Part shown: positions 1 through 64,000 of the stretch, piece after piece | Layout of the letters: each line of letters starts with the position of its first letter | Position numbering within the stretch: position 1 is the first letter of the stretch | Assembly (NCBI RefSeq): GCF_030553305.1 | Contig: NZ_JARRAH010000001.1 | Coordinates: forward strand, 2,418,001 to 2,482,000 | From: Halomarina ordinaria | Lineage (GTDB): Archaea > Halobacteriota > Halobacteria > Halobacteriales > Haloarculaceae | DNA length: 64,000 nucleotides | Reading direction: 5' to 3' | The notes under the pieces: model-generated | Told to the model about the DNA's origin: nothing | Databases searched by the model: none | What the model saw: the letters and a program-made list of their open reading frames with translations, nothing else | Program-made: the position numbers and the translations under genes

Positions 1-855
1 GACTCCGACCTCGAGGTCATCGCGCCGGTGCGCGAACTCGGCCTCACCCGCGAGTGGGAGATGGAGTACGCCGCGGAGAAGGACCTCCCCGTCGAGGGGG
101 GGAACGAGGGCGCCTGGAGCATCGACACGAACCTCTGGAGTCGCTCGGTCGAGGGCGACGACCTGGAGGACCCGGGCTACGTCCCGCCGGAGGACATCTA
201 CGAGTGGACGGAGACGCCGGGGAGCCGCGACGCCGAACTCGTCGAGGTCGAGTTCGAGGACGGCTACGCCGTGGGGCTGGACGGCGAGACGCTCGACGCG
301 ACCGACCTCATCGAGCAACTGAACGAGGTGGCGGGCGCCCACGGCGTCGGCCGCACCGACATGATGGAAGACCGCATGCTCGGGCTGAAGGTCCGCGAGA
401 ACTACGAGCACCCCGCCGCGACGGCGCTGCTCACCGCCCACGAGGCGCTCGAAGGGCTCGTCCTCACGCAGGAGGAGCGCTCGTTCAAGTCGCAGGTCGA
501 CCGCCAGTGGGGCGAGAAGGCCTACGAGGGGCTCATCGCCGCGCCGCTCGTCACCGCACTGGAGGGGTTCATCGACGCCACCCAGTCGCGCGTCACCGGG
601 ACGGTCACGCTCAAACTCGAGGGCGGGCAGTGTCGCGCCGTCGGACGCGAGAGCGACTACGCCGTCTACTCGGAGTCGGCCGCCTCGTTCAACACGGAGA
701 CGGTCGACGGCATCGCACAGGCCGACGCGACGGGCGTGGCGAAGTACCACGGCTTCCAGTCGCGTCTCGCGAACGCCGTCCTCGCGAAGGCGGGGGCCGA
801 CGACGCCACCGAGGCGCTCGTGACCGACGGCGGCGACGACGACACGGAGCAGTGA
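1..855 (+). CDS. argG: Argininosuccinate synthase, 5'-truncated
   Basis: This is the C-terminal 284 residues of argininosuccinate synthase, which joins citrulline and aspartate using ATP in the seventh arginine step. The reading frame is open from base 1, so the N-terminal PP-loop ATP-binding part lies outside the window. Recognisable family blocks are EWEMEYAAEKDLPVE, the SIDTNLWSRS-type segment, the GVGRTDMMEDRMLGLKVRENYEHPAA block and the VTLKLEGGQCRAVGRESDYAVYS region. The stop TGA at 853-855 shares its last base with the argH ATG, so the two genes are translationally coupled. The acidic tail ending DDDTEQ is typical of haloarchaea. The call is firm; only the missing 5' part is unknown. 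Confidence 0.96.
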   Translation, partial: DSDLEVIAPVRELGLTREWEMEYAAEKDLPVEGGNEGAWSIDTNLWSRSVEGDDLEDPGYVPPEDIYEWTETPGSRDAELVEVEFEDGYAVGLDGETLDATDLIEQLNEVAGAHGVGRTDMMEDRMLGLKVRENYEHPAATALLTAHEALEGLVLTQEERSFKSQVDRQWGEKAYEGLIAAPLVTALEGFIDATQSRVTGTVTLKLEGGQCRAVGRESDYAVYSESAASFNTETVDGIAQADATGVAKYHGFQSRLANAVLAKAGADDATEALVTDGGDDDTEQ

Positions 856-2309
856 TGAACGACGGCGAGGGCGCGGGCGACGTGGTCCGCCGCGAGCGCT
901 TCAGCGGCGGCCCCGCGCGGGGGTTCCTCTCCTCGCTCGCGGCCGACGAGCGCATCTTCGCGGCCGACCTCGCGGTCGACCGCGCCCACGTCGTCATGCT
1001 CGCCGAACAGGGCATCATCGAGGCCGACGAGGCGGCCGACGTCCTCACCGCGCTCAACATCGTCGAGGTGAACGGCCACGGTTCGCTCCCCGACGGCGAG
1101 GACGTCCACGCGGCCATCGAGACGGCCGTCATCGGCGAAATCGGCCCCGTCGGCGGGAAGATGCACACCGCCCGCTCGCGCAACGACGAGGTGGCGGCGT
1201 GCATCCGCTATCGCCTGCGCGAGGACCTCCTCGCGGCCGTCGAGGCGACGCTCGCGCTGCGCTCGGCGCTCGCGGAGGTGGCGGCCGCACAGGTTGGGAC
1301 GGTCATGCCCGGCTTCACCCACCTCCAGCCGGCCCAGCCGACGACGGTGGCGCACTGGGCGCTCTCCTACGAACAGGCGCTGCGCCGCGACACGGCGCGG
1401 CTGTTCGACGCCTACGGTCGGACGAACCGCTCGCCGCTGGGCGCGGCGGCGTTCGCCGGCACGACCTTCGACGTCGACCGCGAGCGCACCGCCGAGTTGC
1501 TCGGCTTCGACGGCGTCGTGGAGAACGCGATGGACGCGAGCGCGGCCCGTGACTTCCTCGTGGAGTCGGTCGCCGCGCTCGCGGGGCTGGCGACGACGCT
1601 CTCGGGCCTCGCGGAGGACCTCGTCGTCTTCGCGAACAAGGGGTACGTCGACCTCTCGGACGACTACTCCTCGACCTCCTCCATCATGCCCCAGAAGAAG
1701 AACCCCGACACGCTCGAACTCGTGCGGGCGTGCGCCGGCGACGCGAGCGCGGGGCTCAACGGCCTGCTCACGACGCTGAAGGGCCTCCCCCGTGCGTACA
1801 ACCGCGACCTCCAGCGCGCGACGCCCCACGCCTGGCGGACGGTCGACGCCGTCACCGAGGCGACGGAGGTGGCCGCCGGCGCCGTTGCCACCGCGACGTG
1901 GCCCGAGGAGGCGCTCGCGGCCGCGGCAGGCGAGGGGTTCTCGACGGCGACCGGCGTCGCCGACCTGCTCGCCCAGCACGGCGTCCCGTTCCGGACGGCC
2001 CACGAGGTGGTGGCGCTCGCGGCGGAGGGCGGGTCCGACGCCGCCGCCGTCGAGGCGGCCGCCGCCGAGGTGCTCGACGCCCCCCTCACGGAGTACGTCG
2101 ACGCCGACGCCGTCGCGGCGGCGCTCGACCCCGGGGCGAGCGTCGAGAGCCGCGACTCGGCCGGTGGCCCCGCGCGGGCGGCCGTCGACTCGCAGCTCGC
2201 GAGCGCCGAGGAGGCGCTCGCGGCCGCCGAGGCGACCTACGAGTCGCGCCGGGACGCGCTCGCCGAGGCGACGGAACTGCTCACCGACGAGGTGACCGCG
2301 TATGTCTGA
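855..2309 (+). CDS. argH: Argininosuccinate lyase
   Basis: This 484-residue protein cleaves argininosuccinate to arginine and fumarate, the last arginine step. It belongs to the fumarase/aspartase superfamily. The signature loop SSIMPQKKNPD is present at about residues 275-285, with the catalytic serine in the SS pair. The TARSRNDEV block near residue 105 and the HLQPAQPTT block near residue 155 (catalytic His) also match. The chosen ATG overlaps the argG stop (TGATG). Length is normal for the family. About 210 bp separate it from lysW, so the downstream arginine genes probably have their own promoter as well. Confidence 0.97.
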   Translation: MNDGEGAGDVVRRERFSGGPARGFLSSLAADERIFAADLAVDRAHVVMLAEQGIIEADEAADVLTALNIVEVNGHGSLPDGEDVHAAIETAVIGEIGPVGGKMHTARSRNDEVAACIRYRLREDLLAAVEATLALRSALAEVAAAQVGTVMPGFTHLQPAQPTTVAHWALSYEQALRRDTARLFDAYGRTNRSPLGAAAFAGTTFDVDRERTAELLGFDGVVENAMDASAARDFLVESVAALAGLATTLSGLAEDLVVFANKGYVDLSDDYSSTSSIMPQKKNPDTLELVRACAGDASAGLNGLLTTLKGLPRAYNRDLQRATPHAWRTVDAVTEATEVAAGAVATATWPEEALAAAAGEGFSTATGVADLLAQHGVPFRTAHEVVALAAEGGSDAAAVEAAAAEVLDAPLTEYVDADAVAAALDPGASVESRDSAGGPARAAVDSQLASAEEALAAAEATYESRRDALAEATELLTDEVTAYV

Positions 2310-2396
2310 GCGCGCGTTCCCGGCTCGACCGCCGGTCCCGCGACCGCGCCCACGACCGCGCCCGCCGTCCCCCCGGGGACGAGCACACATATCGAA

Positions 2397-2415
2397 TTCA
2401 CGAAACGTTCGTGAA
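2397..2415. promoter_or_regulatory. Palindrome upstream of lysW, candidate operator
   Basis: The sequence TTCACGAA-ACG-TTCGTGAA is a perfect 8-bp inverted repeat with a 3-bp centre. It lies in the argH-lysW gap about 105 bp before the lysW start and about 70 bp upstream of the TATA-like box. The same half-sites recur at 27482-27503 with a 6-bp spacer, upstream of a secreted-protein gene. Binding-site function is inferred from symmetry and position only. Confidence 0.45.
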
Positions 2416-2486
2416 CACGGCCCGAACGCCTGACACACGCGCAGAGGGTAGTGCCCGTTTGTAGATTTTCTGATAAGTTCGACGGG

Positions 2487-2516
2487 TTTAAGTGTACGTG
2501 TGTGGGATATGGAGGT
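2487..2516 (+). promoter_or_regulatory. lysW promoter and ribosome binding site
   Basis: A TATA-like TTTAAG lies at 2487-2492 and a strong Shine-Dalgarno GGAGGT at 2511-2516, three bases before the lysW ATG at 2520. A transcript starting about 25 bp after the TATA box would begin near the SD, leaving a very short leader. The SD fixes the lysW start over the longer upstream reading frame. Confidence 0.55.
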
Positions 2517-2519
2517 ACA

Positions 2520-2684
2520 ATGGCAACCTGTACCGAGTGTGGGGCCGACGTGTCCCTCTACGACGACATCGAGGTCGGAGAGATAATCGACTGTGACACC
2601 TGCGGTGCGGAACTGGAGGTCATCGAGGTGGACCCCGTGACGCTCGAGACCGCGCCCGAACTCGAAGAAGACTGGGGGGAGTGA
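2520..2684 (+). CDS. lysW: Amino-group carrier protein LysW (ArgW)
   Basis: This 54-residue acidic protein is the scaffold on which arginine (or lysine) intermediates are built. The alpha-amino group of glutamate is joined to the side chain of its C-terminal Glu. Two CxxC pairs, CTEC near the N-terminus and CDTC near residue 24, form the expected zinc ribbon. The C-terminus ends exactly in the family signature EDWGE. The start is set by GGAGGT three bases upstream. It is followed by argX, argC, argB, argD and argE, the full set of enzymes that act on LysW-bound substrates. The context (argG, argH, argF) points to arginine rather than lysine. Confidence 0.97.
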   Translation: MATCTECGADVSLYDDIEVGEIIDCDTCGAELEVIEVDPVTLETAPELEEDWGE

Positions 2685-2736
2685 GGATGCACGGTGTCGG
2701 CACAGTGACCCTCGGCCGCGACACGCGGGGCCGCCG

Positions 2737-3615
2737 ATGAGAGTCGGCGTCCTCTACTCGCGGATTCGGCGGGACGAGAAGCTCCTGCTGAACGAACTCC
2801 GCGAGCGCGGCCACGACGTGGAGAAGGTGGACGTGCGCGCCCAGCGCTTCGGGCTCCACGAGCCGCCGGCGGCGCTCGCCGACTGCGACGTCGTCCTCGA
2901 CCGGTGTCTCGCGACCAGCCGGAGCGTCTACGCGACGCGGTTCGTCGAGAGCTACGGCATCCCGGTGGTCAACGGCCCGGAGACGGCGGCTATCTGTGCC
3001 GACAAGGTGCGTAACAGCCTCGCGCTGGCGAACGCGGGCGTCCCGACGCCCGAGACGGAGGTGGCGTTCACGAGCGACGCCGCCCTCGAGGCCATCGAGT
3101 CGTTCGGCTACCCCTGCGTCCTCAAGCCCGTCGTCGGGTCGTGGGGCCGGCTGATGGCGAAGATAGACTCCCGGAGCGCGGCCGAGGCAGTCCTCGAACA
3201 CAAGGAGACGCTCGGCCACTACGAGCACAAGGTGTTCTACGTCCAGGAGTTCGTCGACAAGCCCGGCCGTGACATCCGCGTCGTCGCCGTCGACGGCGAC
3301 CCGGTCGCGGCGATGACCCGCTCGTCGGACCACTGGCTCACCAACGCCGCGAAGGGCGGCGAGGTGACCGCCTTCGAGGTGGACGAGACGGTCCGTGACC
3401 TCGTCGGGACGGCCGCCGACGCGGTCGGCGGCGGTCTGCTCGGCGTCGACCTGATGGAGGTCGGCGGCGAGGGCTCCGGCGAGTACACCGTCCACGAGGT
3501 GAACCACACGGTCGAGTTCAAGGCGCTCGACGGTACCGTCGACGTCGACGTGCCCGCGCGGGTCGTCGACTGGCTCGAAACGAAGGCCGCGCGGGCGACG
3601 GAGGTGTCGGCGTGA
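2737..3615 (+). CDS. argX: Glutamate--LysW ligase ArgX (ATP-grasp)
   Basis: This 292-residue RimK-like ATP-grasp enzyme attaches glutamate to the C-terminal Glu of LysW, which protects the amino group for arginine synthesis. Visible ATP-grasp features are the FGYPCVLKPVVGSWGRLM lysine/glycine loop (about residues 125-142), VQEFVDKPGRDIRV (about 169-182) and the metal-binding VHEVNHTVEFK near residue 255. The ATG at 2737 lies 52 bp after lysW. The gene ends in a 4-bp overlap with the GTG of argC. The LysX paralogue of lysine synthesis has the same fold; the surrounding arginine genes decide the assignment. Confidence 0.93.
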   Translation: MRVGVLYSRIRRDEKLLLNELRERGHDVEKVDVRAQRFGLHEPPAALADCDVVLDRCLATSRSVYATRFVESYGIPVVNGPETAAICADKVRNSLALANAGVPTPETEVAFTSDAALEAIESFGYPCVLKPVVGSWGRLMAKIDSRSAAEAVLEHKETLGHYEHKVFYVQEFVDKPGRDIRVVAVDGDPVAAMTRSSDHWLTNAAKGGEVTAFEVDETVRDLVGTAADAVGGGLLGVDLMEVGGEGSGEYTVHEVNHTVEFKALDGTVDVDVPARVVDWLETKAARATEVSA

Positions 3616-4649
3616 CGACGACGGCCGCCGTCGTCGGCGCCTCCGGGTTCACGGGCGGGGAACTGCTCCGCCTGCTCTCGGGCCACCCCGAGTTCGAGGT
3701 GACGCAGGCGACCAGCCGGCAGTACACGCGCAAGACGGTGGGCTACGCCCACCCCAACCTCCGGCACCTCGACCTGCGCTTCTCGGACCCGGCGGACCTC
3801 GAGTCGGTGGACGTGCTGTTCGCGGCGACGCCCCACGGCGTCTCCATGGAGCACATCGACGCGTTCCGCGACGCTGCCGACACCGTCGTCGACCTCTCGG
3901 CCGACTTCCGTCTCCCCGAGGCGGCGCTGTACGACGACTGGTACGATGGGCACGACCGCCCGGAACTGCTGTCGGAGGCGACCTACGCGCTGCCCGAACT
4001 CACTCGCGAGGACCTCCCCGGCGCCGACCTCATCGCCGCCGGCGGCTGTAACGCCACCGCGACGATTCTGGGACTGCTCCCGCTGGTCGACGCCGGCATC
4101 GTAGACGGCGACCAGCGCGTCGTCGTCGACGTGAAGGTCGGGTCCTCGGAGGGGGGTGCCGGCGGCGGCGCCGCCTCCAGTCACCCCGAGCGCTCGGGCG
4201 TCGTCCGGCCCTACGCGCCGACGAGTCACCGCCACGAGGCGGAGATAGAGACGTACCTCGGGACGCGCGTCGCCTTCACCGTCCACGCCGTCGAGATGGT
4301 CCGCGGCGCGAGCGCGACCTGTCACGTCTTCCCCGACGAACCCGTCACGAAGGGCGACCTCTGGGGGGCGTACCGCGAGACCTACGGTGACGAACCGTTC
4401 GTCCGGACCGTCGCGGGCGGCGGCGGGGTGTATCGCTACCCCGAACCGAAGGCGGTCGCGGGGTCGAACCACGCCGAGGTCGGCTTCGAACTCGACCCGC
4501 GCAACGGGCGCGTGGTCGTCTTCTCGGCCATCGACAACATGATGAAGGGGTCGGCGGGCCAGGCGGTCCACGCCGCCAACGTCGCCCTCGGCTTCGAGGA
4601 GACCGCCGGCCTGGCGTTCACGGGGCTCCACCCCGTTGGTACCCCATGA
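3612..4649 (+). CDS. argC: LysW-glutamyl-phosphate reductase ArgC
   Basis: This 345-residue NADPH-dependent reductase converts LysW-bound glutamyl phosphate to the semialdehyde, the third step on the carrier. It has the N-terminal dinucleotide loop GASGFTGGEL (residues 9-18) and the active-site cysteine in GGCNATA (Cys146). The C-terminal HAEVGFELDPRNGRVVVFSAIDNMMKG block is the usual end of the family. It starts with GTG at 3612 inside the argX stop and ends in a 4-bp overlap with argB. Length is normal. Confidence 0.95.
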   Translation: MTTTAAVVGASGFTGGELLRLLSGHPEFEVTQATSRQYTRKTVGYAHPNLRHLDLRFSDPADLESVDVLFAATPHGVSMEHIDAFRDAADTVVDLSADFRLPEAALYDDWYDGHDRPELLSEATYALPELTREDLPGADLIAAGGCNATATILGLLPLVDAGIVDGDQRVVVDVKVGSSEGGAGGGAASSHPERSGVVRPYAPTSHRHEAEIETYLGTRVAFTVHAVEMVRGASATCHVFPDEPVTKGDLWGAYRETYGDEPFVRTVAGGGGVYRYPEPKAVAGSNHAEVGFELDPRNGRVVVFSAIDNMMKGSAGQAVHAANVALGFEETAGLAFTGLHPVGTP

Positions 4650-5473
4650 CCGTCGTCGTGAAGATCGGCGGCGCGCGTGCCGTCGACCCGAAGGGAGCGC
4701 TCGCCGATATCGCCTCGCTCGTCGAGTCGGGCGAGCGCGTCGTCGTCGTCCACGGCGGGTCGACCGCGGTCGACGACACGCTCGAAGCGATGGGCGAGAC
4801 GCCCGAGTACGTCGAGACACCCGGCGGCGTCGTCGGCCGGTTCACCGACGAGCGCACGATGGACGTGTTCTCGATGGTCCTCCCCGGGAAGCTGAACACG
4901 GCGCTCGTCGTCGGCCTGCAGAACGCGGGCGTGAACGCCGTCGGCCTCTCCGGCGTCGACGGCGGCCTGCTGACGGGCCCCCGGAAGGGGGCGGTCCGCG
5001 TCGTCGAGGACGGCAAGCGCAAGATACGCCGGGGCGACCACTCCGGACGCATCGCCGAGGTCGACGGCGACCTGCTGGAGACGCTCCTCGACGGCGGCTA
5101 CACCCCCGTCGCGACCGTGCCGATGCTCGCGAAAGACGGCGAGGAGTGGCTCGCGGTCAACTCCGACGCCGACCGGGCGGCCGCCGCCGTCGCGGGCGCC
5201 CTCGGCGCCGACCTCGTCCTCCTGACGGACGTGCCGGGCGTCCTCGCGGACCTGGAGGACCCAGAGTCGGTCATCGACCGCGTGGACTCGCCGGCGGCCT
5301 ACGAGGCGCTGACCGAGGCCGCCGAGGGGTTCATGACCCGGAAGGTGATGGCCGCCACCGAAGGGCTGGAGGGCGGCGCGAGCAGCGCCGTCATCGCCGA
5401 CGCGAACGCCGACGCGCCCGTCTCCGCCGCCCTCGGCGGCGCGGGCACCACCATTACACCCGACGCACTATGA
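4646..5473 (+). CDS. argB: LysW-glutamate kinase ArgB
   Basis: This 275-residue amino acid kinase phosphorylates the gamma-carboxyl of LysW-bound glutamate. The N-terminal VVVKIGGA loop binds phosphate. VVVHGGSTAVDDTLE binds the substrate region, and LAVNSDADRAAAAVAGALGADLVLLTDVPGV carries the nucleotide-site Asp. Its 4-bp overlaps with argC upstream and argD downstream put it inside one transcription unit. N-acetylglutamate kinase is the bacterial counterpart; the nearby lysW and argX favour the carrier-bound substrate. Confidence 0.95.
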   Translation: MTVVVKIGGARAVDPKGALADIASLVESGERVVVVHGGSTAVDDTLEAMGETPEYVETPGGVVGRFTDERTMDVFSMVLPGKLNTALVVGLQNAGVNAVGLSGVDGGLLTGPRKGAVRVVEDGKRKIRRGDHSGRIAEVDGDLLETLLDGGYTPVATVPMLAKDGEEWLAVNSDADRAAAAVAGALGADLVLLTDVPGVLADLEDPESVIDRVDSPAAYEALTEAAEGFMTRKVMAATEGLEGGASSAVIADANADAPVSAALGGAGTTITPDAL

Positions 5474-6597
5474 CCGGATTCGTCTTCTCCGAGAAACCCA
5501 TCCGTATCGCCCGCGGCGCCGGTCCCCACCTCTACGACGAGTCGGGGACGGAGTACCTCGACTTCGGGGCCTCCTACGCCGTGACGCCGACCGGCCACTG
5601 CCACCCCGACGTGGTGGCGGCGGCCACCGACCAGCTGGAACGGCTCATGTACGTCCAGGGGTCGTACCCGGTCGACGCCCGCGACGACCTCTACGACCGT
5701 CTCGCGGCGTGCGCGCCGGGCGACCTCGACTACACCTGGCTCTGTAACTCCGGGACGGAGGCCAACGAGGCGGCGCTGAAGTTCGCCCGCCACGCGACGG
5801 GCGACTCGAAGGTCGTCGCCGCGACCCAGAGCTTCCACGGCCGGACGATGGGGTCGCTCGCGGCGACCTGGAAGGGGAAGTACAAGCAGGGGTTCGAACC
5901 GCTCGCGGGCGGCTTCGAGTTCGTCGAGTACGGCGACGCCGAGGCGATGGCGGCCGCCGTCGACGACGACACCGCCGCGGTCCTGCTCGAACCCATGCAG
6001 GGCGAGGGGGGCATCAACCCCGCGCCCGACGGCTACCTCGCCGCCGTCCGGGAGGCCTGCGACGACCACGGCGCCGCGCTGATACTCGACGAGATACAGA
6101 CCGGCCTCGGCCGGACCGGCACCATGTGGGCCTGCGAGTCCCACGACGTGGTCCCCGACGTCCTCACCACGGCGAAGGGGCTGGCGAGCGGCCTGCCCGT
6201 CGGCGCCACGCTCTGTCGGGAGTGGGTCGCCGAGGACGCCGGCAACCACGGCTCGACGTTCAGCGGCGGGCCGGTCGTCAGCGCGGCGGCCGCCGCCACA
6301 CTCGACGTCATCGAGCGCGAGGACCTCGCGGGGCGGGCCGCCTCGATGGGCGACTACCTCGTGAGCGAACTCGACGCGGCCGTCGGCGAGGACGTCCGCG
6401 ACGTCCGCGGCGAGGGACTGATGCTCGGCGTCGAGGTGCGCCGCGGGGCCAATCGCCTCCTCCCGAAACTGGCGATGAACCACCAGATACTGGCGCTGCC
6501 GGCGGGGCGGACGGTCCTCAGGCTGCTCCCGCCGCTGGTCGTCGAGCGCGAGCACTGCGACGCCGTCGTCGAGGCCGTCGCGGAGGTGATGGGATGA
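5470..6597 (+). CDS. argD: LysW-ornithine aminotransferase ArgD
   Basis: This 375-residue class III PLP aminotransferase converts the LysW-bound semialdehyde to LysW-ornithine with glutamate as donor. The PLP lysine is Lys236 in TTAKGLASG, preceded by the LDEIQTGLGRTG motif (residues 206-217). NSGTEANEAALKFAR (about 93-107) contacts the cofactor phosphate. The ATG at 5470 overlaps the argB stop by 4 bp, and the gene ends in another 4-bp overlap with the hydrolase gene. Family and context agree. Confidence 0.95.
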   Translation: MTGFVFSEKPIRIARGAGPHLYDESGTEYLDFGASYAVTPTGHCHPDVVAAATDQLERLMYVQGSYPVDARDDLYDRLAACAPGDLDYTWLCNSGTEANEAALKFARHATGDSKVVAATQSFHGRTMGSLAATWKGKYKQGFEPLAGGFEFVEYGDAEAMAAAVDDDTAAVLLEPMQGEGGINPAPDGYLAAVREACDDHGAALILDEIQTGLGRTGTMWACESHDVVPDVLTTAKGLASGLPVGATLCREWVAEDAGNHGSTFSGGPVVSAAAAATLDVIEREDLAGRAASMGDYLVSELDAAVGEDVRDVRGEGLMLGVEVRRGANRLLPKLAMNHQILALPAGRTVLRLLPPLVVEREHCDAVVEAVAEVMG

Positions 6598-7661
6598 GCG
6601 TTCTCGCCACCGTCGGCGAACAGGAGGCGCGCGACCTGCTGCGGACGCTCGTGACGACGCCCTCTGTCAGCGGGAACGAGCGCGCCTGCGCGGACCACCT
6701 GGTCGCGTTCTTCGAGCGCCACGGCCGCGAGGCGTGGACCGACGAGGTGGGCAACGTCCACGCGCCCGCCGACGACAGCGTGCTGCTCACCTCCCACATC
6801 GACACCGTCCCGGGGGACATCCCCGTGGAAATCGCCCCCGCGGAGGGGAGCGACGAACCCGCCCTCTGGGGGCGCGGGAGCGTCGACGCCAAGGGGCCGC
6901 TCGCCTCGATGGCCGTCGCGGCCGTCCGCGAGGAGGTGAGCTTCATCGGCGTCGTCGAGGAGGAGCGCACCTCGACGGGCGCGCGTCACGTCATCGACTC
7001 CGGGCGGCCCGAACCCGACGCGCTCGTCAACGGCGAGCCCTCGGGGTCGAACGGCATCACGCTCGGCTACCGCGGCCTGCTCTCGGGGACGTACGTCGCC
7101 ACGAGCGAGTCGGGCCACTCCTCGCGCCCGGAGAACAACGCCATCCAGGACGCCGTCGCGTGGTGGGACCGCGTCACCGAGGCGTTCGAGGAGGACGAGT
7201 GGACGCCCGTCTTCGAGCGCGTCACGCCCAAACCCGTCGCCATCGAGGGCGGGACGAGCGACGACGGCCTCTCCGTCGAGACGACGATGGAGGTGCAGTT
7301 CCGCGTTCCCCCGGCGTACTCCGTCGAGGAGGTGCGCGAGCGGGCCGACGGCGAGTTGAACGGCGGCACCGTCCGCTGGCACGACTTCGTCCCGCCGGTG
7401 ATGACGAGCGCGCGCACCGAGGTGGCCCGCGCCTTCCGCGTCGCCATCCGCCAGCAGGACGCCGACCCCCGGATGCTGCGCAAGACCGGTACGAGCGACA
7501 TGAACCTCTTCGCCCAGGAGTGGGACTGCCCGATGGTCACCTACGGCCCGGGCGACTCGGACCTCGACCACGCACCCAACGAGCACCTCCCGCTGTCGGA
7601 GTACGACCGCGCGGTCGCCGTCCTCTCGGACGTCGCGGCCACCCTCAAGGGGGAGGCCTGA
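6594..7661 (+). CDS. argE: LysW-ornithine hydrolase (M20 family)
   Basis: This 355-residue M20-type metallohydrolase releases free ornithine from LysW, closing the carrier cycle (LysK-type, also named ArgE). Metal ligands are visible as His68 in TSHIDTVPG, Asp98 in GSVDAKGP and the Glu pair in VVEEERTS near 122-124. The C-terminal KTGTSDMNLF and GPGDSDLDHAPNEHL blocks fit the family. Its ATG overlaps the argD stop by 4 bp and its stop shares a base with the argF ATG. The name lysK is also used for this family. Confidence 0.92.
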   Translation: MSVLATVGEQEARDLLRTLVTTPSVSGNERACADHLVAFFERHGREAWTDEVGNVHAPADDSVLLTSHIDTVPGDIPVEIAPAEGSDEPALWGRGSVDAKGPLASMAVAAVREEVSFIGVVEEERTSTGARHVIDSGRPEPDALVNGEPSGSNGITLGYRGLLSGTYVATSESGHSSRPENNAIQDAVAWWDRVTEAFEEDEWTPVFERVTPKPVAIEGGTSDDGLSVETTMEVQFRVPPAYSVEEVRERADGELNGGTVRWHDFVPPVMTSARTEVARAFRVAIRQQDADPRMLRKTGTSDMNLFAQEWDCPMVTYGPGDSDLDHAPNEHLPLSEYDRAVAVLSDVAATLKGEA

Positions 7662-8560
7662 TGGCGACGGCCGCCCGGTCGGTCCGGGACGTGGACGACC
7701 TCTCGGCCGAGGAACTCCGCACGGTGCTCGACCGCGCGGCGAGCATGAAAGCCGGCGAGGGGGGGAGACCGCTCGCCGACCGGACGCTCGCCATGGTCTT
7801 CGAGAAGCCGAGCACGCGCACCCGCGTCTCCTTCGAGACGGGGATGACGCAACTCGGCGGCCACGCCGTCTTCCTCGGCCCGGACGACATCGGTATCGGC
7901 GGGCGCGAACCGGTCGCGGACATCGCCCGGACGCTGTCGTGTTACGTCGACGTCGTCATGGCGCGGCTGTTCGACCACGCCCACATCGAGGAACTGGCCG
8001 AGTACGCGACGGTGCCCGTCGTCAACGGTCTCACCGACGACGCCCACCCCTGCCAGACGCTCGCGGACCTGCTGACGATACGCGAGACCCTCGGCGGGTT
8101 CGACGGCGAGGTGGCGTGGGTCGGCGACGGCAACAACGTCGCCCAGTCGTTCGTCCTCGGCTGTGCGATGGCCGGCCAGTCGCTCACCGTCGCCACGCCG
8201 TCCGGCTACGGCATCGACGACGCCGTCCTCGACCGGGCGGCCGACCTCGGCGAGGCGCCGACGGTCACCGACGACCCCGCGGCGGCCGTCGAGGGGGCGG
8301 ACGCCGTCTACACCGACGTCTGGGTGAGCATGGGACAGGAGGCCGAGCGCGAGGAGAAACTGGCCGCGTTCGAGGGGTTCCAGGTGAACGCCGACCTCCT
8401 CGCCGGCACCGACGCGCTCGTCATGCACTGTCTCCCCGCCCACCGCGGCGAGGAGGTGAGCGCCGACGTCATCGAGAGCGAGCGCGCGGTCGTCTGGCGG
8501 CAGGCGGAGAACCGCCTGCACGCCCAGAAGGCGCTGCTCGCGTGGCTCCTCGACGCCTGA
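7661..8560 (+). CDS. argF: Ornithine carbamoyltransferase
   Basis: This 299-residue transferase makes citrulline from ornithine and carbamoyl phosphate. The carbamoyl-phosphate loop STRTR is at residues 51-55. The HPCQTLADL block near residue 128 and the ornithine-binding HCLPAHRGEE near residue 252 are intact. It overlaps the argE stop by one base (TGATG) and is the last gene of the arginine run. It is followed at once by a T-rich tract that may end the transcript. Confidence 0.97.
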   Translation: MATAARSVRDVDDLSAEELRTVLDRAASMKAGEGGRPLADRTLAMVFEKPSTRTRVSFETGMTQLGGHAVFLGPDDIGIGGREPVADIARTLSCYVDVVMARLFDHAHIEELAEYATVPVVNGLTDDAHPCQTLADLLTIRETLGGFDGEVAWVGDGNNVAQSFVLGCAMAGQSLTVATPSGYGIDDAVLDRAADLGEAPTVTDDPAAAVEGADAVYTDVWVSMGQEAEREEKLAAFEGFQVNADLLAGTDALVMHCLPAHRGEEVSADVIESERAVVWRQAENRLHAQKALLAWLLDA

Positions 8561-8575
8561 CCCGCCGACGCGAAC

Positions 8576-8584
8576 GCTTTTTTC
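8576..8584 (+). promoter_or_regulatory. T-rich tract: possible argF terminator and dipeptidase promoter
   Basis: A GCTTTTTTC run lies 16 bp after argF. T-runs of this kind terminate archaeal transcription. The same A/T stretch is centred 26-27 bp before the GTG at 8606, where a TATA box for a leaderless transcript belongs. Both roles are inferred from position. Confidence 0.4.
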
Positions 8585-8605
8585 CGACCCGAGGCTCGTA
8601 CGAGC

Positions 8606-9682
8606 GTGTCCACAGTCCCCGTCCTCGACGGTCACAACGACCTCCTGTTTCGCCTCTGGAGCGACGACGCCGACCCCGTCGCGGCCGTCGCGGGCGGGCG
8701 CGAGGGCCACCTCGACCTGCCGCGGATGGAGGCGGGAGGGTTCCGCGCCGGCCTCTTCGCCGTCTACGTTCCCGACGCGCGGCGGCTGGACCCGCCCTCG
8801 GGGACGGGCGGGGGCTACTCCATCCCGCTCTCGGACCCCCTCGACCCCGGGCGCGCCCGGCGAATCACCGACGAACAGCTCGCCCTGCTCCACCGGCTCG
8901 TCGAGGGGTGCGAGGGGCTCCGCCTCGTCCGGACGGCGGCGGACCTCGACGCCTGCCTCGCGGGGGAGGCCGTCGGTGCCGTCGCCCACGTCGAGGGCGC
9001 CGGCGGTATCGCGCCCGACCTCTCGAACCTCGACGCCCTCGTCGGGGCCGGCGTCCGGTCCGTCGGGCCGGTCTGGAGCCGTCCCAACCACTTCGCCCAC
9101 GGCGTCCCCTTCGAGTTCCCCGCCTCGCCGGACGTCGGCCCGGGGCTCACCGACGCGGGGCGGGCGCTCGTGCGCGCCTGCGAGGAGCGGGGCGTCCTCG
9201 TCGACTGCGCGCACCTCAACGCGGCGGGGTTCTGGGACGTCGCCGACTGCACCGAGGCGCCGCTCGTCGTCTCGCACGCGGGCGTCCACGCCCTCTGTCC
9301 CGCCTCGCGCAACCTGACCGACGAGCAACTCGACGCCGTCGCCGAGAGCGGCGGGCTGGTGGGTATCACCTTCGGCGTGGGGGCGCTCGACCCGGAGGGG
9401 CGGTTCGGCCACGACGTTCCCCTCGACACGCTCGCCGACCACGTCCTCTACGTCGCCGAACGCGTGGGGGTCGAGCACGTCGCGCTCGGTTCGGACTTCG
9501 ACGGGGCGAGCGTCCCGAGCGAGGTGGGGGACGTGTCGGGCCTCCCCCGGTTGCTCGACCACCTGCGCGAGCGGGGGCTCTCCGAGCGCGACGTCGAGCG
9601 GGTCGCCGCGGGGAACTGGCGGCGCGTCCTCGACGAGGTGTGGCGTGAAGGGGAGGGCGGCCGAACGAGGAGGGTCGAGTGA
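8606..9682 (+). CDS. Membrane dipeptidase-like hydrolase (peptidase M19)
   Basis: This 358-residue zinc dipeptidase of the renal-dipeptidase (M19) family is expected to cleave dipeptides or related amides. The N-terminal DGHNDLLFRLW holds the first metal His/Asp pair. HVEGAGGI near residue 128 carries the bridging Glu, and the VVSHAGVHALC and GSDFDGA blocks carry later ligands. It has no signal peptide, so it is probably cytoplasmic. The GTG at 8606 was chosen because the T-rich box sits at the leaderless-promoter distance. It is separate from the arginine genes, and the natural substrate is unknown. Confidence 0.87.
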   Translation: MSTVPVLDGHNDLLFRLWSDDADPVAAVAGGREGHLDLPRMEAGGFRAGLFAVYVPDARRLDPPSGTGGGYSIPLSDPLDPGRARRITDEQLALLHRLVEGCEGLRLVRTAADLDACLAGEAVGAVAHVEGAGGIAPDLSNLDALVGAGVRSVGPVWSRPNHFAHGVPFEFPASPDVGPGLTDAGRALVRACEERGVLVDCAHLNAAGFWDVADCTEAPLVVSHAGVHALCPASRNLTDEQLDAVAESGGLVGITFGVGALDPEGRFGHDVPLDTLADHVLYVAERVGVEHVALGSDFDGASVPSEVGDVSGLPRLLDHLRERGLSERDVERVAAGNWRRVLDEVWREGEGGRTRRVE

Positions 9683-9686
9683 GGAC

Positions 9687-10151
9687 CTACCGCGCGAACA
9701 GCGGGTAGCTCGCGCCCAGGACCGCCCCGTAGACGAGGTGGCCGACGAGGCTCATCGGGTCGACGTTCGGGAGCGGCGGGACCATCGGCGCGCCGACGGC
9801 GCCCAGCCAGACGGGCATCACCAGCACCGCGAGGACGACCCACAGGACGACGCCGTAGGCGAGGCCGAGGGCGAGCGACCGGGCGACGGTCGTCTCGACG
9901 CCGGCCGCGCGGACGAGCGCCGCGAACCCCACCCCCAGGACCGCGCCGTGGGCGACGTGGACGACCCAGCCCGCGAGGCCGCCCTCCAGGCCGTACAGCG
10001 AGGGAATCGCCACCTCGATGACGGGCGTCATCTGGACGGTGAGGAGGACGCCCATGACGGCACCCGCGAGGATGCCGGCGAGGACGCCCGCGCGCCACGC
10101 GTCGTTGGTCGGCTGCTGTACCGGGGTTTCGGTGCGTACCTGTTGGCTCAT
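9687..10151 (-). CDS. Small integral membrane protein, four predicted helices
   Basis: This 154-residue hydrophobic protein has four likely transmembrane segments: AGVLAGILAGAVMGVLLTV, GWVVHVAHGAVLGVGFAAL, LALGLAYGVVLWVVLAVLV and LVGHLVYGAVLGASYPLF. Gly- and Ala-rich helices of this sort occur in widespread haloarchaeal membrane families of unknown role. The start MSQQVRTETPVQ at 10151 was preferred over longer frames because an AAAGC/GCTTT box lies about 27 bp upstream. It is convergent with the M19 gene, only 4 bp away. No function is assigned. Confidence 0.75.
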   Translation of the reverse strand: MSQQVRTETPVQQPTNDAWRAGVLAGILAGAVMGVLLTVQMTPVIEVAIPSLYGLEGGLAGWVVHVAHGAVLGVGFAALVRAAGVETTVARSLALGLAYGVVLWVVLAVLVMPVWLGAVGAPMVPPLPNVDPMSLVGHLVYGAVLGASYPLFAR

Positions 10152-10272
10152 CGCGCCTGTCGATTCGGTAACGAGGGGCAAAGCGCACCCTCGGATGCGT
10201 GTCCGTGTCTCACACACGCACATCCGAGCTATGATTATACGGGGGCGTTTACTCACGCCCGGTGAACACCCG

Positions 10273-10509
10273 GTGAGCACGGTCAGGATTTCGGCGGGCG
10301 AGTGGACGAGCGACGAGGTACTGCGGGCGCTCGCCGACGGCCAGCGGGTCGTCGTCGAGACGGAGTTCCTCGGCGAGCAACACGAGGTGACGCTGCGCTG
10401 GGACGGAGAGACGTACTACTGCGACACGCCGACGCGACTGCACAAGCACGCGACCGAGGAGGAGATGCGCGTCTGCATCCGGAAGATGGGCTACGCCGCC
10501 GACACGTAG
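10273..10509 (+). CDS. Conserved-looking 78-aa protein, unknown function
   Basis: This is a 78-residue soluble protein with the pattern VRISAGEWTSDEVLRALADGQRV, then a short beta-rich stretch (TLRWDGETYYCDT) and an amphipathic end (TEEEMRVCIRKMGYA). Two cysteines lie 20 residues apart without a metal motif. A GTG start at 10273 is used because the protein pattern begins there; an in-frame ATG at 10231 would add 14 residues. I do not recognise the family. It stands between a divergent membrane-protein gene and a small regulator. Confidence 0.65.
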   Translation: MSTVRISAGEWTSDEVLRALADGQRVVVETEFLGEQHEVTLRWDGETYYCDTPTRLHKHATEEEMRVCIRKMGYAADT

Positions 10510-10545
10510 GGCGGGGTTTATCGGTCGTTCGGGCGTAGTGCGTGC

Positions 10546-10935
10546 ATGGACGCCGAGCCGAGTCCTGAACGGTTTCGTGAGCTGATGCTCGACGAGGAAC
10601 CAGCGTTCGCGGACGTCCTCTCGTGTGTCTTCGGCATCCAGCGCCACGAGAGCACCACCTACCTCGCACTGCTGGACAACCCCGGGAGCACCGTCACCGA
10701 ACTGGCCGAGGTGGTCGACCGCGACCGGTCGAACGTCAACCGGTCGCTCGCCACGCTCCGGGAGAAGGAACTCGCCGAGCGCCGACGGCGCCTGCTCGAC
10801 GGCGGCGGCCACGTCTACCAGTACACCGCCACGCCGCTCCCCGACGCCAAGCGCCTGCTCCACGAGACGCTCGACGAGTGGGCCGCCTACGTCCACGAGC
10901 GCATCGACGAGTTCGGCGACGCGATGGAGGGTTGA
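10546..10935 (+). CDS. Winged-helix transcriptional regulator (TrmB/MarR-like)
   Basis: This 129-residue DNA-binding protein has a helix-turn-helix at about residues 45-80 (STVTELAEVVDRDRSNVNRSLATLREKEL). A charged wing (RRRRLLDGGGHVYQYTATP) and a C-terminal amphipathic helix for dimerisation (LLHETLDEWAAYVHERIDEF) follow. The cysteine in LSCVFGIQRHES is a possible redox or ligand sensor, but this is only a suggestion. A TTTAT box at 10516-10520 lies about 27 bp before the ATG, indicating a leaderless mRNA. The targets are unknown. The gene is convergent with the phosphodiesterase gene. Confidence 0.85.
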   Translation: MDAEPSPERFRELMLDEEPAFADVLSCVFGIQRHESTTYLALLDNPGSTVTELAEVVDRDRSNVNRSLATLREKELAERRRRLLDGGGHVYQYTATPLPDAKRLLHETLDEWAAYVHERIDEFGDAMEG

Positions 10936-10941
10936 GGGCCC

Positions 10942-11958
10942 TCAGCTGCGCTCGCCGAACGCGAGCAGGTTCGAGTAGTCCCCGATGATGCCGTCGACCC
11001 CCGCGTCGACGAGTTCTTGCGCCTGGTACCACGTCGCGACGGTGTAGACGTTCACGGCCCGTCCCTCCTCGTGGGCGACGGCCAGCAGGTCGGTCTCGGA
11101 CCACGGTCCCTCGGTGTAGTACGGGTCGCCGTAGAACGGCGTCCCGCGGACCATGTTGTACGGCGGGTGGACCGCCTCGGCGTCGTAGCGGCGGGCGATC
11201 GCCAGGCCGTCCTCGATGGAGTCCCAGAGCAGCGGCGCGACCGGCAGGTCGGGCGCGAGGTCGCGGACGGTCGCCAGGGCGGCCTCGTAGAACGAGGAGA
11301 CGAGCACGTCGTTTCGACACGCCTCGATGGCGTCGAGCGCTCGCTCGGTGAACGGACGCCACAGCCCCTTCTGGGCGGCGAGCGCATCCGAATCGAGGCT
11401 CTCGGCGAAGCGGAGGTCGAGCGACCCGGGGTTCTTGAACTCGACGTTCACCGCGACGTGCGGCGGGATGGCGTCGAGGACCGTCGAGAGCAGCGGTACC
11501 GTCTCGCCGCTCCCCAGAACCTCCGCGTCGAGGACGGTCTCCGTCGGCGTCTCCCAGACCAGGCCCTCGACGTCGGTGAGGCCGCGCTCCCCTCCGTCGC
11601 GCTCGGCGAGACCGTCGTCGTGGAAGACGACGACGTCGCCGTCCGCCGTCGGGACGATGTCTATCTCTATCATGTCTGCGCCGCGCCGGGTGGCACCGGG
11701 GCCGTGGCCGCCGCGGGCGGCGAGCTCGACGGCGCCGACGGTGTTCTCGGGGTACTGCCCCGCGAAGCCCCGGTGGGCGATGAGCGCCGGGGCGTCACCG
11801 TACCAGTCGCGATCCGTGTCGCCCCGGTCGTCGTGACCGTCCTCTTCTTTCCCTCCGTAGCCACCGCGCGCCACGGCGCTCCCCGCGCCGAGGGTCGCCG
11901 TCGCCGCCGTCGTTCCGATTCCTTTCACGAACGTCCGCCGGTCGATGTCTGGTCCCAT
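10942..11958 (-). CDS. Exported glycerophosphodiester phosphodiesterase (GDPD)
   Basis: This 338-residue protein starts with a twin-arginine signal (DRRTFVKGIG followed by an Ala-rich hydrophobic segment ending near ALA/SAVARGG). It is therefore exported folded through the Tat system. The catalytic region has LIAHRGFAGQYPENT, EIDIVPTADGDVVVFHDD and VNVEFKNP, the GDPD active-site blocks that coordinate metal and hydrolyse glycerophosphodiesters. The C-terminus NVYTVATWYQAQELVDAGVDGIIGDY completes the TIM barrel. A strongly AT-rich promoter lies just upstream. The substrate could be glycerophospho head groups of archaeal lipids or wall polymers. Confidence 0.9.
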   Translation of the reverse strand: MGPDIDRRTFVKGIGTTAATATLGAGSAVARGGYGGKEEDGHDDRGDTDRDWYGDAPALIAHRGFAGQYPENTVGAVELAARGGHGPGATRRGADMIEIDIVPTADGDVVVFHDDGLAERDGGERGLTDVEGLVWETPTETVLDAEVLGSGETVPLLSTVLDAIPPHVAVNVEFKNPGSLDLRFAESLDSDALAAQKGLWRPFTERALDAIEACRNDVLVSSFYEAALATVRDLAPDLPVAPLLWDSIEDGLAIARRYDAEAVHPPYNMVRGTPFYGDPYYTEGPWSETDLLAVAHEEGRAVNVYTVATWYQAQELVDAGVDGIIGDYSNLLAFGERS

Positions 11959-11980
11959 TGCGACCGAAGGCGCTCCGTGC

Positions 11981-12027
11981 GGCGTATTAATTATTTGTAT
12001 TCTAACTATTTAGAAATTATATTTACT
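11981..12027. promoter_or_regulatory. AT-rich promoter region of the GDPD gene
   Basis: This A/T-rich stretch stands out against the GC-rich background. TATTAATTAT at 11982-11991 sits about 27 bp before the minus-strand ATG at 11958, matching a strong leaderless promoter. The plus-strand thrC start at 12131 is served by a separate weak box (TTTCAT near 12102). Confidence 0.5.
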
Positions 12028-12130
12028 GACATCAACTCGTTCGCATCGGTACGTCAGGGGACCCCTCGGGACGTCGGCAGATGCCGCGCGGACCGCCACA
12101 CGTTTCATCGTCTGCTCCGACCCTCCCCCA

Positions 12131-13438
12131 ATGGCCGAGTTGGAACTCTCGACGAGCGTCCCCGAGGCGGCGGACGACGGCGTGTGGCTCGCGTGTATCG
12201 AGTGCGGCGCGACCTACGCCCCCTTCGAGGGCGTCATCTACACCTGTGAGGACTGCGACGGGTTGCTCGAGGCGCGCTACGACAGCTACCCCACCTTCGA
12301 GGCGTTCGAGGGACGGGGCGTCTGGCGCTACGCCGCCGCCCTCCCCTTCGAGGAGGGCGTCTCGCTCCCCGAGGGCGACACCCCGCTGCACAGCGTCCCG
12401 CGACTGGAAGCGGACGTCGGCGTGCGGACCCTCCGCATCAAACACGAGGGGATGAACCCGACGGGGAGCTTCAAGGACCGCGGGATGACCGTCGGCGTCC
12501 GCGTCGCCCAGGAACTGGGCGTCGAGCGCCTCGCCTGTGCCTCGACGGGGAACACGAGCGCCGCCCTCGCGGCCTACGGTGCCCGGGCGGACCTGGAGAC
12601 GCTCGTCCTCCTCCCGTCCGGGAAGGTCGCGGCCGGCAAACTGGCGCAGGCCGGCCTCCACGGCGCGCGCATCCTCGAGGTCGACGGCAACTTCGACGAC
12701 TGTCTCGACATCGTCCAGGCGCTCGCGGAGCGCGGCGAGGTGTACCTGCTCAACTCGCTCAACCCCTTCCGCCTGGAGGGCCAGAAGACTATCTTCTTCG
12801 AACTGCTCGAACAGTTCCACGCCGACGAGGGGCGCTACCCCGACCGGGTCGTCCTCCCCGCGGGCAACGCGGGCAACACCGCCGCGCTGTACAAGGCGCT
12901 GCGCGAACTCGTCCACGCCGGCGCGCTGGCGCCGGGCGACGTCCCGAAGATAACGGCCGTCCAGGCCGAGGGGTCGGCCCCGCTGGTGGAAGCGGTCGAG
13001 GAGGGCAACGACGACGTCGAGCGGTGGTCGGACGTGGAGACGCGCGCGACGGCCATCCGCATCGGCTACCCCGTGAACGCCCGAAAGGCCCTGCCGGGCA
13101 TCCACGCGACGGGCGGCACCGCGGTGGCGGTGAGCGACGAGGCCATCACCGAGGCCCAGCGCGCGCTCGCCGAGGAGGGCGTCGGCGTCGAACCCGCCTC
13201 CGCCGCCAGCGTCGCCGGTCTCCGGAAACTCCGCGAGTCGGGCGTCGTGAACGAGGGCGAGGACGTGGTCTGCCTCACGACCGGGCACCTGCTGAAGGAC
13301 CCCGACGCGGCCGCGGCCGCCGGCACCGCCCCGGAGAGCGTCCCGAACGACGCGGACGCCGTCCTCGACCACATCGAGGGACGCCGGAGGTCCGGCTCCG
13401 GTGGCCTGTTGGGGCGCGTCAGGCGCCGTCTCGGCTGA
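12131..13438 (+). CDS. thrC: Threonine synthase
   Basis: This 435-residue PLP enzyme converts O-phosphohomoserine to threonine. An N-terminal zinc-ribbon-like segment (Cys22, Cys25, Cys39, Cys42) precedes the fold, as in many archaeal forms. The PLP lysine is Lys115 in PTGSFKDRGM. The phosphate-binding loop STGNTSAAL and the second glycine-rich block PAGNAGNTAAL follow. The C-terminal tail after about residue 395 is acidic and then basic (GRRRSGSGGLLGRVRRRLG), which is not conserved in the family core. Length and motifs are otherwise normal. Confidence 0.95.
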   Translation: MAELELSTSVPEAADDGVWLACIECGATYAPFEGVIYTCEDCDGLLEARYDSYPTFEAFEGRGVWRYAAALPFEEGVSLPEGDTPLHSVPRLEADVGVRTLRIKHEGMNPTGSFKDRGMTVGVRVAQELGVERLACASTGNTSAALAAYGARADLETLVLLPSGKVAAGKLAQAGLHGARILEVDGNFDDCLDIVQALAERGEVYLLNSLNPFRLEGQKTIFFELLEQFHADEGRYPDRVVLPAGNAGNTAALYKALRELVHAGALAPGDVPKITAVQAEGSAPLVEAVEEGNDDVERWSDVETRATAIRIGYPVNARKALPGIHATGGTAVAVSDEAITEAQRALAEEGVGVEPASAASVAGLRKLRESGVVNEGEDVVCLTTGHLLKDPDAAAAAGTAPESVPNDADAVLDHIEGRRRSGSGGLLGRVRRRLG

Positions 13439-13512
13439 TTCCTCGGTGCCCGCCGTCGACGCTTGCACACGCGCCCGGTAACCACTTCGGTCCGGACCGT
13501 TTTTCATGGGAT

Positions 13513-13767
13513 ATGAGCGACGAGACCAGCGGAACCGACGAGCACGACGCGGAGTCGGCGCGCATGGAACTCGGTCCGGACGCGCTCCACGAGAGCGACG
13601 AGGGGTACTCCCTCGACTGCCCGGAGTGCGGGTCGCCGGCGAGCCTTATCGACATCGTCGAGCACGGGCGCTGCCGGGGCTATCTGGAGAACGAGGGCCG
13701 CGAGGACACCGACCGTGCGCCCGACTGCACGGCGGAACTCTCGCTGGAACTGGTCTGGGAGTCGTAG
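13513..13767 (+). CDS. Small zinc-ribbon protein, unknown function
   Basis: This 84-residue acidic protein has one CPEC pair (SLDCPECGSP, near residues 36-39), a single Cys in HGRCRGYLEN and another in PDCTAEL. The arrangement suggests a small zinc-binding domain of the CPxCG type that is common and mostly uncharacterised in haloarchaea. The ATG at 13513 follows TTTTTCATGGGAT, and an out-of-frame ATG lies 7 bp earlier. The gene ends 9 bp before the convergent serA stop. The specific function is unknown. Confidence 0.72.
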   Translation: MSDETSGTDEHDAESARMELGPDALHESDEGYSLDCPECGSPASLIDIVEHGRCRGYLENEGREDTDRAPDCTAELSLELVWES

Positions 13768-13776
13768 TCGACGGCG

Positions 13777-15372
13777 CTACGGGTTCGTGTGGTTGTTCAG
13801 CGCGAGGTACTGCGCGCGCATGATGCGCTCGTCGTCCTCCAGCCGGTCGATGACGGCGTCGGGTACCTCGCTGTCGAGGGAGTAGACGGTGAGCGCCTCC
13901 CCGCCGATGGTCTCGCGGGCGTTGAACATCCCCGCGATGTTGACCTCGTTGTCCCCGAGGACGGTCCCGATGAGGCCGATGACGCCCGGTTTGTCGTAGT
14001 TGCGCGCGACGAGCATGTGGCCGTGGGGGATGGCGTCGACGCGGTAGCCGTCTATCTGGACGATGCGTGGGTCGTCGCCGGCGAACAGCGTCCCGCAGAC
14101 GCGGATGTCGTCCTCGCCGTCGGTGACGACGACGCTCACCCGCGACTGGAAGACGTCCGACTGGCTGGTCTTCGACTCCGTCACGTCGATGCCGCGTTCC
14201 TCCGCCACCCGGGGGGCGTTGACGGTGTTGACGTGGACCTCGAGGGGACGGAAGACGCCCTTCAGCGCGCTCGCGGTGACGATCTCGACCTCCTCGTCGG
14301 CGATGGTGCCGGCGTACTCCACCTCGACGGCGTTGACGCGCCCCTCGAACAGCTGGACCGCGATGCGGCCCGCGGTCTCGGCGAGTTCGATGTACGGACG
14401 GACCCGGGGGAAGGCGCTCTTGTCGACCGAGGGGGCGTTGAGCGCGTTCAGCACGGGTTCCTCGTTCAGCGCCGCGATGACCTGTTCCGCGGTGCTGGTG
14501 GCGACGTTCTCCTGGGCGGCCTCGGTGCTCGCGCCGAGGTGCGGGGTGACGACGACGTCCTCGACGCCGAGCAGCGGGCTGTCGTCGGGGAGCGGCTCGA
14601 CGGCGAAGACGTCGAGCGCGGCGCCGGCGATGGTGCCGTCCTCGACGGCGGCCGCGAGCGCCGCCTCGTCGATGATGCCGCCGCGGGCGCAGTTGATGAC
14701 GTAGCCGCCGGCGCCGAGGCGTTCGAGTTCGGCGGTCCCGATGAGGTCCTCCGTCTCCGGTGTCAGGGGCGTGTGGATGGTGAGGAAGTCGGCCTCGTCG
14801 AGGACCGTCTCCAGGTCGGCGAGGTCGGCGCCCAGCTGGTCGGCGCGCTCCTGGCTGATGTAGGGGTCGAACGCGAGGAGGTCCATCCCGAGGGCGTTCA
14901 GGCGCTTGGCCACCTCCTGGCCGACGCGCCCGAGGCCGACGATGCCGAGGGTCTTGTTGTTCACCTCGGTGCCGAGGTAGTCGCCCTTCGCCCACTCGCC
15001 GTCCTTGAGGCGGGCGTGTGCCTGCGGGATGGAGCGCGCGGCGGCGAACGCCATGGCGACGGTGTGCTCCGCTGCGGCCCGGACGTTCCCCTCGGGGGCG
15101 TTGGCGACGATGACGCCGTGGTCGGTGGCGGCGTCGATGTCGATGTTGTCGACGCCGATGCCGGCGCGCCCGACGATGACGAGGTTCGGCGCGGCGGCCA
15201 GCAACTCCTCGGTGACCTCGGTTCCCGACCGGACGACGAGGCCGGCGGCGTCGCGTATCTCCTCGCGCAGTTCGGCGCCCTCGACGTCGTAGGCGGTGAC
15301 CACGTCGTGGCCCGCTTCACGGAGTCGCTCCAGACCCGCGTCCGCGATGGGGTCCGTGACGAGTACCTTCAT
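13777..15372 (-). CDS. serA: D-3-phosphoglycerate dehydrogenase (long form, ACT domain)
   Basis: This 531-residue enzyme catalyses the first serine step, 3-phosphoglycerate to phosphohydroxypyruvate with NAD. The Rossmann loop GIVGLGRVGQEVAKRL is near residues 142-157. Catalytic Arg is in NCARGG, Glu in FAVEPLP and His in PHLGAST. After residue 320 come the allosteric substrate-binding domain and a C-terminal ACT domain (MLVARNYDKPGVIGLIGTVLGDNEVNIAGM), which in this family gives serine feedback. It is divergent from serB, so the two serine genes share one intergenic region. Confidence 0.96.
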   Translation of the reverse strand: MKVLVTDPIADAGLERLREAGHDVVTAYDVEGAELREEIRDAAGLVVRSGTEVTEELLAAAPNLVIVGRAGIGVDNIDIDAATDHGVIVANAPEGNVRAAAEHTVAMAFAAARSIPQAHARLKDGEWAKGDYLGTEVNNKTLGIVGLGRVGQEVAKRLNALGMDLLAFDPYISQERADQLGADLADLETVLDEADFLTIHTPLTPETEDLIGTAELERLGAGGYVINCARGGIIDEAALAAAVEDGTIAGAALDVFAVEPLPDDSPLLGVEDVVVTPHLGASTEAAQENVATSTAEQVIAALNEEPVLNALNAPSVDKSAFPRVRPYIELAETAGRIAVQLFEGRVNAVEVEYAGTIADEEVEIVTASALKGVFRPLEVHVNTVNAPRVAEERGIDVTESKTSQSDVFQSRVSVVVTDGEDDIRVCGTLFAGDDPRIVQIDGYRVDAIPHGHMLVARNYDKPGVIGLIGTVLGDNEVNIAGMFNARETIGGEALTVYSLDSEVPDAVIDRLEDDERIMRAQYLALNNHTNP

Positions 15373-15478
15373 GCGTACCTCTGTTAGCCGCCGAGGATAA
15401 CCCTTTCCGACAGCGGCTAAGCTTGCTGGCGCGCGGCGTTTCTGCGGGTTTCATACCGGTCGGGACCGACCGCTCGGC
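15373..15478. promoter_or_regulatory. Divergent serA/serB promoter region
   Basis: This 106-bp gap has a GGTTATCC box (minus strand, 15396-15402) at the leaderless distance from serA. GGTTTCATACC (15446-15456) is at the same distance from serB. The two boxes are about 50 bp apart, so one regulator could serve both genes. Confidence 0.5.
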
Positions 15479-16114
15479 ATGGACCTCGTCGCGTTCGACT
15501 TCGACGGGACGCTCTCCGACTCGGAGATGACGGTACTGCTCGGCCGCCAGCGTGCGGTCGCCGACGAGATGGCGGCCATCACCGAGCGGGCGATGAACGA
15601 CGAGATAGACTACGCGACGAGCCTGCGCCAGCGGGCGGCCCTCCTCGACGGCCTCCCCGAGACGGCCGCGGAGCGTGCCTACGGCGACGTCACCCTCCGC
15701 CCCGGCGCGGCCGACGTCATCCGCGACCTGCGGGCGGCGGGCGTCCACGTCGCCGTCCTCACCGGCGGGTTCGAGCGCGGCGTCGAGGCGGCGCTCGCGA
15801 GCGAGGGCGTCGCGGTGGACACCGTCGTCGCCAACCGCCTCCCCGTCGCGGACGGCGCACTCACCGGCGACGTGGAGGGGCCGCTCGTCGAGGGGACGAA
15901 GGACGACGCGCTCGCCTCGCTCGCCGCCGACCTCGGCGTCGACCTCGACGACTGCGTCGCCGTGGGCGACGGCGCGAACGACCTCCCGATGCTGGAGGTG
16001 GCGGGGCTGGCCGTCGGCTTCGCCCCCAAACCGGCCGTCGCGCCCGTCTGCGACGTCATCGTCACGTCGATGGACGAACTCGGCGACCTGCTCGCGGACC
16101 GCTCGCTCGCCTGA
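15479..16114 (+). CDS. serB: Phosphoserine phosphatase (HAD family)
   Basis: This 211-residue HAD phosphatase should carry out the last serine step. Motif I is DFDGTLSDSE at residues 8-17; the nucleophile Asp is followed by F-D-G-T as in the family. VLTGGFERGV (about 95-104) is motif II. The Lys of GTKDDAL and the VGDGANDLPML block supply motifs III and IV. It is divergent from serA, which supports the serine role. Other HAD substrates cannot be excluded from sequence alone. Confidence 0.9.
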   Translation: MDLVAFDFDGTLSDSEMTVLLGRQRAVADEMAAITERAMNDEIDYATSLRQRAALLDGLPETAAERAYGDVTLRPGAADVIRDLRAAGVHVAVLTGGFERGVEAALASEGVAVDTVVANRLPVADGALTGDVEGPLVEGTKDDALASLAADLGVDLDDCVAVGDGANDLPMLEVAGLAVGFAPKPAVAPVCDVIVTSMDELGDLLADRSLA

Positions 16115-16174
16115 CGCCCGTACTGTCGAGCGTCTGACGAACGTTTATCGGTGCGGCCGCCGTCTCCCTCCGCG

Positions 16175-16447
16175 ATGGTCTCGTCGTTGCTCTGGGGGAT
16201 TCCGCGTCGTGTCGTCGCTCGGATACTCGGCTGGGTGAGCGCCAACCCGCTCCGGTTCTCGGGCGGGGTGGCCGCGCTGCTCGCCGCCGGCTACCTCTAC
16301 GATGCCGTCAGCGCGACGCTCGCGGACCCGGTGGTCGCGGCGAGCGTCTCGCTCCCCGTGCTGGCGCTCGACGTCGCCCGGACCTACCCGGCGTACGTCC
16401 TCGCGGTGGCGCTCGGGACGGTCGCCCTCGTCCGCTCTCGGTCCTGA
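16175..16447 (+). CDS. Small membrane protein, 90 aa
   Basis: This 90-residue protein has two hydrophobic segments (FSGGVAALLAAGYLYDAV and YPAYVLAVALGTVALV) plus a central semi-hydrophobic helix (PVVAASVSLPVLALDV). The N-terminus is amphipathic. The ATG at 16175 fits a TTTATC box at 16144-16149. It ends 5 bp before the convergent metX stop. No family is recognised. Confidence 0.62.
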   Translation: MVSSLLWGIPRRVVARILGWVSANPLRFSGGVAALLAAGYLYDAVSATLADPVVAASVSLPVLALDVARTYPAYVLAVALGTVALVRSRS

Positions 16448-16452
16448 CTCGG

Positions 16453-17658
16453 CTAGCTGAACAGACTCGTGTGGACCGGCGCGAACTGGGAGGAACGGTC
16501 GGTGGCGGTGGCGGTGTCGGAGACCGACCCCGCGCGGACGCCGCTGGCGAGGAACCCGCGGAGGGGGGCGGCGAGCGTCTCCGGTTCCGCGAGGAAGGCG
16601 TCGTGGCCGTGGTCGGAGTCGACGACGTGGTGGGCGGTGGCCGTCCCCGTCTCGCGGAACGCCTCCGCGACCCGTTCCGACTGCTCGACGGTGAAGTGCC
16701 AGTCGCCGGTGTAGGAGAGGCAGAGCGCCTGACCGTCGAAGGCGGCCAGCGCGTCCACGTCGGAGGTGTAGCCGTCGGCGAGGTCGTAGTCGTCCATCGC
16801 CCGCGTCAGGTAGAGGTAGCTGTTCGCGTCGAAGCGCTCGACGAAGCGCTCGGCCTGGTAGTCGAGGTACGACTCCACGTCCCGGTAGGCGAAGAAGAGC
16901 GACCCGGGGTCGGCCGGGAAGGTGTCGGGGGCCTCCCGCCCCGCCTCCCGGCGGCCGAACTTCTCGTCCATCGACGCCTTCGAGAGGTACATGACGTGCC
17001 CCAGTTGGCGCGCGAGGCCGAGGCCGTCGGTCGGGCCGTGGCCGGGGTAGTAGTCGCCGCCCTCCCACTTCGGGTCGCTCGTGATGGCGCGACGGGCGAC
17101 GGCGTCGAGCGCGAGACACTGCGGGTCGAGGCGGGCGGCGGCCGCGATGGCGGCGATGCGGTCGACGCGCTCGGGATAGCGCTTCGCCCAGTCGAGGGCG
17201 TTCATGCCGCCGACGCTCCCGCCGACGACGGCGTGGACGTCGTCGACGCCGAGGTGCTCGAGCAGGCGCGCCTGCGCCCGCGTCCAGTCCCCGACGGTGA
17301 CCGGCGGGAAGTCCGCGCCGTAGGGGGCGCCCGTCTCCGGGTCGGTCGCCGGCGGACCCGAGGAGCCGTAACACGACCCGGGGACGTTCGCGCAGACGAC
17401 GAAGTACTCGGTCGTGTCGATGGGTTTGGCCGGGCCGACGACCGCGTCCCACCAGGCGCGGGCCTGGCCGTCCTCGTTCCCCTCGCGTCGGCCGGGGCTG
17501 CCGACGTTCGCCACGTTCGCGCTCCCCGTCAGGGCGTGACAGACGAGCACCGCGTTGTCGCCTTCGTACTCTCCGTAGGCCTCGTAGGCGAGGACGAGGT
17601 CGGCAATCGACTCCCCGCAGGCGAACTCGAAGCGGCCGAGCGAGGCGAACTCGGTCAT
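16453..17658 (-). CDS. metX: Homoserine O-acetyltransferase
   Basis: This 401-residue alpha/beta-hydrolase-fold transferase makes O-acetylhomoserine for methionine synthesis. The nucleophile elbow [10 protein letters not shown] holds Ser148. The family block [14 protein letters not shown] (about 89-102) and the C-terminal Asp/His pair (YTGDWHF and DSDHGHDAF) complete the triad. The product is used by the enzyme encoded just upstream on the same strand; the ATG overlaps that gene's stop by 4 bp. Succinyl-CoA use by some relatives cannot be excluded. The C-terminal 25 residues are variable and Ser/Thr-rich. Confidence 0.93.
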
Positions 17659-18941
17659 CCGGCTATCGCCCGCTCCAGGTCCGCGACGATGTCCTCGGGG
17701 TCCTCGATGCCGACCGACAGGCGCACGAGGTCCGGCGTGACGCCGCTGGCGCGCTGGGCTTCCTCGTCCAGCTGGGCGTGGGTCGTGCTCGCCGGGTGGA
17801 TGACGAGCGTCTTCGCGTCGCCGATGTTCGCGAGGAAGCGCGCCAGCTCCACGTCCTCACAGAGGCGCTTGCCGCCCTCGTAGCCGGCTTCGAGGCCGAA
17901 CGCGATGACGCCCCCGTAGCCGCCGTCGAGGTACGCACGCGCCGTCTCGTGGGTCTCGTGGTCCGGGAGGCCGGGGTAGGTGACCCACGCCACGTCGGGG
18001 TGGCTCTCCAAGAACTCCGCGACGGTCTGGGCGTTCGAACAGTGGCGCTCCATCCGGAGCGAGAGCGTCTCCAGCCCCTGGAGGGTGACCCAGGCGTCGA
18101 AGGGCGACTGGCCGTCGCCGAGCGAGCGCAGCGCGCGCTGGCGGGCCGCCTCGGTGAACGCCCGGTCGCCGTAGCGTTCGGCGAAGTTCGTGCCGTGGAA
18201 GGCGGGGTTCTCGCCGCCCACCTCCGGGAATCGCTCGGGGTACTCGGCCCACGGGAAGGTGCCGCCGTCGACGAGGACGCCGCCCACGGTCGTCCCGGAG
18301 CCGTGAATCCACTTGGTGGTCGACTCCCAGACGAGGTCCGCGCCGTGGTCGAGCGGGCGACAGAGCGCCGGCGTCGCGAACGTGTTGTCGACGAACAGCG
18401 GGACGCCCGCCTCGTGGGCGACGTCGGCGACCGCCTCGATGTCGGGCGTGACGAGCGAGGGGTTGCCGATGGTCTCGAGGTGGACGTAGGCGGTGTCCTC
18501 GTCGATGGCGTCGGCGTAGGCGGCCACGTCGAGGGTGTCGACGAAGCGCGCCTCGATGCCCCGCCGGCGGGCCGTGTGCGAGAGGTAGGCGTGGGTGCCA
18601 CCGTAGATGGAGGAGGCCGAGACGACGTTGTCGCCCACGTCCGCGAGGACGAGCGTCGCGGCGTCGAGCGCGGCCATCCCGGAGGCGGTGCAGAGCGCGC
18701 CCGTCCCGCCCTCGAGGTCGGCGAGGCGGTCCTCGAGGAGGCTCACGGTCGGGTTGCTGATGCGCGAGTAGACGTGGTCGTCGTCCTCCAGGGCGTACCG
18801 GGCCGCGGCGACGTCCGCGTCCGGGAACTCGTAGGAGGAGGTCTGGTACAGCGGCGGGGCCGCCGCCCCGGTCGCGGGGTCCGCGCGCTGTCCGGCGTGA
18901 ACGCAGCGCGTCCCGAAGCCAAGCGGCGTGTCGTCGCTCAT
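17655..18941 (-). CDS. metY: O-acetylhomoserine aminocarboxypropyltransferase (sulfhydrylase)
   Basis: This 428-residue Cys/Met-metabolism PLP enzyme is likely to form homocysteine from O-acetylhomoserine and sulfide. The PLP lysine is Lys210 in [20 protein letters not shown] and YSRISNPT (about 59-66) are family marks, and the aspartate of FVDNTFATP contacts the cofactor. It is first in a two-gene unit with metX (4-bp overlap), which fixes the substrate. A TATA-like GTTATAG box (minus strand, about 18969-18974) stands 27 bp before the start. Cystathionine synthase activity is the main alternative. Confidence 0.92.
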
Positions 18942-19051
18942 GTATGCTACGCATATAGCTGAACGAATCTATAACTGCGAGTTACGGCAAGTGTTGCCCG
19001 TGACGCCCCGGTGTGTTCGCCCGTCACGCGGGAAGGAGCGAGCGGGGGGCG

Positions 19052-21838
19052 TCAGTCCGTCGTCGCCGTCGGCTCGGAGACGTCGCCGGTCTCCTGTTTC
19101 GTCGCCCCGCGCTTGTTCAGCACGACGAGCGCGCCGAAGATGAGCAGTCCGAGGGCGCGCAGCGCGAGGTCGATGACCAGGGCGTCCCCCACGCCACCGC
19201 CGACGCCGACCGCCCTGAGCACGTCGAGCACCGCGTTCAACAGGAGCATCGGCGCCATGAGCAACAGCGCCGAGAGCGCGAACAGCGCGCGCTCGCCCCG
19301 GCCGACCTTCGCGTAGAAGAACCCGATGACGGTCGCACCGAGGGCGACGACGCCGACGAACACGCCCGCGACGGGGACGAACACCTCGAGGAGGGCGTAC
19401 GTCGGGTCCGCGACGACGCCGAGGCCGACCACCTCCGCCCCCTCGCCGGTCCCGTCCATGAGGAGGATACCGGGGGTGAGCACGAACGCGAACGGCACGA
19501 TGGCCTTGTTCAGCGACAGCGAGAACGCCTCGACGCCCGTCCGGAAGGGGTCGGACTTCGCGATACCGCTGGCCGCGTAGGCGGCGACGGCCACCGGCGG
19601 CGTGATGTCGGCGATGACGCCGAAGTAGAGGATGAACAGGTGCGCCGCGAGGATGGGGATGGCGCTCAGTTCGGTGATGGCGGGCGCGAGCAGCGACGCG
19701 AGGATGATGTACGTCACCGTCGTCGGCATCCCCATCCCGAGGATGATGGCGGAGATGGCCGTCACGACGAGCAAGAGGACGATGGAACTCCCCGCGACGT
19801 TCCCGATGAACGAGATGAGGTTCGGGCCGAGACCGGTCACCGCGACCACGCCGGGGATGATGCCGGCGGCCGCGACGGCGATGACGACCTCGACGGCCGT
19901 CCGCGCCCCGGCGTCCATCGACTGCAGGATGAACCCGCCGAACTTGAACGGGGCGTTGTCGGCCAGTTGCGGCCGGTCGAGCCGGTCCGCCGTCCCCTCG
20001 ACCGCCTCGTCGACCTGTTCGTCGTAGTCGAGCAACGGGGCGTCGAGGTGCGGGCGCGCGAGCATGACGACGAGGCTCACGACGATGGCCGTCGTCCCCA
20101 CCCCGCCGAGGGCGTAGAACGCGGCGGTGTAGACGTCGAGGCTCGCCCCGCCGCCGCCCGTCACCAGGCCGGCGAGGTCGGTGCCGGCGACGAGGAAGGA
20201 GACGAACTCCGCGACGGTGACGAGCGCGATGGTCCCCACCAGGGGAACCCGCGTCCGCTCGTTGTACGCCGCCACCACCGCGATGAGCGCCATGATGGCG
20301 ACGAGCGTGAACCACGCCGACCGCGAGACCGAGAGGTTCACGATCAGGAGGTAGTAGAGCAGGAGGACGATGGGGACGAGGTAGAACCAGCCCTGCTTGA
20401 GGTGGGTGCGCGGGTCGACGACGTCGTCCCGGGAGAGGCCGCCGATACCGACCCGCGAGGCCTCCAGGTGGACCATCACCCAGACGCCGAAGAAGAACAC
20501 GATGGCGGGGATGGCCGCGGCGGTGATGATCTCACGGAACGGCGTCCCCGTCAACTCGATCATCAGGAACGCCGCCGCGCCCATGACCGGCGGGAGGATT
20601 TGCCCGCCCGAAGACGCCGAGGACTCGACGGCCCCCGCGAACTCGGGCCGGTACCCGGAGCGCTTCATCAGCGGGATGGTGAACGCGCCGGTCGTCACCG
20701 TGTTGGCGATGGACGACCCCGAGATGGTGCCCATGAACCCCGACGCGAGGATGGACGCCTTCGCGGGCCCGCCCTTCCGGGTCCCCGTCGCGGCGTAGGC
20801 GAGGTCGATGAACCACTGGCCCGCCCCCGAGGTCTCGAGGAACGCGCCGAACAGGATGAAGATGTAGATGAACTGGACGCTCACCGTCACCGGGATGCCG
20901 AACACCCCGTTGTTGACGTCGTACCAGAGGAAGGCGATGATGCGCGGCCACGAGAACGCCTCGTCGAGGACGAGCGGCTGGATGAACGGGGCGTTCGAGG
21001 GGAGGAGGGTCCCGTAGTGCGCGTAGAGGATGAACGCGGAGACGATGAACACGAGGTAGATACCGAGGCTCCGTCGGGTCGCCTCCAGCACCATCAGGAC
21101 GCCGAGGGCACCGACGAGGTAGGCGTAGGAGACGGTGTCGAGGGGGATACCGAGCGCGGAGATCAGCTGGACCGGTAGTTCGAGGAACGGGTACACCTCC
21201 TGCATCGGGTCGCCGTTGGCGAGGCCGAACACCCGGAGGTTCTGTATCTCGTCGAACTCGGTCGCGACGTACCCCCCCGCCATCAGCGAGAACAGGATGA
21301 AGACGTAGTCGAGCGGCGTCACCCGGCCGAACTCGCGGTCGACCATGAACCAGCGCAGTCCGCGACCGACGCCCGCCACGCCCCGCGTGAGGGGGCTGTC
21401 GTCCCCGAAGCGTTCCCGGGTCGCCGTCCCGACGGCTGCGAGCCGCTGGCTGACGCCGCCGTCGCCGGTCGACGGCGGGAACACGAGGAACGCGAGTACC
21501 AGCGCGAAGGTGACGTGGATGGCGTTGACCTGCAGGAGCTGGAGCTGACCGAGGTCGATGCCCAGCCCCAGTGGCAGTTGCAGTTCGAAGTCCTGTCCCC
21601 GCGCGGCGAGCCACATCTGGAACGCCGAGAAGAGGATGCCGACGAGCGAGAGGAGCACCGCCGTCGGCCCCGTCAGGCTCCGTTTGCGCTCGACCTCCTG
21701 GCGGAGTTCCTCCTGTTCTTCCGCGGTGAGGACGTCGTCGTCGTTCTCGTCGAGCGGCGGTCCCCCGTCCGTCCGCACCGGCGGCCCCTCGCCGTCGGTG
21801 GGTGGTCCGTCCGTCCGTGTCGATGTATCGTCTGTCAT
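19052..21838 (-). CDS. TRAP transporter fused permease (TAXI type, DctQM fusion)
   Basis: This 928-residue, very hydrophobic protein combines the small (DctQ-like) and large (DctM-like) subunits of a secondary TRAP transporter. An acidic cytoplasmic N-terminus of about 55 residues precedes the first helix. FMGTISGSSIANTVTTGAFTIPLM and GGQILPPVMGAAAFLM are the signature of the large subunit, and a second half-repeat is seen at LGMGMPTTVTYIILASLLAPAI and ITPPVAVAAYAASGIAKSDPF. It is last in an operon with the solute-binding protein and a DUF1850 protein; its ATG overlaps the DUF1850 stop by 4 bp. Uptake is Na+- or H+-driven in the family. The substrate is unknown, with glutamate or dicarboxylates common among TAXI systems. 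Confidence 0.93.
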   Translation of the reverse strand: MTDDTSTRTDGPPTDGEGPPVRTDGGPPLDENDDDVLTAEEQEELRQEVERKRSLTGPTAVLLSLVGILFSAFQMWLAARGQDFELQLPLGLGIDLGQLQLLQVNAIHVTFALVLAFLVFPPSTGDGGVSQRLAAVGTATRERFGDDSPLTRGVAGVGRGLRWFMVDREFGRVTPLDYVFILFSLMAGGYVATEFDEIQNLRVFGLANGDPMQEVYPFLELPVQLISALGIPLDTVSYAYLVGALGVLMVLEATRRSLGIYLVFIVSAFILYAHYGTLLPSNAPFIQPLVLDEAFSWPRIIAFLWYDVNNGVFGIPVTVSVQFIYIFILFGAFLETSGAGQWFIDLAYAATGTRKGGPAKASILASGFMGTISGSSIANTVTTGAFTIPLMKRSGYRPEFAGAVESSASSGGQILPPVMGAAAFLMIELTGTPFREIITAAAIPAIVFFFGVWVMVHLEASRVGIGGLSRDDVVDPRTHLKQGWFYLVPIVLLLYYLLIVNLSVSRSAWFTLVAIMALIAVVAAYNERTRVPLVGTIALVTVAEFVSFLVAGTDLAGLVTGGGGASLDVYTAAFYALGGVGTTAIVVSLVVMLARPHLDAPLLDYDEQVDEAVEGTADRLDRPQLADNAPFKFGGFILQSMDAGARTAVEVVIAVAAAGIIPGVVAVTGLGPNLISFIGNVAGSSIVLLLVVTAISAIILGMGMPTTVTYIILASLLAPAITELSAIPILAAHLFILYFGVIADITPPVAVAAYAASGIAKSDPFRTGVEAFSLSLNKAIVPFAFVLTPGILLMDGTGEGAEVVGLGVVADPTYALLEVFVPVAGVFVGVVALGATVIGFFYAKVGRGERALFALSALLLMAPMLLLNAVLDVLRAVGVGGGVGDALVIDLALRALGLLIFGALVVLNKRGATKQETGDVSEPTATTD

Positions 21839-22326
21839 GGTAGGTGTGAGAGGGCGACGTCGAGTGCGGAGCGCCGCTCGACGGTCAGGTGGACCGAGCG
21901 CGCGTCGGAGCGTTCGACGAGGTCGTACGTCCGGTCGCCGACGTGGAGCCGGTGACCGGCGATGCGGCCCGGTTTGACGTAGAGCTCCTCGAAGGACCCC
22001 CCAGGGTTGTAGGCGAACGTATCGTTCTCGGTCATCGTCACGTTCGCGTCGGCCGGGAGCCCCCAGCCGTACGATTCGAACTCCATCCGCGTCGTCACGA
22101 GCCGGTCGCCGCGGACCTCGTAGACGTCGAGCACGCGCGTCTTCTCGACGCTGTGGGTGTACTCCAGCGCGACGGTCGTGTTCTCCTCGACGGGCGTGAC
22201 GAGCAGTCGCTCGCCGGTTTCGGTGTCGGAGACGACGAGCGCCCTGTCGGCCGGGACGGCGGCCGCGCCGCCGACCACGAGGAGGCAGACGAGGGCTGCC
22301 GCGCCGACGCCGAGAGCGGTCCGCAT
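21835..22326 (-). CDS. DUF1850 protein of the TRAP-TAXI operon
   Basis: This 163-residue protein has an N-terminal membrane anchor or signal (ALGVGAAALVCLLVVGGAAAV) and an extracytoplasmic beta-rich domain. The block VALEYTHSVEKTRVLDVYEV and the later RMEFESYGWGLP are characteristic of DUF1850. This family is nearly always encoded beside TAXI TRAP transporters, although its job is not settled. It sits between the binding protein (55 bp upstream) and the permease (4-bp overlap). An accessory role in transport or assembly is inferred. Confidence 0.87.
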   Translation of the reverse strand: MRTALGVGAAALVCLLVVGGAAAVPADRALVVSDTETGERLLVTPVEENTTVALEYTHSVEKTRVLDVYEVRGDRLVTTRMEFESYGWGLPADANVTMTENDTFAYNPGGSFEELYVKPGRIAGHRLHVGDRTYDLVERSDARSVHLTVERRSALDVALSHLP

Positions 22327-22381
22327 CGCTAGCGAGTGGTGATGCCGCGTGGAATACGTCTTACGACATCACCTCGGCCCA

Positions 22382-23479
22382 TCACTCGCTGCTCTCGTTG
22401 GTCGCGTTGCCCGTCTCGTTCGCAGTCGCGTCCTCCGTCTCGTTTTCGGTCTCGTTACCGCCCGCGGTCTCGTTGCCGCTCCCGCCGGCGCTCTCGAAGT
22501 AGGCCTCCGCGCCGGGGTGGAGCGGGATGGACATGCCGTCCTGTGCGCTCTCCACGGTGATGAACTCCTGCTTGCTGTTGATCTGGTCGGTGTTGTCGAA
22601 GATGGACGTCAGCACCTGCTCGACGACGTCCTCGGACACCCCCTCGTGGGTCGCGATCATCGCCTGGACGGCGACGGTCGGTGCGGCCTCGTCCAGCCCG
22701 TAGGTCCCCTCGGGGACCTCGTCCTCGGCGAAGAAGTCCTCGGCGTCGAGGACGGCCTGCCGGTCCTCGCCCTCGAGGGGGAGGATGACGACGTCCTCGG
22801 TCTGGGCGAGTTCCTCGATGGCGCCGACGGGGTAGCCGCCGACGACGAACGCCGCGTCGATGTCGCCGTTGCTCAACTGCTCTGCGGCCTGGGAGAAGCC
22901 CGTGTTCTGCTCGTCGAACTCCTCGATACCGAGCGCCTCCAGGATCTGCAGCGCGTCGACCTGCGTTCCGCTCCCGGTGTCGCCCGTGTTGATGGTCGCC
23001 CCCTCGAGGTCGGCGGGGGACTCGATGCCCGCGTCCGCCAGCGTGACGATGTGTATCGTCTCGGGGTAGAGCGTCGCGACACCGCGGATGGTGTCGATGG
23101 CGTTGTCCTCGAACGCGTCGATACCCGTCCCGTTGTACGCGAAGGAGGCGACGTCGTTCTGGATGAGCGCGAAGTCGGCGTCCTCCTGCGAGAGGCTGCC
23201 GACGTTCTCGACGCTGGCGCCGGTCGACTGGACGTTGACCGACAGGTCGGTGTTCTCCTCGATTATCGTCTTGAAGTCGTTCGACAGGGGGTAGTACGTC
23301 CCGCTGGTGCCGCCGGCGTGCCACGAGATGCTGCCACTGCCGCCGCCGCCGTTGCTTTCGTTGCCGCTGTCGTTACCGTCGCCACCGTTTCCACCGCCAC
23401 CCGTACAGCCGGCGAGCAGCGTTGCGCCGGTGACACCGGTCGCGACCAGGAACTTCCGTCGACTCGTGTGTGATGCCAT
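22382..23479 (-). CDS. TAXI-family TRAP solute-binding lipoprotein
   Basis: This 365-residue exported binding protein has a Tat signal (SRRKFLVATGVTGATLL) that ends in a lipobox (LAGC). It is expected to be anchored outside the membrane by lipid. A Gly/Asn/Ser linker of about 30 residues precedes the domain WHAGGTSGTYYPLSNDFKTII, the typical TAXI start. A low-complexity Asn/Glu/Thr tail (NETAGGNETENETEDATANETGN) closes the protein and has several N-glycosylation sequons. The ATG at 23479 matches a TTATAA box at 23504-23509. It is the first gene of the operon and delivers the ligand to the fused permease. Confidence 0.93.
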   Translation of the reverse strand: MASHTSRRKFLVATGVTGATLLAGCTGGGGNGGDGNDSGNESNGGGGSGSISWHAGGTSGTYYPLSNDFKTIIEENTDLSVNVQSTGASVENVGSLSQEDADFALIQNDVASFAYNGTGIDAFEDNAIDTIRGVATLYPETIHIVTLADAGIESPADLEGATINTGDTGSGTQVDALQILEALGIEEFDEQNTGFSQAAEQLSNGDIDAAFVVGGYPVGAIEELAQTEDVVILPLEGEDRQAVLDAEDFFAEDEVPEGTYGLDEAAPTVAVQAMIATHEGVSEDVVEQVLTSIFDNTDQINSKQEFITVESAQDGMSIPLHPGAEAYFESAGGSGNETAGGNETENETEDATANETGNATNESSE

Positions 23480-23503
23480 GGAGTACTGTATTTCCATCGA
23501 GAC

Positions 23504-23549
23504 TTATAACCACACCGCTGTCGATATGTTATGTCATACTGCGTAGTAT
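23504..23549. promoter_or_regulatory. TRAP operon promoter with nearby inverted repeat
   Basis: TTATAA at 23504-23509 lies 25-30 bp upstream of the minus-strand ATG at 23479. Slightly further out, ATACT-GCGT-AGTAT (23536-23549) forms a 5-bp inverted repeat placed where a regulator could block or assist transcription. The other side of this 149-bp gap leads to the MFS gene. Confidence 0.45.
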
Positions 23550-23628
23550 ATATCCGATGAGCGATACTCCCGGGAGCCGAACGTATCGCCCCGACGGCGT
23601 TACTACGGTGGCGTACGTACCGTCGTGA

Positions 23629-24855
23629 GTGACCGTTCGACGCGCTCGCACGACGCTCGCGGCGACCGTCTTCGCCGTCCTGTTCGCGCAGGTGCTACTG
23701 TACCCGGGCATCACCGACCTCGTCGCGCTGTGGACCGGCACGCCCGCCGCGGAGAACCTCGCGGCGACCGGCCTCGACGCGGGCCGCTGGTTCCTCGCCG
23801 CCGAGTTCGTCGGGTTCGTCCTCGTCGCCGGCCTGTGGGGTGCGCTGAGCGACGCGCTCGGCCGTCGCGTCGCGCTCATCACCGCCGGCGCGCTCGGCGG
23901 TGCCGTCGGCTACGCGGCGCTGGCGGGCCTGGCGCTCGCGGAGGCCCCCTTCGAGGTCGTCCTCGTCGTCCGGTTCCTCCAGGGCGCGCTCACCATCGGC
24001 GCGTTCTCGCTCGCGATGACGATGCTGATGGACCTCTCGGGCGGCCACGGTCGGAACATGGGTGCGGCCGGCATCGCCATCGGCCTCGGGACGGCCCTCG
24101 GCGCGCCGGTGGGGGGACAGCTATCCGACGCCGACCCGCTCGCGCCCGTCGTCGCGGCGAGCGTCCTGCTCGTCGTCCCCGGCCTCCTCGTCCTCACGGT
24201 CCCCGACCGCGCGCCGAGGGGGAGAGAGGGGGCACTCGCCGCGCTCTCCCGGCTTCGGGACCGTCCGGCGCTCTCGCTACCCTACGCGTTCGGCTTCATC
24301 GACCGCCTCACCGCGGGTTTCTTCGCGCTCGTCGGCACCGTCTACTTCCGCAGCGCGTTCGGCCTCGACGCCGGCGAGACGGGGCTGTTGCTCGGCGCGT
24401 TCTTCGCCCCGTTCGCCCTGCTCCAGTACCCGATGGGCATCGTCTCCGACCGCATCGGCCGGCGAATCCCCATCGCGCTCGGGTCGACGCTCTACGGCGT
24501 CGTCGTCGTGAGCGTCGCGTTCGCGCCGACCGTCCCGCTCGTCGCGCTCCTGCTGGTGCTGACGGGCGTGACGGGCGCGTTCATGTCCCCGGCGACGATG
24601 GCGCTCGTCAGCGACCTCGCGGCGGACGAGGAGCGCGGCGTCGCCATGGGCGGCTACAACATCGTCGGCTCGTTCGGCTTCCTCGTCGGCATCGTCGGCG
24701 GCGGGGCGCTGGCGAGCGCCTTCGGGTTCACCGTCGCCTTCGTCGTCGTCGGCCTCTCCGAGATCTGCCTCGCCGCGCTCGCCGTCCCCGCCCTGTCACG
24801 CGTCGAGGCGACCCGCGTCGCCCTCTTCGAGTCCGGCGAGAGCGAGAGCGTCTGA
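23629..24855 (+). CDS. MFS transporter (DHA1-like)
   Basis: This 408-residue major facilitator has 12 likely transmembrane helices. The loop 2-3 motif appears as GALSDALGRRVALI (about residues 66-79) and the matching half-repeat as GIVSDRIGRRIPIALG (about 269-284). The antiporter-type motif C region is GIAIGLGTALGAPVGGQL (helix 5), which points to drug/H+ antiport of the DHA1 type. It starts at GTG 23629; an overlapping GTG four bases earlier opens another frame. It is divergent from the TRAP operon, and its substrate is unknown. Confidence 0.88.
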   Translation: MTVRRARTTLAATVFAVLFAQVLLYPGITDLVALWTGTPAAENLAATGLDAGRWFLAAEFVGFVLVAGLWGALSDALGRRVALITAGALGGAVGYAALAGLALAEAPFEVVLVVRFLQGALTIGAFSLAMTMLMDLSGGHGRNMGAAGIAIGLGTALGAPVGGQLSDADPLAPVVAASVLLVVPGLLVLTVPDRAPRGREGALAALSRLRDRPALSLPYAFGFIDRLTAGFFALVGTVYFRSAFGLDAGETGLLLGAFFAPFALLQYPMGIVSDRIGRRIPIALGSTLYGVVVVSVAFAPTVPLVALLLVLTGVTGAFMSPATMALVSDLAADEERGVAMGGYNIVGSFGFLVGIVGGGALASAFGFTVAFVVVGLSEICLAALAVPALSRVEATRVALFESGESESV

Positions 24856-24877
24856 TGGCCGAACCGAGACGCGCCGC

Positions 24878-27352
24878 TCAGACGTCTTCGGCGTCGACGG
24901 ACTCGCCGTCCTTCTGGATGTCGGCGTCGCCCTCGATGTCGAAGGTGACGATCTCACCCGAGTAGCGGTAGACGTCGCGGCCGCCGGCGATGACGCCGTC
25001 CGCCGTCCCCTCGCCGAGGCGGTCCTCGGTGCCCCAGTCCGGGTCGAACTCGATGTCGCCGCTGACCTCGATGTGGTACGGCAGCAGCGCGCCGGCCTCC
25101 CCGTTGATGGAGATGGTCTTGTTCAGTTCGCCGTCGTCCTCGACCTCCTCTTCGGTGCCGAGGTCGTCGGCGTCGACGGACTCGCCGTTGAGTTCGATGT
25201 CGGCGGGGCCGTCGATGTCGAACGTCGCGATGTCGCCGGAGAACCGGTACTGGTCGGCGCCGCCGGCGAGGACGCCGTTGGCGGTGTTGCCGCTGACGCT
25301 GTCCTCGGTGCCCCAGTCGGGGTCCAGTTCGAGTTCACCGGTGACGGTGAAGGTGTACGGCGAGACCTCCTCGGAGGTGATGTACAGGGTGTTCGAGAGC
25401 GCCCCCGACGTCTCCGCGTCGGAAGCCGAGTCGTCCGACCCCTCGTCCTCGGTCTCCTCCTCGGAACCGCTCTCCGACCCCGAGTCGCTCGACTCGTCGT
25501 CCTCGGACGAGGTGTCGTCCGAGGTGTCCGTCTCGCTGTCGTCGGAGTCGTCGGAGTCGTCGGAGTCGTCGGAGTCGTCGGACGTGTCCTCGTCACTCTC
25601 GGCGGACGCATCAGCGTCGACCGACCCGCCGGCGGTCGCGTTTCCGGCGGTGTCGTTCTCCGACTCATTCGACGCGTTCTCCGACTCGCTCTCGTCCGAC
25701 TCCGCCTCTTCGGACTCCTCGTCGCTCGGTTCGCCGCCCTCGTTGGCTTCCTCGTCGTCGGAGTCTCCGTCCTCGGACTCTTCTTCCTCGTCGGATTCTT
25801 CGTCGTCGGATTCCTCCTCGGACTCCTCGGTGTCGTTCTCCTCGGATTCTTCTTCGTCGTCGGACTCCTCGGTGTCGTCGGGTTCCTCGGACTCCTCGGG
25901 GCGGTCGGTCGACCCGGAGGACCCGCCGTCGCTCCCGGAGGCGCTCGGCAGCGGGCACGACCCGCTGGTCTCGATGCCCGAGGTGGCGGCGCCGGAGCCG
26001 TTCTCGACGACGGTCTCGCCGGGCACGTCGATGGTGCTGTTCTTGACCGTGCAACCGCTCGACTGCGTCAGGACGACGCCGTCGCCGCCGTCGCGGTCGA
26101 TGCAGGAGTCGGTGACGCTCGACCCGGAGCGCCCGACGATCTCGATGCCGCCCCGTCGCGGGTCGCCGGCCGTGTCGGTGATGTTGACGCCCTCGACGGT
26201 GACGTCCGTCGCACCGCTGATTCCCGAGGGGTCGCGGGCGAACAGCGAGGGGTGCGTCGTCTCGTTGCGGAAGCGGCAGTTCCGGACCGTCACCGCCCCG
26301 GCGGTGCCGGAGATGCGGAGCAGGCCGCCGCTCGTGTCGGCGGACTCGAGGATGAAGTCACAGTCCTCGACGAGGCCGCCGACCTTCCCGTAGCTCCCGG
26401 ACTCCCACCAGAGGCCGCGGACGTTGTCGAACGCGGAGGGCGAGTTGTCGGCCGTGTCGGTGTCGACGACGAACGTCGACCCCTTCACGTACGACCCCTC
26501 GCCGGCCACGCGAACCGATGCGATGTCGTTGTTCTTGAAGTAGGAGTTCTCGATGCGGACGTCCCCGTTCGTCCGACTGGCGTAGATACCGTTCTCGCCG
26601 GACTCCTCGATGTGGGCGTTTCGGACGTAGAGCGTCCCCTCGTGTGGGTCGCCGACGAACAGCGCCTGCGTCCCCGTGGGGTAGTTCCCGACGGCGCCGC
26701 CGCCACGGCGGACGTAGCCGTCGATGACGCCCTCCCCGTCGCTGTCGTAGATGTACGCTGCGATACCGCGCTGGCCGTAGCGAGCGTTGTAACCGGCGAT
26801 CTCGAAGTCGTGTATCTGGAGGTTGTCGTCGGGTGCGAAGACGCAGCCGACGGACGTGTCGCCGTCGTCGTACTGCTGGAGCGTGACGTTCTCGATGAGG
26901 TGGTTCTCGCCGTAGCGCAGCACGAGGAAGCGGTCGTTGAACCCGTCGGGGAAGACGAACTGCGTGTCCTGACGACTACTGCCGGTCCCCCGGATGCCGA
27001 AGTTCACGAGGTTGAGCAGTACCTGCTCGCTCGTGACGAGGTAGTCGCCCGGCGGGAACTCGATGAGCGTCCCGTCGTTCGCCGCGTCCTGGAGCTGGCC
27101 GTCGATGGCCTCGTTCCCGTTCGGGTCCATCCCGAGGTCGTCGACGGCGTCGACGACCCGGGAGAAGTTGATGCCGTGGCGCGAAACCGCGCCGGTCGCA
27201 CTGTTCGTCGCGGTGCCGAGCAACCCGAACGATGCGGTTGCCGCCGCCCCCATCCGGAGATACGACCGCCGGTCGAGCGAGAGGCCCGACCCGTCGTGTG
27301 TACCCTTCTCGTTGTCTGCGGACTGATTGGTCCCAGTGTGCTTCTCGGTCAT
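24878..27352 (-). CDS. Exported right-handed beta-helix protein with acidic stalk and C-terminal tandem domains
   Basis: This 824-residue protein begins with a Tat signal (DRRSYLRMG then an Ala-rich core). Residues of about 60-465 form a parallel beta-helix of short repeats (INITDTAG, VRNCRFRNET, IENSYFKNND), a fold used for polysaccharide binding or cleavage. Residues of about 473-653 are an extremely acidic Ser/Asp/Glu-rich low-complexity region with some N-glycosylation sequons. Two copies of a beta-rich module of about 80 residues follow (about 654-731 and 744-824), both with DPDWGTED and FDI.G.ADI.....ESVDA. It has no lipobox or C-terminal anchor, so it is probably secreted or bound to the surface through these modules. 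No catalytic residues can be named. Confidence 0.85.
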   Translation of the reverse strand: MTEKHTGTNQSADNEKGTHDGSGLSLDRRSYLRMGAAATASFGLLGTATNSATGAVSRHGINFSRVVDAVDDLGMDPNGNEAIDGQLQDAANDGTLIEFPPGDYLVTSEQVLLNLVNFGIRGTGSSRQDTQFVFPDGFNDRFLVLRYGENHLIENVTLQQYDDGDTSVGCVFAPDDNLQIHDFEIAGYNARYGQRGIAAYIYDSDGEGVIDGYVRRGGGAVGNYPTGTQALFVGDPHEGTLYVRNAHIEESGENGIYASRTNGDVRIENSYFKNNDIASVRVAGEGSYVKGSTFVVDTDTADNSPSAFDNVRGLWWESGSYGKVGGLVEDCDFILESADTSGGLLRISGTAGAVTVRNCRFRNETTHPSLFARDPSGISGATDVTVEGVNITDTAGDPRRGGIEIVGRSGSSVTDSCIDRDGGDGVVLTQSSGCTVKNSTIDVPGETVVENGSGAATSGIETSGSCPLPSASGSDGGSSGSTDRPEESEEPDDTEESDDEEESEENDTEESEEESDDEESDEEEESEDGDSDDEEANEGGEPSDEESEEAESDESESENASNESENDTAGNATAGGSVDADASAESDEDTSDDSDDSDDSDDSDDSETDTSDDTSSEDDESSDSGSESGSEEETEDEGSDDSASDAETSGALSNTLYITSEEVSPYTFTVTGELELDPDWGTEDSVSGNTANGVLAGGADQYRFSGDIATFDIDGPADIELNGESVDADDLGTEEEVEDDGELNKTISINGEAGALLPYHIEVSGDIEFDPDWGTEDRLGEGTADGVIAGGRDVYRYSGEIVTFDIEGDADIQKDGESVDAEDV
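25538..25582. repeat. 9-bp microsatellite, five units, inside the stalk-coding region
   Basis: Five perfect tandem copies of GTCGTCGGA run from 25538 to 25582. On the coding (minus) strand they encode repeated Asp-Asp-Ser. The unit is a multiple of three, so copy-number change would lengthen or shorten the stalk without a frameshift. Confidence 0.9.
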
Positions 27353-31063
<3,711 letters not shown>

Positions 31064-31101
31064 GCGGACGCCGGAGGAGGCGGACAGGCGACGCGAGCGG
31101 T

Positions 31102-31140
31102 CGGACGGCGCTGCGTCGCGCTCCCGCGGGACGCCGTCCG
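31102..31140. terminator. GC-rich inverted repeat between convergent genes
   Basis: CGGACGGCG (31102-31110) pairs with CGCCGTCCG (31132-31140) across 21 bp. It lies 38 bp after ligA and before the convergent ABC permease end at 31256. It could fold in RNA from either strand and limit read-through. No T-run follows directly, so the terminator role is tentative. The remaining 190-bp gap shows no gene. Confidence 0.4.
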
Positions 31141-31255
31141 GCGACGGTCAGGACACGGCGACGCTGGCCGCGCGCTCGTAGGTAAACGTTCGTCCCGGGT
31201 GTGGTCTCCCGGTTGTTCGGGGGTGGCGTCGAAAGAAGGGGTCGCGGCTCCGACC

Positions 31256-32092
31256 TTACAGGTCGCTGGAGTTGAACCGTGCGTACCCGATGGCGAGGGG
31301 AACGACGAGCCAGAACAGGAGGATGACGAGCCCGAACCAGCTCTGCAGGTAGAACGGGTCGGATGCGGAGGCACCCATCATCGCCGTGATGTCGTCGTTC
31401 GGCAGGAGCGCGAAGACGGAGTTGCTGTAGGCGGCCCCCGGCGCGAGGTTCGTGATGAGTCGCGTCCAGTCGGTGGGGTATCCCTGGAGAGAACTCCCGT
31501 TGACGAAGTAGTAGAGCACCAGCGGAACCGTTCCCCACAGGAACTCGAACAGAGCGTAGAGTCCGACGGCTCCCGCGAGCGCCTTCGACGTCGAGGCGAA
31601 CAGCGACGAGAACGCGATGCCGATGCTGATGTAGACGAGCGCGAATAGCATCGTCACCAAGACGAACACGGCGTACGAGGCGGGGTCGAACTCGCCGTAC
31701 TGCGTCGCGACGATGACGAGCGCGACGGCGAAGCCGACGACGATGGCGATGAGCGTCGAGAGCGTCCGCCCGACGAGCTTGCCGAGTACCATCTCACCGC
31801 GGCTGTGTGGAAGCGAGAGCATGAGCTTCATACTCCCCGACTCGCGCTCACCGACGACGGCCTTGTAGCTGATCATCAACCCGATGATGGGGACGAGCAG
31901 CCCCGCCGGAGTCAGGAGGAACACCAGCAGTCCGATGGTCTGGGCCTCCCCCCCGCCCGAGAACGTCGGGATGACCGTGTAGAGGTACGCCGCACCGGCC
32001 GCGAACAGTACGAACAGGACGGAGAGTCCCCAGAGCCAGCGCGAGCGCGCCGCGTCCTGGAAGTCCTTCTTCGCGACGGCGGTCCAGCTCAC
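31256..32092 (-). CDS. ABC-2 type permease
   Basis: This 278-residue membrane protein has six likely helices. The N-terminal AVAKKDFQDAARSRWLWGLSVLFVLFAAG is the usual start of haloarchaeal ABC-2 (NosY-like) permeases. KAVVGERESGSMKLMLSLPHSRGEMVLGKL is the conserved coupling segment after helix 2. It forms an exporter with the ATPase encoded just upstream (4-bp overlap). The substrate is unknown; peptides, lipids or copper-handling roles are known in the family. Confidence 0.9.
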   Translation of the reverse strand: MSWTAVAKKDFQDAARSRWLWGLSVLFVLFAAGAAYLYTVIPTFSGGGEAQTIGLLVFLLTPAGLLVPIIGLMISYKAVVGERESGSMKLMLSLPHSRGEMVLGKLVGRTLSTLIAIVVGFAVALVIVATQYGEFDPASYAVFVLVTMLFALVYISIGIAFSSLFASTSKALAGAVGLYALFEFLWGTVPLVLYYFVNGSSLQGYPTDWTRLITNLAPGAAYSNSVFALLPNDDITAMMGASASDPFYLQSWFGLVILLFWLVVPLAIGYARFNSSDL

Positions 32093-33054
32093 GCCTGGAC
32101 CTCCGACTCCGATTCGGTCTCGGTTTCGGCTTCGGCGGTCTCCTGGGGCGCGTCGTTCGTGTAGCTCATGAACAGCTCTTCGAGCGACGCCTTCTCCGTC
32201 GAGAAGTCCTGGACGTCGGCGCCGGCGTCCTCGACCGCCGTCAGCACGGCGGTCTTCGACGCGTCCTGAATCGTCACGACGATGGTGTCGCCGTCGACGG
32301 CGACACCCGAGACCCCGGGGACGTCCCGGGCGGCCTCGACGGCCGCGTCGGGGGCGTGGGTCGTCCGGATAGTGAGCGTCGACCCGCTCCCCATCGACTC
32401 GCGCAGACCCTCGATGCTGTCCTCGGCGACGAGTTCGCCCTCGCGGAGGATGCCGACGCGGTCGCAGACCGCCTCGACCTGTTCGAGGATGTGACTCGAG
32501 AAGAAGACGGTCGCGCCGCGGCGGTTCTCCTCGCGGATGATGTCGCGCATCTCGCGGGCGCCGTTCGGGTCGAGGCCCGTCGAGGGTTCGTCGAGGACGA
32601 GCAGGTCGGGTTCGCCGACGAGCGCCATCGCGAGCACGAGACGCTGGGCCATCCCCTTCGAGTAGCCGCCGGCCTTGCGGTCGGCGGCGTCGGGGATGCC
32701 GACGCGGTCGAGCAGCGCCATGGGGTCGTCGTCGGTCCCCTTCGATTCGATGGCGAACTCGACGTGCTGGCGACCCGTCAGTCGGTCGTAGACGTGGTAG
32801 CCGTCGGGGAGGACGCCGACGCGCTGGCGAACCGCCTTCGACTCGCGCTGGGCGTCCATCCCGAGGACTGTTATGCTCCCCTCGGTGGGGCGGATGAAGT
32901 CCAGCAGGGCGTTGATGGTCGTCGACTTCCCCGCGCCGTTCGGGCCGAGGAAACCGTATATTTCACCGTCTCTGACCGTGAGGTCGAGGTCGCGGAGGGC
33001 GACGACGTCGCCACCGAACCGTTTGGTGACGTCGTTCACTTCGATAGCGGGCAT
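32089..33054 (-). CDS. ABC transporter ATP-binding protein
   Basis: This 321-residue ATPase has Walker A GPNGAGKST (about residues 37-45), the signature GYSKGMAQR (about 129-137), Walker B LLVLDEPSTGLDP (about 150-162) and the switch His in SSHILEQ. The C-terminal 100 residues form a small beta domain (TLTIRTTHAPDAAVEAA, then TIVVTIQDASKTAVLTAV) and end in a Glu/Thr/Ser-rich tail. It pairs with the ABC-2 permease downstream. The arrangement resembles haloarchaeal copper/NosFY-like and drug exporters. Confidence 0.93.
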   Translation of the reverse strand: MPAIEVNDVTKRFGGDVVALRDLDLTVRDGEIYGFLGPNGAGKSTTINALLDFIRPTEGSITVLGMDAQRESKAVRQRVGVLPDGYHVYDRLTGRQHVEFAIESKGTDDDPMALLDRVGIPDAADRKAGGYSKGMAQRLVLAMALVGEPDLLVLDEPSTGLDPNGAREMRDIIREENRRGATVFFSSHILEQVEAVCDRVGILREGELVAEDSIEGLRESMGSGSTLTIRTTHAPDAAVEAARDVPGVSGVAVDGDTIVVTIQDASKTAVLTAVEDAGADVQDFSTEKASLEELFMSYTNDAPQETAEAETETESESEVQA

Positions 33055-33153
33055 ACGGCCGCGAGTTGCGTGTACGCCCTGAAAGTCTTTGCTCCTCTTT
33101 CATACGTCGTCTGTCACGTCTGCGGGTCCCCCGTTCCGCGGGGTCTCCCGGCC

Positions 33154-33435
33154 TCAGATGACGTCGTCCGGGTCGTGGTCGGCCGCCATGCGCTCCGCTT
33201 CCGACGCGTAGCGCTCTCGCCTCTCCTCGTCCTCGACGGCCGCGAGCTCGTCCGGGTCGGCGTCCATCGCCGCCGTCACGTCGCCCGACCCCATCACGAG
33301 GTTCGCCGAGCGCTCGCGCTGGTGGTAGCGCTCCCCGTCGGTCGTCGCGTACACCAGCGTGATGAGGTTCCGGTCGTCGTAGCTCCGTTCGACCAGCCAG
33401 AGGCGGAGGCGCTCGCCCTCCGGGTCGTCGCTCAT
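33154..33435 (-). CDS. Haloarchaeal protein of unknown function, 93 aa
   Basis: This 93-residue very acidic protein begins with a beta-strand pattern (RLRLWLVERSYDDRNLITLVYATTDGERYHQRERS). It continues as a helix-rich, Glu-rich half (DPDELAAVEDEERRERYASEAERMAADHD). It has no cysteines, signal or membrane segment. The ATG at 33435 (MSDDPEGERL) was preferred to a longer frame rich in Arg and Thr that looks non-coding. It is divergent from uvrC across about 107 bp. The function is unknown. Confidence 0.68.
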   Translation of the reverse strand: MSDDPEGERLRLWLVERSYDDRNLITLVYATTDGERYHQRERSANLVMGSGDVTAAMDADPDELAAVEDEERRERYASEAERMAADHDPDDVI

Positions 33436-33542
33436 GGTCGGCGATTCGCCCGTCGCCCGCTTGTACGTGGTGGTCGGCCGAGCACCGCTCCCGGCGAGCG
33501 AACGCGTCACCCTCTTACCCCCTGCGCCCCTCGGTTCGGTGA

Positions 33543-35321
33543 ATGGATTCGGCGGCAGTGCGCACCCGCGCGGGCGAGTTCCCCCGCTCCCCCGGCGTCT
33601 ACCTGTTTCAGGACGGCGAGGCCGTCCTCTACGTCGGGAAGGCGGTCGACCTGCGCGACCGGGTGCGCTCGTACGCCGACCCCCGCTCGGCGCGCATCCG
33701 GCGGATGGTGGAGCGCGCGCGGACCATCGACGTCGCCGTCACGGACACGGAGACGCAGGCGCTGTTGCTGGAGGCGAACCTCATCAAGCGCCACCAGCCG
33801 ACGTACAACGTCCGACTGAAGGACGACAAGTCCTACCCCCTCGTGCAACTGACCGACCACGAGTTCCCCCGCATCGAGGTGACGCGCGACCCCGACGACT
33901 CCGCGACCGTCTACGGCCCCTACACCGACGTGGGCCGCGTCGAGACGGTCGTGAAGGCGCTGCGAGAGACGTACGGCGTCCGGGGGTGTTCGGACCACAA
34001 GTTCGCCGGCCGCGACCGCCCCTGTCTCGACTACGACATCGGCCTCTGTACGGCCCCCTGTACCGGCGAGATATCCCGAGAGGGGTACCTGACCGACGTG
34101 ACGTCAGTCGAGCGGTTCTTCGAGGGCGAGACGGGCGTCCTCGCCGACCCGGTCCGCCGGGCGATGGAGTCGGCCAGCCAGGAGCGCCAGTTCGAGCGCG
34201 CCGCCCACCTCCGGGACCGCCTGTCGGCCGTCGAGGCGTTCCACGAGGGCGGCGGCGACGCCGTCGTCGCCCGCGACGGCCGGACCGTGGACGTCCTCGG
34301 CGTCGCCATCGAGGGCGACCGCGCCACCGTCGCCCGCCTGCGCAGCGAGAACGGGAAACTCGTCGACCGGGAGCGACACGTCCTCTCGACGCCCGACCCC
34401 GCCGACGGCGAGGCCGGGGACGGGCGGGAGGAAGACGGCGTCGCGGGCGTCCTCGCGGCGTTCGTCCCGCAGTACTACGCCGAGCGGCCCCTCCCGGACG
34501 CCCTGCTGGTCCCCGAGCGCCCCGACGACGGGGAGGTGGCGGCGTGGCTGGAGCGCGAGGGCGTCTCGCTTCGCGTCCCCGGCGCCGGCCGCGAGGCGAC
34601 GCTCGTCGACCTCGCGCTGAAGAACGCCCGCCGGCGGGTCGGTCGGAGCGACGAGGGGGGCGCGCTCGCCGAGGCGCTGGCCGGCGCCGTCCCCTCGCTC
34701 CCCGCCCGTATCGAGCGCATCGAGGGGTTCGACGTGAGCCACGCCCAGGGGCGGTCGGCCGTCGGGTCGAACGTCACCTTCGTCGACGGGTCGGCCGAGA
34801 AGGGCGACTACCGACGCAAGAAACTCGACGACCGGAACGACGACTACGGGAACATGTACGACCTGCTGCGCTGGCGGGCCGACCGCGCCGTCGCCGGCCG
34901 CGACGACCGCCCCGACCCGGACCTCCTGCTCGTCGACGGCGGCGAGGGGCAGCTGGCCGCGGCGCGCGAGGCGCTCGCCGACGCAGGGTGGGACGTGCCG
35001 GCGGTCGGCCTCGCCAAGCGCGAGGAGGTGGTCGTCACGCCGGCGGGGCGTTTCGACTGGCCCGGCGACGCCCCGCACCTCCACCTGCTCCAGCGCGTCC
35101 GGGACGAGGCCCACCGCTTCGCGGTACAGTACCACCAGACGCTCCGCGACGAGGTCCGGACCGTCCTCGACGACGTCCCCGGCGTCGGCCCGCAGACGCG
35201 AAAGCGCCTGCTCAGGCGCTTCGGGAGCGTCGAGAACGTCCGCGGGGCGAGCGTCGAGGACCTGACGAGCGTCGCCGGCGTCGGCGCGAAGACGGCCGAG
35301 ACGCTCAAGCGACGGCTGTAG
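33543..35321 (+). CDS. uvrC: UvrABC excinuclease subunit C
   Basis: This 592-residue nuclease makes both cuts in nucleotide excision repair. The GIY-YIG domain is at the N-terminus ([17 protein letters not shown], residues 18-34). A UVR/UvrB-contact motif is near 195-225 ([23 protein letters not shown]). The RNase H-like endonuclease domain has [12 protein letters not shown] and [10 protein letters not shown], and a helix-hairpin-helix pair ends the protein ([22 protein letters not shown]). A TTACC box about 27 bp upstream suggests a leaderless mRNA. Its partner uvrB is at 44.6-46.7 kb. Confidence 0.97.
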
Positions 35322-35324
35322 TCG

Positions 35325-36290
35325 TCAGTCGGCGCCCGCGCTCTCGCCCTCGCCGTCGCCCTCGTCGGCCGCGAGCAGCGGCGGCAGGTGCGCCTCGATG
35401 TCGTCGCGGCGGTCCTCCAGCCACTCGGGGAGCATGAGCTCCGTCCCGAGCGCCTCGGGGTCCTCGTCGACGTCGAACCCGGGGGTGTCGGTGGCGAGTT
35501 CGAAGACGGTCCCGCCCGGTTCGCGGAAGTACATCGAGCGGAAGTACTGCCGGTTCAGGACGGGCGAGACGTTCATCCCGAGCGCGGAGATGGCGTCGCT
35601 GGCGTTCGTCTGGTCGGCCGCCGACTCGACCCGGAAGGCGGCGTGGTGGACGTGCCCCGGGCCGACGGGGACGGCCTCCTCGGGGGGCGCGCGCAGGACG
35701 TCGATGACGGCGCCGACGCGCGCCTCGCTGCGGTAGCGCAGGCGCTCGTCGTCCTCGCCGACGAGGACGTAGCCGAAGGAGTCCTCCAGGAAGGTCCCGG
35801 TCTCCTCGGCGTCCGGGACGGCGAGCGTGACGCCGAAGAGCCCACGGACGGCGTACTTCGTGGGGACGCCCTCGCCGTCCCAGGGGTCGCCGGGGACGTC
35901 GGCGGCGACGAGTTCCAGCGGGAGGCCGTCGGGGTCGGTGAACGAGAGGACCGACCGGTCGAAGCGCTCCGTGCGCTCGGTCTCGACGCCGTGTGCCGCG
36001 AGTCGGTCGGTCCAGTACCCGAGCGACGTGGGGGGGACGGCGAACGAGAGCGTCGTCACCGTGCCGCCGACGGGTTGTTCGACGTCCTCGTCGTCGGACC
36101 AGGGCGAGAAGGTGACGACGGTGCCGGGCGCGCCCGTCGCGTCGCCGTAGTAGAGGTGGTGCGTGTAGGGGTCGTCGTAGGCGACGGTCCGCTTCACGAG
36201 TCTGAGCCCGAGGAGCTCCCGGTAGAACGAGAGGTTCCGGTCGAGCGACTCGGTGAAGGCCGTCACGTGGTGGAGTCCGCGTATCGTCAT
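35325..36290 (-). CDS. Ring-cleaving dioxygenase-like protein (VOC/glyoxalase fold)
   Basis: This 321-residue protein has two vicinal-oxygen-chelate halves. The first starts IRGLHHVTAFTESLDRNLSFYRELLGLRLVKRTVAYDDP, with the metal His in LHHVT. The second has VHHAAFRVES, with a second His, and FELATDTPGF supplies a metal Glu. This is the pattern of the LinE/MhqO-like extradiol dioxygenases, hydroquinone or catechol-type enzymes that can also detoxify quinones. The true substrate is not known. It is convergent with uvrC, 3 bp apart. Confidence 0.88.
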   Translation of the reverse strand: MTIRGLHHVTAFTESLDRNLSFYRELLGLRLVKRTVAYDDPYTHHLYYGDATGAPGTVVTFSPWSDDEDVEQPVGGTVTTLSFAVPPTSLGYWTDRLAAHGVETERTERFDRSVLSFTDPDGLPLELVAADVPGDPWDGEGVPTKYAVRGLFGVTLAVPDAEETGTFLEDSFGYVLVGEDDERLRYRSEARVGAVIDVLRAPPEEAVPVGPGHVHHAAFRVESAADQTNASDAISALGMNVSPVLNRQYFRSMYFREPGGTVFELATDTPGFDVDEDPEALGTELMLPEWLEDRRDDIEAHLPPLLAADEGDGEGESAGAD

Positions 36291-36323
36291 CGTGTGTGTG
36301 CTCGGTCCGGTGGGGTGCCAGCC

Positions 36324-36662
36324 TCAGGGGACCTTGACGTAGTGATAACCCGTGTCCTGGAGCTTCGAGACGGTTCCGACGCCGGAACTCGCGGGGTCGA
36401 CCCCCGAGAGCAAGTCGTCGGTCGGTATCTCCCGCGTTCGAAGCGAGTTGCGACACGCCTGAAACGCGACGTCGGCGGCGAGGTCCGCCACCTCGTCCGC
36501 GTGCGTCGAGCCGTCGACGAGCAGCCAGACCGCGTCGCCGTTGGCGACGAACGCGACCGACTCCAGGTCGAGGGTGTCGTCTGCGAGGAGGTTCCGGGCG
36601 TTCGCCAGCGCGTGCCGCTGGTCGGCCTCGGACCCACTCGAACAGTGCAGGACGACGTTCAT
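36324..36662 (-). CDS. DsrE-like protein
   Basis: This 112-residue protein has the DsrE/YchN-type alpha/beta pattern. A short first strand (MNVVLHCSSG) is followed by a helix (DQRHALANARNLLAD), then VAFVANGDAVWLLVDGS and the Cys-containing FQACRNSL (Cys70) before a C-terminal strand. Family members bind sulfur or act in trimers, but many archaeal copies are uncharacterised. The TATA-like box is CTTATGG (minus strand, near 36690), consistent with a leaderless start. The gene stands alone and is divergent from the SPFH gene. Confidence 0.78.
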   Translation of the reverse strand: MNVVLHCSSGSEADQRHALANARNLLADDTLDLESVAFVANGDAVWLLVDGSTHADEVADLAADVAFQACRNSLRTREIPTDDLLSGVDPASSGVGTVSKLQDTGYHYVKVP

Positions 36663-37014
36663 CCGCGCGTAGGTATGCTGTCACGGCCCATAAGTTAGGT
36701 GTTCCGTCGCCGCCGTGGGGACACGACACGTGCGAGGACCTGTCGGCCGTCGGACGACAGGTCGGACCGCCCGGCTGCGGGCCGAAAACCGGCCGACCGT
36801 GACGCCCTCGTGTGAACGGTGTGGCCGTTCGCCCGGGCGATAGGTCAGCGAACGGACGGTGGTGACGGCCGACACGAGAGCCCTCGCCCGTACCTGTCGG
36901 TTCGCCGTTCGTTCGACTCTCGACCCGAACTCGACGGCAAGTCGGTCCTGTGCCCCCGGACGGGACCGGGGCCCCCGTCGAAACGTTTACGCTCGTGTCT
37001 GCGAACTGTTCACT
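36663..37014. other. 352-bp divergent intergenic region
   Basis: No convincing gene is visible. The left end holds the DsrE promoter (about 36688-36697) and the right end the SPFH promoter (AACGTTTACG, 36981-36990). Between them, GACCTGTCG (36737-36745) and CGACAGGTC (36755-36763) make a perfect 9-bp inverted repeat with a 9-bp loop. GGCCG-AAAA-CCGGCC near 36783 forms a second, smaller one. Reading frames here are low-complexity Arg/Pro/Ser, as expected for noncoding GC-rich DNA. Confidence 0.6.
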
Positions 37015-38205
37015 ATGAGCGAACGTGGGGTGTTCTACGAACTCGGGAAGGCGGCCGCCCGGGTGGAGTCGGCGGGCGTCGAGCGCCCGCGACCCAGCGG
37101 CGCCGGGCGCCCCGTCGTGGGCGTCGTCCTCGCTGCCGCGCTGGGGGCGGCGTACCTCGCCGGCGTCGTCAGTCTCGCCGTGTTCGGCGCTGCGCTGTTC
37201 CTCGTGCTCCTCGTCGCCACCCTCGTCAGCAGCGTCGAACTCGTCCAGGCGTACGAGCGGCGAGCGCTCACCGTCTTCGGCGCGAACCGCGGCCTGCTCG
37301 AACCGGGCCTGCACTTCGTCCCGCCGTTCGTCTCGCGGACCTACCGCTTCGACGTCCGGACGGCGGCCCTCGACGTCCCCACTCAGGAGGCCATCACGCG
37401 CGACAACTCCCCCGTCAGGGCCGACGCCGTCCTCTACATCCGCGTCGTCGACGCGGAGAAGGCGTTCCTCGGCGTCGACGACTACCGCCGCGCGACGCTC
37501 TACCTCGCCCAGACGTCGCTCCGGGCCGTCCTCGGCGACATGGCCCTCGACGAGACGCTGTCGCGGCGCGAGGTCATCAACGCGCGCATCCGCGAGCAAC
37601 TCGACGAACCGACCGACGCGTGGGGCGTCCGCGTCGAGGCCGTCGAGGTGCGCGAGGTGAAACCCAGCGCGGGCGTCGTCGACGCGATGGAGCAACAGAG
37701 CGCCGCCGAGCGCCGCCGCCGTGCGATGATCCTCGAAGCACAGGGCGAGCGCGTCAGCGCCGTCGAGCGCGCCGAGGGCGAGAAACGCGCCAACATCATC
37801 CGCGCACAGGGCGAGAAGCGCTCTCGAGTCCTCGAAGCGCAGGGTGACGCCGTCTCGACGGTGCTGCGCGCCCGGGCGGCCGAGTCGATGGGCGAGCGCG
37901 CGATACTCGAGAAGGGCATGGAGACGCTCGCGAGCATCGGGCGCTCGCCCTCGACGACGCTCGTCCTCCCGCAGGAACTCACCTCGCTGCTCGGACGCTA
38001 CGGCCGGCATCTCTCGGGGAGCGACGCGCGCGAGGCGGTCCCCCCGCTCGAACCCGGCGCGTTCGACGCCGAGACGCGCCGCCTGCTCGGCCTCGACACC
38101 TTCGCGGCCGACTTCGACGTCGCCGAGGTGACCGACGCGGGCGTCCCCATCGAAATCGAGTCGTCCGAGGAACCCGAGGAACCCGAGGAGGCGCTCGAAC
38201 GGTAG
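37015..38205 (+). CDS. SPFH/band-7 membrane protein (stomatin/prohibitin-like)
   Basis: This 396-residue protein has a paired hydrophobic segment near the N-terminus (VVGVVLAAALGAAYLAGVVSLAVFGAALFLVLLVATLVSSV). An SPFH domain follows (AYERRALTVFGANRGLLEPGLHFVPPFVSRTYRFDVRT). A long charged coiled coil comes next (AEQ-type repeats: MILEAQGERVSAVERAEGEKRANIIRAQGE, about 235-285). The C-terminal 80 residues are acidic. Such proteins organise membrane complexes or proteases. The start at 37015 is supported by AACGTTTACG about 27 bp upstream. No NfeD partner is adjacent. Confidence 0.92.
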   Translation: MSERGVFYELGKAAARVESAGVERPRPSGAGRPVVGVVLAAALGAAYLAGVVSLAVFGAALFLVLLVATLVSSVELVQAYERRALTVFGANRGLLEPGLHFVPPFVSRTYRFDVRTAALDVPTQEAITRDNSPVRADAVLYIRVVDAEKAFLGVDDYRRATLYLAQTSLRAVLGDMALDETLSRREVINARIREQLDEPTDAWGVRVEAVEVREVKPSAGVVDAMEQQSAAERRRRAMILEAQGERVSAVERAEGEKRANIIRAQGEKRSRVLEAQGDAVSTVLRARAAESMGERAILEKGMETLASIGRSPSTTLVLPQELTSLLGRYGRHLSGSDAREAVPPLEPGAFDAETRRLLGLDTFAADFDVAEVTDAGVPIEIESSEEPEEPEEALER

Positions 38206-38255
38206 GTCGACCTCGCCGCGCGTGCGAACCGAATCGACCGGCCCGAGCGACCGCG

Positions 38256-38996
38256 TCAGTGTTCTCCCGGGTCCGGGAGGTCGCCCGGCAGGCCGTCGGC
38301 GTCGAGGCCGCCCACGCGACAGAGGTCCCACAGCGTGGCGAGGTTGCTCGTCACCGTCGGGAGGGTTCCCCACAGGTCGCCGACCGCGCCGAGCGTCGGG
38401 TAGTTCGTACAGGAGACGAACAGCGCGTCGGCGTCGGGGGCGCGGTCGAGGACGCGGCGGGCCTGTTCCCGGGCGTCTCCCGGGGTGAGCCGGCCGATGG
38501 CGGTGTTGCGCTCGATGCCGCGACCGTCGAGTCGCACGACGTCGAACCCCGCGTCCGCGAGGTAGTCGCGTTCGCGCTCGTTCAGGTCGTCGGTGTAGGG
38601 GGTCGCGACGGCGACGGTCCGGGCCCCCAGTGCCGAGAGGAGTCGGCGGACCGACAGCGCCGTGGCGACCGCCGGGGCGTCCGCGGCGTCGCTCAACCGG
38701 GCCTCGAGGTCGACGTCGAAGCCGTGGCCGTGGACGAGGCTGCCGGTAGTGCAGGCGTAGGCGACGGCGTCCACGCCGGCGTGGCCCAGACGCTCGCCGG
38801 CCGCGACGGTTCCCTCGGCCATCGCGTCCAGCGCCTCGGCGGTGACGTCCACCAGCGGGACCCGCGCGGCGTGGACCGAGGCGCCCGCCGGCGCCCAGGC
38901 CGCGAACTCCGGTTCGACCGTCGTGTTCGAGGAGGGGACGACCGCCCCGAGGCGGGGTCGCTCCCCCCGAGCCGTCGGGTCCGTCCGCCCGGTCAC
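38256..38996 (-). CDS. AMDase / maleate isomerase-like enzyme (Asp/Glu racemase superfamily)
   Basis: This 246-residue enzyme has two catalytic-type cysteines, Cys82 in VAYACTTGS and Cys196 in FVSCTNYPT. The N-terminal GAVVPSSNTTVEPEF is typical of arylmalonate decarboxylases and maleate cis-trans isomerases. These enzymes share the Asp/Glu racemase fold, as do hydantoin racemases. It is the last gene of the hydantoinase operon; its ATG overlaps the hyuB stop by 4 bp. The likely role is isomerisation, racemisation or decarboxylation of the pathway intermediate. The substrate cannot be read from the sequence. Confidence 0.87.
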   Translation of the reverse strand: MTGRTDPTARGERPRLGAVVPSSNTTVEPEFAAWAPAGASVHAARVPLVDVTAEALDAMAEGTVAAGERLGHAGVDAVAYACTTGSLVHGHGFDVDLEARLSDAADAPAVATALSVRRLLSALGARTVAVATPYTDDLNERERDYLADAGFDVVRLDGRGIERNTAIGRLTPGDAREQARRVLDRAPDADALFVSCTNYPTLGAVGDLWGTLPTVTSNLATLWDLCRVGGLDADGLPGDLPDPGEH

Positions 38997-40633
38997 GCTC
39001 CCTCGCCCCCGTCGGTGACTTTGCCGTCGGCCCGGTCGCGCGCTCGCGCCTCCGGGTCGCGCTCGGCCGGGTCGCCGTGGCCGCCGCCGCCCGGCGTCAG
39101 GACGGTGACCGTCGTCCCGGCGGTCACGTCGAGGGACGTCTTCGCGGCGACCGACTCGCCGTCGACGCGGTTCTCGCCACGCGCCCCCGAATCGCCGCCA
39201 GCGAGACCCGCGGGGGGAATCCGGCGACGTTCGGTGAGCAGCGAGACGGTCGCGTCCGCCTCGACGGTGACGGTCCGTTCGAGGCCGAGGCCGCCGCGGT
39301 GGCGGCCGTCGCCGCCGCTGTCGGGACGGAAGCCGTAGCGTTCGACGCGCAGCGGGTACGCGACTTCGAGAGCCTCGACCGGCGTGTTGAGCGTGTTGGT
39401 CATGCCGACCTGCACGCCGTCCATGCCGTCGCGCGTCGGGCGGGCGCCGAAGCCGCCGGCGATGGTCTCGTAGTAGGTGAACGACCCCGTCCGACTGCCG
39501 ACGACGAGGTTGTTCATCGTCCCCTGCCCCCCGGCGGGGACGCGGTCGGGGACCGCCTCGGCGAACGCCGCGAGGACGACGTCCGTCAGGCGCTGGCTCG
39601 TCTCGACGTTCCCGCCGACGACGGCCGCCGGCGGCCGCGGGTCGACCAGCGACCCCTCGGGCGCCTCGACCGTGACCGGGTCGTAACAGCCCTGATTGGG
39701 GGGTATCTCGGGGTCGGTGACGCAGCGGACGACGAAGTAGGCGGCGCTCTTCGCGACGGCGAGCGGCGCGTTGACGTTGCCCGGCACCTGGTCGGCGGTC
39801 CCGTCGAAGTCGACGGTGAGCCGTCGGCCGTCGACGGTGACGGCCACCTCGACCGGTATCTCGACGGCCGCCGGGTCGACGCCGGAGGCGTGTTCGAGGA
39901 CGCCGTCGCCCTCCATGACGTCGCGGGCGCGGTACGTCCCGTCCGGCAGGGCCTCGATTTCGGCCTCGATGCGCTGTCGCGAGTAGTCGATGACGGCGTC
40001 GAACGCCGCCCGCACCCGGTCGCCGTGTTCGGAGAGCAGGTCGTCGAGGCGCGCCTCGGCGCGCTCGTTGGCCGCTATCTGCGCCTGCAGGTCCGCGCGG
40101 CGCTCGTCGGGCGTGCGGACGTTCGCGAGCAGCACCGACTGGACGTCCTCGTTCACCTCGCCCCCGTCCACGAGTCTGACCGGCGGCAGGCGCAGTCCCT
40201 CCTGGTATATCTCGCGCGACCCGGCGGGCATGCTTCCGGGGGACATCCCGCCGACGTCGGCGTGGTGCGCGCGCGAGACGGCGTAGCCGAGTATCTCGCC
40301 GCGCGGGGCGAGCGGCGAGACGAGCGTCACGTCCGGCAGGTGGGTCCCGCCGTCGAACGGGTCGTTGACGACGAAGACGTCGCCCGGCCGGGGGTCGCGT
40401 TCCCTAACCGCGCTCACCGCCTCGGGCATCGCCCCGAGGTGGACGGGGATGTGTTCGGCCTGTGCGACCATCCGGCCGTCGGCGTCGAACAGCGCCGTCG
40501 AGCAGTCCTGGCGCTCCTTGATGTTCGGGGAGTACGACCCCGTGATGAGCACCTGTCCCATCTCCTCGGCGACGCTCTCCAGCTGGTTGCGGAGTATCTC
40601 GAGCGTGACGGCGTCGAGCCCGTGGTCGCTCAT
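38993..40633 (-). CDS. hyuB: Hydantoinase/oxoprolinase subunit B
   Basis: This 546-residue HyuB-family protein is the partner of HyuA in ATP-dependent opening of hydantoin- or 5-oxoproline-type rings; acetone carboxylases use relatives. It begins VTLEILRNQLESVAEEMGQVL. Family blocks are SPNIKERQDCSTALFDADGRMVAQAEHIPVHLG, VNDPFDGGTHLPDV and GGMSPGSMPAGSREIYQEG. The C-terminal DSGGDGRHRGGLGLERTV and TPGGGGHGDP complete the fold. The ATG at 40633 overlaps the hyuA stop by 4 bp. The acidic end DRADGKVTDGGEGA is variable. Confidence 0.93.
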   Translation of the reverse strand: MSDHGLDAVTLEILRNQLESVAEEMGQVLITGSYSPNIKERQDCSTALFDADGRMVAQAEHIPVHLGAMPEAVSAVRERDPRPGDVFVVNDPFDGGTHLPDVTLVSPLAPRGEILGYAVSRAHHADVGGMSPGSMPAGSREIYQEGLRLPPVRLVDGGEVNEDVQSVLLANVRTPDERRADLQAQIAANERAEARLDDLLSEHGDRVRAAFDAVIDYSRQRIEAEIEALPDGTYRARDVMEGDGVLEHASGVDPAAVEIPVEVAVTVDGRRLTVDFDGTADQVPGNVNAPLAVAKSAAYFVVRCVTDPEIPPNQGCYDPVTVEAPEGSLVDPRPPAAVVGGNVETSQRLTDVVLAAFAEAVPDRVPAGGQGTMNNLVVGSRTGSFTYYETIAGGFGARPTRDGMDGVQVGMTNTLNTPVEALEVAYPLRVERYGFRPDSGGDGRHRGGLGLERTVTVEADATVSLLTERRRIPPAGLAGGDSGARGENRVDGESVAAKTSLDVTAGTTVTVLTPGGGGHGDPAERDPEARARDRADGKVTDGGEGA

Positions 40634-42642
40634 CGCGACCCCTCCGTGAGCACGACGGTGCCGTCGGGTTCGACGCTCGCGGTCCACGCCGGCGGGACGA
40701 CGACGGTGCTCTCGTCCTGTTCGAGGACGGCCGGTCCCGCCACCGCCGACCCGGGCGCGAGTCGCTCGCGGTCGTAGACGGGGGTCTCGTGGGCCTCGCC
40801 GCCGAAGTGCGCCTCGCGCTCGCCCACGCGGGCGTCGCCGGGCGCGTCGTACGCCACCTCGACGTCCGGACGGTCGACGGTCGCCTCCGCCCGGAGGTTG
40901 ACGAGGTCGACGGCCTCGTCCATCCGGTAGCCGTAGGTCGTCTCGTGGGCTGCGTGGAAGCGCTCCGCCACGGCGTCGGCGTCGAACGGCCGGTCGACGG
41001 GGACCGTCAGCTCGAAGCTCTGGCCCGCGTAGCGGAGGTCCGCTCGGCGGGTCACGACGGCGCGCTCCGGGTCGCTGCACTCCCCGCGGACGCCGCTCTC
41101 GAGGTCGTCGAAGGCCGACTCGACGGCCGCCGGGTCGACCGTCGCCAGCGCCTCGCGGCGGGTCCGCACGGCGTCGTGTTTCTCGTCGGCGACGAGCAAC
41201 CCGTACGCCGAGAGCACCCCGCAGGCGCGGGGAACGACGACGGTCCCGACGCCGAGGTCGGCGGCGAGCGCCGCAGCGTGCATCGGCCCCGCGCCGCCGA
41301 AGGCGACGAGGCCGAAGTTCCGCGGGTCGTGGCCGCGTTCGAGCGTGACCGCCCGGATGGCCCGCGTCATCGTCGCGTTGGCGACCCGGTAGGTCCCCCG
41401 GGCGGCCGCGAGCGGGCCGTCGAGCCCCGCCTCGTCCGCGAGGTCGGCCAGCGCGTCGCGCGCCGCCTCGACGTCGACGGAGAGTTCGCCGCCGAGGCTC
41501 GTGGACGCCCCGATGTAGCCGAGGACGACGTTCGCGTCGGTGACCGTCGGGACGGTCCCGCCCCGCCCGTAGCAGACCGGGCCGGGGTCGGCGCCGGCGG
41601 AGGCCGGTCCGACGCGGAGGGCGCCGCCGGCGTCGACCCACGCCTCGCTCCCGCCGCCGGCACCGACGGTGGTGACGTCCACCATCGGCGTGCGGATGGG
41701 TCGGTCGCCGATGCTGGCGTCGGTGGTGCGCTCGACCTCGCCGTCGCGCACGAGGCTCACGTCGCTCGACGTGCCGCCCATGTCGAAGGTGACGAGACCG
41801 GCGAGGTCGCGCCCCTCGGCCAGCGCGCCGACGCTCGCGCGCGCCCCGACGACGCCCGCCGCCGGCCCCGACATGCAGGTCCGAACCGCGTGCTCGCGGA
41901 CCGTCCCGGCGTCGGTGATGCCGCCGTTGGCCTGCATGATGCTCGGTTCGGGGACGCCCGCCGCGGCCGCCCGCTCGACCAGTTTCCCGACGTAGGCGTC
42001 GATGGCCGGCGTGACGTAGGCGTCCGCGACGGTCGTCGAGGTGCGCTCGTACTCGCGGAACTCCGCGAGTACCTCGTGGGAGACGGAGACGGGGACGTCG
42101 AGTTCCGCCTCCAGCACCTCGGCGACGGCCGCCTCGTTCTCCGGGTGGGCGTAGGCGTGGAGCAGGCAGACGGCGACCGCCTCCGCGCCCGACGCGCGGA
42201 CGTCCTCGGCGACGGTCCGGACCGCCTCGAGGTCGACGCGTCGCTCGACGCCGTCGACGGTCGCCCGCTCGTCGACGGTGAACCGCCGCCGACGCGGCAC
42301 CAGCGGTTCGGGTTTCTCCGCGTCGAGGTCGTACAGCGAGGGGCGCTCCTGTCGCCCGATTTCGAGCACGTCGCGGAACCCCTCGGTGGTGACGAGCGCC
42401 GTCCGCGCGCCGTCGGCCTCGAGGAGGGCGTTGACGGAGACGGTCATCGCGTGGGCGAAGTCGTCGAGCGCGTCCGGGGCGACGCCGGCGCGCTCGCAGG
42501 CCTTCTCGATGCCGTCCATGACGCCGACGCTCTGGTCGGCCGTGCTCGGCACCTTCGCGGTGACGAGGTCGGCTCCTCGGAGGAGGACGACGTCGGTGAA
42601 CGTCCCGCCGACGTCGACGCCGACGGCCGTGCGGTCGGTCAT
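40630..42642 (-). CDS. hyuA: Hydantoinase/oxoprolinase subunit A
   Basis: This 670-residue HyuA-family ATPase has an ASKHA-type nucleotide fold. The N-terminal VGVDVGGTFTDVVLL and the later FDMGGTSSDVSLVRDGE are the phosphate loops, and GVLSAYGLLVADEKHD closes the site. IMQANGGITDAGTVREHAVRTCMSGPAAGVVGA is a family mark. It hydrolyses ATP to drive ring opening with HyuB. Its ATG directly abuts the transporter stop with no gap. Which cyclic amide is used is not visible in the sequence. Confidence 0.94.
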   Translation of the reverse strand: MTDRTAVGVDVGGTFTDVVLLRGADLVTAKVPSTADQSVGVMDGIEKACERAGVAPDALDDFAHAMTVSVNALLEADGARTALVTTEGFRDVLEIGRQERPSLYDLDAEKPEPLVPRRRRFTVDERATVDGVERRVDLEAVRTVAEDVRASGAEAVAVCLLHAYAHPENEAAVAEVLEAELDVPVSVSHEVLAEFREYERTSTTVADAYVTPAIDAYVGKLVERAAAAGVPEPSIMQANGGITDAGTVREHAVRTCMSGPAAGVVGARASVGALAEGRDLAGLVTFDMGGTSSDVSLVRDGEVERTTDASIGDRPIRTPMVDVTTVGAGGGSEAWVDAGGALRVGPASAGADPGPVCYGRGGTVPTVTDANVVLGYIGASTSLGGELSVDVEAARDALADLADEAGLDGPLAAARGTYRVANATMTRAIRAVTLERGHDPRNFGLVAFGGAGPMHAAALAADLGVGTVVVPRACGVLSAYGLLVADEKHDAVRTRREALATVDPAAVESAFDDLESGVRGECSDPERAVVTRRADLRYAGQSFELTVPVDRPFDADAVAERFHAAHETTYGYRMDEAVDLVNLRAEATVDRPDVEVAYDAPGDARVGEREAHFGGEAHETPVYDRERLAPGSAVAGPAVLEQDESTVVVPPAWTASVEPDGTVVLTEGSR

Positions 42643-43872
42643 CTACAGCCCCCCCACGAGTCCGAGCAGGTCCTGGATGGCCGTCCAGAGGCTCCGGAGA
42701 CCGAGCAGGACGACGACGAGCGTGACGACCCCACCGAGGACGTTCTGTGCGGTCGAGTTGGCGTAGTCGCCGAGCGTCGTGCGGTCGTTCATGACGACGA
42801 TGAGGAAGACGGCGATGATGGGCAGGAGGATGCCGTTGGCCACCTGCGCGAACACGATGGCCGGGACGGGGTCGAACCCGACGGCCGAGAAGACGACGCC
42901 GACGGCGAGGATGGTCCCCCAGACGGCCCGGAACCGCGTCGACTTCAGGTCGGCGTCCCAGCCGAGCGCTCCCGCCGTGGCGTACGCCCCCGCGAGGGGG
43001 GCGGTGGTCGCGCTGGTGAACCCCGCGGCGAACAGCCCGATACTGAAGAACAGTTTCGCGTAGGTGCCCGCGACGGGTTCGAGCTGGTCGGCCATCTGGC
43101 CGACGTCCTCCAGTTCGGTCCCCGTCGGGAAGACGGCGGCGGCGGTCACGAGGATGGCGAGCGTGATGAGGCCGCCGACGACGATGGAGAGGACCGTGTC
43201 GGTCCGGCACTCCCCGAGTTCGTCGGGGCCGGCCCACCGCTCCTGGACGCTGCTCGCGTGGAGGAAGAGGTTGTAGCCGACGACCGTCGTCCCGACGAGC
43301 GCGATGATGGGGAACACCGACCCCTCGGGGGCCGACGGGACGAACCCGGCGGCGAGCGCCCCGAGGTCGGGACCGATGAGTATCGCGTCGATGAGGAACG
43401 AGACCCCCATGACCGCGACGAGGGCGACCAGCACCCGCTCGATGAGCTTGTACCGCCCCGTCCAGAGGAGCACCCCGCCACACAGTCCCATTATCGGCCC
43501 CCAGACGGACGCACTGATGCCGGTGATGGTCGCGAGACCGGCCGCCCCGCCGAGGATGTTCCCCGTCTCGTAGGCCGCCGTCCCGACGCCGATGGCGCTG
43601 ACGACGAGCGCCACGCTCGCGTAGCGAGCCACCGGGTTGTCGAAGCGGTTCCGGAGCGCCTCGCCCAGTCCCTCGCGCGAGACGAGACCGAGGCGCGCGC
43701 TCATCTCCTGCAGGACGACGGTCGCCACGATGGCGAAGACGATGGTCCAGACGAGCGCGTAGCCGAACCGCGCACCGGAGACGCTGGCCGTCGTGACCGT
43801 CCCCGGCCCGATGAACGCGGCCGCGACCATCGCGCCCGGCCCGACCGCCCGTATCCGTTCGACGAGACTCAC
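42643..43872 (-). CDS. NRAMP-fold transporter lacking metal-site residues
   Basis: This 409-residue membrane protein has about 11 helices and the NRAMP overall pattern. The first helix has AAAFIGPGTVTTASVSGARFG (GPGT at residues 22-25), where metal transporters have DPGN. Helix 6 has LVGTTVVGYNLFLHASS (VGY at about 198-200), where they have MPH. The Asp, Asn and Met used to bind metal are therefore all replaced. It is the first gene of the hyuA-hyuB-isomerase unit, which suggests an organic substrate. An SD-like GAGGTG six bases before the GTG at 43872 decides the start over a GTG 9 bp earlier. Confidence 0.85.
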   Translation of the reverse strand: MSLVERIRAVGPGAMVAAAFIGPGTVTTASVSGARFGYALVWTIVFAIVATVVLQEMSARLGLVSREGLGEALRNRFDNPVARYASVALVVSAIGVGTAAYETGNILGGAAGLATITGISASVWGPIMGLCGGVLLWTGRYKLIERVLVALVAVMGVSFLIDAILIGPDLGALAAGFVPSAPEGSVFPIIALVGTTVVGYNLFLHASSVQERWAGPDELGECRTDTVLSIVVGGLITLAILVTAAAVFPTGTELEDVGQMADQLEPVAGTYAKLFFSIGLFAAGFTSATTAPLAGAYATAGALGWDADLKSTRFRAVWGTILAVGVVFSAVGFDPVPAIVFAQVANGILLPIIAVFLIVVMNDRTTLGDYANSTAQNVLGGVVTLVVVLLGLRSLWTAIQDLLGLVGGL

Positions 43873-44015
43873 TGCGACCACCTCTCGTGTGTCATGTTCT
43901 CACGAACCGGTATCGGACGGAAAAACGTTGTTATGACCGGTGAGTACCGAAACTGCGAGACGTATGAACGGATGTGAACCCGTATGCACGACGAACGTCG
44001 TTCGACGCCGTCCAG

Positions 44016-44574
44016 TCACTCCGTGTCCGGTCGCCGTTCCGTGACGAGCACCTTCGAGACGCTCTCCTCGACGTCGAGTTCGAACGGCAGGTCGCGGACG
44101 CTGCGCTCGATGAAGCGCGTCATGAACCAGCGCAGCGAGGCGGAGGGGAAGACGACGTGGTAGGTGTCGCCGTCGGTGGCGCGCACCGAGAGGAAGCCAC
44201 AGAACGAGAGCCACTCCAGCAGGTCGCCGGCGTCGGCGAACCGGCCGGCGTACTCGCGGGCGTGGTAGTCGGAGACGGTGTCGGCCGCCGCGAGGAACGC
44301 CGGGTCGGGCGCGCCCGTCTTCGTCCTCGACGTAGTCCAGGAAGCAGTGCAGGAAGTCCACGTCGAGGAGGACGTGTTCGCCCCCCGAGAGCATCCGGTG
44401 GTAGGCCGCGAGGTTGGGGCCGGCGTCGACGCTCGCCGCGTCGAAGTTGGCCGCGTAGAACGTCAGCGCCCGGCGGATGACTTCGCTCTGGCCCTCGTCG
44501 GTCCGGTCGGTGAGGTCGGCGAGCGCCCGCGCCGCGTCCTCGTCGAGGGAGACGGTCACCCGTTCGGTCGGCAT
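44016..44574 (-). pseudogene. Ribbon-helix-helix regulator with a single-base frameshift
   Basis: The first 87 residues begin with a CopG/RHH domain (MPTERVTVSLDEDAARALADLTDRTDEGQSEVIRRALTFYAAN), then GGEHVLLDVDFLHCFLDYVEDEDG. The original frame then turns into Arg/Pro-rich nonsense that runs to 43900. The sensible continuation (PDPAFLAAADTVSDYHAREYAGRF, then WLSFCGFLSVRATDGDTYHVVF and FELDVEESVSKVLVTERRP) is one base out of frame and stops at 44016-44018. Removing one G of the GGG on the minus strand (44314-44316) restores a 185-residue protein. It lies upstream of the hydantoinase operon on the same strand, so it is a candidate regulator. The shift may be a sequencing error or a recent mutation. 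Confidence 0.82.
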
Positions 44575-44622
44575 GCGTGAACGGGAGGTACGGGCGGGGA
44601 TAGCGTTACCGCTCTCTCCGCC

Positions 44623-46680
44623 TCAGAACTCGCCGTCGGGCGCCGGGACGCCCTCCTCGTCGTGGTCCAGTTCGTACGCCTCGCGCACCTCGCGCATCCG
44701 GTCGCGGATGTCGGCGGCGAGTTCGAACTCCAGGTTGCTCGCGGCCTCCCGCATCCGGCGGTCGAGGTCCGCGACGTACGCCTCCGCCTCCTCGGGGCTG
44801 TCGGGTTCGACGCCGGCGACGGAACTCGTGTCCGTCTTGCTCCCCGGGAGGTTCGTCTCGGCGACCGCCTTCTCGATGGTCGTCGGCGTGTAGCCGTGTT
44901 CCTCGTTGAACTCGCGTTGGATCTCGCGGCGACGACTCGTCTCCTCGATGGCCGCCGCCATCGCGTCGGTCGTCTCGTCGGCGTAGAGCACCACCTCGCC
45001 GTTGACGTTGCGCGCCGCCCGCCCCATCGTCTGGATGAGCGTCGTCGTCGAGCGGAGGAACCCCTGCTGGTCGGCGTCGAGGATGCCCACGAGGCTCACC
45101 TCCGGGATGTCGAGGCCCTCCCGGAGGAGGTTGATGCCGACGAGCACGTCGAACTCGCCGAGTCGGAGTCCCCGGACGAGTTCGTGGCGTTCGAGGGTGT
45201 CCGTCTCGTCGTGCATGTACTCGACGGCGACGCCCGCCTCCTCCAGGTACTCCGTGAGGTCCTCCGCCATCCGCTTGGTGAGCGTCGTCACGAGGACCCG
45301 CTCGTCCTTCGCGACGCGGTCGTCGATGCGCTCCATCAGGTCCTCGACCTGTCCCTGCGCGGGCGAGACGGTCACCTCGGGGTCGACGAGGTGCGTCGGG
45401 CGGACGATCTGTTCGACGACCTGCTCGCTGTGCTCGCGCTCGTAGTCGCCCGGCGTCGCGCTCACGAACAGCAGTCTGCCGGTCTTCTCCTCGAACTCCT
45501 CGAACGTGAGCGGCCGGTTGTCGTACGCCGTCGGGAGTCGGAAGCCGTTCTCGACCAGCGAGTCCTTGCGCGACTTGTCGCCGGCGAACTGCCCCTTCAC
45601 CTGCGGGAGCGTGACGTGCGACTCGTCGACGACGGTGAGGAAGTCGTCCGGGAAGTAATCGAGGAGCGTGTAGGGCGCCTCGCCCGACTCGCGGTCGCTC
45701 AGGTGGACCGAGTAGTTCTCGATACCGGAACAGTAGCCCGTCTCGCGCAGCATCTCGATGTCGAAGGTGGTGCGCTCCTCGATGCGCTGGGCGGCGAGCA
45801 GGTCGCCCTGGCGCTCGAAGTACCGGACGCGGTCGTGCATCAACTCCTCTATCTCCTCGATGGCACCCTCCAGGCGCTGCTCGGGGATGGAGTAGTGTTC
45901 GGCCGGGTGGACGAGCACCGCCTTCTGTTCGCCCTTCGACTCCCCCTCCAGGGTGTCTATCTTCTGCATCCGGTCGATCTCGTCGCCCCAGAACTCGACG
46001 CGGACGGCGTAGCGGCCGTACATCGGGAACACCTCGACGGTGTCGCCCCGGACGCGGAAGGTACCCTGCGTGAAGTCCACGTCGTTGCGCTCGTAGTTCA
46101 GGTCGACCAGCCCCTTCAGCAACTCGTCGCGGTCTATCTCCTGGCCGACCTCCAGTCGGAGGGCCATCCGCTCGTAGTCGCGGGGGTCACCGAGGCCGTA
46201 GATGGCCGAGACGGAGGCGACGACGATGACGTCGTCGCGGGTGAGCAGCGACCGGGTCGCGGAGTGGCGCAGGCGGTCGATCTCGTCGTTGATGGAGGCG
46301 TCCTTGTCGATGTAGGTGTCCGTCTGCTCGACGTACGCCTCCGGCTGGTAGTAGTCGTAGTAGGAGACGAAGTACTCCACCGCGTTGTCCGGGAACAGCG
46401 ACCGGAACTCGTCGTACAGCTGGGCGGCGAGCGTCTTGTTGTGCGCGAGCACCAGCGTCGGCGTCTGTATCTCCCCGACGGTCCACGCCACGGTGTTGGT
46501 CTTGCCCGACCCCGTCACCCCGAGGAGGGTCTGTTCGGTCATCCCCTCGCGGTACCCCGCCGCCAGCGCCTCGATGGCCGCCGGCTGGTCGCCGGCGGGG
46601 TCGAACGGCGCGTCGACGCGGAACGGCCTGTCGAGGCCCGGTCGGTCCGGTTGCAGGGGGCTCGAGCCCGTATCACTCAT
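44623..46680 (-). CDS. uvrB: UvrABC excinuclease subunit B
   Basis: This 685-residue damage-verifying helicase has Walker [10 protein letters not shown] (residues 54-62). The beta-hairpin region is [35 protein letters not shown]. The DESH box is [11 protein letters not shown], and helicase motif VI is [12 protein letters not shown]-terminal UVR domain for UvrC binding is at about 645-680 ([31 protein letters not shown]). It is full length. A GTA-containing leader precedes the ATG. It lies 48 bp from the RHH gene start on the same strand. Confidence 0.97.
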
Positions 46681-46783
46681 TACCCGTGACTCGGGGCCGA
46701 GCGTACTTCAGGCGCACGCCCGCGCGGTGAAAGTGAACCGACCGGGTGCGTCGCCGTCCGACCGGGAGGCCCGAGACCGCGGT

Positions 46784-46987
46784 TCACTCGCCTCGCACGT
46801 CGATGTGGTGGACGGCCCCCGGCGACAGGAGCCGTCCGGTCGGGAGTTCGACCCAGCCGTTCGCACAGACCCGGGCGGCCCCCTCGTGGAGGACCTCCTC
46901 TCCCTCGCCGTAGACGACCACCTCGTCGTACTCGCGTTCGAAGAACTCGGCGACCACGTCCCAGAGCGAATCCGTCGAGACGACCAT
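46784..46987 (-). CDS. Small 67-aa protein, unknown function
   Basis: This 67-residue acidic protein has an N-terminal helix (DSLWDVVAEFFEREYDEVVVYGEGEEVLH), followed by short strands (ARVCANGWVELPTGRLLSPGAVHHIDV). It has one cysteine and no signal or membrane segment. A TTTTAT box on the minus strand (about 47015-47020) is at the leaderless distance from the ATG, which supports a real gene. I do not recognise the family. Confidence 0.65.
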   Translation of the reverse strand: MVVSTDSLWDVVAEFFEREYDEVVVYGEGEEVLHEGAARVCANGWVELPTGRLLSPGAVHHIDVRGE

Positions 46988-47111
46988 GACGTTCGTTCCG
47001 ACCGATAGGTGATAAAACGGCTCGGTCGGAGTCGGCTCCGGTATCTGTTCGAGTGACCGATAAACCGCCCTGCTCCGACTCGATTAGCTATCGACGAACC
47101 GTGCGTCGCGC

Positions 47112-47232
47112 CGCGAGCGAGTGAGCGGAGCGAGCGGACCGACGAACCCGTGAGAGTCGGAGGCTCGAACGGGTGAGGAGGGTTTTGGTCCAGATTTTGC
47201 CAGCGGGCGGCGAAGCCGCCCGCGCAGCAAAA
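47112..47232 (+). repeat. Composite intergenic element, copy A
   Basis: This noncoding stretch downstream of the L40e gene has, in order: a GAGCG-rich block, GAACCCGTGAG (47144-47154), CGGGTGA (47170-47176), TTTTGGTCCAGATTTTGCC (47183-47201), a GC-rich stem-loop and GCAAAAGG. The same blocks occur in the same order on the minus strand at 57642-57768. Spacers differ in sequence but are similar in length, so the conserved blocks look selected or recently shared. No protein frame explains them. Confidence 0.65.
47195..47232 (-). terminator. Hairpin downstream of the L40e gene
   Basis: A nested hairpin is formed by TTTTGC (47195-47200) with GCAAAA (47227-47232), and inside it GGGCGGC with GCCGCCC around a GAA loop. 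It begins 7 bp after the L40e stop on the minus strand. The stem ends in a U-rich strand in either direction. It is a good terminator candidate and is also the core of composite element A. Confidence 0.55.
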
Positions 47233-47239
47233 GGTCGCC

Positions 47240-47389
47240 TTAGACCGCGCGGCGCTCTTTCGCCTTCGGGCGCAGGTGCTTGTAACCGCACTTGCGACAG
47301 CGCTTCGCACGCGGGGAGTTGCGGGCGTTACAGCGCATGCAGATCTGCTTGTCGAGCAGTCGGTCCTCCGCCTCGGGGAAACTGGCCAT
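47240..47389 (-). CDS. rpl40e: Ribosomal protein L40e
   Basis: This 49-residue basic protein of the large ribosomal subunit stands out from its acidic neighbours. It reads [20 protein letters not shown], then [20 protein letters not shown], then [13 protein letters not shown] and CRKC are the two halves of the zinc finger, at residues 17-20 and 31-34. The Arg/Lys-rich C-terminus contacts rRNA. The gene is short and easily missed by automatic calling. A CCTTAACC box (minus strand, near 47411-47418) is placed for a leaderless transcript, and a strong hairpin follows the stop. Confidence 0.95.
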
Positions 47390-47475
47390 GTGTGAGCGAC
47401 CGGTCGCTCGGGGTTAAGGATTGCGAGTCCTCCACGTCCACGCCCACCTAAGGCGCTGGCGCGCGTGTCCCCGTT

Positions 47476-48522
47476 ATGGCGCTGTTCGACCACCTCGCCG
47501 ACCTCCCGCTGACCATCGAGGCGCACGACCGGACGACGGGGACGCGCGCGACGTCCTCCGGGTTCGACCGGACCACGACCACCTTCGCGTTCCACGGCGA
47601 GGGCGAGACGGGGAAGGGCGAGGACGTCACCTACGACACGGAGGACCACGAGCGCCTCGCGGCGGCGGGTCTCGACGTCGACTTCACCGGGGAGTACACG
47701 TTCGCCGAGTTCTCCGACTCGCTCGACGAGGGGGCGCTCTTCCCCGAGTCGCCCGAGCGCGAGACGGGCTATCACTACCGCCGGTGGGCCGTCGAGAGCG
47801 CGGCGCTCGACCTCGCGCTCCGGCAGGCCGACACCACCCTCGCGGCGGCGCTCGACCGCGAGTACGACCCCGTCCGGTTCGTCGTGAGCACGCGTCTCGG
47901 CGACCCGCCCTCCGCCGCGCGCGTCGAGGAGATACTCGACGGCTACCCCGACACGGAGTTCAAACTCGACCCGACGAGCGACTGGGGGACGGGCCTCGTG
48001 GAGACGCTGGCGACGACCGGCCGCGTCCGCATCCTCGACCTGAAGGGCCAGTACCACGGGACGGAGGTCGACCAGACGCCCGACCCCGGCCTCTACCGTC
48101 GAGTCACGGAGGGGTTCCCGCAGGCCGTCGTCGAGGACCCGGCCATCGAGGAGGGGACCGAAGCCATCGTCGAGGGCGTCGCCGACCGCGTCTCGTGGGA
48201 CGCGCCCATCACCGGCGTCGAGAGCGTCCGCGACCTGCCGTTCGAACCCTCGTGGCTCAACATCAAGCCCTCGCGGTTCGGGACGGTCGAGTCGCTGCTG
48301 GAGACCATCGAGTACGCCCGCGAGCGGGGGATGACGCTCTACGGCGGCGGCCAGTTCGAACTCGGCGTCGGTCGCGGCCAGATTCAGGCGCTCGCCTCCG
48401 TCTTCTACCCCGACGGGCCGAACGACGTCGCCCCCGGCGACTACAACGACCCCGACGTGCCCGAGGGCCTGCCGACCAGCCCCCTCGACCCGCCGGCGGA
48501 CGCCCGCGGCTTCCGCTGGTAG
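47476..48522 (+). CDS. Enolase-superfamily protein of unknown substrate
   Basis: This 348-residue protein fits an enolase-type capping domain plus TIM barrel. Likely metal-site and base segments are ILDLKGQYHGTEVD (about 186-199), AVVEDPAIEEGTEAI (about 214-228) and SWDAPITGVESV. NIKPSRFGTVESLLETIEYARERG and the glycine-rich GGGQFELGVGRGQ end the barrel. The N-terminal cap is short and His/Arg-poor, unlike mandelate racemase or o-succinylbenzoate synthase. No pathway genes are adjacent. The reaction should be proton abstraction next to a carboxylate, but the substrate is unknown. Confidence 0.75.
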   Translation: MALFDHLADLPLTIEAHDRTTGTRATSSGFDRTTTTFAFHGEGETGKGEDVTYDTEDHERLAAAGLDVDFTGEYTFAEFSDSLDEGALFPESPERETGYHYRRWAVESAALDLALRQADTTLAAALDREYDPVRFVVSTRLGDPPSAARVEEILDGYPDTEFKLDPTSDWGTGLVETLATTGRVRILDLKGQYHGTEVDQTPDPGLYRRVTEGFPQAVVEDPAIEEGTEAIVEGVADRVSWDAPITGVESVRDLPFEPSWLNIKPSRFGTVESLLETIEYARERGMTLYGGGQFELGVGRGQIQALASVFYPDGPNDVAPGDYNDPDVPEGLPTSPLDPPADARGFRW

Positions 48523-48592
48523 CGGTCCTCTCGACGACGAACCCACTCGAGACGGGCGCTGCGTTCATATCCTCGCGCGACCAACCTCTGGT

Positions 48593-49054
48593 ATGAGTAT
48601 CCACACCAACGTAGACTCGTCTTCGCGCATCGAGGCCGTCGTCGACGCCGTGTCGCGCTGGTCCGGCGTGACCGTCGCGCCCCACCGCTACGGCGGCCGC
48701 GAGTTCGGCTTCGGCTCCCGCGAGGTGGGCCACGTCCACTACACCGGCCTCGTCGACATCGCCTTCCCGAAGGTCCTCCACGACGCGCTCGTCGACGCGC
48801 GCTGGACGGAGGCCCACCACGTCGTCCCCCACTCCTCGTGGACGACGTTCCGCGTCCGGAGCGACGAAGATATCGAACGCGCGCTCAACCTCCTGCGCCT
48901 GTCGTACCTCTACAACGCGCTGAGCCTGTCGCGCACGGAGGAGGGACGGCGGGCGCTCGACGCGGTCGACCTCGACGCCGAACTCGACCGCATCGACCCG
49001 CCGCGTGCCGTCCGCGAGCGATTCGGCGCGCTCCGCGAACACGCTCGTCAGTAG
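48593..49054 (+). CDS. DUF5519 (luciferase-family) protein
   Basis: This 153-residue protein has the DUF5519 pattern: FGFGSREVGHVHYTGLVDIAFPKVLHDALVDAR, then EAHHVVPHSSWTTFRVRSDEDIERALNLLRLSYLYNAL. The family is named for a luciferase-like domain but has no proven enzyme activity in most species. The His residues of HVHYTG and HHVVPHSSW are conserved. A TTCATATCC box lies about 27 bp before the ATG. It is convergent with the tsr3 gene, with adjacent ends. Confidence 0.8.
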   Translation: MSIHTNVDSSSRIEAVVDAVSRWSGVTVAPHRYGGREFGFGSREVGHVHYTGLVDIAFPKVLHDALVDARWTEAHHVVPHSSWTTFRVRSDEDIERALNLLRLSYLYNALSLSRTEEGRRALDAVDLDAELDRIDPPRAVRERFGALREHARQ

Positions 49055-49055
49055 T

Positions 49056-49574
49056 TCAGTCCCCCGTCTCGTCCGCTCCGCCCGCGTCGAGGTACTCCCC
49101 CTGGACGGCGACGACCTCCTCCGAGTCCGCGCAGGCAGCGTACCGTTCGAGCGGTTCGGCGTTGAGTTCGAGGAACGTGTGACCCCACCGGAACTTCGAG
49201 AGGAGTCGCTCGGCGTGCGCTCGTTCGCCGAGGATACAGAGCGCGCCGGCGAACGCCTCGACGGTGTTCAACTGGAACGGCGTCCCGTAGTTGACGGGGT
49301 TGGCGGCGACGAGGAAGGGGAGCGCGCGGTGGTGGCCCCGGAGGTCGAACGCCTCGCGCTCGGCCGTCTCCCACGAGCAGTCGAGCGCGACGAGCGCGTC
49401 GAACCCCGCGCCGTCGAGCGGCGAGAGCGCCTGCTCGGCGAACGGGTTGAGGACGATGCCCGTCGGCGTCGCGCGCGCCGAGCGGTGCAACTCCGCGAGG
49501 TCGAAGCGCGCGAGCTTCCGGGCGCTGCACTTCGCCGGGTCGTCGTCGCCCTCGTAGCGCACGTGTAGGTCCAC
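49056..49574 (-). CDS. tsr3: Tsr3 rRNA aminocarboxypropyltransferase (DUF367)
   Basis: This 172-residue protein of the Tsr3 family transfers the 3-amino-3-carboxypropyl group of SAM to a modified uridine of small-subunit rRNA, a late ribosome maturation step. Family blocks are [46 protein letters not shown] and [32 protein letters not shown]. The GTG start at 49574 is supported by a GTTTTTACG box (minus strand, about 49596-49603). Length is normal. Confidence 0.92.
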
Positions 49575-49675
49575 GTCGGGGGTAGCGCGCGACGGCGTAA
49601 AAACGCCGCTGAACCGCCTCGACCTCCCGAACGCCGGACACCGGGTTTCATTGCCCGACGGTCCCTGCGCCCGCC

Positions 49676-50008
49676 ATGGACCCCGCCGACCTCGCCCGGG
49701 AGTACTACCGCGCCATCGACGAGGGCGACTACGACGCGCTCGCGGCGGTACTCGCCCCCGGGTTCGTCCACGACCGACCCGACAGAGTGCTGGACGGCCG
49801 GGCGGCGTTCGTCCGGTTCATGCGCGAGGAGCGCCCCGACCCGGACACGACCCACGACATCGACGCGCTCCTCGTGAGCGAGGACGGCGCGGGCGTCGTC
49901 TGCGAGGGGCGACTCCGCCGCGCCGACGGCGAGGTCTGGTTCCGCTTCGCGGACGTCTTCGCCGTCGAGGACGGCGCGCTCTCGCACCTGCGGACGTACA
50001 CGCACTGA
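49676..50008 (+). CDS. NTF2-like (SnoaL-type) protein
   Basis: This 110-residue cone-fold protein has the pattern [31 protein letters not shown], then [19 protein letters not shown] and a C-terminal strand pair ([24 protein letters not shown]). Such proteins act as isomerases, hydratases or ligand-binding folds, and the role here is open. A GGTTTCATTG box sits about 27 bp upstream of the ATG. It is divergent from tsr3 and convergent with the lipoprotein gene. Confidence 0.85.
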
Positions 50009-50043
50009 GCGGACTCTCCGGGGTCTGCGTCGCGCCCACCGGG

Positions 50044-50799
50044 TCACACGGCCCACGGGCAGGGCGCCACGTCCGCGACGCTCTGGAGCCAGTCGACCCC
50101 GTCGCCCGTGATGCGCACGTCCGGGTCGCCGTACCACGGTGCGACCCGCCACCGCTCGGTCGTCTCCTCACCGTCCACGACGACCGTGACGGTGTACCCT
50201 CCGAGTTCGGTCTCGTCGTGGCTCGCTTCGTCTCCGCCCTCGAGCGTCGTCTCGAACCGCGTCTCGCCGTCCTCGTCGGTCACTCGCACCGTCGCGGGGC
50301 TGCCGCGCTCGTTCACGAACCGGGCGGACTTCGCCTCCGGGAGCGTCGGGTTCGAGTCCGGTTCGACCTCCAGGACGGTCAGTTCTCTCTCGTTCACCTC
50401 GTGTGCGTAGTGTCGGTCCTGATAGACGACGTACGCCTCCTCGCGGAGGCCGTCGGCGAGGTGCGACCGTCCCTCCGTCTCGTACCGGCCGTCCTCGCGC
50501 GCCGCGTCGAACTCCGCGACCATCGGGTCGGGGAGCGACACGTAGTGGACGACGAGGTGGCCGCACTCCTCGTAACGCGCTCCGTCTCCCGCCGATTCGT
50601 TCCCCGCCCCGTCAGTTCCGTTCTCGGTACTGTCGCTCCCGTTTTCGGCACCGTCGGTCCCGTTCACCGTCCTGTCCGTTCCCCGGTTCGTGCGGTTCTC
50701 GTCCCCGTCGACGGCACCGCCGCCACCACGGCCCCGGTCGAGACAGCCGGGAGCGACGGCCGTCAGGCCGAGCGCCGAGAGGAGGACGCGTCGTCTCAT
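50044..50799 (-). CDS. Putative lipoprotein, 251 aa
   Basis: This protein has a short signal (MRRRVLLSALGLTAVAPGC) with a twin-arginine-like start and a lipobox-type Cys19, so it is likely a surface lipoprotein. A low-complexity linker of about 50 residues rich in Asn, Gly and Thr follows (NGTDGAENGSDSTENGTDG), with glycosylation sequons. The domain from about residue 75 to 251 is beta-rich (ECGHLVVHYVSLPDPM, EAYVVYQDRHYAHEV, YTVTVVVDGEETTERWRVAPW). I recognise no family. It is upstream of and parallel to the neighbouring serS gene, about 45 bp from it. Confidence 0.78.
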   Translation of the reverse strand: MRRRVLLSALGLTAVAPGCLDRGRGGGGAVDGDENRTNRGTDRTVNGTDGAENGSDSTENGTDGAGNESAGDGARYEECGHLVVHYVSLPDPMVAEFDAAREDGRYETEGRSHLADGLREEAYVVYQDRHYAHEVNERELTVLEVEPDSNPTLPEAKSARFVNERGSPATVRVTDEDGETRFETTLEGGDEASHDETELGGYTVTVVVDGEETTERWRVAPWYGDPDVRITGDGVDWLQSVADVAPCPWAV

Positions 50800-50843
50800 C
50801 TGTGAGACACGACCGTGCTCGGATATGTGCTTTCGGTCGGTCG

Positions 50844-52205
50844 TCAGTCCTCCTCGCCGGCGCCGAGGGCGCTCTCGCCGACCGGGTCATGGCCCTCGAT
50901 TCGCTCCTGGCCGCCGAGGTAGGGGCGCAGGGCCTCGGGGACGGTGACGGTGCCGTCGTCGTTCTGGTAGTACTCGAGGACGGCGACCATCACGCGCGGC
51001 AGGGCGAGGCCCGAGGCGTTGAGCGTGTGGAGGTACTCCGCCGACTCGTGGCGCTCGGGGCGGTAGCGCAGGCCGGCCCGGCGCGCCTGGTAGTCCTCGA
51101 AGTTCGACACCGACGAGACTTCGAGCCAGCGCCCGCCCTCCTCGGGGCCGTCGTCCATGTCGTCGGCGGGCGCCCACACCTCGAGGTCGGTCTGTTTCGA
51201 CTGCTTGTCGCCGATGTCGCCCGCGCAGATGTCGAGCACGCGGTAGGGCAGGCCGAGTCGCCGGAGGGTCTCCTCCGCCTCGTCGAGCAGGGCGTCGAAG
51301 CGCTCGTAGCTCGTCTCCGGTTCGACGAAGTTGACGAGTTCGACCTTGTTGAACTGGTGGACGCGAACGATGCCGCGCGTCTCGGTGCCGTGCTCGCCGG
51401 CCTCCCGGCGGAAGTTCGGCGTGTACGCCTGGTGCTTCAGCGGGAGGTCGTCGGTGAGCAGTATCTCGTCGGCGTACATGTTCGTGACGGGCACCTCGGC
51501 GGTGGGACAGAGCCAGAGGTCCTCGCCCTCCAGTTTGTAGGCGTCCTCGGCGAACTTCGGCAACTGGCCGGTGCCGGTCATCGAGGCCGAGTTGATGGGG
51601 ATGGGCGGGAAGACGTCGACGTAGCCCTGCTCGCGGTGGAGGTCGAGCATGAACTGGACGAGCGCGTGTTCGAGGCGCGCACCGTCGCCCTTCAGGAAGT
51701 AGAAGCCGCCGCCGGTGACCTTCGCGGCGCGCGCCTCGTCGATGAGCTGGAGACGTTCGCCGAGTTCGTAGTGCGGCACGACCGTCTCGGGGAGCGCACG
51801 CAGGTCCTCGAACCCCTCGCGACGGACCTGGACGTTGTCCTCCTCGCCCGCACCCGGCGGGACGCTGTCGTCGAGTATCTGGGGGAGTTCGAGCAGGCCG
51901 GCCTCCAGTTCCGCCTCGAGTTCGTCGGCGCGCGCCTCGACCGCATCGAGGTCCTCCTTCAGCGCCTGCGAGCGGTCGATGGCCTCCTGGGCGGCCTCCT
52001 CGTCGCCCTCGCGCTTGAGTTCGCCGATGCGCTGGCTCACCTCGTTGCGCTCGTGGCGCAGGTCGTCGCCGCGCGACTTCAGCGTCCGCCACTCCTCGTC
52101 GACCTCGAGGAGCGCGTCGAGGTCCACCTCCTCGTCCATCCCGCGCTTCTCCAGGGTCTCTCGGACGGCGTCCGGATGCTCCCGGACGAACTGTCGGCTC
52201 AACAT
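50844..52205 (-). CDS. serS: Seryl-tRNA synthetase
   Basis: This 453-residue class II synthetase charges tRNA-Ser. An N-terminal coiled-coil arm (about residues 30-110, LKSRGDDLRHERNEVSQRIGELKREGDEEAA) precedes the catalytic core. Motif 2 is FRREAGEHGTETRGIVRVHQFNKVELVNF and motif 3 is ASGLALPRVMVAVLEYYQN. LCPTAEVPVTNMYADEIL is the TxE segment that binds serine. The last 25 residues are acidic. A CTTAGTC box (minus strand, about 52226-52233) lies upstream. It is the bacterial/eukaryotic-type enzyme, not the rare methanogen type. Confidence 0.97.
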   Translation of the reverse strand: MLSRQFVREHPDAVRETLEKRGMDEEVDLDALLEVDEEWRTLKSRGDDLRHERNEVSQRIGELKREGDEEAAQEAIDRSQALKEDLDAVEARADELEAELEAGLLELPQILDDSVPPGAGEEDNVQVRREGFEDLRALPETVVPHYELGERLQLIDEARAAKVTGGGFYFLKGDGARLEHALVQFMLDLHREQGYVDVFPPIPINSASMTGTGQLPKFAEDAYKLEGEDLWLCPTAEVPVTNMYADEILLTDDLPLKHQAYTPNFRREAGEHGTETRGIVRVHQFNKVELVNFVEPETSYERFDALLDEAEETLRRLGLPYRVLDICAGDIGDKQSKQTDLEVWAPADDMDDGPEEGGRWLEVSSVSNFEDYQARRAGLRYRPERHESAEYLHTLNASGLALPRVMVAVLEYYQNDDGTVTVPEALRPYLGGQERIEGHDPVGESALGAGEED

Positions 52206-52332
52206 GTCTCTGGCTTCCTCCGGCCGTGACTAAGGCGTGTCGCCTCCGTGAGTCGGGGTGTCGCACCCGCCGTCGGTCCGGGCCTCCTCCGGGCATCGAT
52301 TTACGTCACTCCGGACACGACGTGGTACGACT

Positions 52333-53121
52333 ATGACACGACCGCTCCCCGACCTGTTCGACCTCACCGACCGGACGGCGCTCGTCACCGGCGCCGGCAG
52401 CGGCATCGGCCGCGCGTACGCCGAGGGACTGGCCGAGGCGGGTGCCGCCGTCGCCTGTGTCGACGTCGACGGCCCGGCCGCCGAGGAGACGGCCGCCGAC
52501 CTGCCGACCGACGCCGTCGCCATCCCCGCGGACGTCACCGCGGAGGCCGACATCGAGGCGGCCGTCGAACAGACCGTCGCCGACCTCGGCGGTCTCGACG
52601 CGGTGTTCCCGAACGCCGGCGTCGGCGGTGCCATCGTCCCGCTCGCGGACCACGACCTCGCGGACTGGGACCGCGTCGTCGACGTGAACCTGACGGGGGT
52701 GTTCCTCACCGCCCGCGCGGCCGCCCGCCACTTCGTCGAGAGCGGGACGGGCGGGAGCATCACGAGCACGGCGTCCATCTACGGGCTGACGGGGAGTTTC
52801 AACGGCGCGTCGCCGGCCTACACCGCGGCGAAGGGTGGCGTCGTCAACCTCACCCGGGACATGGCCGTCTCGCTCGCCCCCCACGGCGTCCGCGTCAACG
52901 CCGTCGCGCCGGGGTTCGTCGAGACGTCGCTGTTCGCCGACGTCGACGTCTCCGAGGAGGAGATGGAGCGCTTCGTCGAGGAGATAGAGCGCCGGACGCT
53001 GCTGGGGCGGCTGGCGGGCGCGGAGGAACTGCGGGGTATCGCCGTCTTCCTCGCGAGCGACGCGGCGAGTTACGTCACGGGACAGACGTACCCGGTCGAC
53101 GGCGGCTGGCTCTCCGTGTGA
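52333..53121 (+). CDS. Short-chain dehydrogenase/reductase (SDR)
   Basis: This 262-residue oxidoreductase has the nucleotide loop GAGSGIG (residues 20-26). An Asp after the second strand (VDVDG) suggests NAD(H). NAGVGG is present, and the catalytic Ser (TSTASIYG), Tyr163 and Lys167 (AYTAAKGG) follow. The end VTGQTYPVDGGWLSV is typical. The ATG at 52333 is preferred to an upstream one because GATTTACG stands about 27 bp before it. It is about 40 bp before an MBL-fold gene on the same strand. The substrate is unknown. Confidence 0.9.
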   Translation: MTRPLPDLFDLTDRTALVTGAGSGIGRAYAEGLAEAGAAVACVDVDGPAAEETAADLPTDAVAIPADVTAEADIEAAVEQTVADLGGLDAVFPNAGVGGAIVPLADHDLADWDRVVDVNLTGVFLTARAAARHFVESGTGGSITSTASIYGLTGSFNGASPAYTAAKGGVVNLTRDMAVSLAPHGVRVNAVAPGFVETSLFADVDVSEEEMERFVEEIERRTLLGRLAGAEELRGIAVFLASDAASYVTGQTYPVDGGWLSV

Positions 53122-53162
53122 CGCTTCGAACCGCTTTTGCCCTCCCGTCGCGCGCTCCACGC

Positions 53163-54074
53163 ATGGGCATCGGCGACCTGTACGAAGTGGAAGCGGCCGA
53201 GGACGTCTACTACGTCGACACCGGGATGTACGACACGGCGGGGTACGGCGTCGTCTACATCGTCGACGCCGAGCGACCCGCGCTCGTCGACACGGGCCTC
53301 GGGACGCGCTACGAGGACATCCTCGACGCGCTCTCGACGGTGGGCATCGCCCCCGAGGACTTGGCGGTCATCGCGCCGACGCACGTCCACCTCGACCACG
53401 CCGGCGGCGCGGGCTACCTGGCGCGCGAGTGCGAGAACGCCGACGTCTACATCCACGAGATCGGTGCCCCCCACCTCGCCGACCCCAGTCGGCTGGTGGA
53501 GGGGACGAAGCGCGCCGTCGGCGACCAGTGGGAGTTCTACGCCGACCCGCTCCCCGTCGACGAGGAGCGTCTCGTCGCGCTCACCGACGGCGACGTCGTC
53601 GACCTCGGCGACCGGGAACTGCGGACGCACCACACGCCGGGCCACGCCCCCCACCAGATGGTGTACGAACTCCCCGACGCCGACCTCGTGTTCACCGCCG
53701 ACGCCGCCGGCATCTACGTCCCGCCGCTGTCGCAGGTCGAACCGACCAGTCCGCCGCCGAACTTCGACCTCGAACGGTGTCTCGACGACGTCGACGTGAT
53801 TCGCGACCTCGACCCGGAGACGCTCTGTTACGCCCACTTCGGCCCGACCGCGACCGACGACCGCCTCGCGGAGTACGAGTCGGTCCTCTCCGAGTGGATA
53901 GCGAGCGTCGAGGCGGTCCGTGCCGACCTCGACGACGACGAGGCGGTCGCGGCACACTTCGCCGACGAGACTGCCGACCGCCTGGCGGACGTCTGGGGCG
54001 AGCGCAAGGCCCGCGAGGAGGGGAAGTTGAACGTCCGCGGTGCGCTCAGGTACCTCGACGTGCGCGAGGAGTGA
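53163..54074 (+). CDS. Metallo-beta-lactamase-fold hydrolase
   Basis: This 303-residue protein has the HxHxDH metal box in PTHVHLDHAGG (about residues 77-87). A His follows in HTPGHAPHQM, an Asp in VFTADAAG, and a final His in CYAHFGPTAT. The N-terminus EAAEDVYYVDTGMYDT and the hairpin VYIVDAERPALVDTGLG are usual in glyoxalase II-like and quorum-type lactonase-like MBL enzymes. It could share a transcript with the preceding SDR. The GCTTTTGCC box (about 53131-53139) fits an independent leaderless start. The substrate is unknown. Confidence 0.9.
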   Translation: MGIGDLYEVEAAEDVYYVDTGMYDTAGYGVVYIVDAERPALVDTGLGTRYEDILDALSTVGIAPEDLAVIAPTHVHLDHAGGAGYLARECENADVYIHEIGAPHLADPSRLVEGTKRAVGDQWEFYADPLPVDEERLVALTDGDVVDLGDRELRTHHTPGHAPHQMVYELPDADLVFTADAAGIYVPPLSQVEPTSPPPNFDLERCLDDVDVIRDLDPETLCYAHFGPTATDDRLAEYESVLSEWIASVEAVRADLDDDEAVAAHFADETADRLADVWGERKAREEGKLNVRGALRYLDVREE

Positions 54075-54138
54075 CCGGACCGCGGGAACCGGTGAGCTTT
54101 AACCGAGCGACGGTCACGTCGGTGGTAGTGAGGCTCCT

Positions 54139-55992
54139 GTGGCGGGCGAACTGATACTCGTCGTCGCGGTCATCGTCGCGGTCGGAGTGGTCGCCCAGAT
54201 ACTCGGCGACCGCTTTCGCATCCCGAGTATCATCTTCCTCATCGCCGCGGGCATCGTGCTCGGGCCGGAGGGACTCGGTTACGTCACCCGCGACACCTTC
54301 GGGGGGGCGCTCCCGTCCATCGTCGGCCTCTCGGTCGCCGTCATCGTCTTCGAGGGGGCGTTCCACCTCAGCGCCCAGAAGCTCCGGGAGGCGCCCCGCG
54401 AGACGATTCGGCTGGTCACCGTCGGCGCGGCCATCGCGCTCGTCGGCACGGCCGTCACGGTCCGGTACGCGCTCGACGCCCCCTGGGACATCTCGTTTCT
54501 CGTCGGCGCGCTGCTCGTCGCCACCGGCCCGACGGTGGTGACGCCCATCTTGGAGGTCGTCCCGACGCGCGACAGCGTCGAGGCCGCCCTGGAGACGGAG
54601 GGCATCGTCAACGACGTGACGGCCGCCATCCTCGCCATCGTCGTCTTCGAGGCAACCGTCCTCTCCCACGAGACGGGCGCCATCATCGTCGAGGAGTTCG
54701 TCGTCCGCCTCGGCGTGGGCGCCCTCGTCGGCGTCGCCGTCGCGGCCGCGCTGTGGGTCGGCGTCCGCTACGTCGACCTCTCGCCGGGGAGCGCCCCGCA
54801 GAACGCCCGCCTGCTCGTCCTCGCCGGCGCGCTCGTCGCCTACGGCGTCGCGGACGCGTTCCGCGGCGAGGCGGGCCTCGCCGCCGTCGCCGTCGCGGGC
54901 GTCCTCCTCGGCAACCTCGACCTCCCCTACGAGGAGGAGATATCGGCGTTCAAGGGCGACGTCACCCTGCTCGTGCTGTCGTTCGTGTTCATCGCGCTCA
55001 CGGCGCTGTTGCGCTTCGAGGACGTCCTCTCGCTCGGCCTCGGCGGCCTGGTCGTCGTCGCGGCCGTCGTCCTCGTCATCCGCCCCGCGCTGGTCCTCCT
55101 CTCGACCGTGGGGGACCGCTTCACGCGCAACGAACGGCTGTTCATGAGCTTCGTCGGCCCGCGCGGCATCATCCCCGCGTCGGTCGCGACGCTGTTCGCC
55201 GTCCAGCTCCAGGAGAGCCAACCCGACGCCGCGGCGCTGCTGGTCGGGACCGTCTTCCTCGTCATCCTCTCGACGGTCGTCCTCGAGGGGGGCTTCGCCC
55301 GCTACCTCGCCGAATACCTCGACATCATCCCCATGCGTGTACTCATTATCGGAGGTGGGACGGTGGGCCGCGCGCTCGCCGACCGCCTCGAAGACCGCGG
55401 AGAGAACGTCGTCATCGTCGAGAACGACGACGACGCCGTCGAACGCGCTCGCAACGCCGGCCACACCGTCCACATCGGTGACGGCTCCGACGTGGACACG
55501 CTCCAGTCGGCCGGCGCCGACAACGCCAAGACGGTCGTCGCCGCCACCGGCGACGACGACGTGAACCTCCTCGTCGCACAGCTCGCGAACGCCCGCTTCG
55601 ACATCGAGACCGTCATCGCCCGGACGAACAACCCCAACAACGTCGCCGCCTTCGAGGACCTCGGGGTGCAGACCATCTCCCCGACGATGGCGACGGCGCA
55701 GGCGCTCGACAACCTCATCGAGCGACCCGCGCTCGCCGACTGGATATCGGGGATGGGCGAGGACGGCGACGTCCAGGAGATAGCGGTGACCGCCGACGAC
55801 CTCGCCGGTCGGCGCGTCGCCGATATCGCCCCGGACCTCCCCGGGGGCTGTCTCATCGCGCTGGTCAGCCGCGACGGCGACGCGCAGGTTCCCCACGGGG
55901 ACTTCACGCTGGAGCGCGGCGACCGCATCACCCTCCTCGGGGGCCACGACGCCGTCCGCGAGGCGATGCGCGTCTGTCACCCCGACGGGTGA
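54139..55992 (+). CDS. CPA-family cation:proton antiporter with TrkA-like tail
   Basis: This 617-residue protein has about 12 N-terminal helices. VGALLVATGPTVVTPIL and LETEGIVNDVTAAILAIVVFE are the signature helices of Na+/H+ antiporters of the CPA1 type. From residue 400, a TrkA-N (RCK) domain begins MRVLIIGGGTVGRALADRLEDRGENVVIVENDD and ends in a TrkA-C-like segment (EIAVTADDLAGRRVADI). Such fusions link ion exchange to NAD(H) or nucleotide sensing. The GTG start follows a CTTTAACC box. Sodium or potassium export fits life in salt. Confidence 0.93.
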   Translation: MAGELILVVAVIVAVGVVAQILGDRFRIPSIIFLIAAGIVLGPEGLGYVTRDTFGGALPSIVGLSVAVIVFEGAFHLSAQKLREAPRETIRLVTVGAAIALVGTAVTVRYALDAPWDISFLVGALLVATGPTVVTPILEVVPTRDSVEAALETEGIVNDVTAAILAIVVFEATVLSHETGAIIVEEFVVRLGVGALVGVAVAAALWVGVRYVDLSPGSAPQNARLLVLAGALVAYGVADAFRGEAGLAAVAVAGVLLGNLDLPYEEEISAFKGDVTLLVLSFVFIALTALLRFEDVLSLGLGGLVVVAAVVLVIRPALVLLSTVGDRFTRNERLFMSFVGPRGIIPASVATLFAVQLQESQPDAAALLVGTVFLVILSTVVLEGGFARYLAEYLDIIPMRVLIIGGGTVGRALADRLEDRGENVVIVENDDDAVERARNAGHTVHIGDGSDVDTLQSAGADNAKTVVAATGDDDVNLLVAQLANARFDIETVIARTNNPNNVAAFEDLGVQTISPTMATAQALDNLIERPALADWISGMGEDGDVQEIAVTADDLAGRRVADIAPDLPGGCLIALVSRDGDAQVPHGDFTLERGDRITLLGGHDAVREAMRVCHPDG

Positions 55993-56058
55993 CCACCCGC
56001 CGTCTGACCATCGACTCGACCCCGCAAACCAGTTATCCCGGCGGCGTGACTCCTATCC

Positions 56059-56514
56059 ATGAGTCTCGTCGACGTCTTCTTCGGCTCCATCCCGTTCGCC
56101 GAGCACCTCGGTATCGAACTCGAGACGGTGGGCGAGGGGCGCGCCGTCGGTCGCGTCGAACTGCGCGAGCACCACTCCTCGAACCCCGAAGCGATGGTCG
56201 CCCACGGTGGGGTGGCCTACGCGCTCGCCGACACCATCGCGGGCGCCGCCGTCGTCGACCTCACGGGCGCCGTGACGCCGACCATCGACATGCGCATCGA
56301 CTACCTCGCGCCCGCGACGGGCGAGTGCCTGCGCGCGGAGGCCGCCGTCGTCCGGACCGGTGGCAGCGTCGCCACCGTCGACGTGACCGTCACCGACGGG
56401 GCGGACACCCGCATCGCGGAGGCCCGCGGCGTCTACAAGACGGGCGACGTCACCGGTGAGACGCCGTGGACGGCGGGCGTCGAGGCGAGCGCGGACGACT
56501 CAAACGTCGAGTAG
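56059..56514 (+). CDS. PaaI-type hotdog thioesterase
   Basis: This 151-residue hotdog-fold protein has the catalytic segment HHSSNPEAMVAHGGVAYALADTIAGAA (about residues 37-63). The later TIDMRIDYLAPATGECLRAEAAVVRTGGSVATVDVTV closes the hotdog core. Family members hydrolyse acyl- or phenylacetyl-CoA thioesters. Its 3' end overlaps the convergent BtrH-like gene by 15 bp. A CAGTTATCCC box lies about 27 bp upstream. The substrate is unknown. Confidence 0.9.
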   Translation: MSLVDVFFGSIPFAEHLGIELETVGEGRAVGRVELREHHSSNPEAMVAHGGVAYALADTIAGAAVVDLTGAVTPTIDMRIDYLAPATGECLRAEAAVVRTGGSVATVDVTVTDGADTRIAEARGVYKTGDVTGETPWTAGVEASADDSNVE

Positions 56515-57507
56515 GCTCCGATACAGGGCCGCCTCGCGGTCGGCACACGCCTCGACGCTCGCGCTCGCCGCGCGGAGGCCGCGTTCGAGTCCCGCGTCGT
56601 CGGCCTCGCTCGCGTCCCGGAGGGTCGCGCCGACGGCCGTCCAGTCGTCGGCGATGGCGGCCATCTCCTCGGTGACCGCCTCCCCGTACGGATGGTCGAC
56701 CGACCGGAAGAAGTCGCGCTGGAGGCCGCGGAACGCACCGCCGCCGGTGCCCCGTCGCTCGACGTTCTGGTAGGCGAAGCGCGTCGTCCAGCGCGGGTCC
56801 GGCAACTCGGTCCACGTCGGCAGGTCGGCGGCGAACGCCCGCACGCCCGTCAGGCCGTGGACGCCGAACCCGCCGGGGTCGTACGCGCCCGACTGCGGGT
56901 CGAGCATGTACCGGGCCGTCGACTCGGTGGCCGTCCGGACCGCCTCGCCGACCGGGACCCGGACCTCGGGGTCGGTGACCGCCAGGTACCGGTTCTCGGT
57001 CGGGTAGCTCTCCTCCGATGAGACGGACAGTGCACGGCGCAGCGAGTCGACGGGGACGCGCTGTTCCTCGGGGAACTCGCTGTCGGAGAGGTGGACGAAC
57101 ACGTCCTCGCTCGTCTCCTCGTAACCCACCGCGAGCAGGGCGTGCGGCGAGAAGTGGGTGTCCGTCCCGAAGTAGTCGAGGTGGTAGATGTCGGCGAAGA
57201 CGAGGACGGGGCGGCCGGCGTCGAGGTGTGCCTTGATACCCGCCCACGCCGTCTCCCAGTCCTCGCCGGCACGGCGGTCGTAGCCGATGCCGAGCGTCTC
57301 GAGGAAGGCGCGTTCGAGGAACGGCGGTCGGCCGAAGAACGCGCGGTGGGGTGGGGTCGGGAGGTCGAAGTAGGTGAACCCGAGACCCGAGGCGAGGCCG
57401 AAACACGTCGGCTCGTCGAACCCCCAGCCGTGGAACCGCGAGAGGTTGCGCAGCGAGGTCGACCCGCAGTGGCGACCCGTTCCGTGCTCGTAGTCGGGAA
57501 CGCGCAT
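56500..57507 (-). CDS. BtrH N-terminal-like protein (DUF4872-type)
   Basis: This 335-residue protein opens with [41 protein letters not shown], where the Cys of HCGSTS and the later [12 protein letters not shown] His match the C39-peptidase-like BtrH N-terminal fold. BtrH itself transfers an acyl group in butirosin synthesis, but the family is broad. The second half ([41 protein letters not shown]) is the helical DUF4872 part. The start is at MRVPDYEHG (57507), as the upstream frame is repeat DNA. Acyltransferase, cyclase or peptidase activity cannot be told apart. Confidence 0.8.
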
Positions 57508-57571
57508 GGGGTGAGTGCTCCGGCGAGCGCGAAAAGCGGTTCGGGTGGGGCACTCGCATCCCCTCGCCGCT

Positions 57572-57636
57572 CTCGGCCCGCTCGCCTCCGGCTCGCGGTT
57601 CGCCTCGACCGGCTGAACTCGATGGCCGCACCCTGG
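57572..57636. repeat. 65-bp direct repeat, copy 1 (detached thiolase 3' end)
   Basis: This 65-bp segment matches 57737-57801 at 62 of 65 positions. It includes a copy of the last 10 thiolase codons, but the stop codon position reads TCG instead of TAG (minus strand). It lies immediately before the 100-bp segment that carries the hairpin element and codes for nothing recognisable here. Confidence 0.85.
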
Positions 57637-57641
57637 CACGA

Positions 57642-57768
57642 CGAGCTTTTGCCCTGCGCTCGCGTCGCTCGCTCGGCAAAAGCTCGACCAAAAGCACGTC
57701 GTCACCCGGTCGGGCGTTTCACGCCCTCACGGGTTCCTCGGCCCGCTCGCCTCCGGCTCGCGGTTCGC
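57642..57768 (-). repeat. Composite intergenic element, copy B
   Basis: On the minus strand this region reads: a GAGCGGGCC block, GAACCCGTGAG (57726-57736), CGGGTGA (57702-57708), TTTTGGTCGAGCTTTTGCC (57675-57693), a GC-rich loop and GGCAAAAGCTC (57643-57653). The two arms GAGCTTTTGCC (57643-57653) and GGCAAAAGCTC (57675-57685) form a perfect 11-bp inverted repeat with a 21-bp loop. Order and blocks match copy A. It is downstream of the thiolase gene. A smaller hairpin GGGCG-TTTCA-CGCCC (57712-57726) is also present. Confidence 0.65.
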
Positions 57769-57801
57769 CTCTACCGGCTGAACTCGATAGCCGCGCCCTG
57801 G
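57737..57801. repeat. 65-bp direct repeat, copy 2 (thiolase 3' end)
   Basis: This is the partner of 57572-57636, separated by exactly 100 bp. The right 31 bp are the end of the thiolase coding sequence, including its stop at 57771-57773. The left 34 bp are noncoding and rich in CGAGCG words. Confidence 0.85.
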
Positions 57802-58907
57802 CCGAAGCCGACGCACTCGGTGGCGAGGCCTGTGCTCGCGTCGCGCTTCTGCATCTCGTGGAGGAGCGTGACGGGCAGGCGCGCGCCGCTCGCGCCCAGC
57901 GGGTGGCCGAGGGCGATGGCGCCGCCGTTGACGTTGTACTTCTCGTCGTCGATGCCGAGTTCGCGCTGGCAGTAGAGACACTGGCTGGCGAACGCCTCGT
58001 TCAGTTCGACGAGGTCGTAGTCCTCGACGCTTCCGCCGGTGCGGTCGAGCAGGCTCCGGACGGCCGGGACGGGGCCGATGCCCATGACGGTGGGGTCGAC
58101 GCCGGCGACGCTGTTGTTGCCGATTTCGGCCATGACGTCGAGGCCGTGGTCCTCGGCGAAGGCCTTGCTCGTGACGAGCAGGCCGGCCGCGCCGTCGCTT
58201 ATCTGGGAGGCGTTGCCGGGGGTGACCGTCCCGTCGGCCTTGAACACCGTCGGGAGGCCCTGGAGCGCCTCGATGGAGGTGTCGGCGCGGATGCCCTCGT
58301 CGCGGTCGACGGTCTCCTCGCCGTTGTCGATGGGGATTATCTCGTCGGAGAAACGCCCGGACTCGGTCGCCTCGGCGGCGCGCTGCTGGCTGCGCAGGGC
58401 GTACTCGTCCTGGGCCTCGCGGGTGACGTCGTACTCCTCCGCGACCTTCTCCGCGGTCATGCCCATCGAGAGTTCGGCGACGTTGTAGTACTCGTTCATG
58501 CGCGGGTGGACGTTGCCGGTGTTCTCGCCCATCTTCACGCGCGACATGTTCTCGACGCCGCCGGCGATGACGACGTCGCGCTGGCCGGCGCGGATGGCGT
58601 CGGAGGCGCTGATGAGCGCCTGCGCGGAGGAGGCACACCAGCGGTTGATGGTCGTCGCGGGGACGGACTCGCCGAGGTCCGAGAGCAGCGCGATGACCCG
58701 CGCGAGGTTGTTGCCCTGCTCGCCGCGCTGCTGGGCACAGCCCCACATCAGGTCGTCGACGTCCTCGCCGGAGAGACCCGTCTCGGCCAGCATCTCGTCG
58801 ATGAGCGGTGCCGAGAGGTCCTCGCTTCTGACGTCGGCGAAGACGCCGCCTTCCTTCCCCTGTGCGGTTCGATACGCTCGGACGACGACGGGTGTCGAAT
58901 CTGCCAT
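57771..58907 (-). CDS. Acetyl-CoA C-acyltransferase (thiolase)
   Basis: This 378-residue thiolase has the nucleophilic Cys in [15 protein letters not shown] (about residues 87-91, the position of the acyl-enzyme Cys). [10 protein letters not shown] and the [18 protein letters not shown] block carry a catalytic His, and the C-terminal Cys is in [11 protein letters not shown]. It could act in fatty-acid degradation or in acetoacetyl-CoA formation for the mevalonate pathway. It has no SCP2-type or DUF35 partner beside it. A GTTTAAC box (minus strand, about 58930-58936) lies 27 bp before the ATG. Its last 10 codons are duplicated downstream. Confidence 0.92.
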
Positions 58908-59042
58908 ACTCGACCAAGTGGCTTCACAGTGTTAAACCTCACCGAACGAACGTCTAACAACTGCTGTCCCGTGGCCGGGCGTTCTTTCGACGCACCGACC
59001 GTTCGACGGTCTTATAGCACGTCGAGCGCAAATACTCGGGAA
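58908..59042. promoter_or_regulatory. Divergent thiolase/AAA+ promoter region
   Basis: Within 135 bp are a TTTAAC box for the thiolase (minus strand, about 58930-58936) and CTTATAGC for the AAA+ gene (59011-59018). GACCG-TTCGA-CGGTC, a small inverted repeat (58997-59011), touches the latter box and could be an operator. Confidence 0.45.
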
Positions 59043-60458
59043 ATGACCGGCCCGGCGCTCGACATCGTCGAATTCATCCTCACCGCCCGCGTCTACTCCG
59101 AGGACCAGACGCTCGACCCCGGTGACCTCCCCCCGCCGTACCGACGGGCCTTCTGGAGTGCCGACGCGCCCCCCGACGAATCGACGGGGCGACCCGCACC
59201 CGGCGGCATCGAACGGCCCCTCTCGATCACCGCGACCACCATCTCCGAGGCGACCGGCTACGCCCACCCGTGGGACGCCATCTCCGCGCTGATGTTCACC
59301 AGCAAGGAGGACTTCTCCGGTACCATCGAGTTCACCGACCGCGGGATGGCCGAGAAGTGGTATCGCGAGCGAACCACCGCCGAGCGCCTGCTCGACAACC
59401 CGACGCTCGCGCGTCACTTCGAGGCGGACTTCGAGGGCGTGGACTACGAGACGGCGCGCGCGCGCAACCGCCCGCTGCACGCCGACCGCGTCTGGATAGA
59501 CAGCCTCCTCGAACAGATGTTCGACGAGGACGACGAGGAGATGCTCGACCTCGTGGAGGTGCGCGCACCCGAGGAGGTCGAGATGACGCTCGACGACCTC
59601 GTGCTCACCGCCGACCAGGAGGCCGAGATACAGAAGATCGTCAAGGCCATCGAGCACCGCGACTACCTCGCCAGCATCGGCCTCCGCGAGATCGGGAAGC
59701 TCCTGTTCGTCGGTCCGCCGGGGACGGGCAAGACGACGAGCGCCCGCGCGCTCGCGCACGACCTCGACCTCCCGTTCGTCGAGGTGAAGCTCTCGATGAT
59801 CACCAGCCAGTACCTCGGCGAGACGGCGAAGAACGTCGACAAGGCCTTCGAGGTGGCCAAACGGCTCGCACCGTGTATCTTCTTCATGGACGAGTTCGAC
59901 TTCGTCGCGAAGACGCGTTCGTCCGACGAGCACGCGGCCATCAAGCGCGCCGTCAACACCCTCCTCAAGAGTATCGACGAGATATCGCTCATCCAGGACG
60001 AGGTGTTGCTCATCGGCGCGACGAACCACCCCGACCAGCTGGACGCGGCGGCCTGGCGGCGCTTCGACGAGATCGTCAACTTCCCCAAACCGGACCACGG
60101 CATGCGCGCCGACATCCTCCGGGTCATCACCCGCCGGATGGACATCGACGACTTCGACCCGTCGGCGCTCGCCGGCCTGACCCAGGGCCTCACCGGTAGC
60201 GACCTGCGCCTCGTCCTCCGAGAGGCGGTCCTCAACGCGCTCACCGAGGAGCGCACCACGCTCACCCAGGCCGACCTGGAGGCCGCCGTCACGGACTTCG
60301 AGGAGCGAGATAACCTGAAGAACATGGACATGATGAGCGACGACCCCGACTCGCTCATCGCGGGGAACGGGCACGACGCCCACGACCACTCGCACGACCA
60401 CGACCACGCGGACCACGACAACGAGGGCGACCAGGCCCACCCCACCGACGGGGCCTGA
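59043..60458 (+). CDS. AAA+ ATPase with a His-rich C-terminal tail
   Basis: This 471-residue protein has an N-terminal domain of unknown type (about 1-180, with TTISEATGYAHPWDAISALMFTSKED). A single classical AAA domain follows: Walker A GPPGTGKT (224-231), Walker B FFMDEFD (280-286), sensor Asn (GATNHP, 328) and arginine fingers (AAAWRRFD, 339-340). The last 31 residues hold eight His among Asp (HDAHDHSHDHDHADHD), a likely metal-binding tail. The fold is of the Vps4/katanin/proteasomal type, so substrate remodelling is expected. It is 3 bp before a PhnP-like hydrolase gene on the same strand. Confidence 0.9.
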   Translation: MTGPALDIVEFILTARVYSEDQTLDPGDLPPPYRRAFWSADAPPDESTGRPAPGGIERPLSITATTISEATGYAHPWDAISALMFTSKEDFSGTIEFTDRGMAEKWYRERTTAERLLDNPTLARHFEADFEGVDYETARARNRPLHADRVWIDSLLEQMFDEDDEEMLDLVEVRAPEEVEMTLDDLVLTADQEAEIQKIVKAIEHRDYLASIGLREIGKLLFVGPPGTGKTTSARALAHDLDLPFVEVKLSMITSQYLGETAKNVDKAFEVAKRLAPCIFFMDEFDFVAKTRSSDEHAAIKRAVNTLLKSIDEISLIQDEVLLIGATNHPDQLDAAAWRRFDEIVNFPKPDHGMRADILRVITRRMDIDDFDPSALAGLTQGLTGSDLRLVLREAVLNALTEERTTLTQADLEAAVTDFEERDNLKNMDMMSDDPDSLIAGNGHDAHDHSHDHDHADHDNEGDQAHPTDGA

Positions 60459-60461
60459 CGG

Positions 60462-61286
60462 ATGCGCGTCACGCTCCTCGGGACGGGCGACACGACGGGC
60501 ACGCCGACGGTCGGCTGTTCGTGTGACACCTGCGAGGCCGCCCGCGAGCGTGGCGTCGAGCGCTCCCGCTTCTCGGTCCACGTCGAGAACGAGCGCACCG
60601 GGGAGTCGTTGCTCGTCGACGCGAGTCCCGACTTCCGCGCGCAGTTCCTCACCCACGAGCCGCCCCTCCCCGACGAGGTAGTGGTCACGCACGTCCACTT
60701 CGACCACCTCGACGGCCTCGGCAACGCCTACCGCCTGCTCGGTGACCTGCCCGTCCACGCCGCCGACGAGGTTGACCCCGAGACGGGCGAGAGCGTCGCC
60801 GGCACGGTGCAGCGCAAGTTCGACTACCTCGACCAGCTCGCCGTCCGCCCGCGGTCGCCGTTCGAACCGTTCAGCGCCTGCGGACTGGAGCTGACGCTCG
60901 TCCCCGTCGACCACCCGCCGCTGGTCTGTTACGGGCTCGCAATCGAGGACCCGGAGACGGGCGCGAAGCTCTCGCTGTCGGGCGACACGAGCTACGGCAT
61001 CCCCGAGGCGTCGCGCGCGGTGCTGGCCGACCCCGACCTCCTGCTCGCCGACGCCATCGTCCCCGCGCGCCTCTGCGAGTACCACCCCCTCGGCGGGAAA
61101 CACGAGGACGACGAGGGCGTCCCCCGGACGTTCGGTACGAAACACATGACCACGGAGGGGGCGCTCGCGCTCGCCGACGACCTGCGCGCCGCCGCGGTCA
61201 GGCTGGTCCACGTCTCTCACTTCCCGACGCCCGAGGAGGCCTTCTGCGAGCACGCCGCGGTCGACGGCGACGTGTACGAACTATAA
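60462..61286 (+). CDS. PhnP/RNase Z-like MBL-fold hydrolase
   Basis: This 274-residue metallo-beta-lactamase-fold protein begins with MRVTLLGTGDTTGTPTVGCSCDTC, the PhnP-type start with paired cysteines that can bind an extra zinc. VDASPDFRAQFL and VVTHVHFDHLDGLG give the metal box, LSLSGDTSYG the Asp and HVSHFPTPEE the last His. PhnP cleaves cyclic phosphodiesters, and relatives include RNase Z and methyl phosphonate enzymes. It is co-transcribed with the AAA+ gene (3-bp gap). Its end overlaps the convergent DUF5787 gene by 6 bp. Confidence 0.88.
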   Translation: MRVTLLGTGDTTGTPTVGCSCDTCEAARERGVERSRFSVHVENERTGESLLVDASPDFRAQFLTHEPPLPDEVVVTHVHFDHLDGLGNAYRLLGDLPVHAADEVDPETGESVAGTVQRKFDYLDQLAVRPRSPFEPFSACGLELTLVPVDHPPLVCYGLAIEDPETGAKLSLSGDTSYGIPEASRAVLADPDLLLADAIVPARLCEYHPLGGKHEDDEGVPRTFGTKHMTTEGALALADDLRAAAVRLVHVSHFPTPEEAFCEHAAVDGDVYEL

Positions 61287-62246
61287 GAAGCGGTCCAGTC
61301 CGGCCTGTTCTCGGCGTGCGCCCGCCGGCTCGCGTACCCACGGCGAGTGCTCGTCGCGGCGGGCGTCGGTGTCGACGTCGACGGCGGGCACCTCGTCGTC
61401 ACCCGTCTCCGCTCCTGCGCACGCGCAGGGGTCCGACGGGCCGACGATGCGCTCCTCGCGTGTACAGAACGGAATCCCGCCGACGCCCGCCACCGCGCGC
61501 TCCTCGACGTGCGGGCACGCGGGGAAGGGGACCCGCCAGCCCTTCCCGTAGGCGCGCTCGGCGATGCGTCGGCGGAGCCGTGCCTTCTCGCTCGCACCGA
61601 CGACGCGGATGCGCGTCTCGGCGGTGCGTTCCTCGACCACCTCGACGCCCGCCCCGCGGACCGGGAGGGGCGTCGGCTCGCGCACCACCTCGTAGGCGCC
61701 CGTCGCGCCGTCGACCCGCCAGACGCCGACGGCCTCGGGGATGCGGTTGAGGTGCGCGCGGGTGACGTGCGACTCCGTGGCGAGGACGATCTCGTCGACG
61801 ACGGCGAGGCTCACGTCCTTTCTGAGCTGGGTTTCGAGGTCCCCCGGTCGGCCGAGGTCCGGTTTGTTCTCGATGCCGACGAGACCGGCGAACCAGTCGG
61901 GATAGCGCACGGTCTGTCTGACGTAGGTGCGCCCCGAGCGACGTTCGCGCTCGAAGAAGCCGACCTCGCAGGCGCGCTCGACGACGCCCCGGGCGCGGTC
62001 GGGGTGTGCGTCGAAACAGTCCTTCCAGTAGCGCGCGCGGCCCGTCCCCACGTCGGCGTCGATGGCCGCGTCGGGGATGCGCTCCGGTGTGATGCGCGTG
62101 CGTGCGGCGAACTCCGGTCCCGGCCGCACGACGACGGTGTCGAGGACGCGCCGCCCGCGCGTCCCGGCACCGAGCTGTCGGCTCACGAGTCGTCCCTCTC
62201 CCTCCAGCCGGGCGCACAGCGTCATCTCGAAGGCGAACTCGCGCAC
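61281..62246 (-). CDS. DUF5787-family haloarchaeal protein
   Basis: This 321-residue protein begins VREFAFEMTLCARLEGEGRLVSRQLG. YPDWFAGLVGIENKPDLGRPGDLETQLRKDVSLAVVDEIVLAT follows; this acidic/Lys core (ENKPDL... and QLRKD) resembles a PD-(D/E)xK nuclease-like fold, which is my inference. VPFPACPHVE and IPFCTREERI plus DPCACAG near the end supply cysteines for a possible metal site. The GTG at 62246 is preferred over an ATG 69 bp upstream because a GCTTTTGTC box (minus strand) lies at the leaderless distance. The function is unknown. Confidence 0.82.
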   Translation of the reverse strand: MREFAFEMTLCARLEGEGRLVSRQLGAGTRGRRVLDTVVVRPGPEFAARTRITPERIPDAAIDADVGTGRARYWKDCFDAHPDRARGVVERACEVGFFERERRSGRTYVRQTVRYPDWFAGLVGIENKPDLGRPGDLETQLRKDVSLAVVDEIVLATESHVTRAHLNRIPEAVGVWRVDGATGAYEVVREPTPLPVRGAGVEVVEERTAETRIRVVGASEKARLRRRIAERAYGKGWRVPFPACPHVEERAVAGVGGIPFCTREERIVGPSDPCACAGAETGDDEVPAVDVDTDARRDEHSPWVREPAGARREQAGLDRFL

Positions 62247-62387
62247 GTGACGAGTTAGTCCGGCGGCGACAAAAGCGGCGCGCTCACCCGGCGGGAGCGT
62301 GTCCGTCCGCGTCAAATCCCGGACGTCGACGCGTCGCTCCGCCGGGGTCGCAGTGGTCCCGGGGTCGAACGCGCGCGGCGCGCCCCG

Positions 62388-62501
62388 TCACTCCTCGGTG
62401 ACGGGAATCTCGTAGCCAGCGAGGGGTTCTCGCTCCTGATGGCGAGACGGGCCGGCGAGGTTCGCGGTGAGCAGCGTGCCGAGCTGTCGCAGTCCTGGCA
62501 T
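62388..62501 (-). CDS. Possible 37-aa protein
   Basis: This short reading frame gives MPGLRQLGTLLTANLAGPSR then HQEREPLAGYEIPVTEE. A good SD-like GAGGTG is six bases before the ATG, and a GGCTTTAGG box lies about 25 bp further up, which is more than chance gives for a random frame. The sequence is mildly amphipathic with no motif. It is divergent from the eIF2-gamma gene. It is listed as tentative. Confidence 0.42.
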   Translation of the reverse strand: MPGLRQLGTLLTANLAGPSRHQEREPLAGYEIPVTEE

Positions 62502-62625
62502 GAGGAACACCTCTCGGAGAACTCCTAAAGCCGTTTCGCAGGTGTCTGACGGCCGTTCGACGCGCGTCTGCCGGCGGCCGCGTGGTGTGGTGCGCCGGGG
62601 CGTCAGGGACCGTGAACCGCCAAGG

Positions 62626-62630
62626 TTAAA
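62626..62630 (+). promoter_or_regulatory. eIF2-gamma gene promoter box
   Basis: GGTTAAATCC includes a TTAAA core at 62626-62630, 33-37 bp before the ATG at 62663. This would give a short leader of about 10 bases. No SD is present directly before the ATG. Confidence 0.45.
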
Positions 62631-62662
62631 TCCGCCACGCGGCGATATCACGCTATTACTTC

Positions 62663-63892
62663 ATGACAGGGAACCACCGTCAACCGGAGGTGAATATCGG
62701 ACTCGTCGGCCACGTCGACCACGGAAAGACGACGCTGGTCCAGGCACTCAGTGGCGAGTGGACCGACCAGCACTCCGAGGAGATGAAGCGAGGTATCTCG
62801 ATTCGTCTCGGATACGCCGACGCGACGTTCCGACGGTGCCCTGGCATGGACGCGCCGGAGGGGTACACCGTCGAGGAGACGTGTCCCGACGGCGGCGAGA
62901 GCGAGGTCCTCCGTACGGTCTCGTTCGTCGACGCCCCCGGCCACGAGACGCTGATGGCGACCATGCTCTCGGGTGCCTCGATGATGGACGGCGCCGTCCT
63001 CCTCGTCGCGGCCAACGAGCCGGTCCCGCAGGCACAGACCGCAGAACACCTGATGGCGCTCGACATCATCGGTATCGAGAACATCGTCATCGCGCAGAAC
63101 AAGGTCGACCTCGTCGACGCCGACCGCGCCCGCGAGAACTACCGCGAGATACAGGAGTTCGTCGAGGGCACCGTCGCCGAGGGGGCGCCGGTCGTCCCCA
63201 TCTCGGCCCAGCAGGAGGTCAACATGGACCTCCTCATCGGGGCCATCGAGGAGCACATCCCGACGCCCGAGCGCGCCGACGGCGACGACGCGCGGATGCA
63301 GGTCGCGCGCAGTTTCGACATCAACCGACCGGGGACCACGTTCGACGGCCTGACCGGCGGCGTCCTCGGCGGGAGCCTGACGCAGGGTCGCCTCCGCGTC
63401 GGCGACGACCTGGAGATACGTCCCGGGCGTCGCGTCGAGGACGGCGGTCAGGCCGAGTACCAGCCCGTGAGCACGTCCGTCCGGTCGCTACAGGCCGGCG
63501 GTGCGACCGTCGACGAGGTGACCCCCGGCGGACTCCTCGGCGTCGGCACGGGCCTCGACCCCTCGCTGACGAAGGGCGACTCGCTGGCCGGGCAGGTCGC
63601 CGGGCCGCCGGGGAGCCTCCCGCCGACGTGGGAGCAGTTCACCATGGACGTCGAACTGCTCGACCGCCTCGTCGGGAGCGAGGAGGACATCGACCCCGTG
63701 AACACGGGCGAACCGCTCATGCTCACGGTCGGGACGGCCACCACCGTCGGCGCGGTGACGAGCGCCCGCGAGGGCGAGTGTGAGGTGAAACTGAAGCGCC
63801 CCGTCTGCGCCGAACCGGGGGCGAAGATCGCCATCAACCGGCGGGTCGGCACCCGCTGGCGGCTCATCGGTATCGGGACGCTCACCGAATGA
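62663..63892 (+). CDS. eif2g: Translation initiation factor 2 subunit gamma
   Basis: This 409-residue GTPase carries initiator Met-tRNA to the small ribosomal subunit. G1 is [12 protein letters not shown] (13-24), with the switch I region around [15 protein letters not shown]3 is FVDAPGHE, G4 is QNKVDLV and G5 is VPISAQQ. An insert with [16 protein letters not shown] (about residues 58-74) is the reduced zinc-ribbon region of archaeal eIF2-gamma, with only two Cys visible here. Domains II and III follow ([16 protein letters not shown], then [20 protein letters not shown]). It overlaps the PIN gene start by 4 bp. Confidence 0.96.
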
Positions 63893-64000
63893 GGGTCGCC
63901 CTGGACACCAGCGCGCTGATGATGCCGGTCGAGTGTGACGTCCGCGTCTTCGACGAACTCGACCGCCTGCTGACGGAGTACGACTGCATCACGCCGCGCC
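63889..64000 (+). CDS. PIN-domain protein, N-terminal fragment
   Basis: The ATG at 63889 overlaps the eIF2-gamma stop (ATGA), and the frame runs off the end of the window after 37 codons. The fragment [20 protein letters not shown] then [17 protein letters not shown] has the first PIN acidic residue (VALDTSALM). In archaea a Fcf1-like PIN protein for rRNA processing often follows eIF2-gamma, which is the likely identity. The remaining acidic residues of the active site lie outside the window. Confidence 0.8.

Follow-up and report, generated by a model that had tools for sequence, protein, structure and literature searches.

A probable 5-oxoproline carrier of the NRAMP fold in Halomarina ordinaria, encoded next to HyuA-HyuB

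Background and summary

The NRAMP-fold protein described here probably imports 5-oxoproline (pyroglutamate), or a lactam acid very close to it. It is encoded on a stretch of 64,000 nucleotides from Halomarina ordinaria (NCBI RefSeq assembly GCF_030553305.1, contig NZ_JARRAH010000001.1, positions 2,418,001 to 2,482,000), which is called the window below. The protein would be a secondary carrier, related to Nramp and with the LeuT fold of the APC superfamily. Its neighbours HyuA and HyuB would then open the ring of the imported compound with ATP, yielding glutamate. Support for this comes from genomic context and from residues.

In databases these proteins go under the name of divalent metal transporters. 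A recent preprint likewise holds that Nramp-related proteins are likely metal transporters, most of their specificities being unknown (PMC13060092). Among the papers searched, none links NRAMP to hydantoinase.

Transporter gene and operon

The transporter ORF spans 42643-43881 on the minus strand and opens at an upstream GTG, 43881 (a 412-aa ORF). The favoured start is the GTG at 43872. This one agrees with where relatives start, which is conserved (MSL/MSI...), and so the coordinates given in a preliminary description of this DNA, 42643-43872 with no strand stated, look right. The region also holds many long ORFs on the opposite strand, which were rejected as high-GC artefacts.

By profile as well as by LeuT-type fold, the gene encodes a complete, full-length protein of the NRAMP superfamily. 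The match to Pfam Nramp (PF01566) covers residues 29-376 with E=1.4e-99, at 334 bits where the gathering threshold is 29.8. The NCBIfam MntH subfamily model yields 186.5 bits against a cut-off of 430, and TIGR01197 yields 96.4 against 272.5, so the protein falls outside both. The protein does clear the cut-off of the looser NF037982 'Nramp_1', with 97.3 bits against 50, and this is why RefSeq carries the label 'divalent metal transporter'.

Together with hyuA, hyuB and a racemase/isomerase-type gene, all on the minus strand, the transporter forms one tight operon. It ends at 42643, and hyuA (ATP-dependent hydantoinase/oxoprolinase subunit A, 40630..42642, Pfam Hydantoinase_A 3.8e-88) starts at 42642, the base right after the transporter stop codon, which leaves a gap of 0 bp. 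The ATG start of hyuB (hydantoinase/oxoprolinase subunit B, 38993..40633, Pfam Hydantoinase_B 5.3e-206) overlaps the hyuA stop by 4 bp. Then follows a gene of the Asp/Glu racemase - AMDase - maleate isomerase superfamily (38256..38996, Pfam Amdase 1.8e-34), again with an overlap of 4 bp. This is the order that had been described earlier: hyuA without a gap, then hyuB, then an AMDase-like gene.

Upstream of the transporter, also on the minus strand, lies a gene for a ribbon-helix-helix (RHH, CopG-type) regulator (44031..44574, Pfam RHH_1 6.4e-8). Such a gene is found just upstream of the transporter in 35/38 haloarchaeal loci, and it may regulate the transporter-hyuAB unit. In the window, tblastn reads it in two frames with a break near 44300-44321, and it is intact in relatives. 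The cause is a true frameshift or else a mistake in the assembly.

According to Pfam, the Hydantoinase_A (N, central and C) and Hydantoinase_B domains of the window HyuAB are full length. These are the domains of the HyuAB/OPLAH/caprolactamase family, but the scores stay under the cut-off of every NCBIfam equivalog reached. The best NCBIfam models are for caprolactamase, at 492.8 and 263.4 against a cut-off of 1000, so the pair does not classify as CapAB. The nearest solved chain to HyuA is 7hk5 (named N-methylhydantoinase, E 4.5e-137), followed by 6yra (5-oxoprolinase/hydantoinase). HyuAB enzymes use several cyclic amides, and the nearest chains and models differ; the enzyme therefore does not fix the lactam.

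The AMDase-like protein scores 116 bits on the NCBIfam arylmalonate decarboxylase model, below its cut-off of 225. It carries two catalytic-type Cys, in the motifs ACTTG and SCTNY. Arylmalonate decarboxylase has a single catalytic Cys.

Site residues and fold

Window residues were placed by alignment with DraNramp, BfraNramp and EleNRMT. The broken-helix motif of TM1 is GPGT (residues 25-28, counted from GTG 43881; 43798..43809, minus strand) in place of DPGN, with Gly25 at the canonical Asp and Thr28 at the canonical Asn. On TM6, the broken-helix motif V201-G202-Y203-N204 (43270..43281, minus strand) replaces MPH-x. Val201 and Tyr203 stand at the canonical Met and His, and the motif becomes TxxVGY as against A/CxxMPH. 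Both of these losses had been noticed in the preliminary description, and the alignment agrees. A further one had been missed: in the TM3 motif E105-T-G-N108 (43558..43569, minus strand), Asn108 takes the place of the canonical Glu (Dra E134 / Bfra E116). None of the canonical ligand positions (G25, T28, N108, V201 and Y203) holds an acidic residue.

The clade is near-invariant here, so this is not chance. Across 123 clade members, G25 is found in 122/122, V201 in 123/123 and Y203 in 123/123, and residue 108 is Asn in 116/123 and Asp in the other 7. VGY had been put forward as the motif in place of MPH, but this form is haloarchaeal only. Since bacterial members read VPY, the change from Pro to Gly is a lineage mark and lies outside the ligand loss. 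The idea that VGY marks hyuAB was also tried and rejected: both bacterial HyuAB-linked members read VPY.

The rest of the fold is kept, as had been claimed. Next to the Pfam match, an AlphaFold2 model (51 sequences) reaches pLDDT 93.3 and pTM 0.91. In this model the break in helix 1 falls at residues 24-25 and that in helix 6 at 200-201, which are the motif sites. The nearest solved folds are Nramps, of which DraNramp is best at Z 48.6, and the next are the APC amino-acid carriers AdiC, AgcS and ApcT, at Z 28-31.

Distribution and tree

The window-type transporter is carried by 39/145 haloarchaeal genomes, where it scores well apart from their other Nramp branches. A scan of public genomes, in which loci were picked by sequence only and neighbourhood was ignored, yielded 80 loci, spread over haloarchaea, Bacteroidota, Bacillota, Actinomycetota, Pseudomonadota and SAR324.

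Whether GPGT/VGY-type sequences group together was a check suggested earlier. They do: in a maximum-likelihood tree of 95 rows, the window type is one clade (SH-aLRT 98), apart from the canonical Nramps (100), NRMT and the YcsG branch (100). The haloarchaea are one group (99) nested among pxp-linked bacterial members, and Natroniella acetigena is the sister of this group (92). The deep order of the tree is untrustworthy, given a quick search, an arbitrary root and long branches in several places.

The window's host encodes two other NRAMP proteins, both non-canonical, one of the GPAT type and one of the GSGS/LWPN type. Their genes are at 746591-747595 (L075) and 487449-488492 (L074) of G000:C1. 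A DPGN/MPH Nramp was not found in this genome.

Neighbour genes across genomes

A second suggested check was whether the clade always sits beside hyuA/hyuB. For haloarchaea this nearly holds, with hyuA and hyuB directly downstream in 51/53 sampled loci. Haloferax mediterranei and H. gibbonsii (L097 and L108) are among the species that have the transporter-hyuA-hyuB unit. For bacteria it does not. There the partner is pxpABC, which encodes the known ATP-dependent 5-oxoprolinase, in 50/65 sampled loci. Many of the bacterial loci come from Flavobacteriaceae, so the counts are not those of independent events. Linkage was taken to mean at least two of pxpA, pxpB and pxpC, the usual order being transporter-A-B-C, and the names of pxp and hyu partners were confirmed on examples by Pfam and NCBIfam. 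Other bacterial members have a fused HyuA-HyuB of ~1250 residues (2/65), an arginase-family gene (5/65), a DUF2848 gene (1/65) or no relevant partner (7/65). On other Nramp branches, the pairing with oxoprolinase/hyuAB was seen in 0/38 loci.

The clade's ring-opening partners come in three architectures: PxpABC, fused HyuA-HyuB and split HyuA/HyuB. Both fused loci fall inside pxp-linked Bacteroidota, and this makes the swap there independent of the one in haloarchaea. The Natroniella locus has pxpA, D-glutamate cyclase and pxpBC around the transporter, and D-glutamate cyclase is also present at the locus of a Streptomyces clade member. The product of D-glutamate cyclase is 5-oxoproline.

Two loci are arranged differently. 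A plasmid of Natrononativus amylolyticus (L070 / L098) has the transporter and the RHH regulator without hyuAB; pxpABC is found elsewhere in this genome (L253). In a SAR324 MAG (L123, 9439-10143), a DUF2848 gene comes after the clade member and there is no oxoprolinase, so a new partner enzyme is possible.

A close HyuA (mostly 56-80% identical) is present in 101/145 haloarchaeal genomes, mostly without a nearby transporter and in unrelated contexts. It is found in 38/39 transporter-bearing genomes versus 63/106 others (Fisher p 1.4e-6), and the lone transporter-bearing genome without it (G047) has pxpABC. PxpA occurs in 17/145 haloarchaeal genomes and is absent from that of the window. Over these 145 genomes, pxpA and the transporter show neither mutual exclusion nor association (Fisher p 0.24). 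Mutual exclusion of pxpABC and close HyuA was not seen in haloarchaea either (Fisher p 0.78). The replacement of one enzyme by the other is therefore argued from operons and the tree, and not from presence and absence. The transporter lies beside pxpABC in 0 of 15 haloarchaeal pxp loci examined. Around hyuAB without this gene, the scanned neighbours (MATE, lactate permease, sugar transferase etc.) included no recurring alternative transporter.

TM3 residue 108 can be set next to the partner enzyme. Asn stands there in every oxoprolinase-linked member (104/104), and Asp in every arginase-family-linked one (6/6). The latter fall at two points of the tree, one being a Bacillales group and the other haloarchaeal L071, and so represent two events at most. 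The arginase-linked Bacillales (L135, L137, L138, L139 and L146, from Domibacillus, Bhargavaea, Sporosarcina and Shouchella) read xGDL on TM3, and often have a gene for a YheO-type PAS-HTH regulator. Presumably this subgroup carries a different substrate, a guanidino or amine compound. L071 (G077, 8621-11981) is a divergent haloarchaeal member with AGDL on TM3, beside an AMDase/racemase-type gene. Its arginase-type neighbour is HutG-like and on the opposite strand. A different substrate is likely for this member.

Relation to known systems

Metal branches with solved structures all keep the Asp of TM1: the canonical site is DxxN-A/CxxM, that of NRAT (Al) is DxxN-AxxT and that of NRMT (Mg) is DxxG-TxxA/T (PMC8806188). 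The window protein has the fold of canonical MntH/Nramp proteins (DraNramp, BfraNramp, SLC11A1/A2; Z 43-49, 20-27% identity) and keeps their TM6b His (H208). However, DPGN, MPH and the TM3 Glu are lost, and the neighbourhood has no link to metal. The Mg2+ protein EleNRMT is similar in fold (Z 45.7, 28% identity) and starts TM6 with TxxA versus TxxV in the window. It has the TM1 Asp and the TM3 Glu, where the window clade has Gly and Asn. The window protein, with GxxT-TxxV, does not fit the NRMT site and is on a separate branch. Judging by sequence, we infer that the window clade does not carry metal.

The preliminary description also drew an analogy with YcsG of Bacillus, and this goes part of the way. 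YcsG, PxpT and MumT (B. subtilis, C. glutamicum, A. baumannii) share with the window clade the NRAMP fold, the loss of the Asp/Asn/Met ligands, xGN on TM3 and GY on TM6. Their operons contain pxpABC, often with D-glutamate cyclase, and YcsG-type genes are in pxp operons in 8/8 Bacillales loci. Branch and motif, however, are not the same. The YcsG branch reads GPGF/LAFNxGN/VGGY and is its own clade (100, versus 98 for the window clade), with the window protein outside it. On the clade model it scores about 95-130 bits, versus >470 for nearly all window-clade members. Among solved-structure sequences B. subtilis YcsG had no match; the comparison by fold does list 9a52, an integrative model of YcsG-FabL.

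What has been published on the YcsG branch is in conflict. In C. glutamicum, growth on 5-oxoproline requires PxpT, which is 50% identical to YcsG (PMC13274462). MumT of A. baumannii was reported to be a Mn importer, from ICP-MS, Mn-toxicity resistance and complementation (PMC5050338), and YcsG/MntG was reported to raise cell Mn (PMC10448178). The A. baumannii MumT-type protein (L266, NZ_CP077849) is of the YcsG type, with GPGFLTQT and VGGY. Its operon, at 5992-10481, encodes PxpA, D-glutamate cyclase and PxpB/PxpC-like proteins. From this gene content, what was published as a 'urea and manganese' operon has the look of one for 5-oxoproline, and the Mn claims rest on proteins with non-canonical sites in 5-oxoprolinase-type operons. 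These claims concern a separate branch, yet they are the main reservation about 5-oxoproline as the substrate of the window protein.

The APC carriers AdiC, ApcT and AgcS share the LeuT-type fold with the window protein at about 10-15% identity, and there is no membership at the sequence level. In AdiC, the carboxylate of the substrate is bound via backbone amides of the helix-breaking GSG on TM1 (PMC5877779). The G-P-G of the window protein appears to sit at the structural place of this GSG, which is suggestive.

Proposed function

External 5-oxoproline would enter the cell via the window carrier by alternating access. The unwound GPGT segment of TM1 may hold the carboxylate of the substrate through backbone amides, as GSG does in APC carriers, and Asn108 (TM3) and Tyr203 (TM6) would line the pocket. 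Once inside, the lactam would be opened by HyuAB at the expense of ATP to give glutamate. The two-Cys racemase/isomerase-type enzyme would handle the D/L form and may supply the right stereoisomer. In halophilic methanotrophs, 5-oxoproline is a compatible solute, at up to 0.4 M (PMC13274462), and as such it should be available in brine.

The earlier suggestion of an organic cyclic amide, and not a metal, is thus the best-supported reading on residues and clade pairing. It can now be narrowed to 5-oxoproline; what falls away is hyuAB as the general partner. The pairings are best read as a change of partner enzyme, from PxpABC to HyuAB, with the substrate of the carrier staying 5-oxoproline. Such a change beside a 5-oxoproline carrier predicts that haloarchaeal HyuAB is a 5-oxoprolinase.

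A broader version of this appears somewhat less secure, though we still lean towards it. The clade would be a second, undescribed NRAMP-fold branch, in Bacteria and Archaea and near the canonical metal carriers, that carries 5-oxoproline. PxpABC, as its partner enzyme, would have been swapped at least twice: haloarchaea would have split HyuAB in its place, and Bacteroidota fused HyuA-HyuB. Haloarchaeal HyuAB would be an unrecognised archaeal 5-oxoprolinase. TM3 residue 108 would set specificity, Asn for the lactam acid and Asp in the arginase-linked subgroup.

It is conceivable, but rather unlikely, that the acquisition of the gene by haloarchaea came with a change of substrate. The protein would then carry a different cyclic amide, namely hydantoin, N-methylhydantoin, an imide or a caprolactam-like lactam, to be opened by HyuAB and racemised by the product of the racemase-type gene. 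Hydantoin operons classically include a racemase, HyuA is closest to the N-methylhydantoinase chain 7hk5 and to caprolactamase models, and VGY is limited to the haloarchaeal branch, as is split HyuAB with a racemase-type gene. Yet the TM1, TM3 and most TM6 positions are identical to those of the pxpABC-linked members, and the occurrence of close HyuAB in 101/145 genomes, mostly transporter-free, is easier to square with salvage of a metabolite found everywhere than with use of a rare one.

A slightly smaller chance goes to a metal importer with a rebuilt site, one that provides Mn2+ or Mg2+ for ring-opening enzymes dependent on either metal. The Mn phenotypes of MumT and YcsG speak for this, as that branch also lacks DPGN/MPH (PMC5050338, PMC10448178), but the two proteins belong to a different branch. 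The arginase-family partners at 5 bacterial loci are metalloenzymes, and the loose Nramp equivalog cut-off is passed, whereas MntH-type models remain far under theirs (186.5 versus 430). Against metal there is further the lack of any acid at the canonical ligand positions, where every metal branch of known structure has retained the Asp of TM1. The regulator conserved next to the transporter is an RHH protein and not of a known metal regulator family, and pxp enzymes are not known to depend on a private Mn supply. It is highly improbable that the protein is a non-transporting relic, or a sensor kept to regulate hyuAB: the LeuT fold is full length and of high confidence, both broken helices are intact, the pocket residues are invariant across two domains of life, and the clade is paired with alternative enzymes.

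Meaning

If the clade carries an organic acid, one of the nearest relatives of metal importers has kept or regained an amino-acid-type site. This would bear directly on the origin of metal selectivity in the APC superfamily. It would also provide a function for HyuAB in about two thirds of the sampled haloarchaeal genomes, and it would sharpen the conflict over whether YcsG and MumT move Mn or 5-oxoproline.
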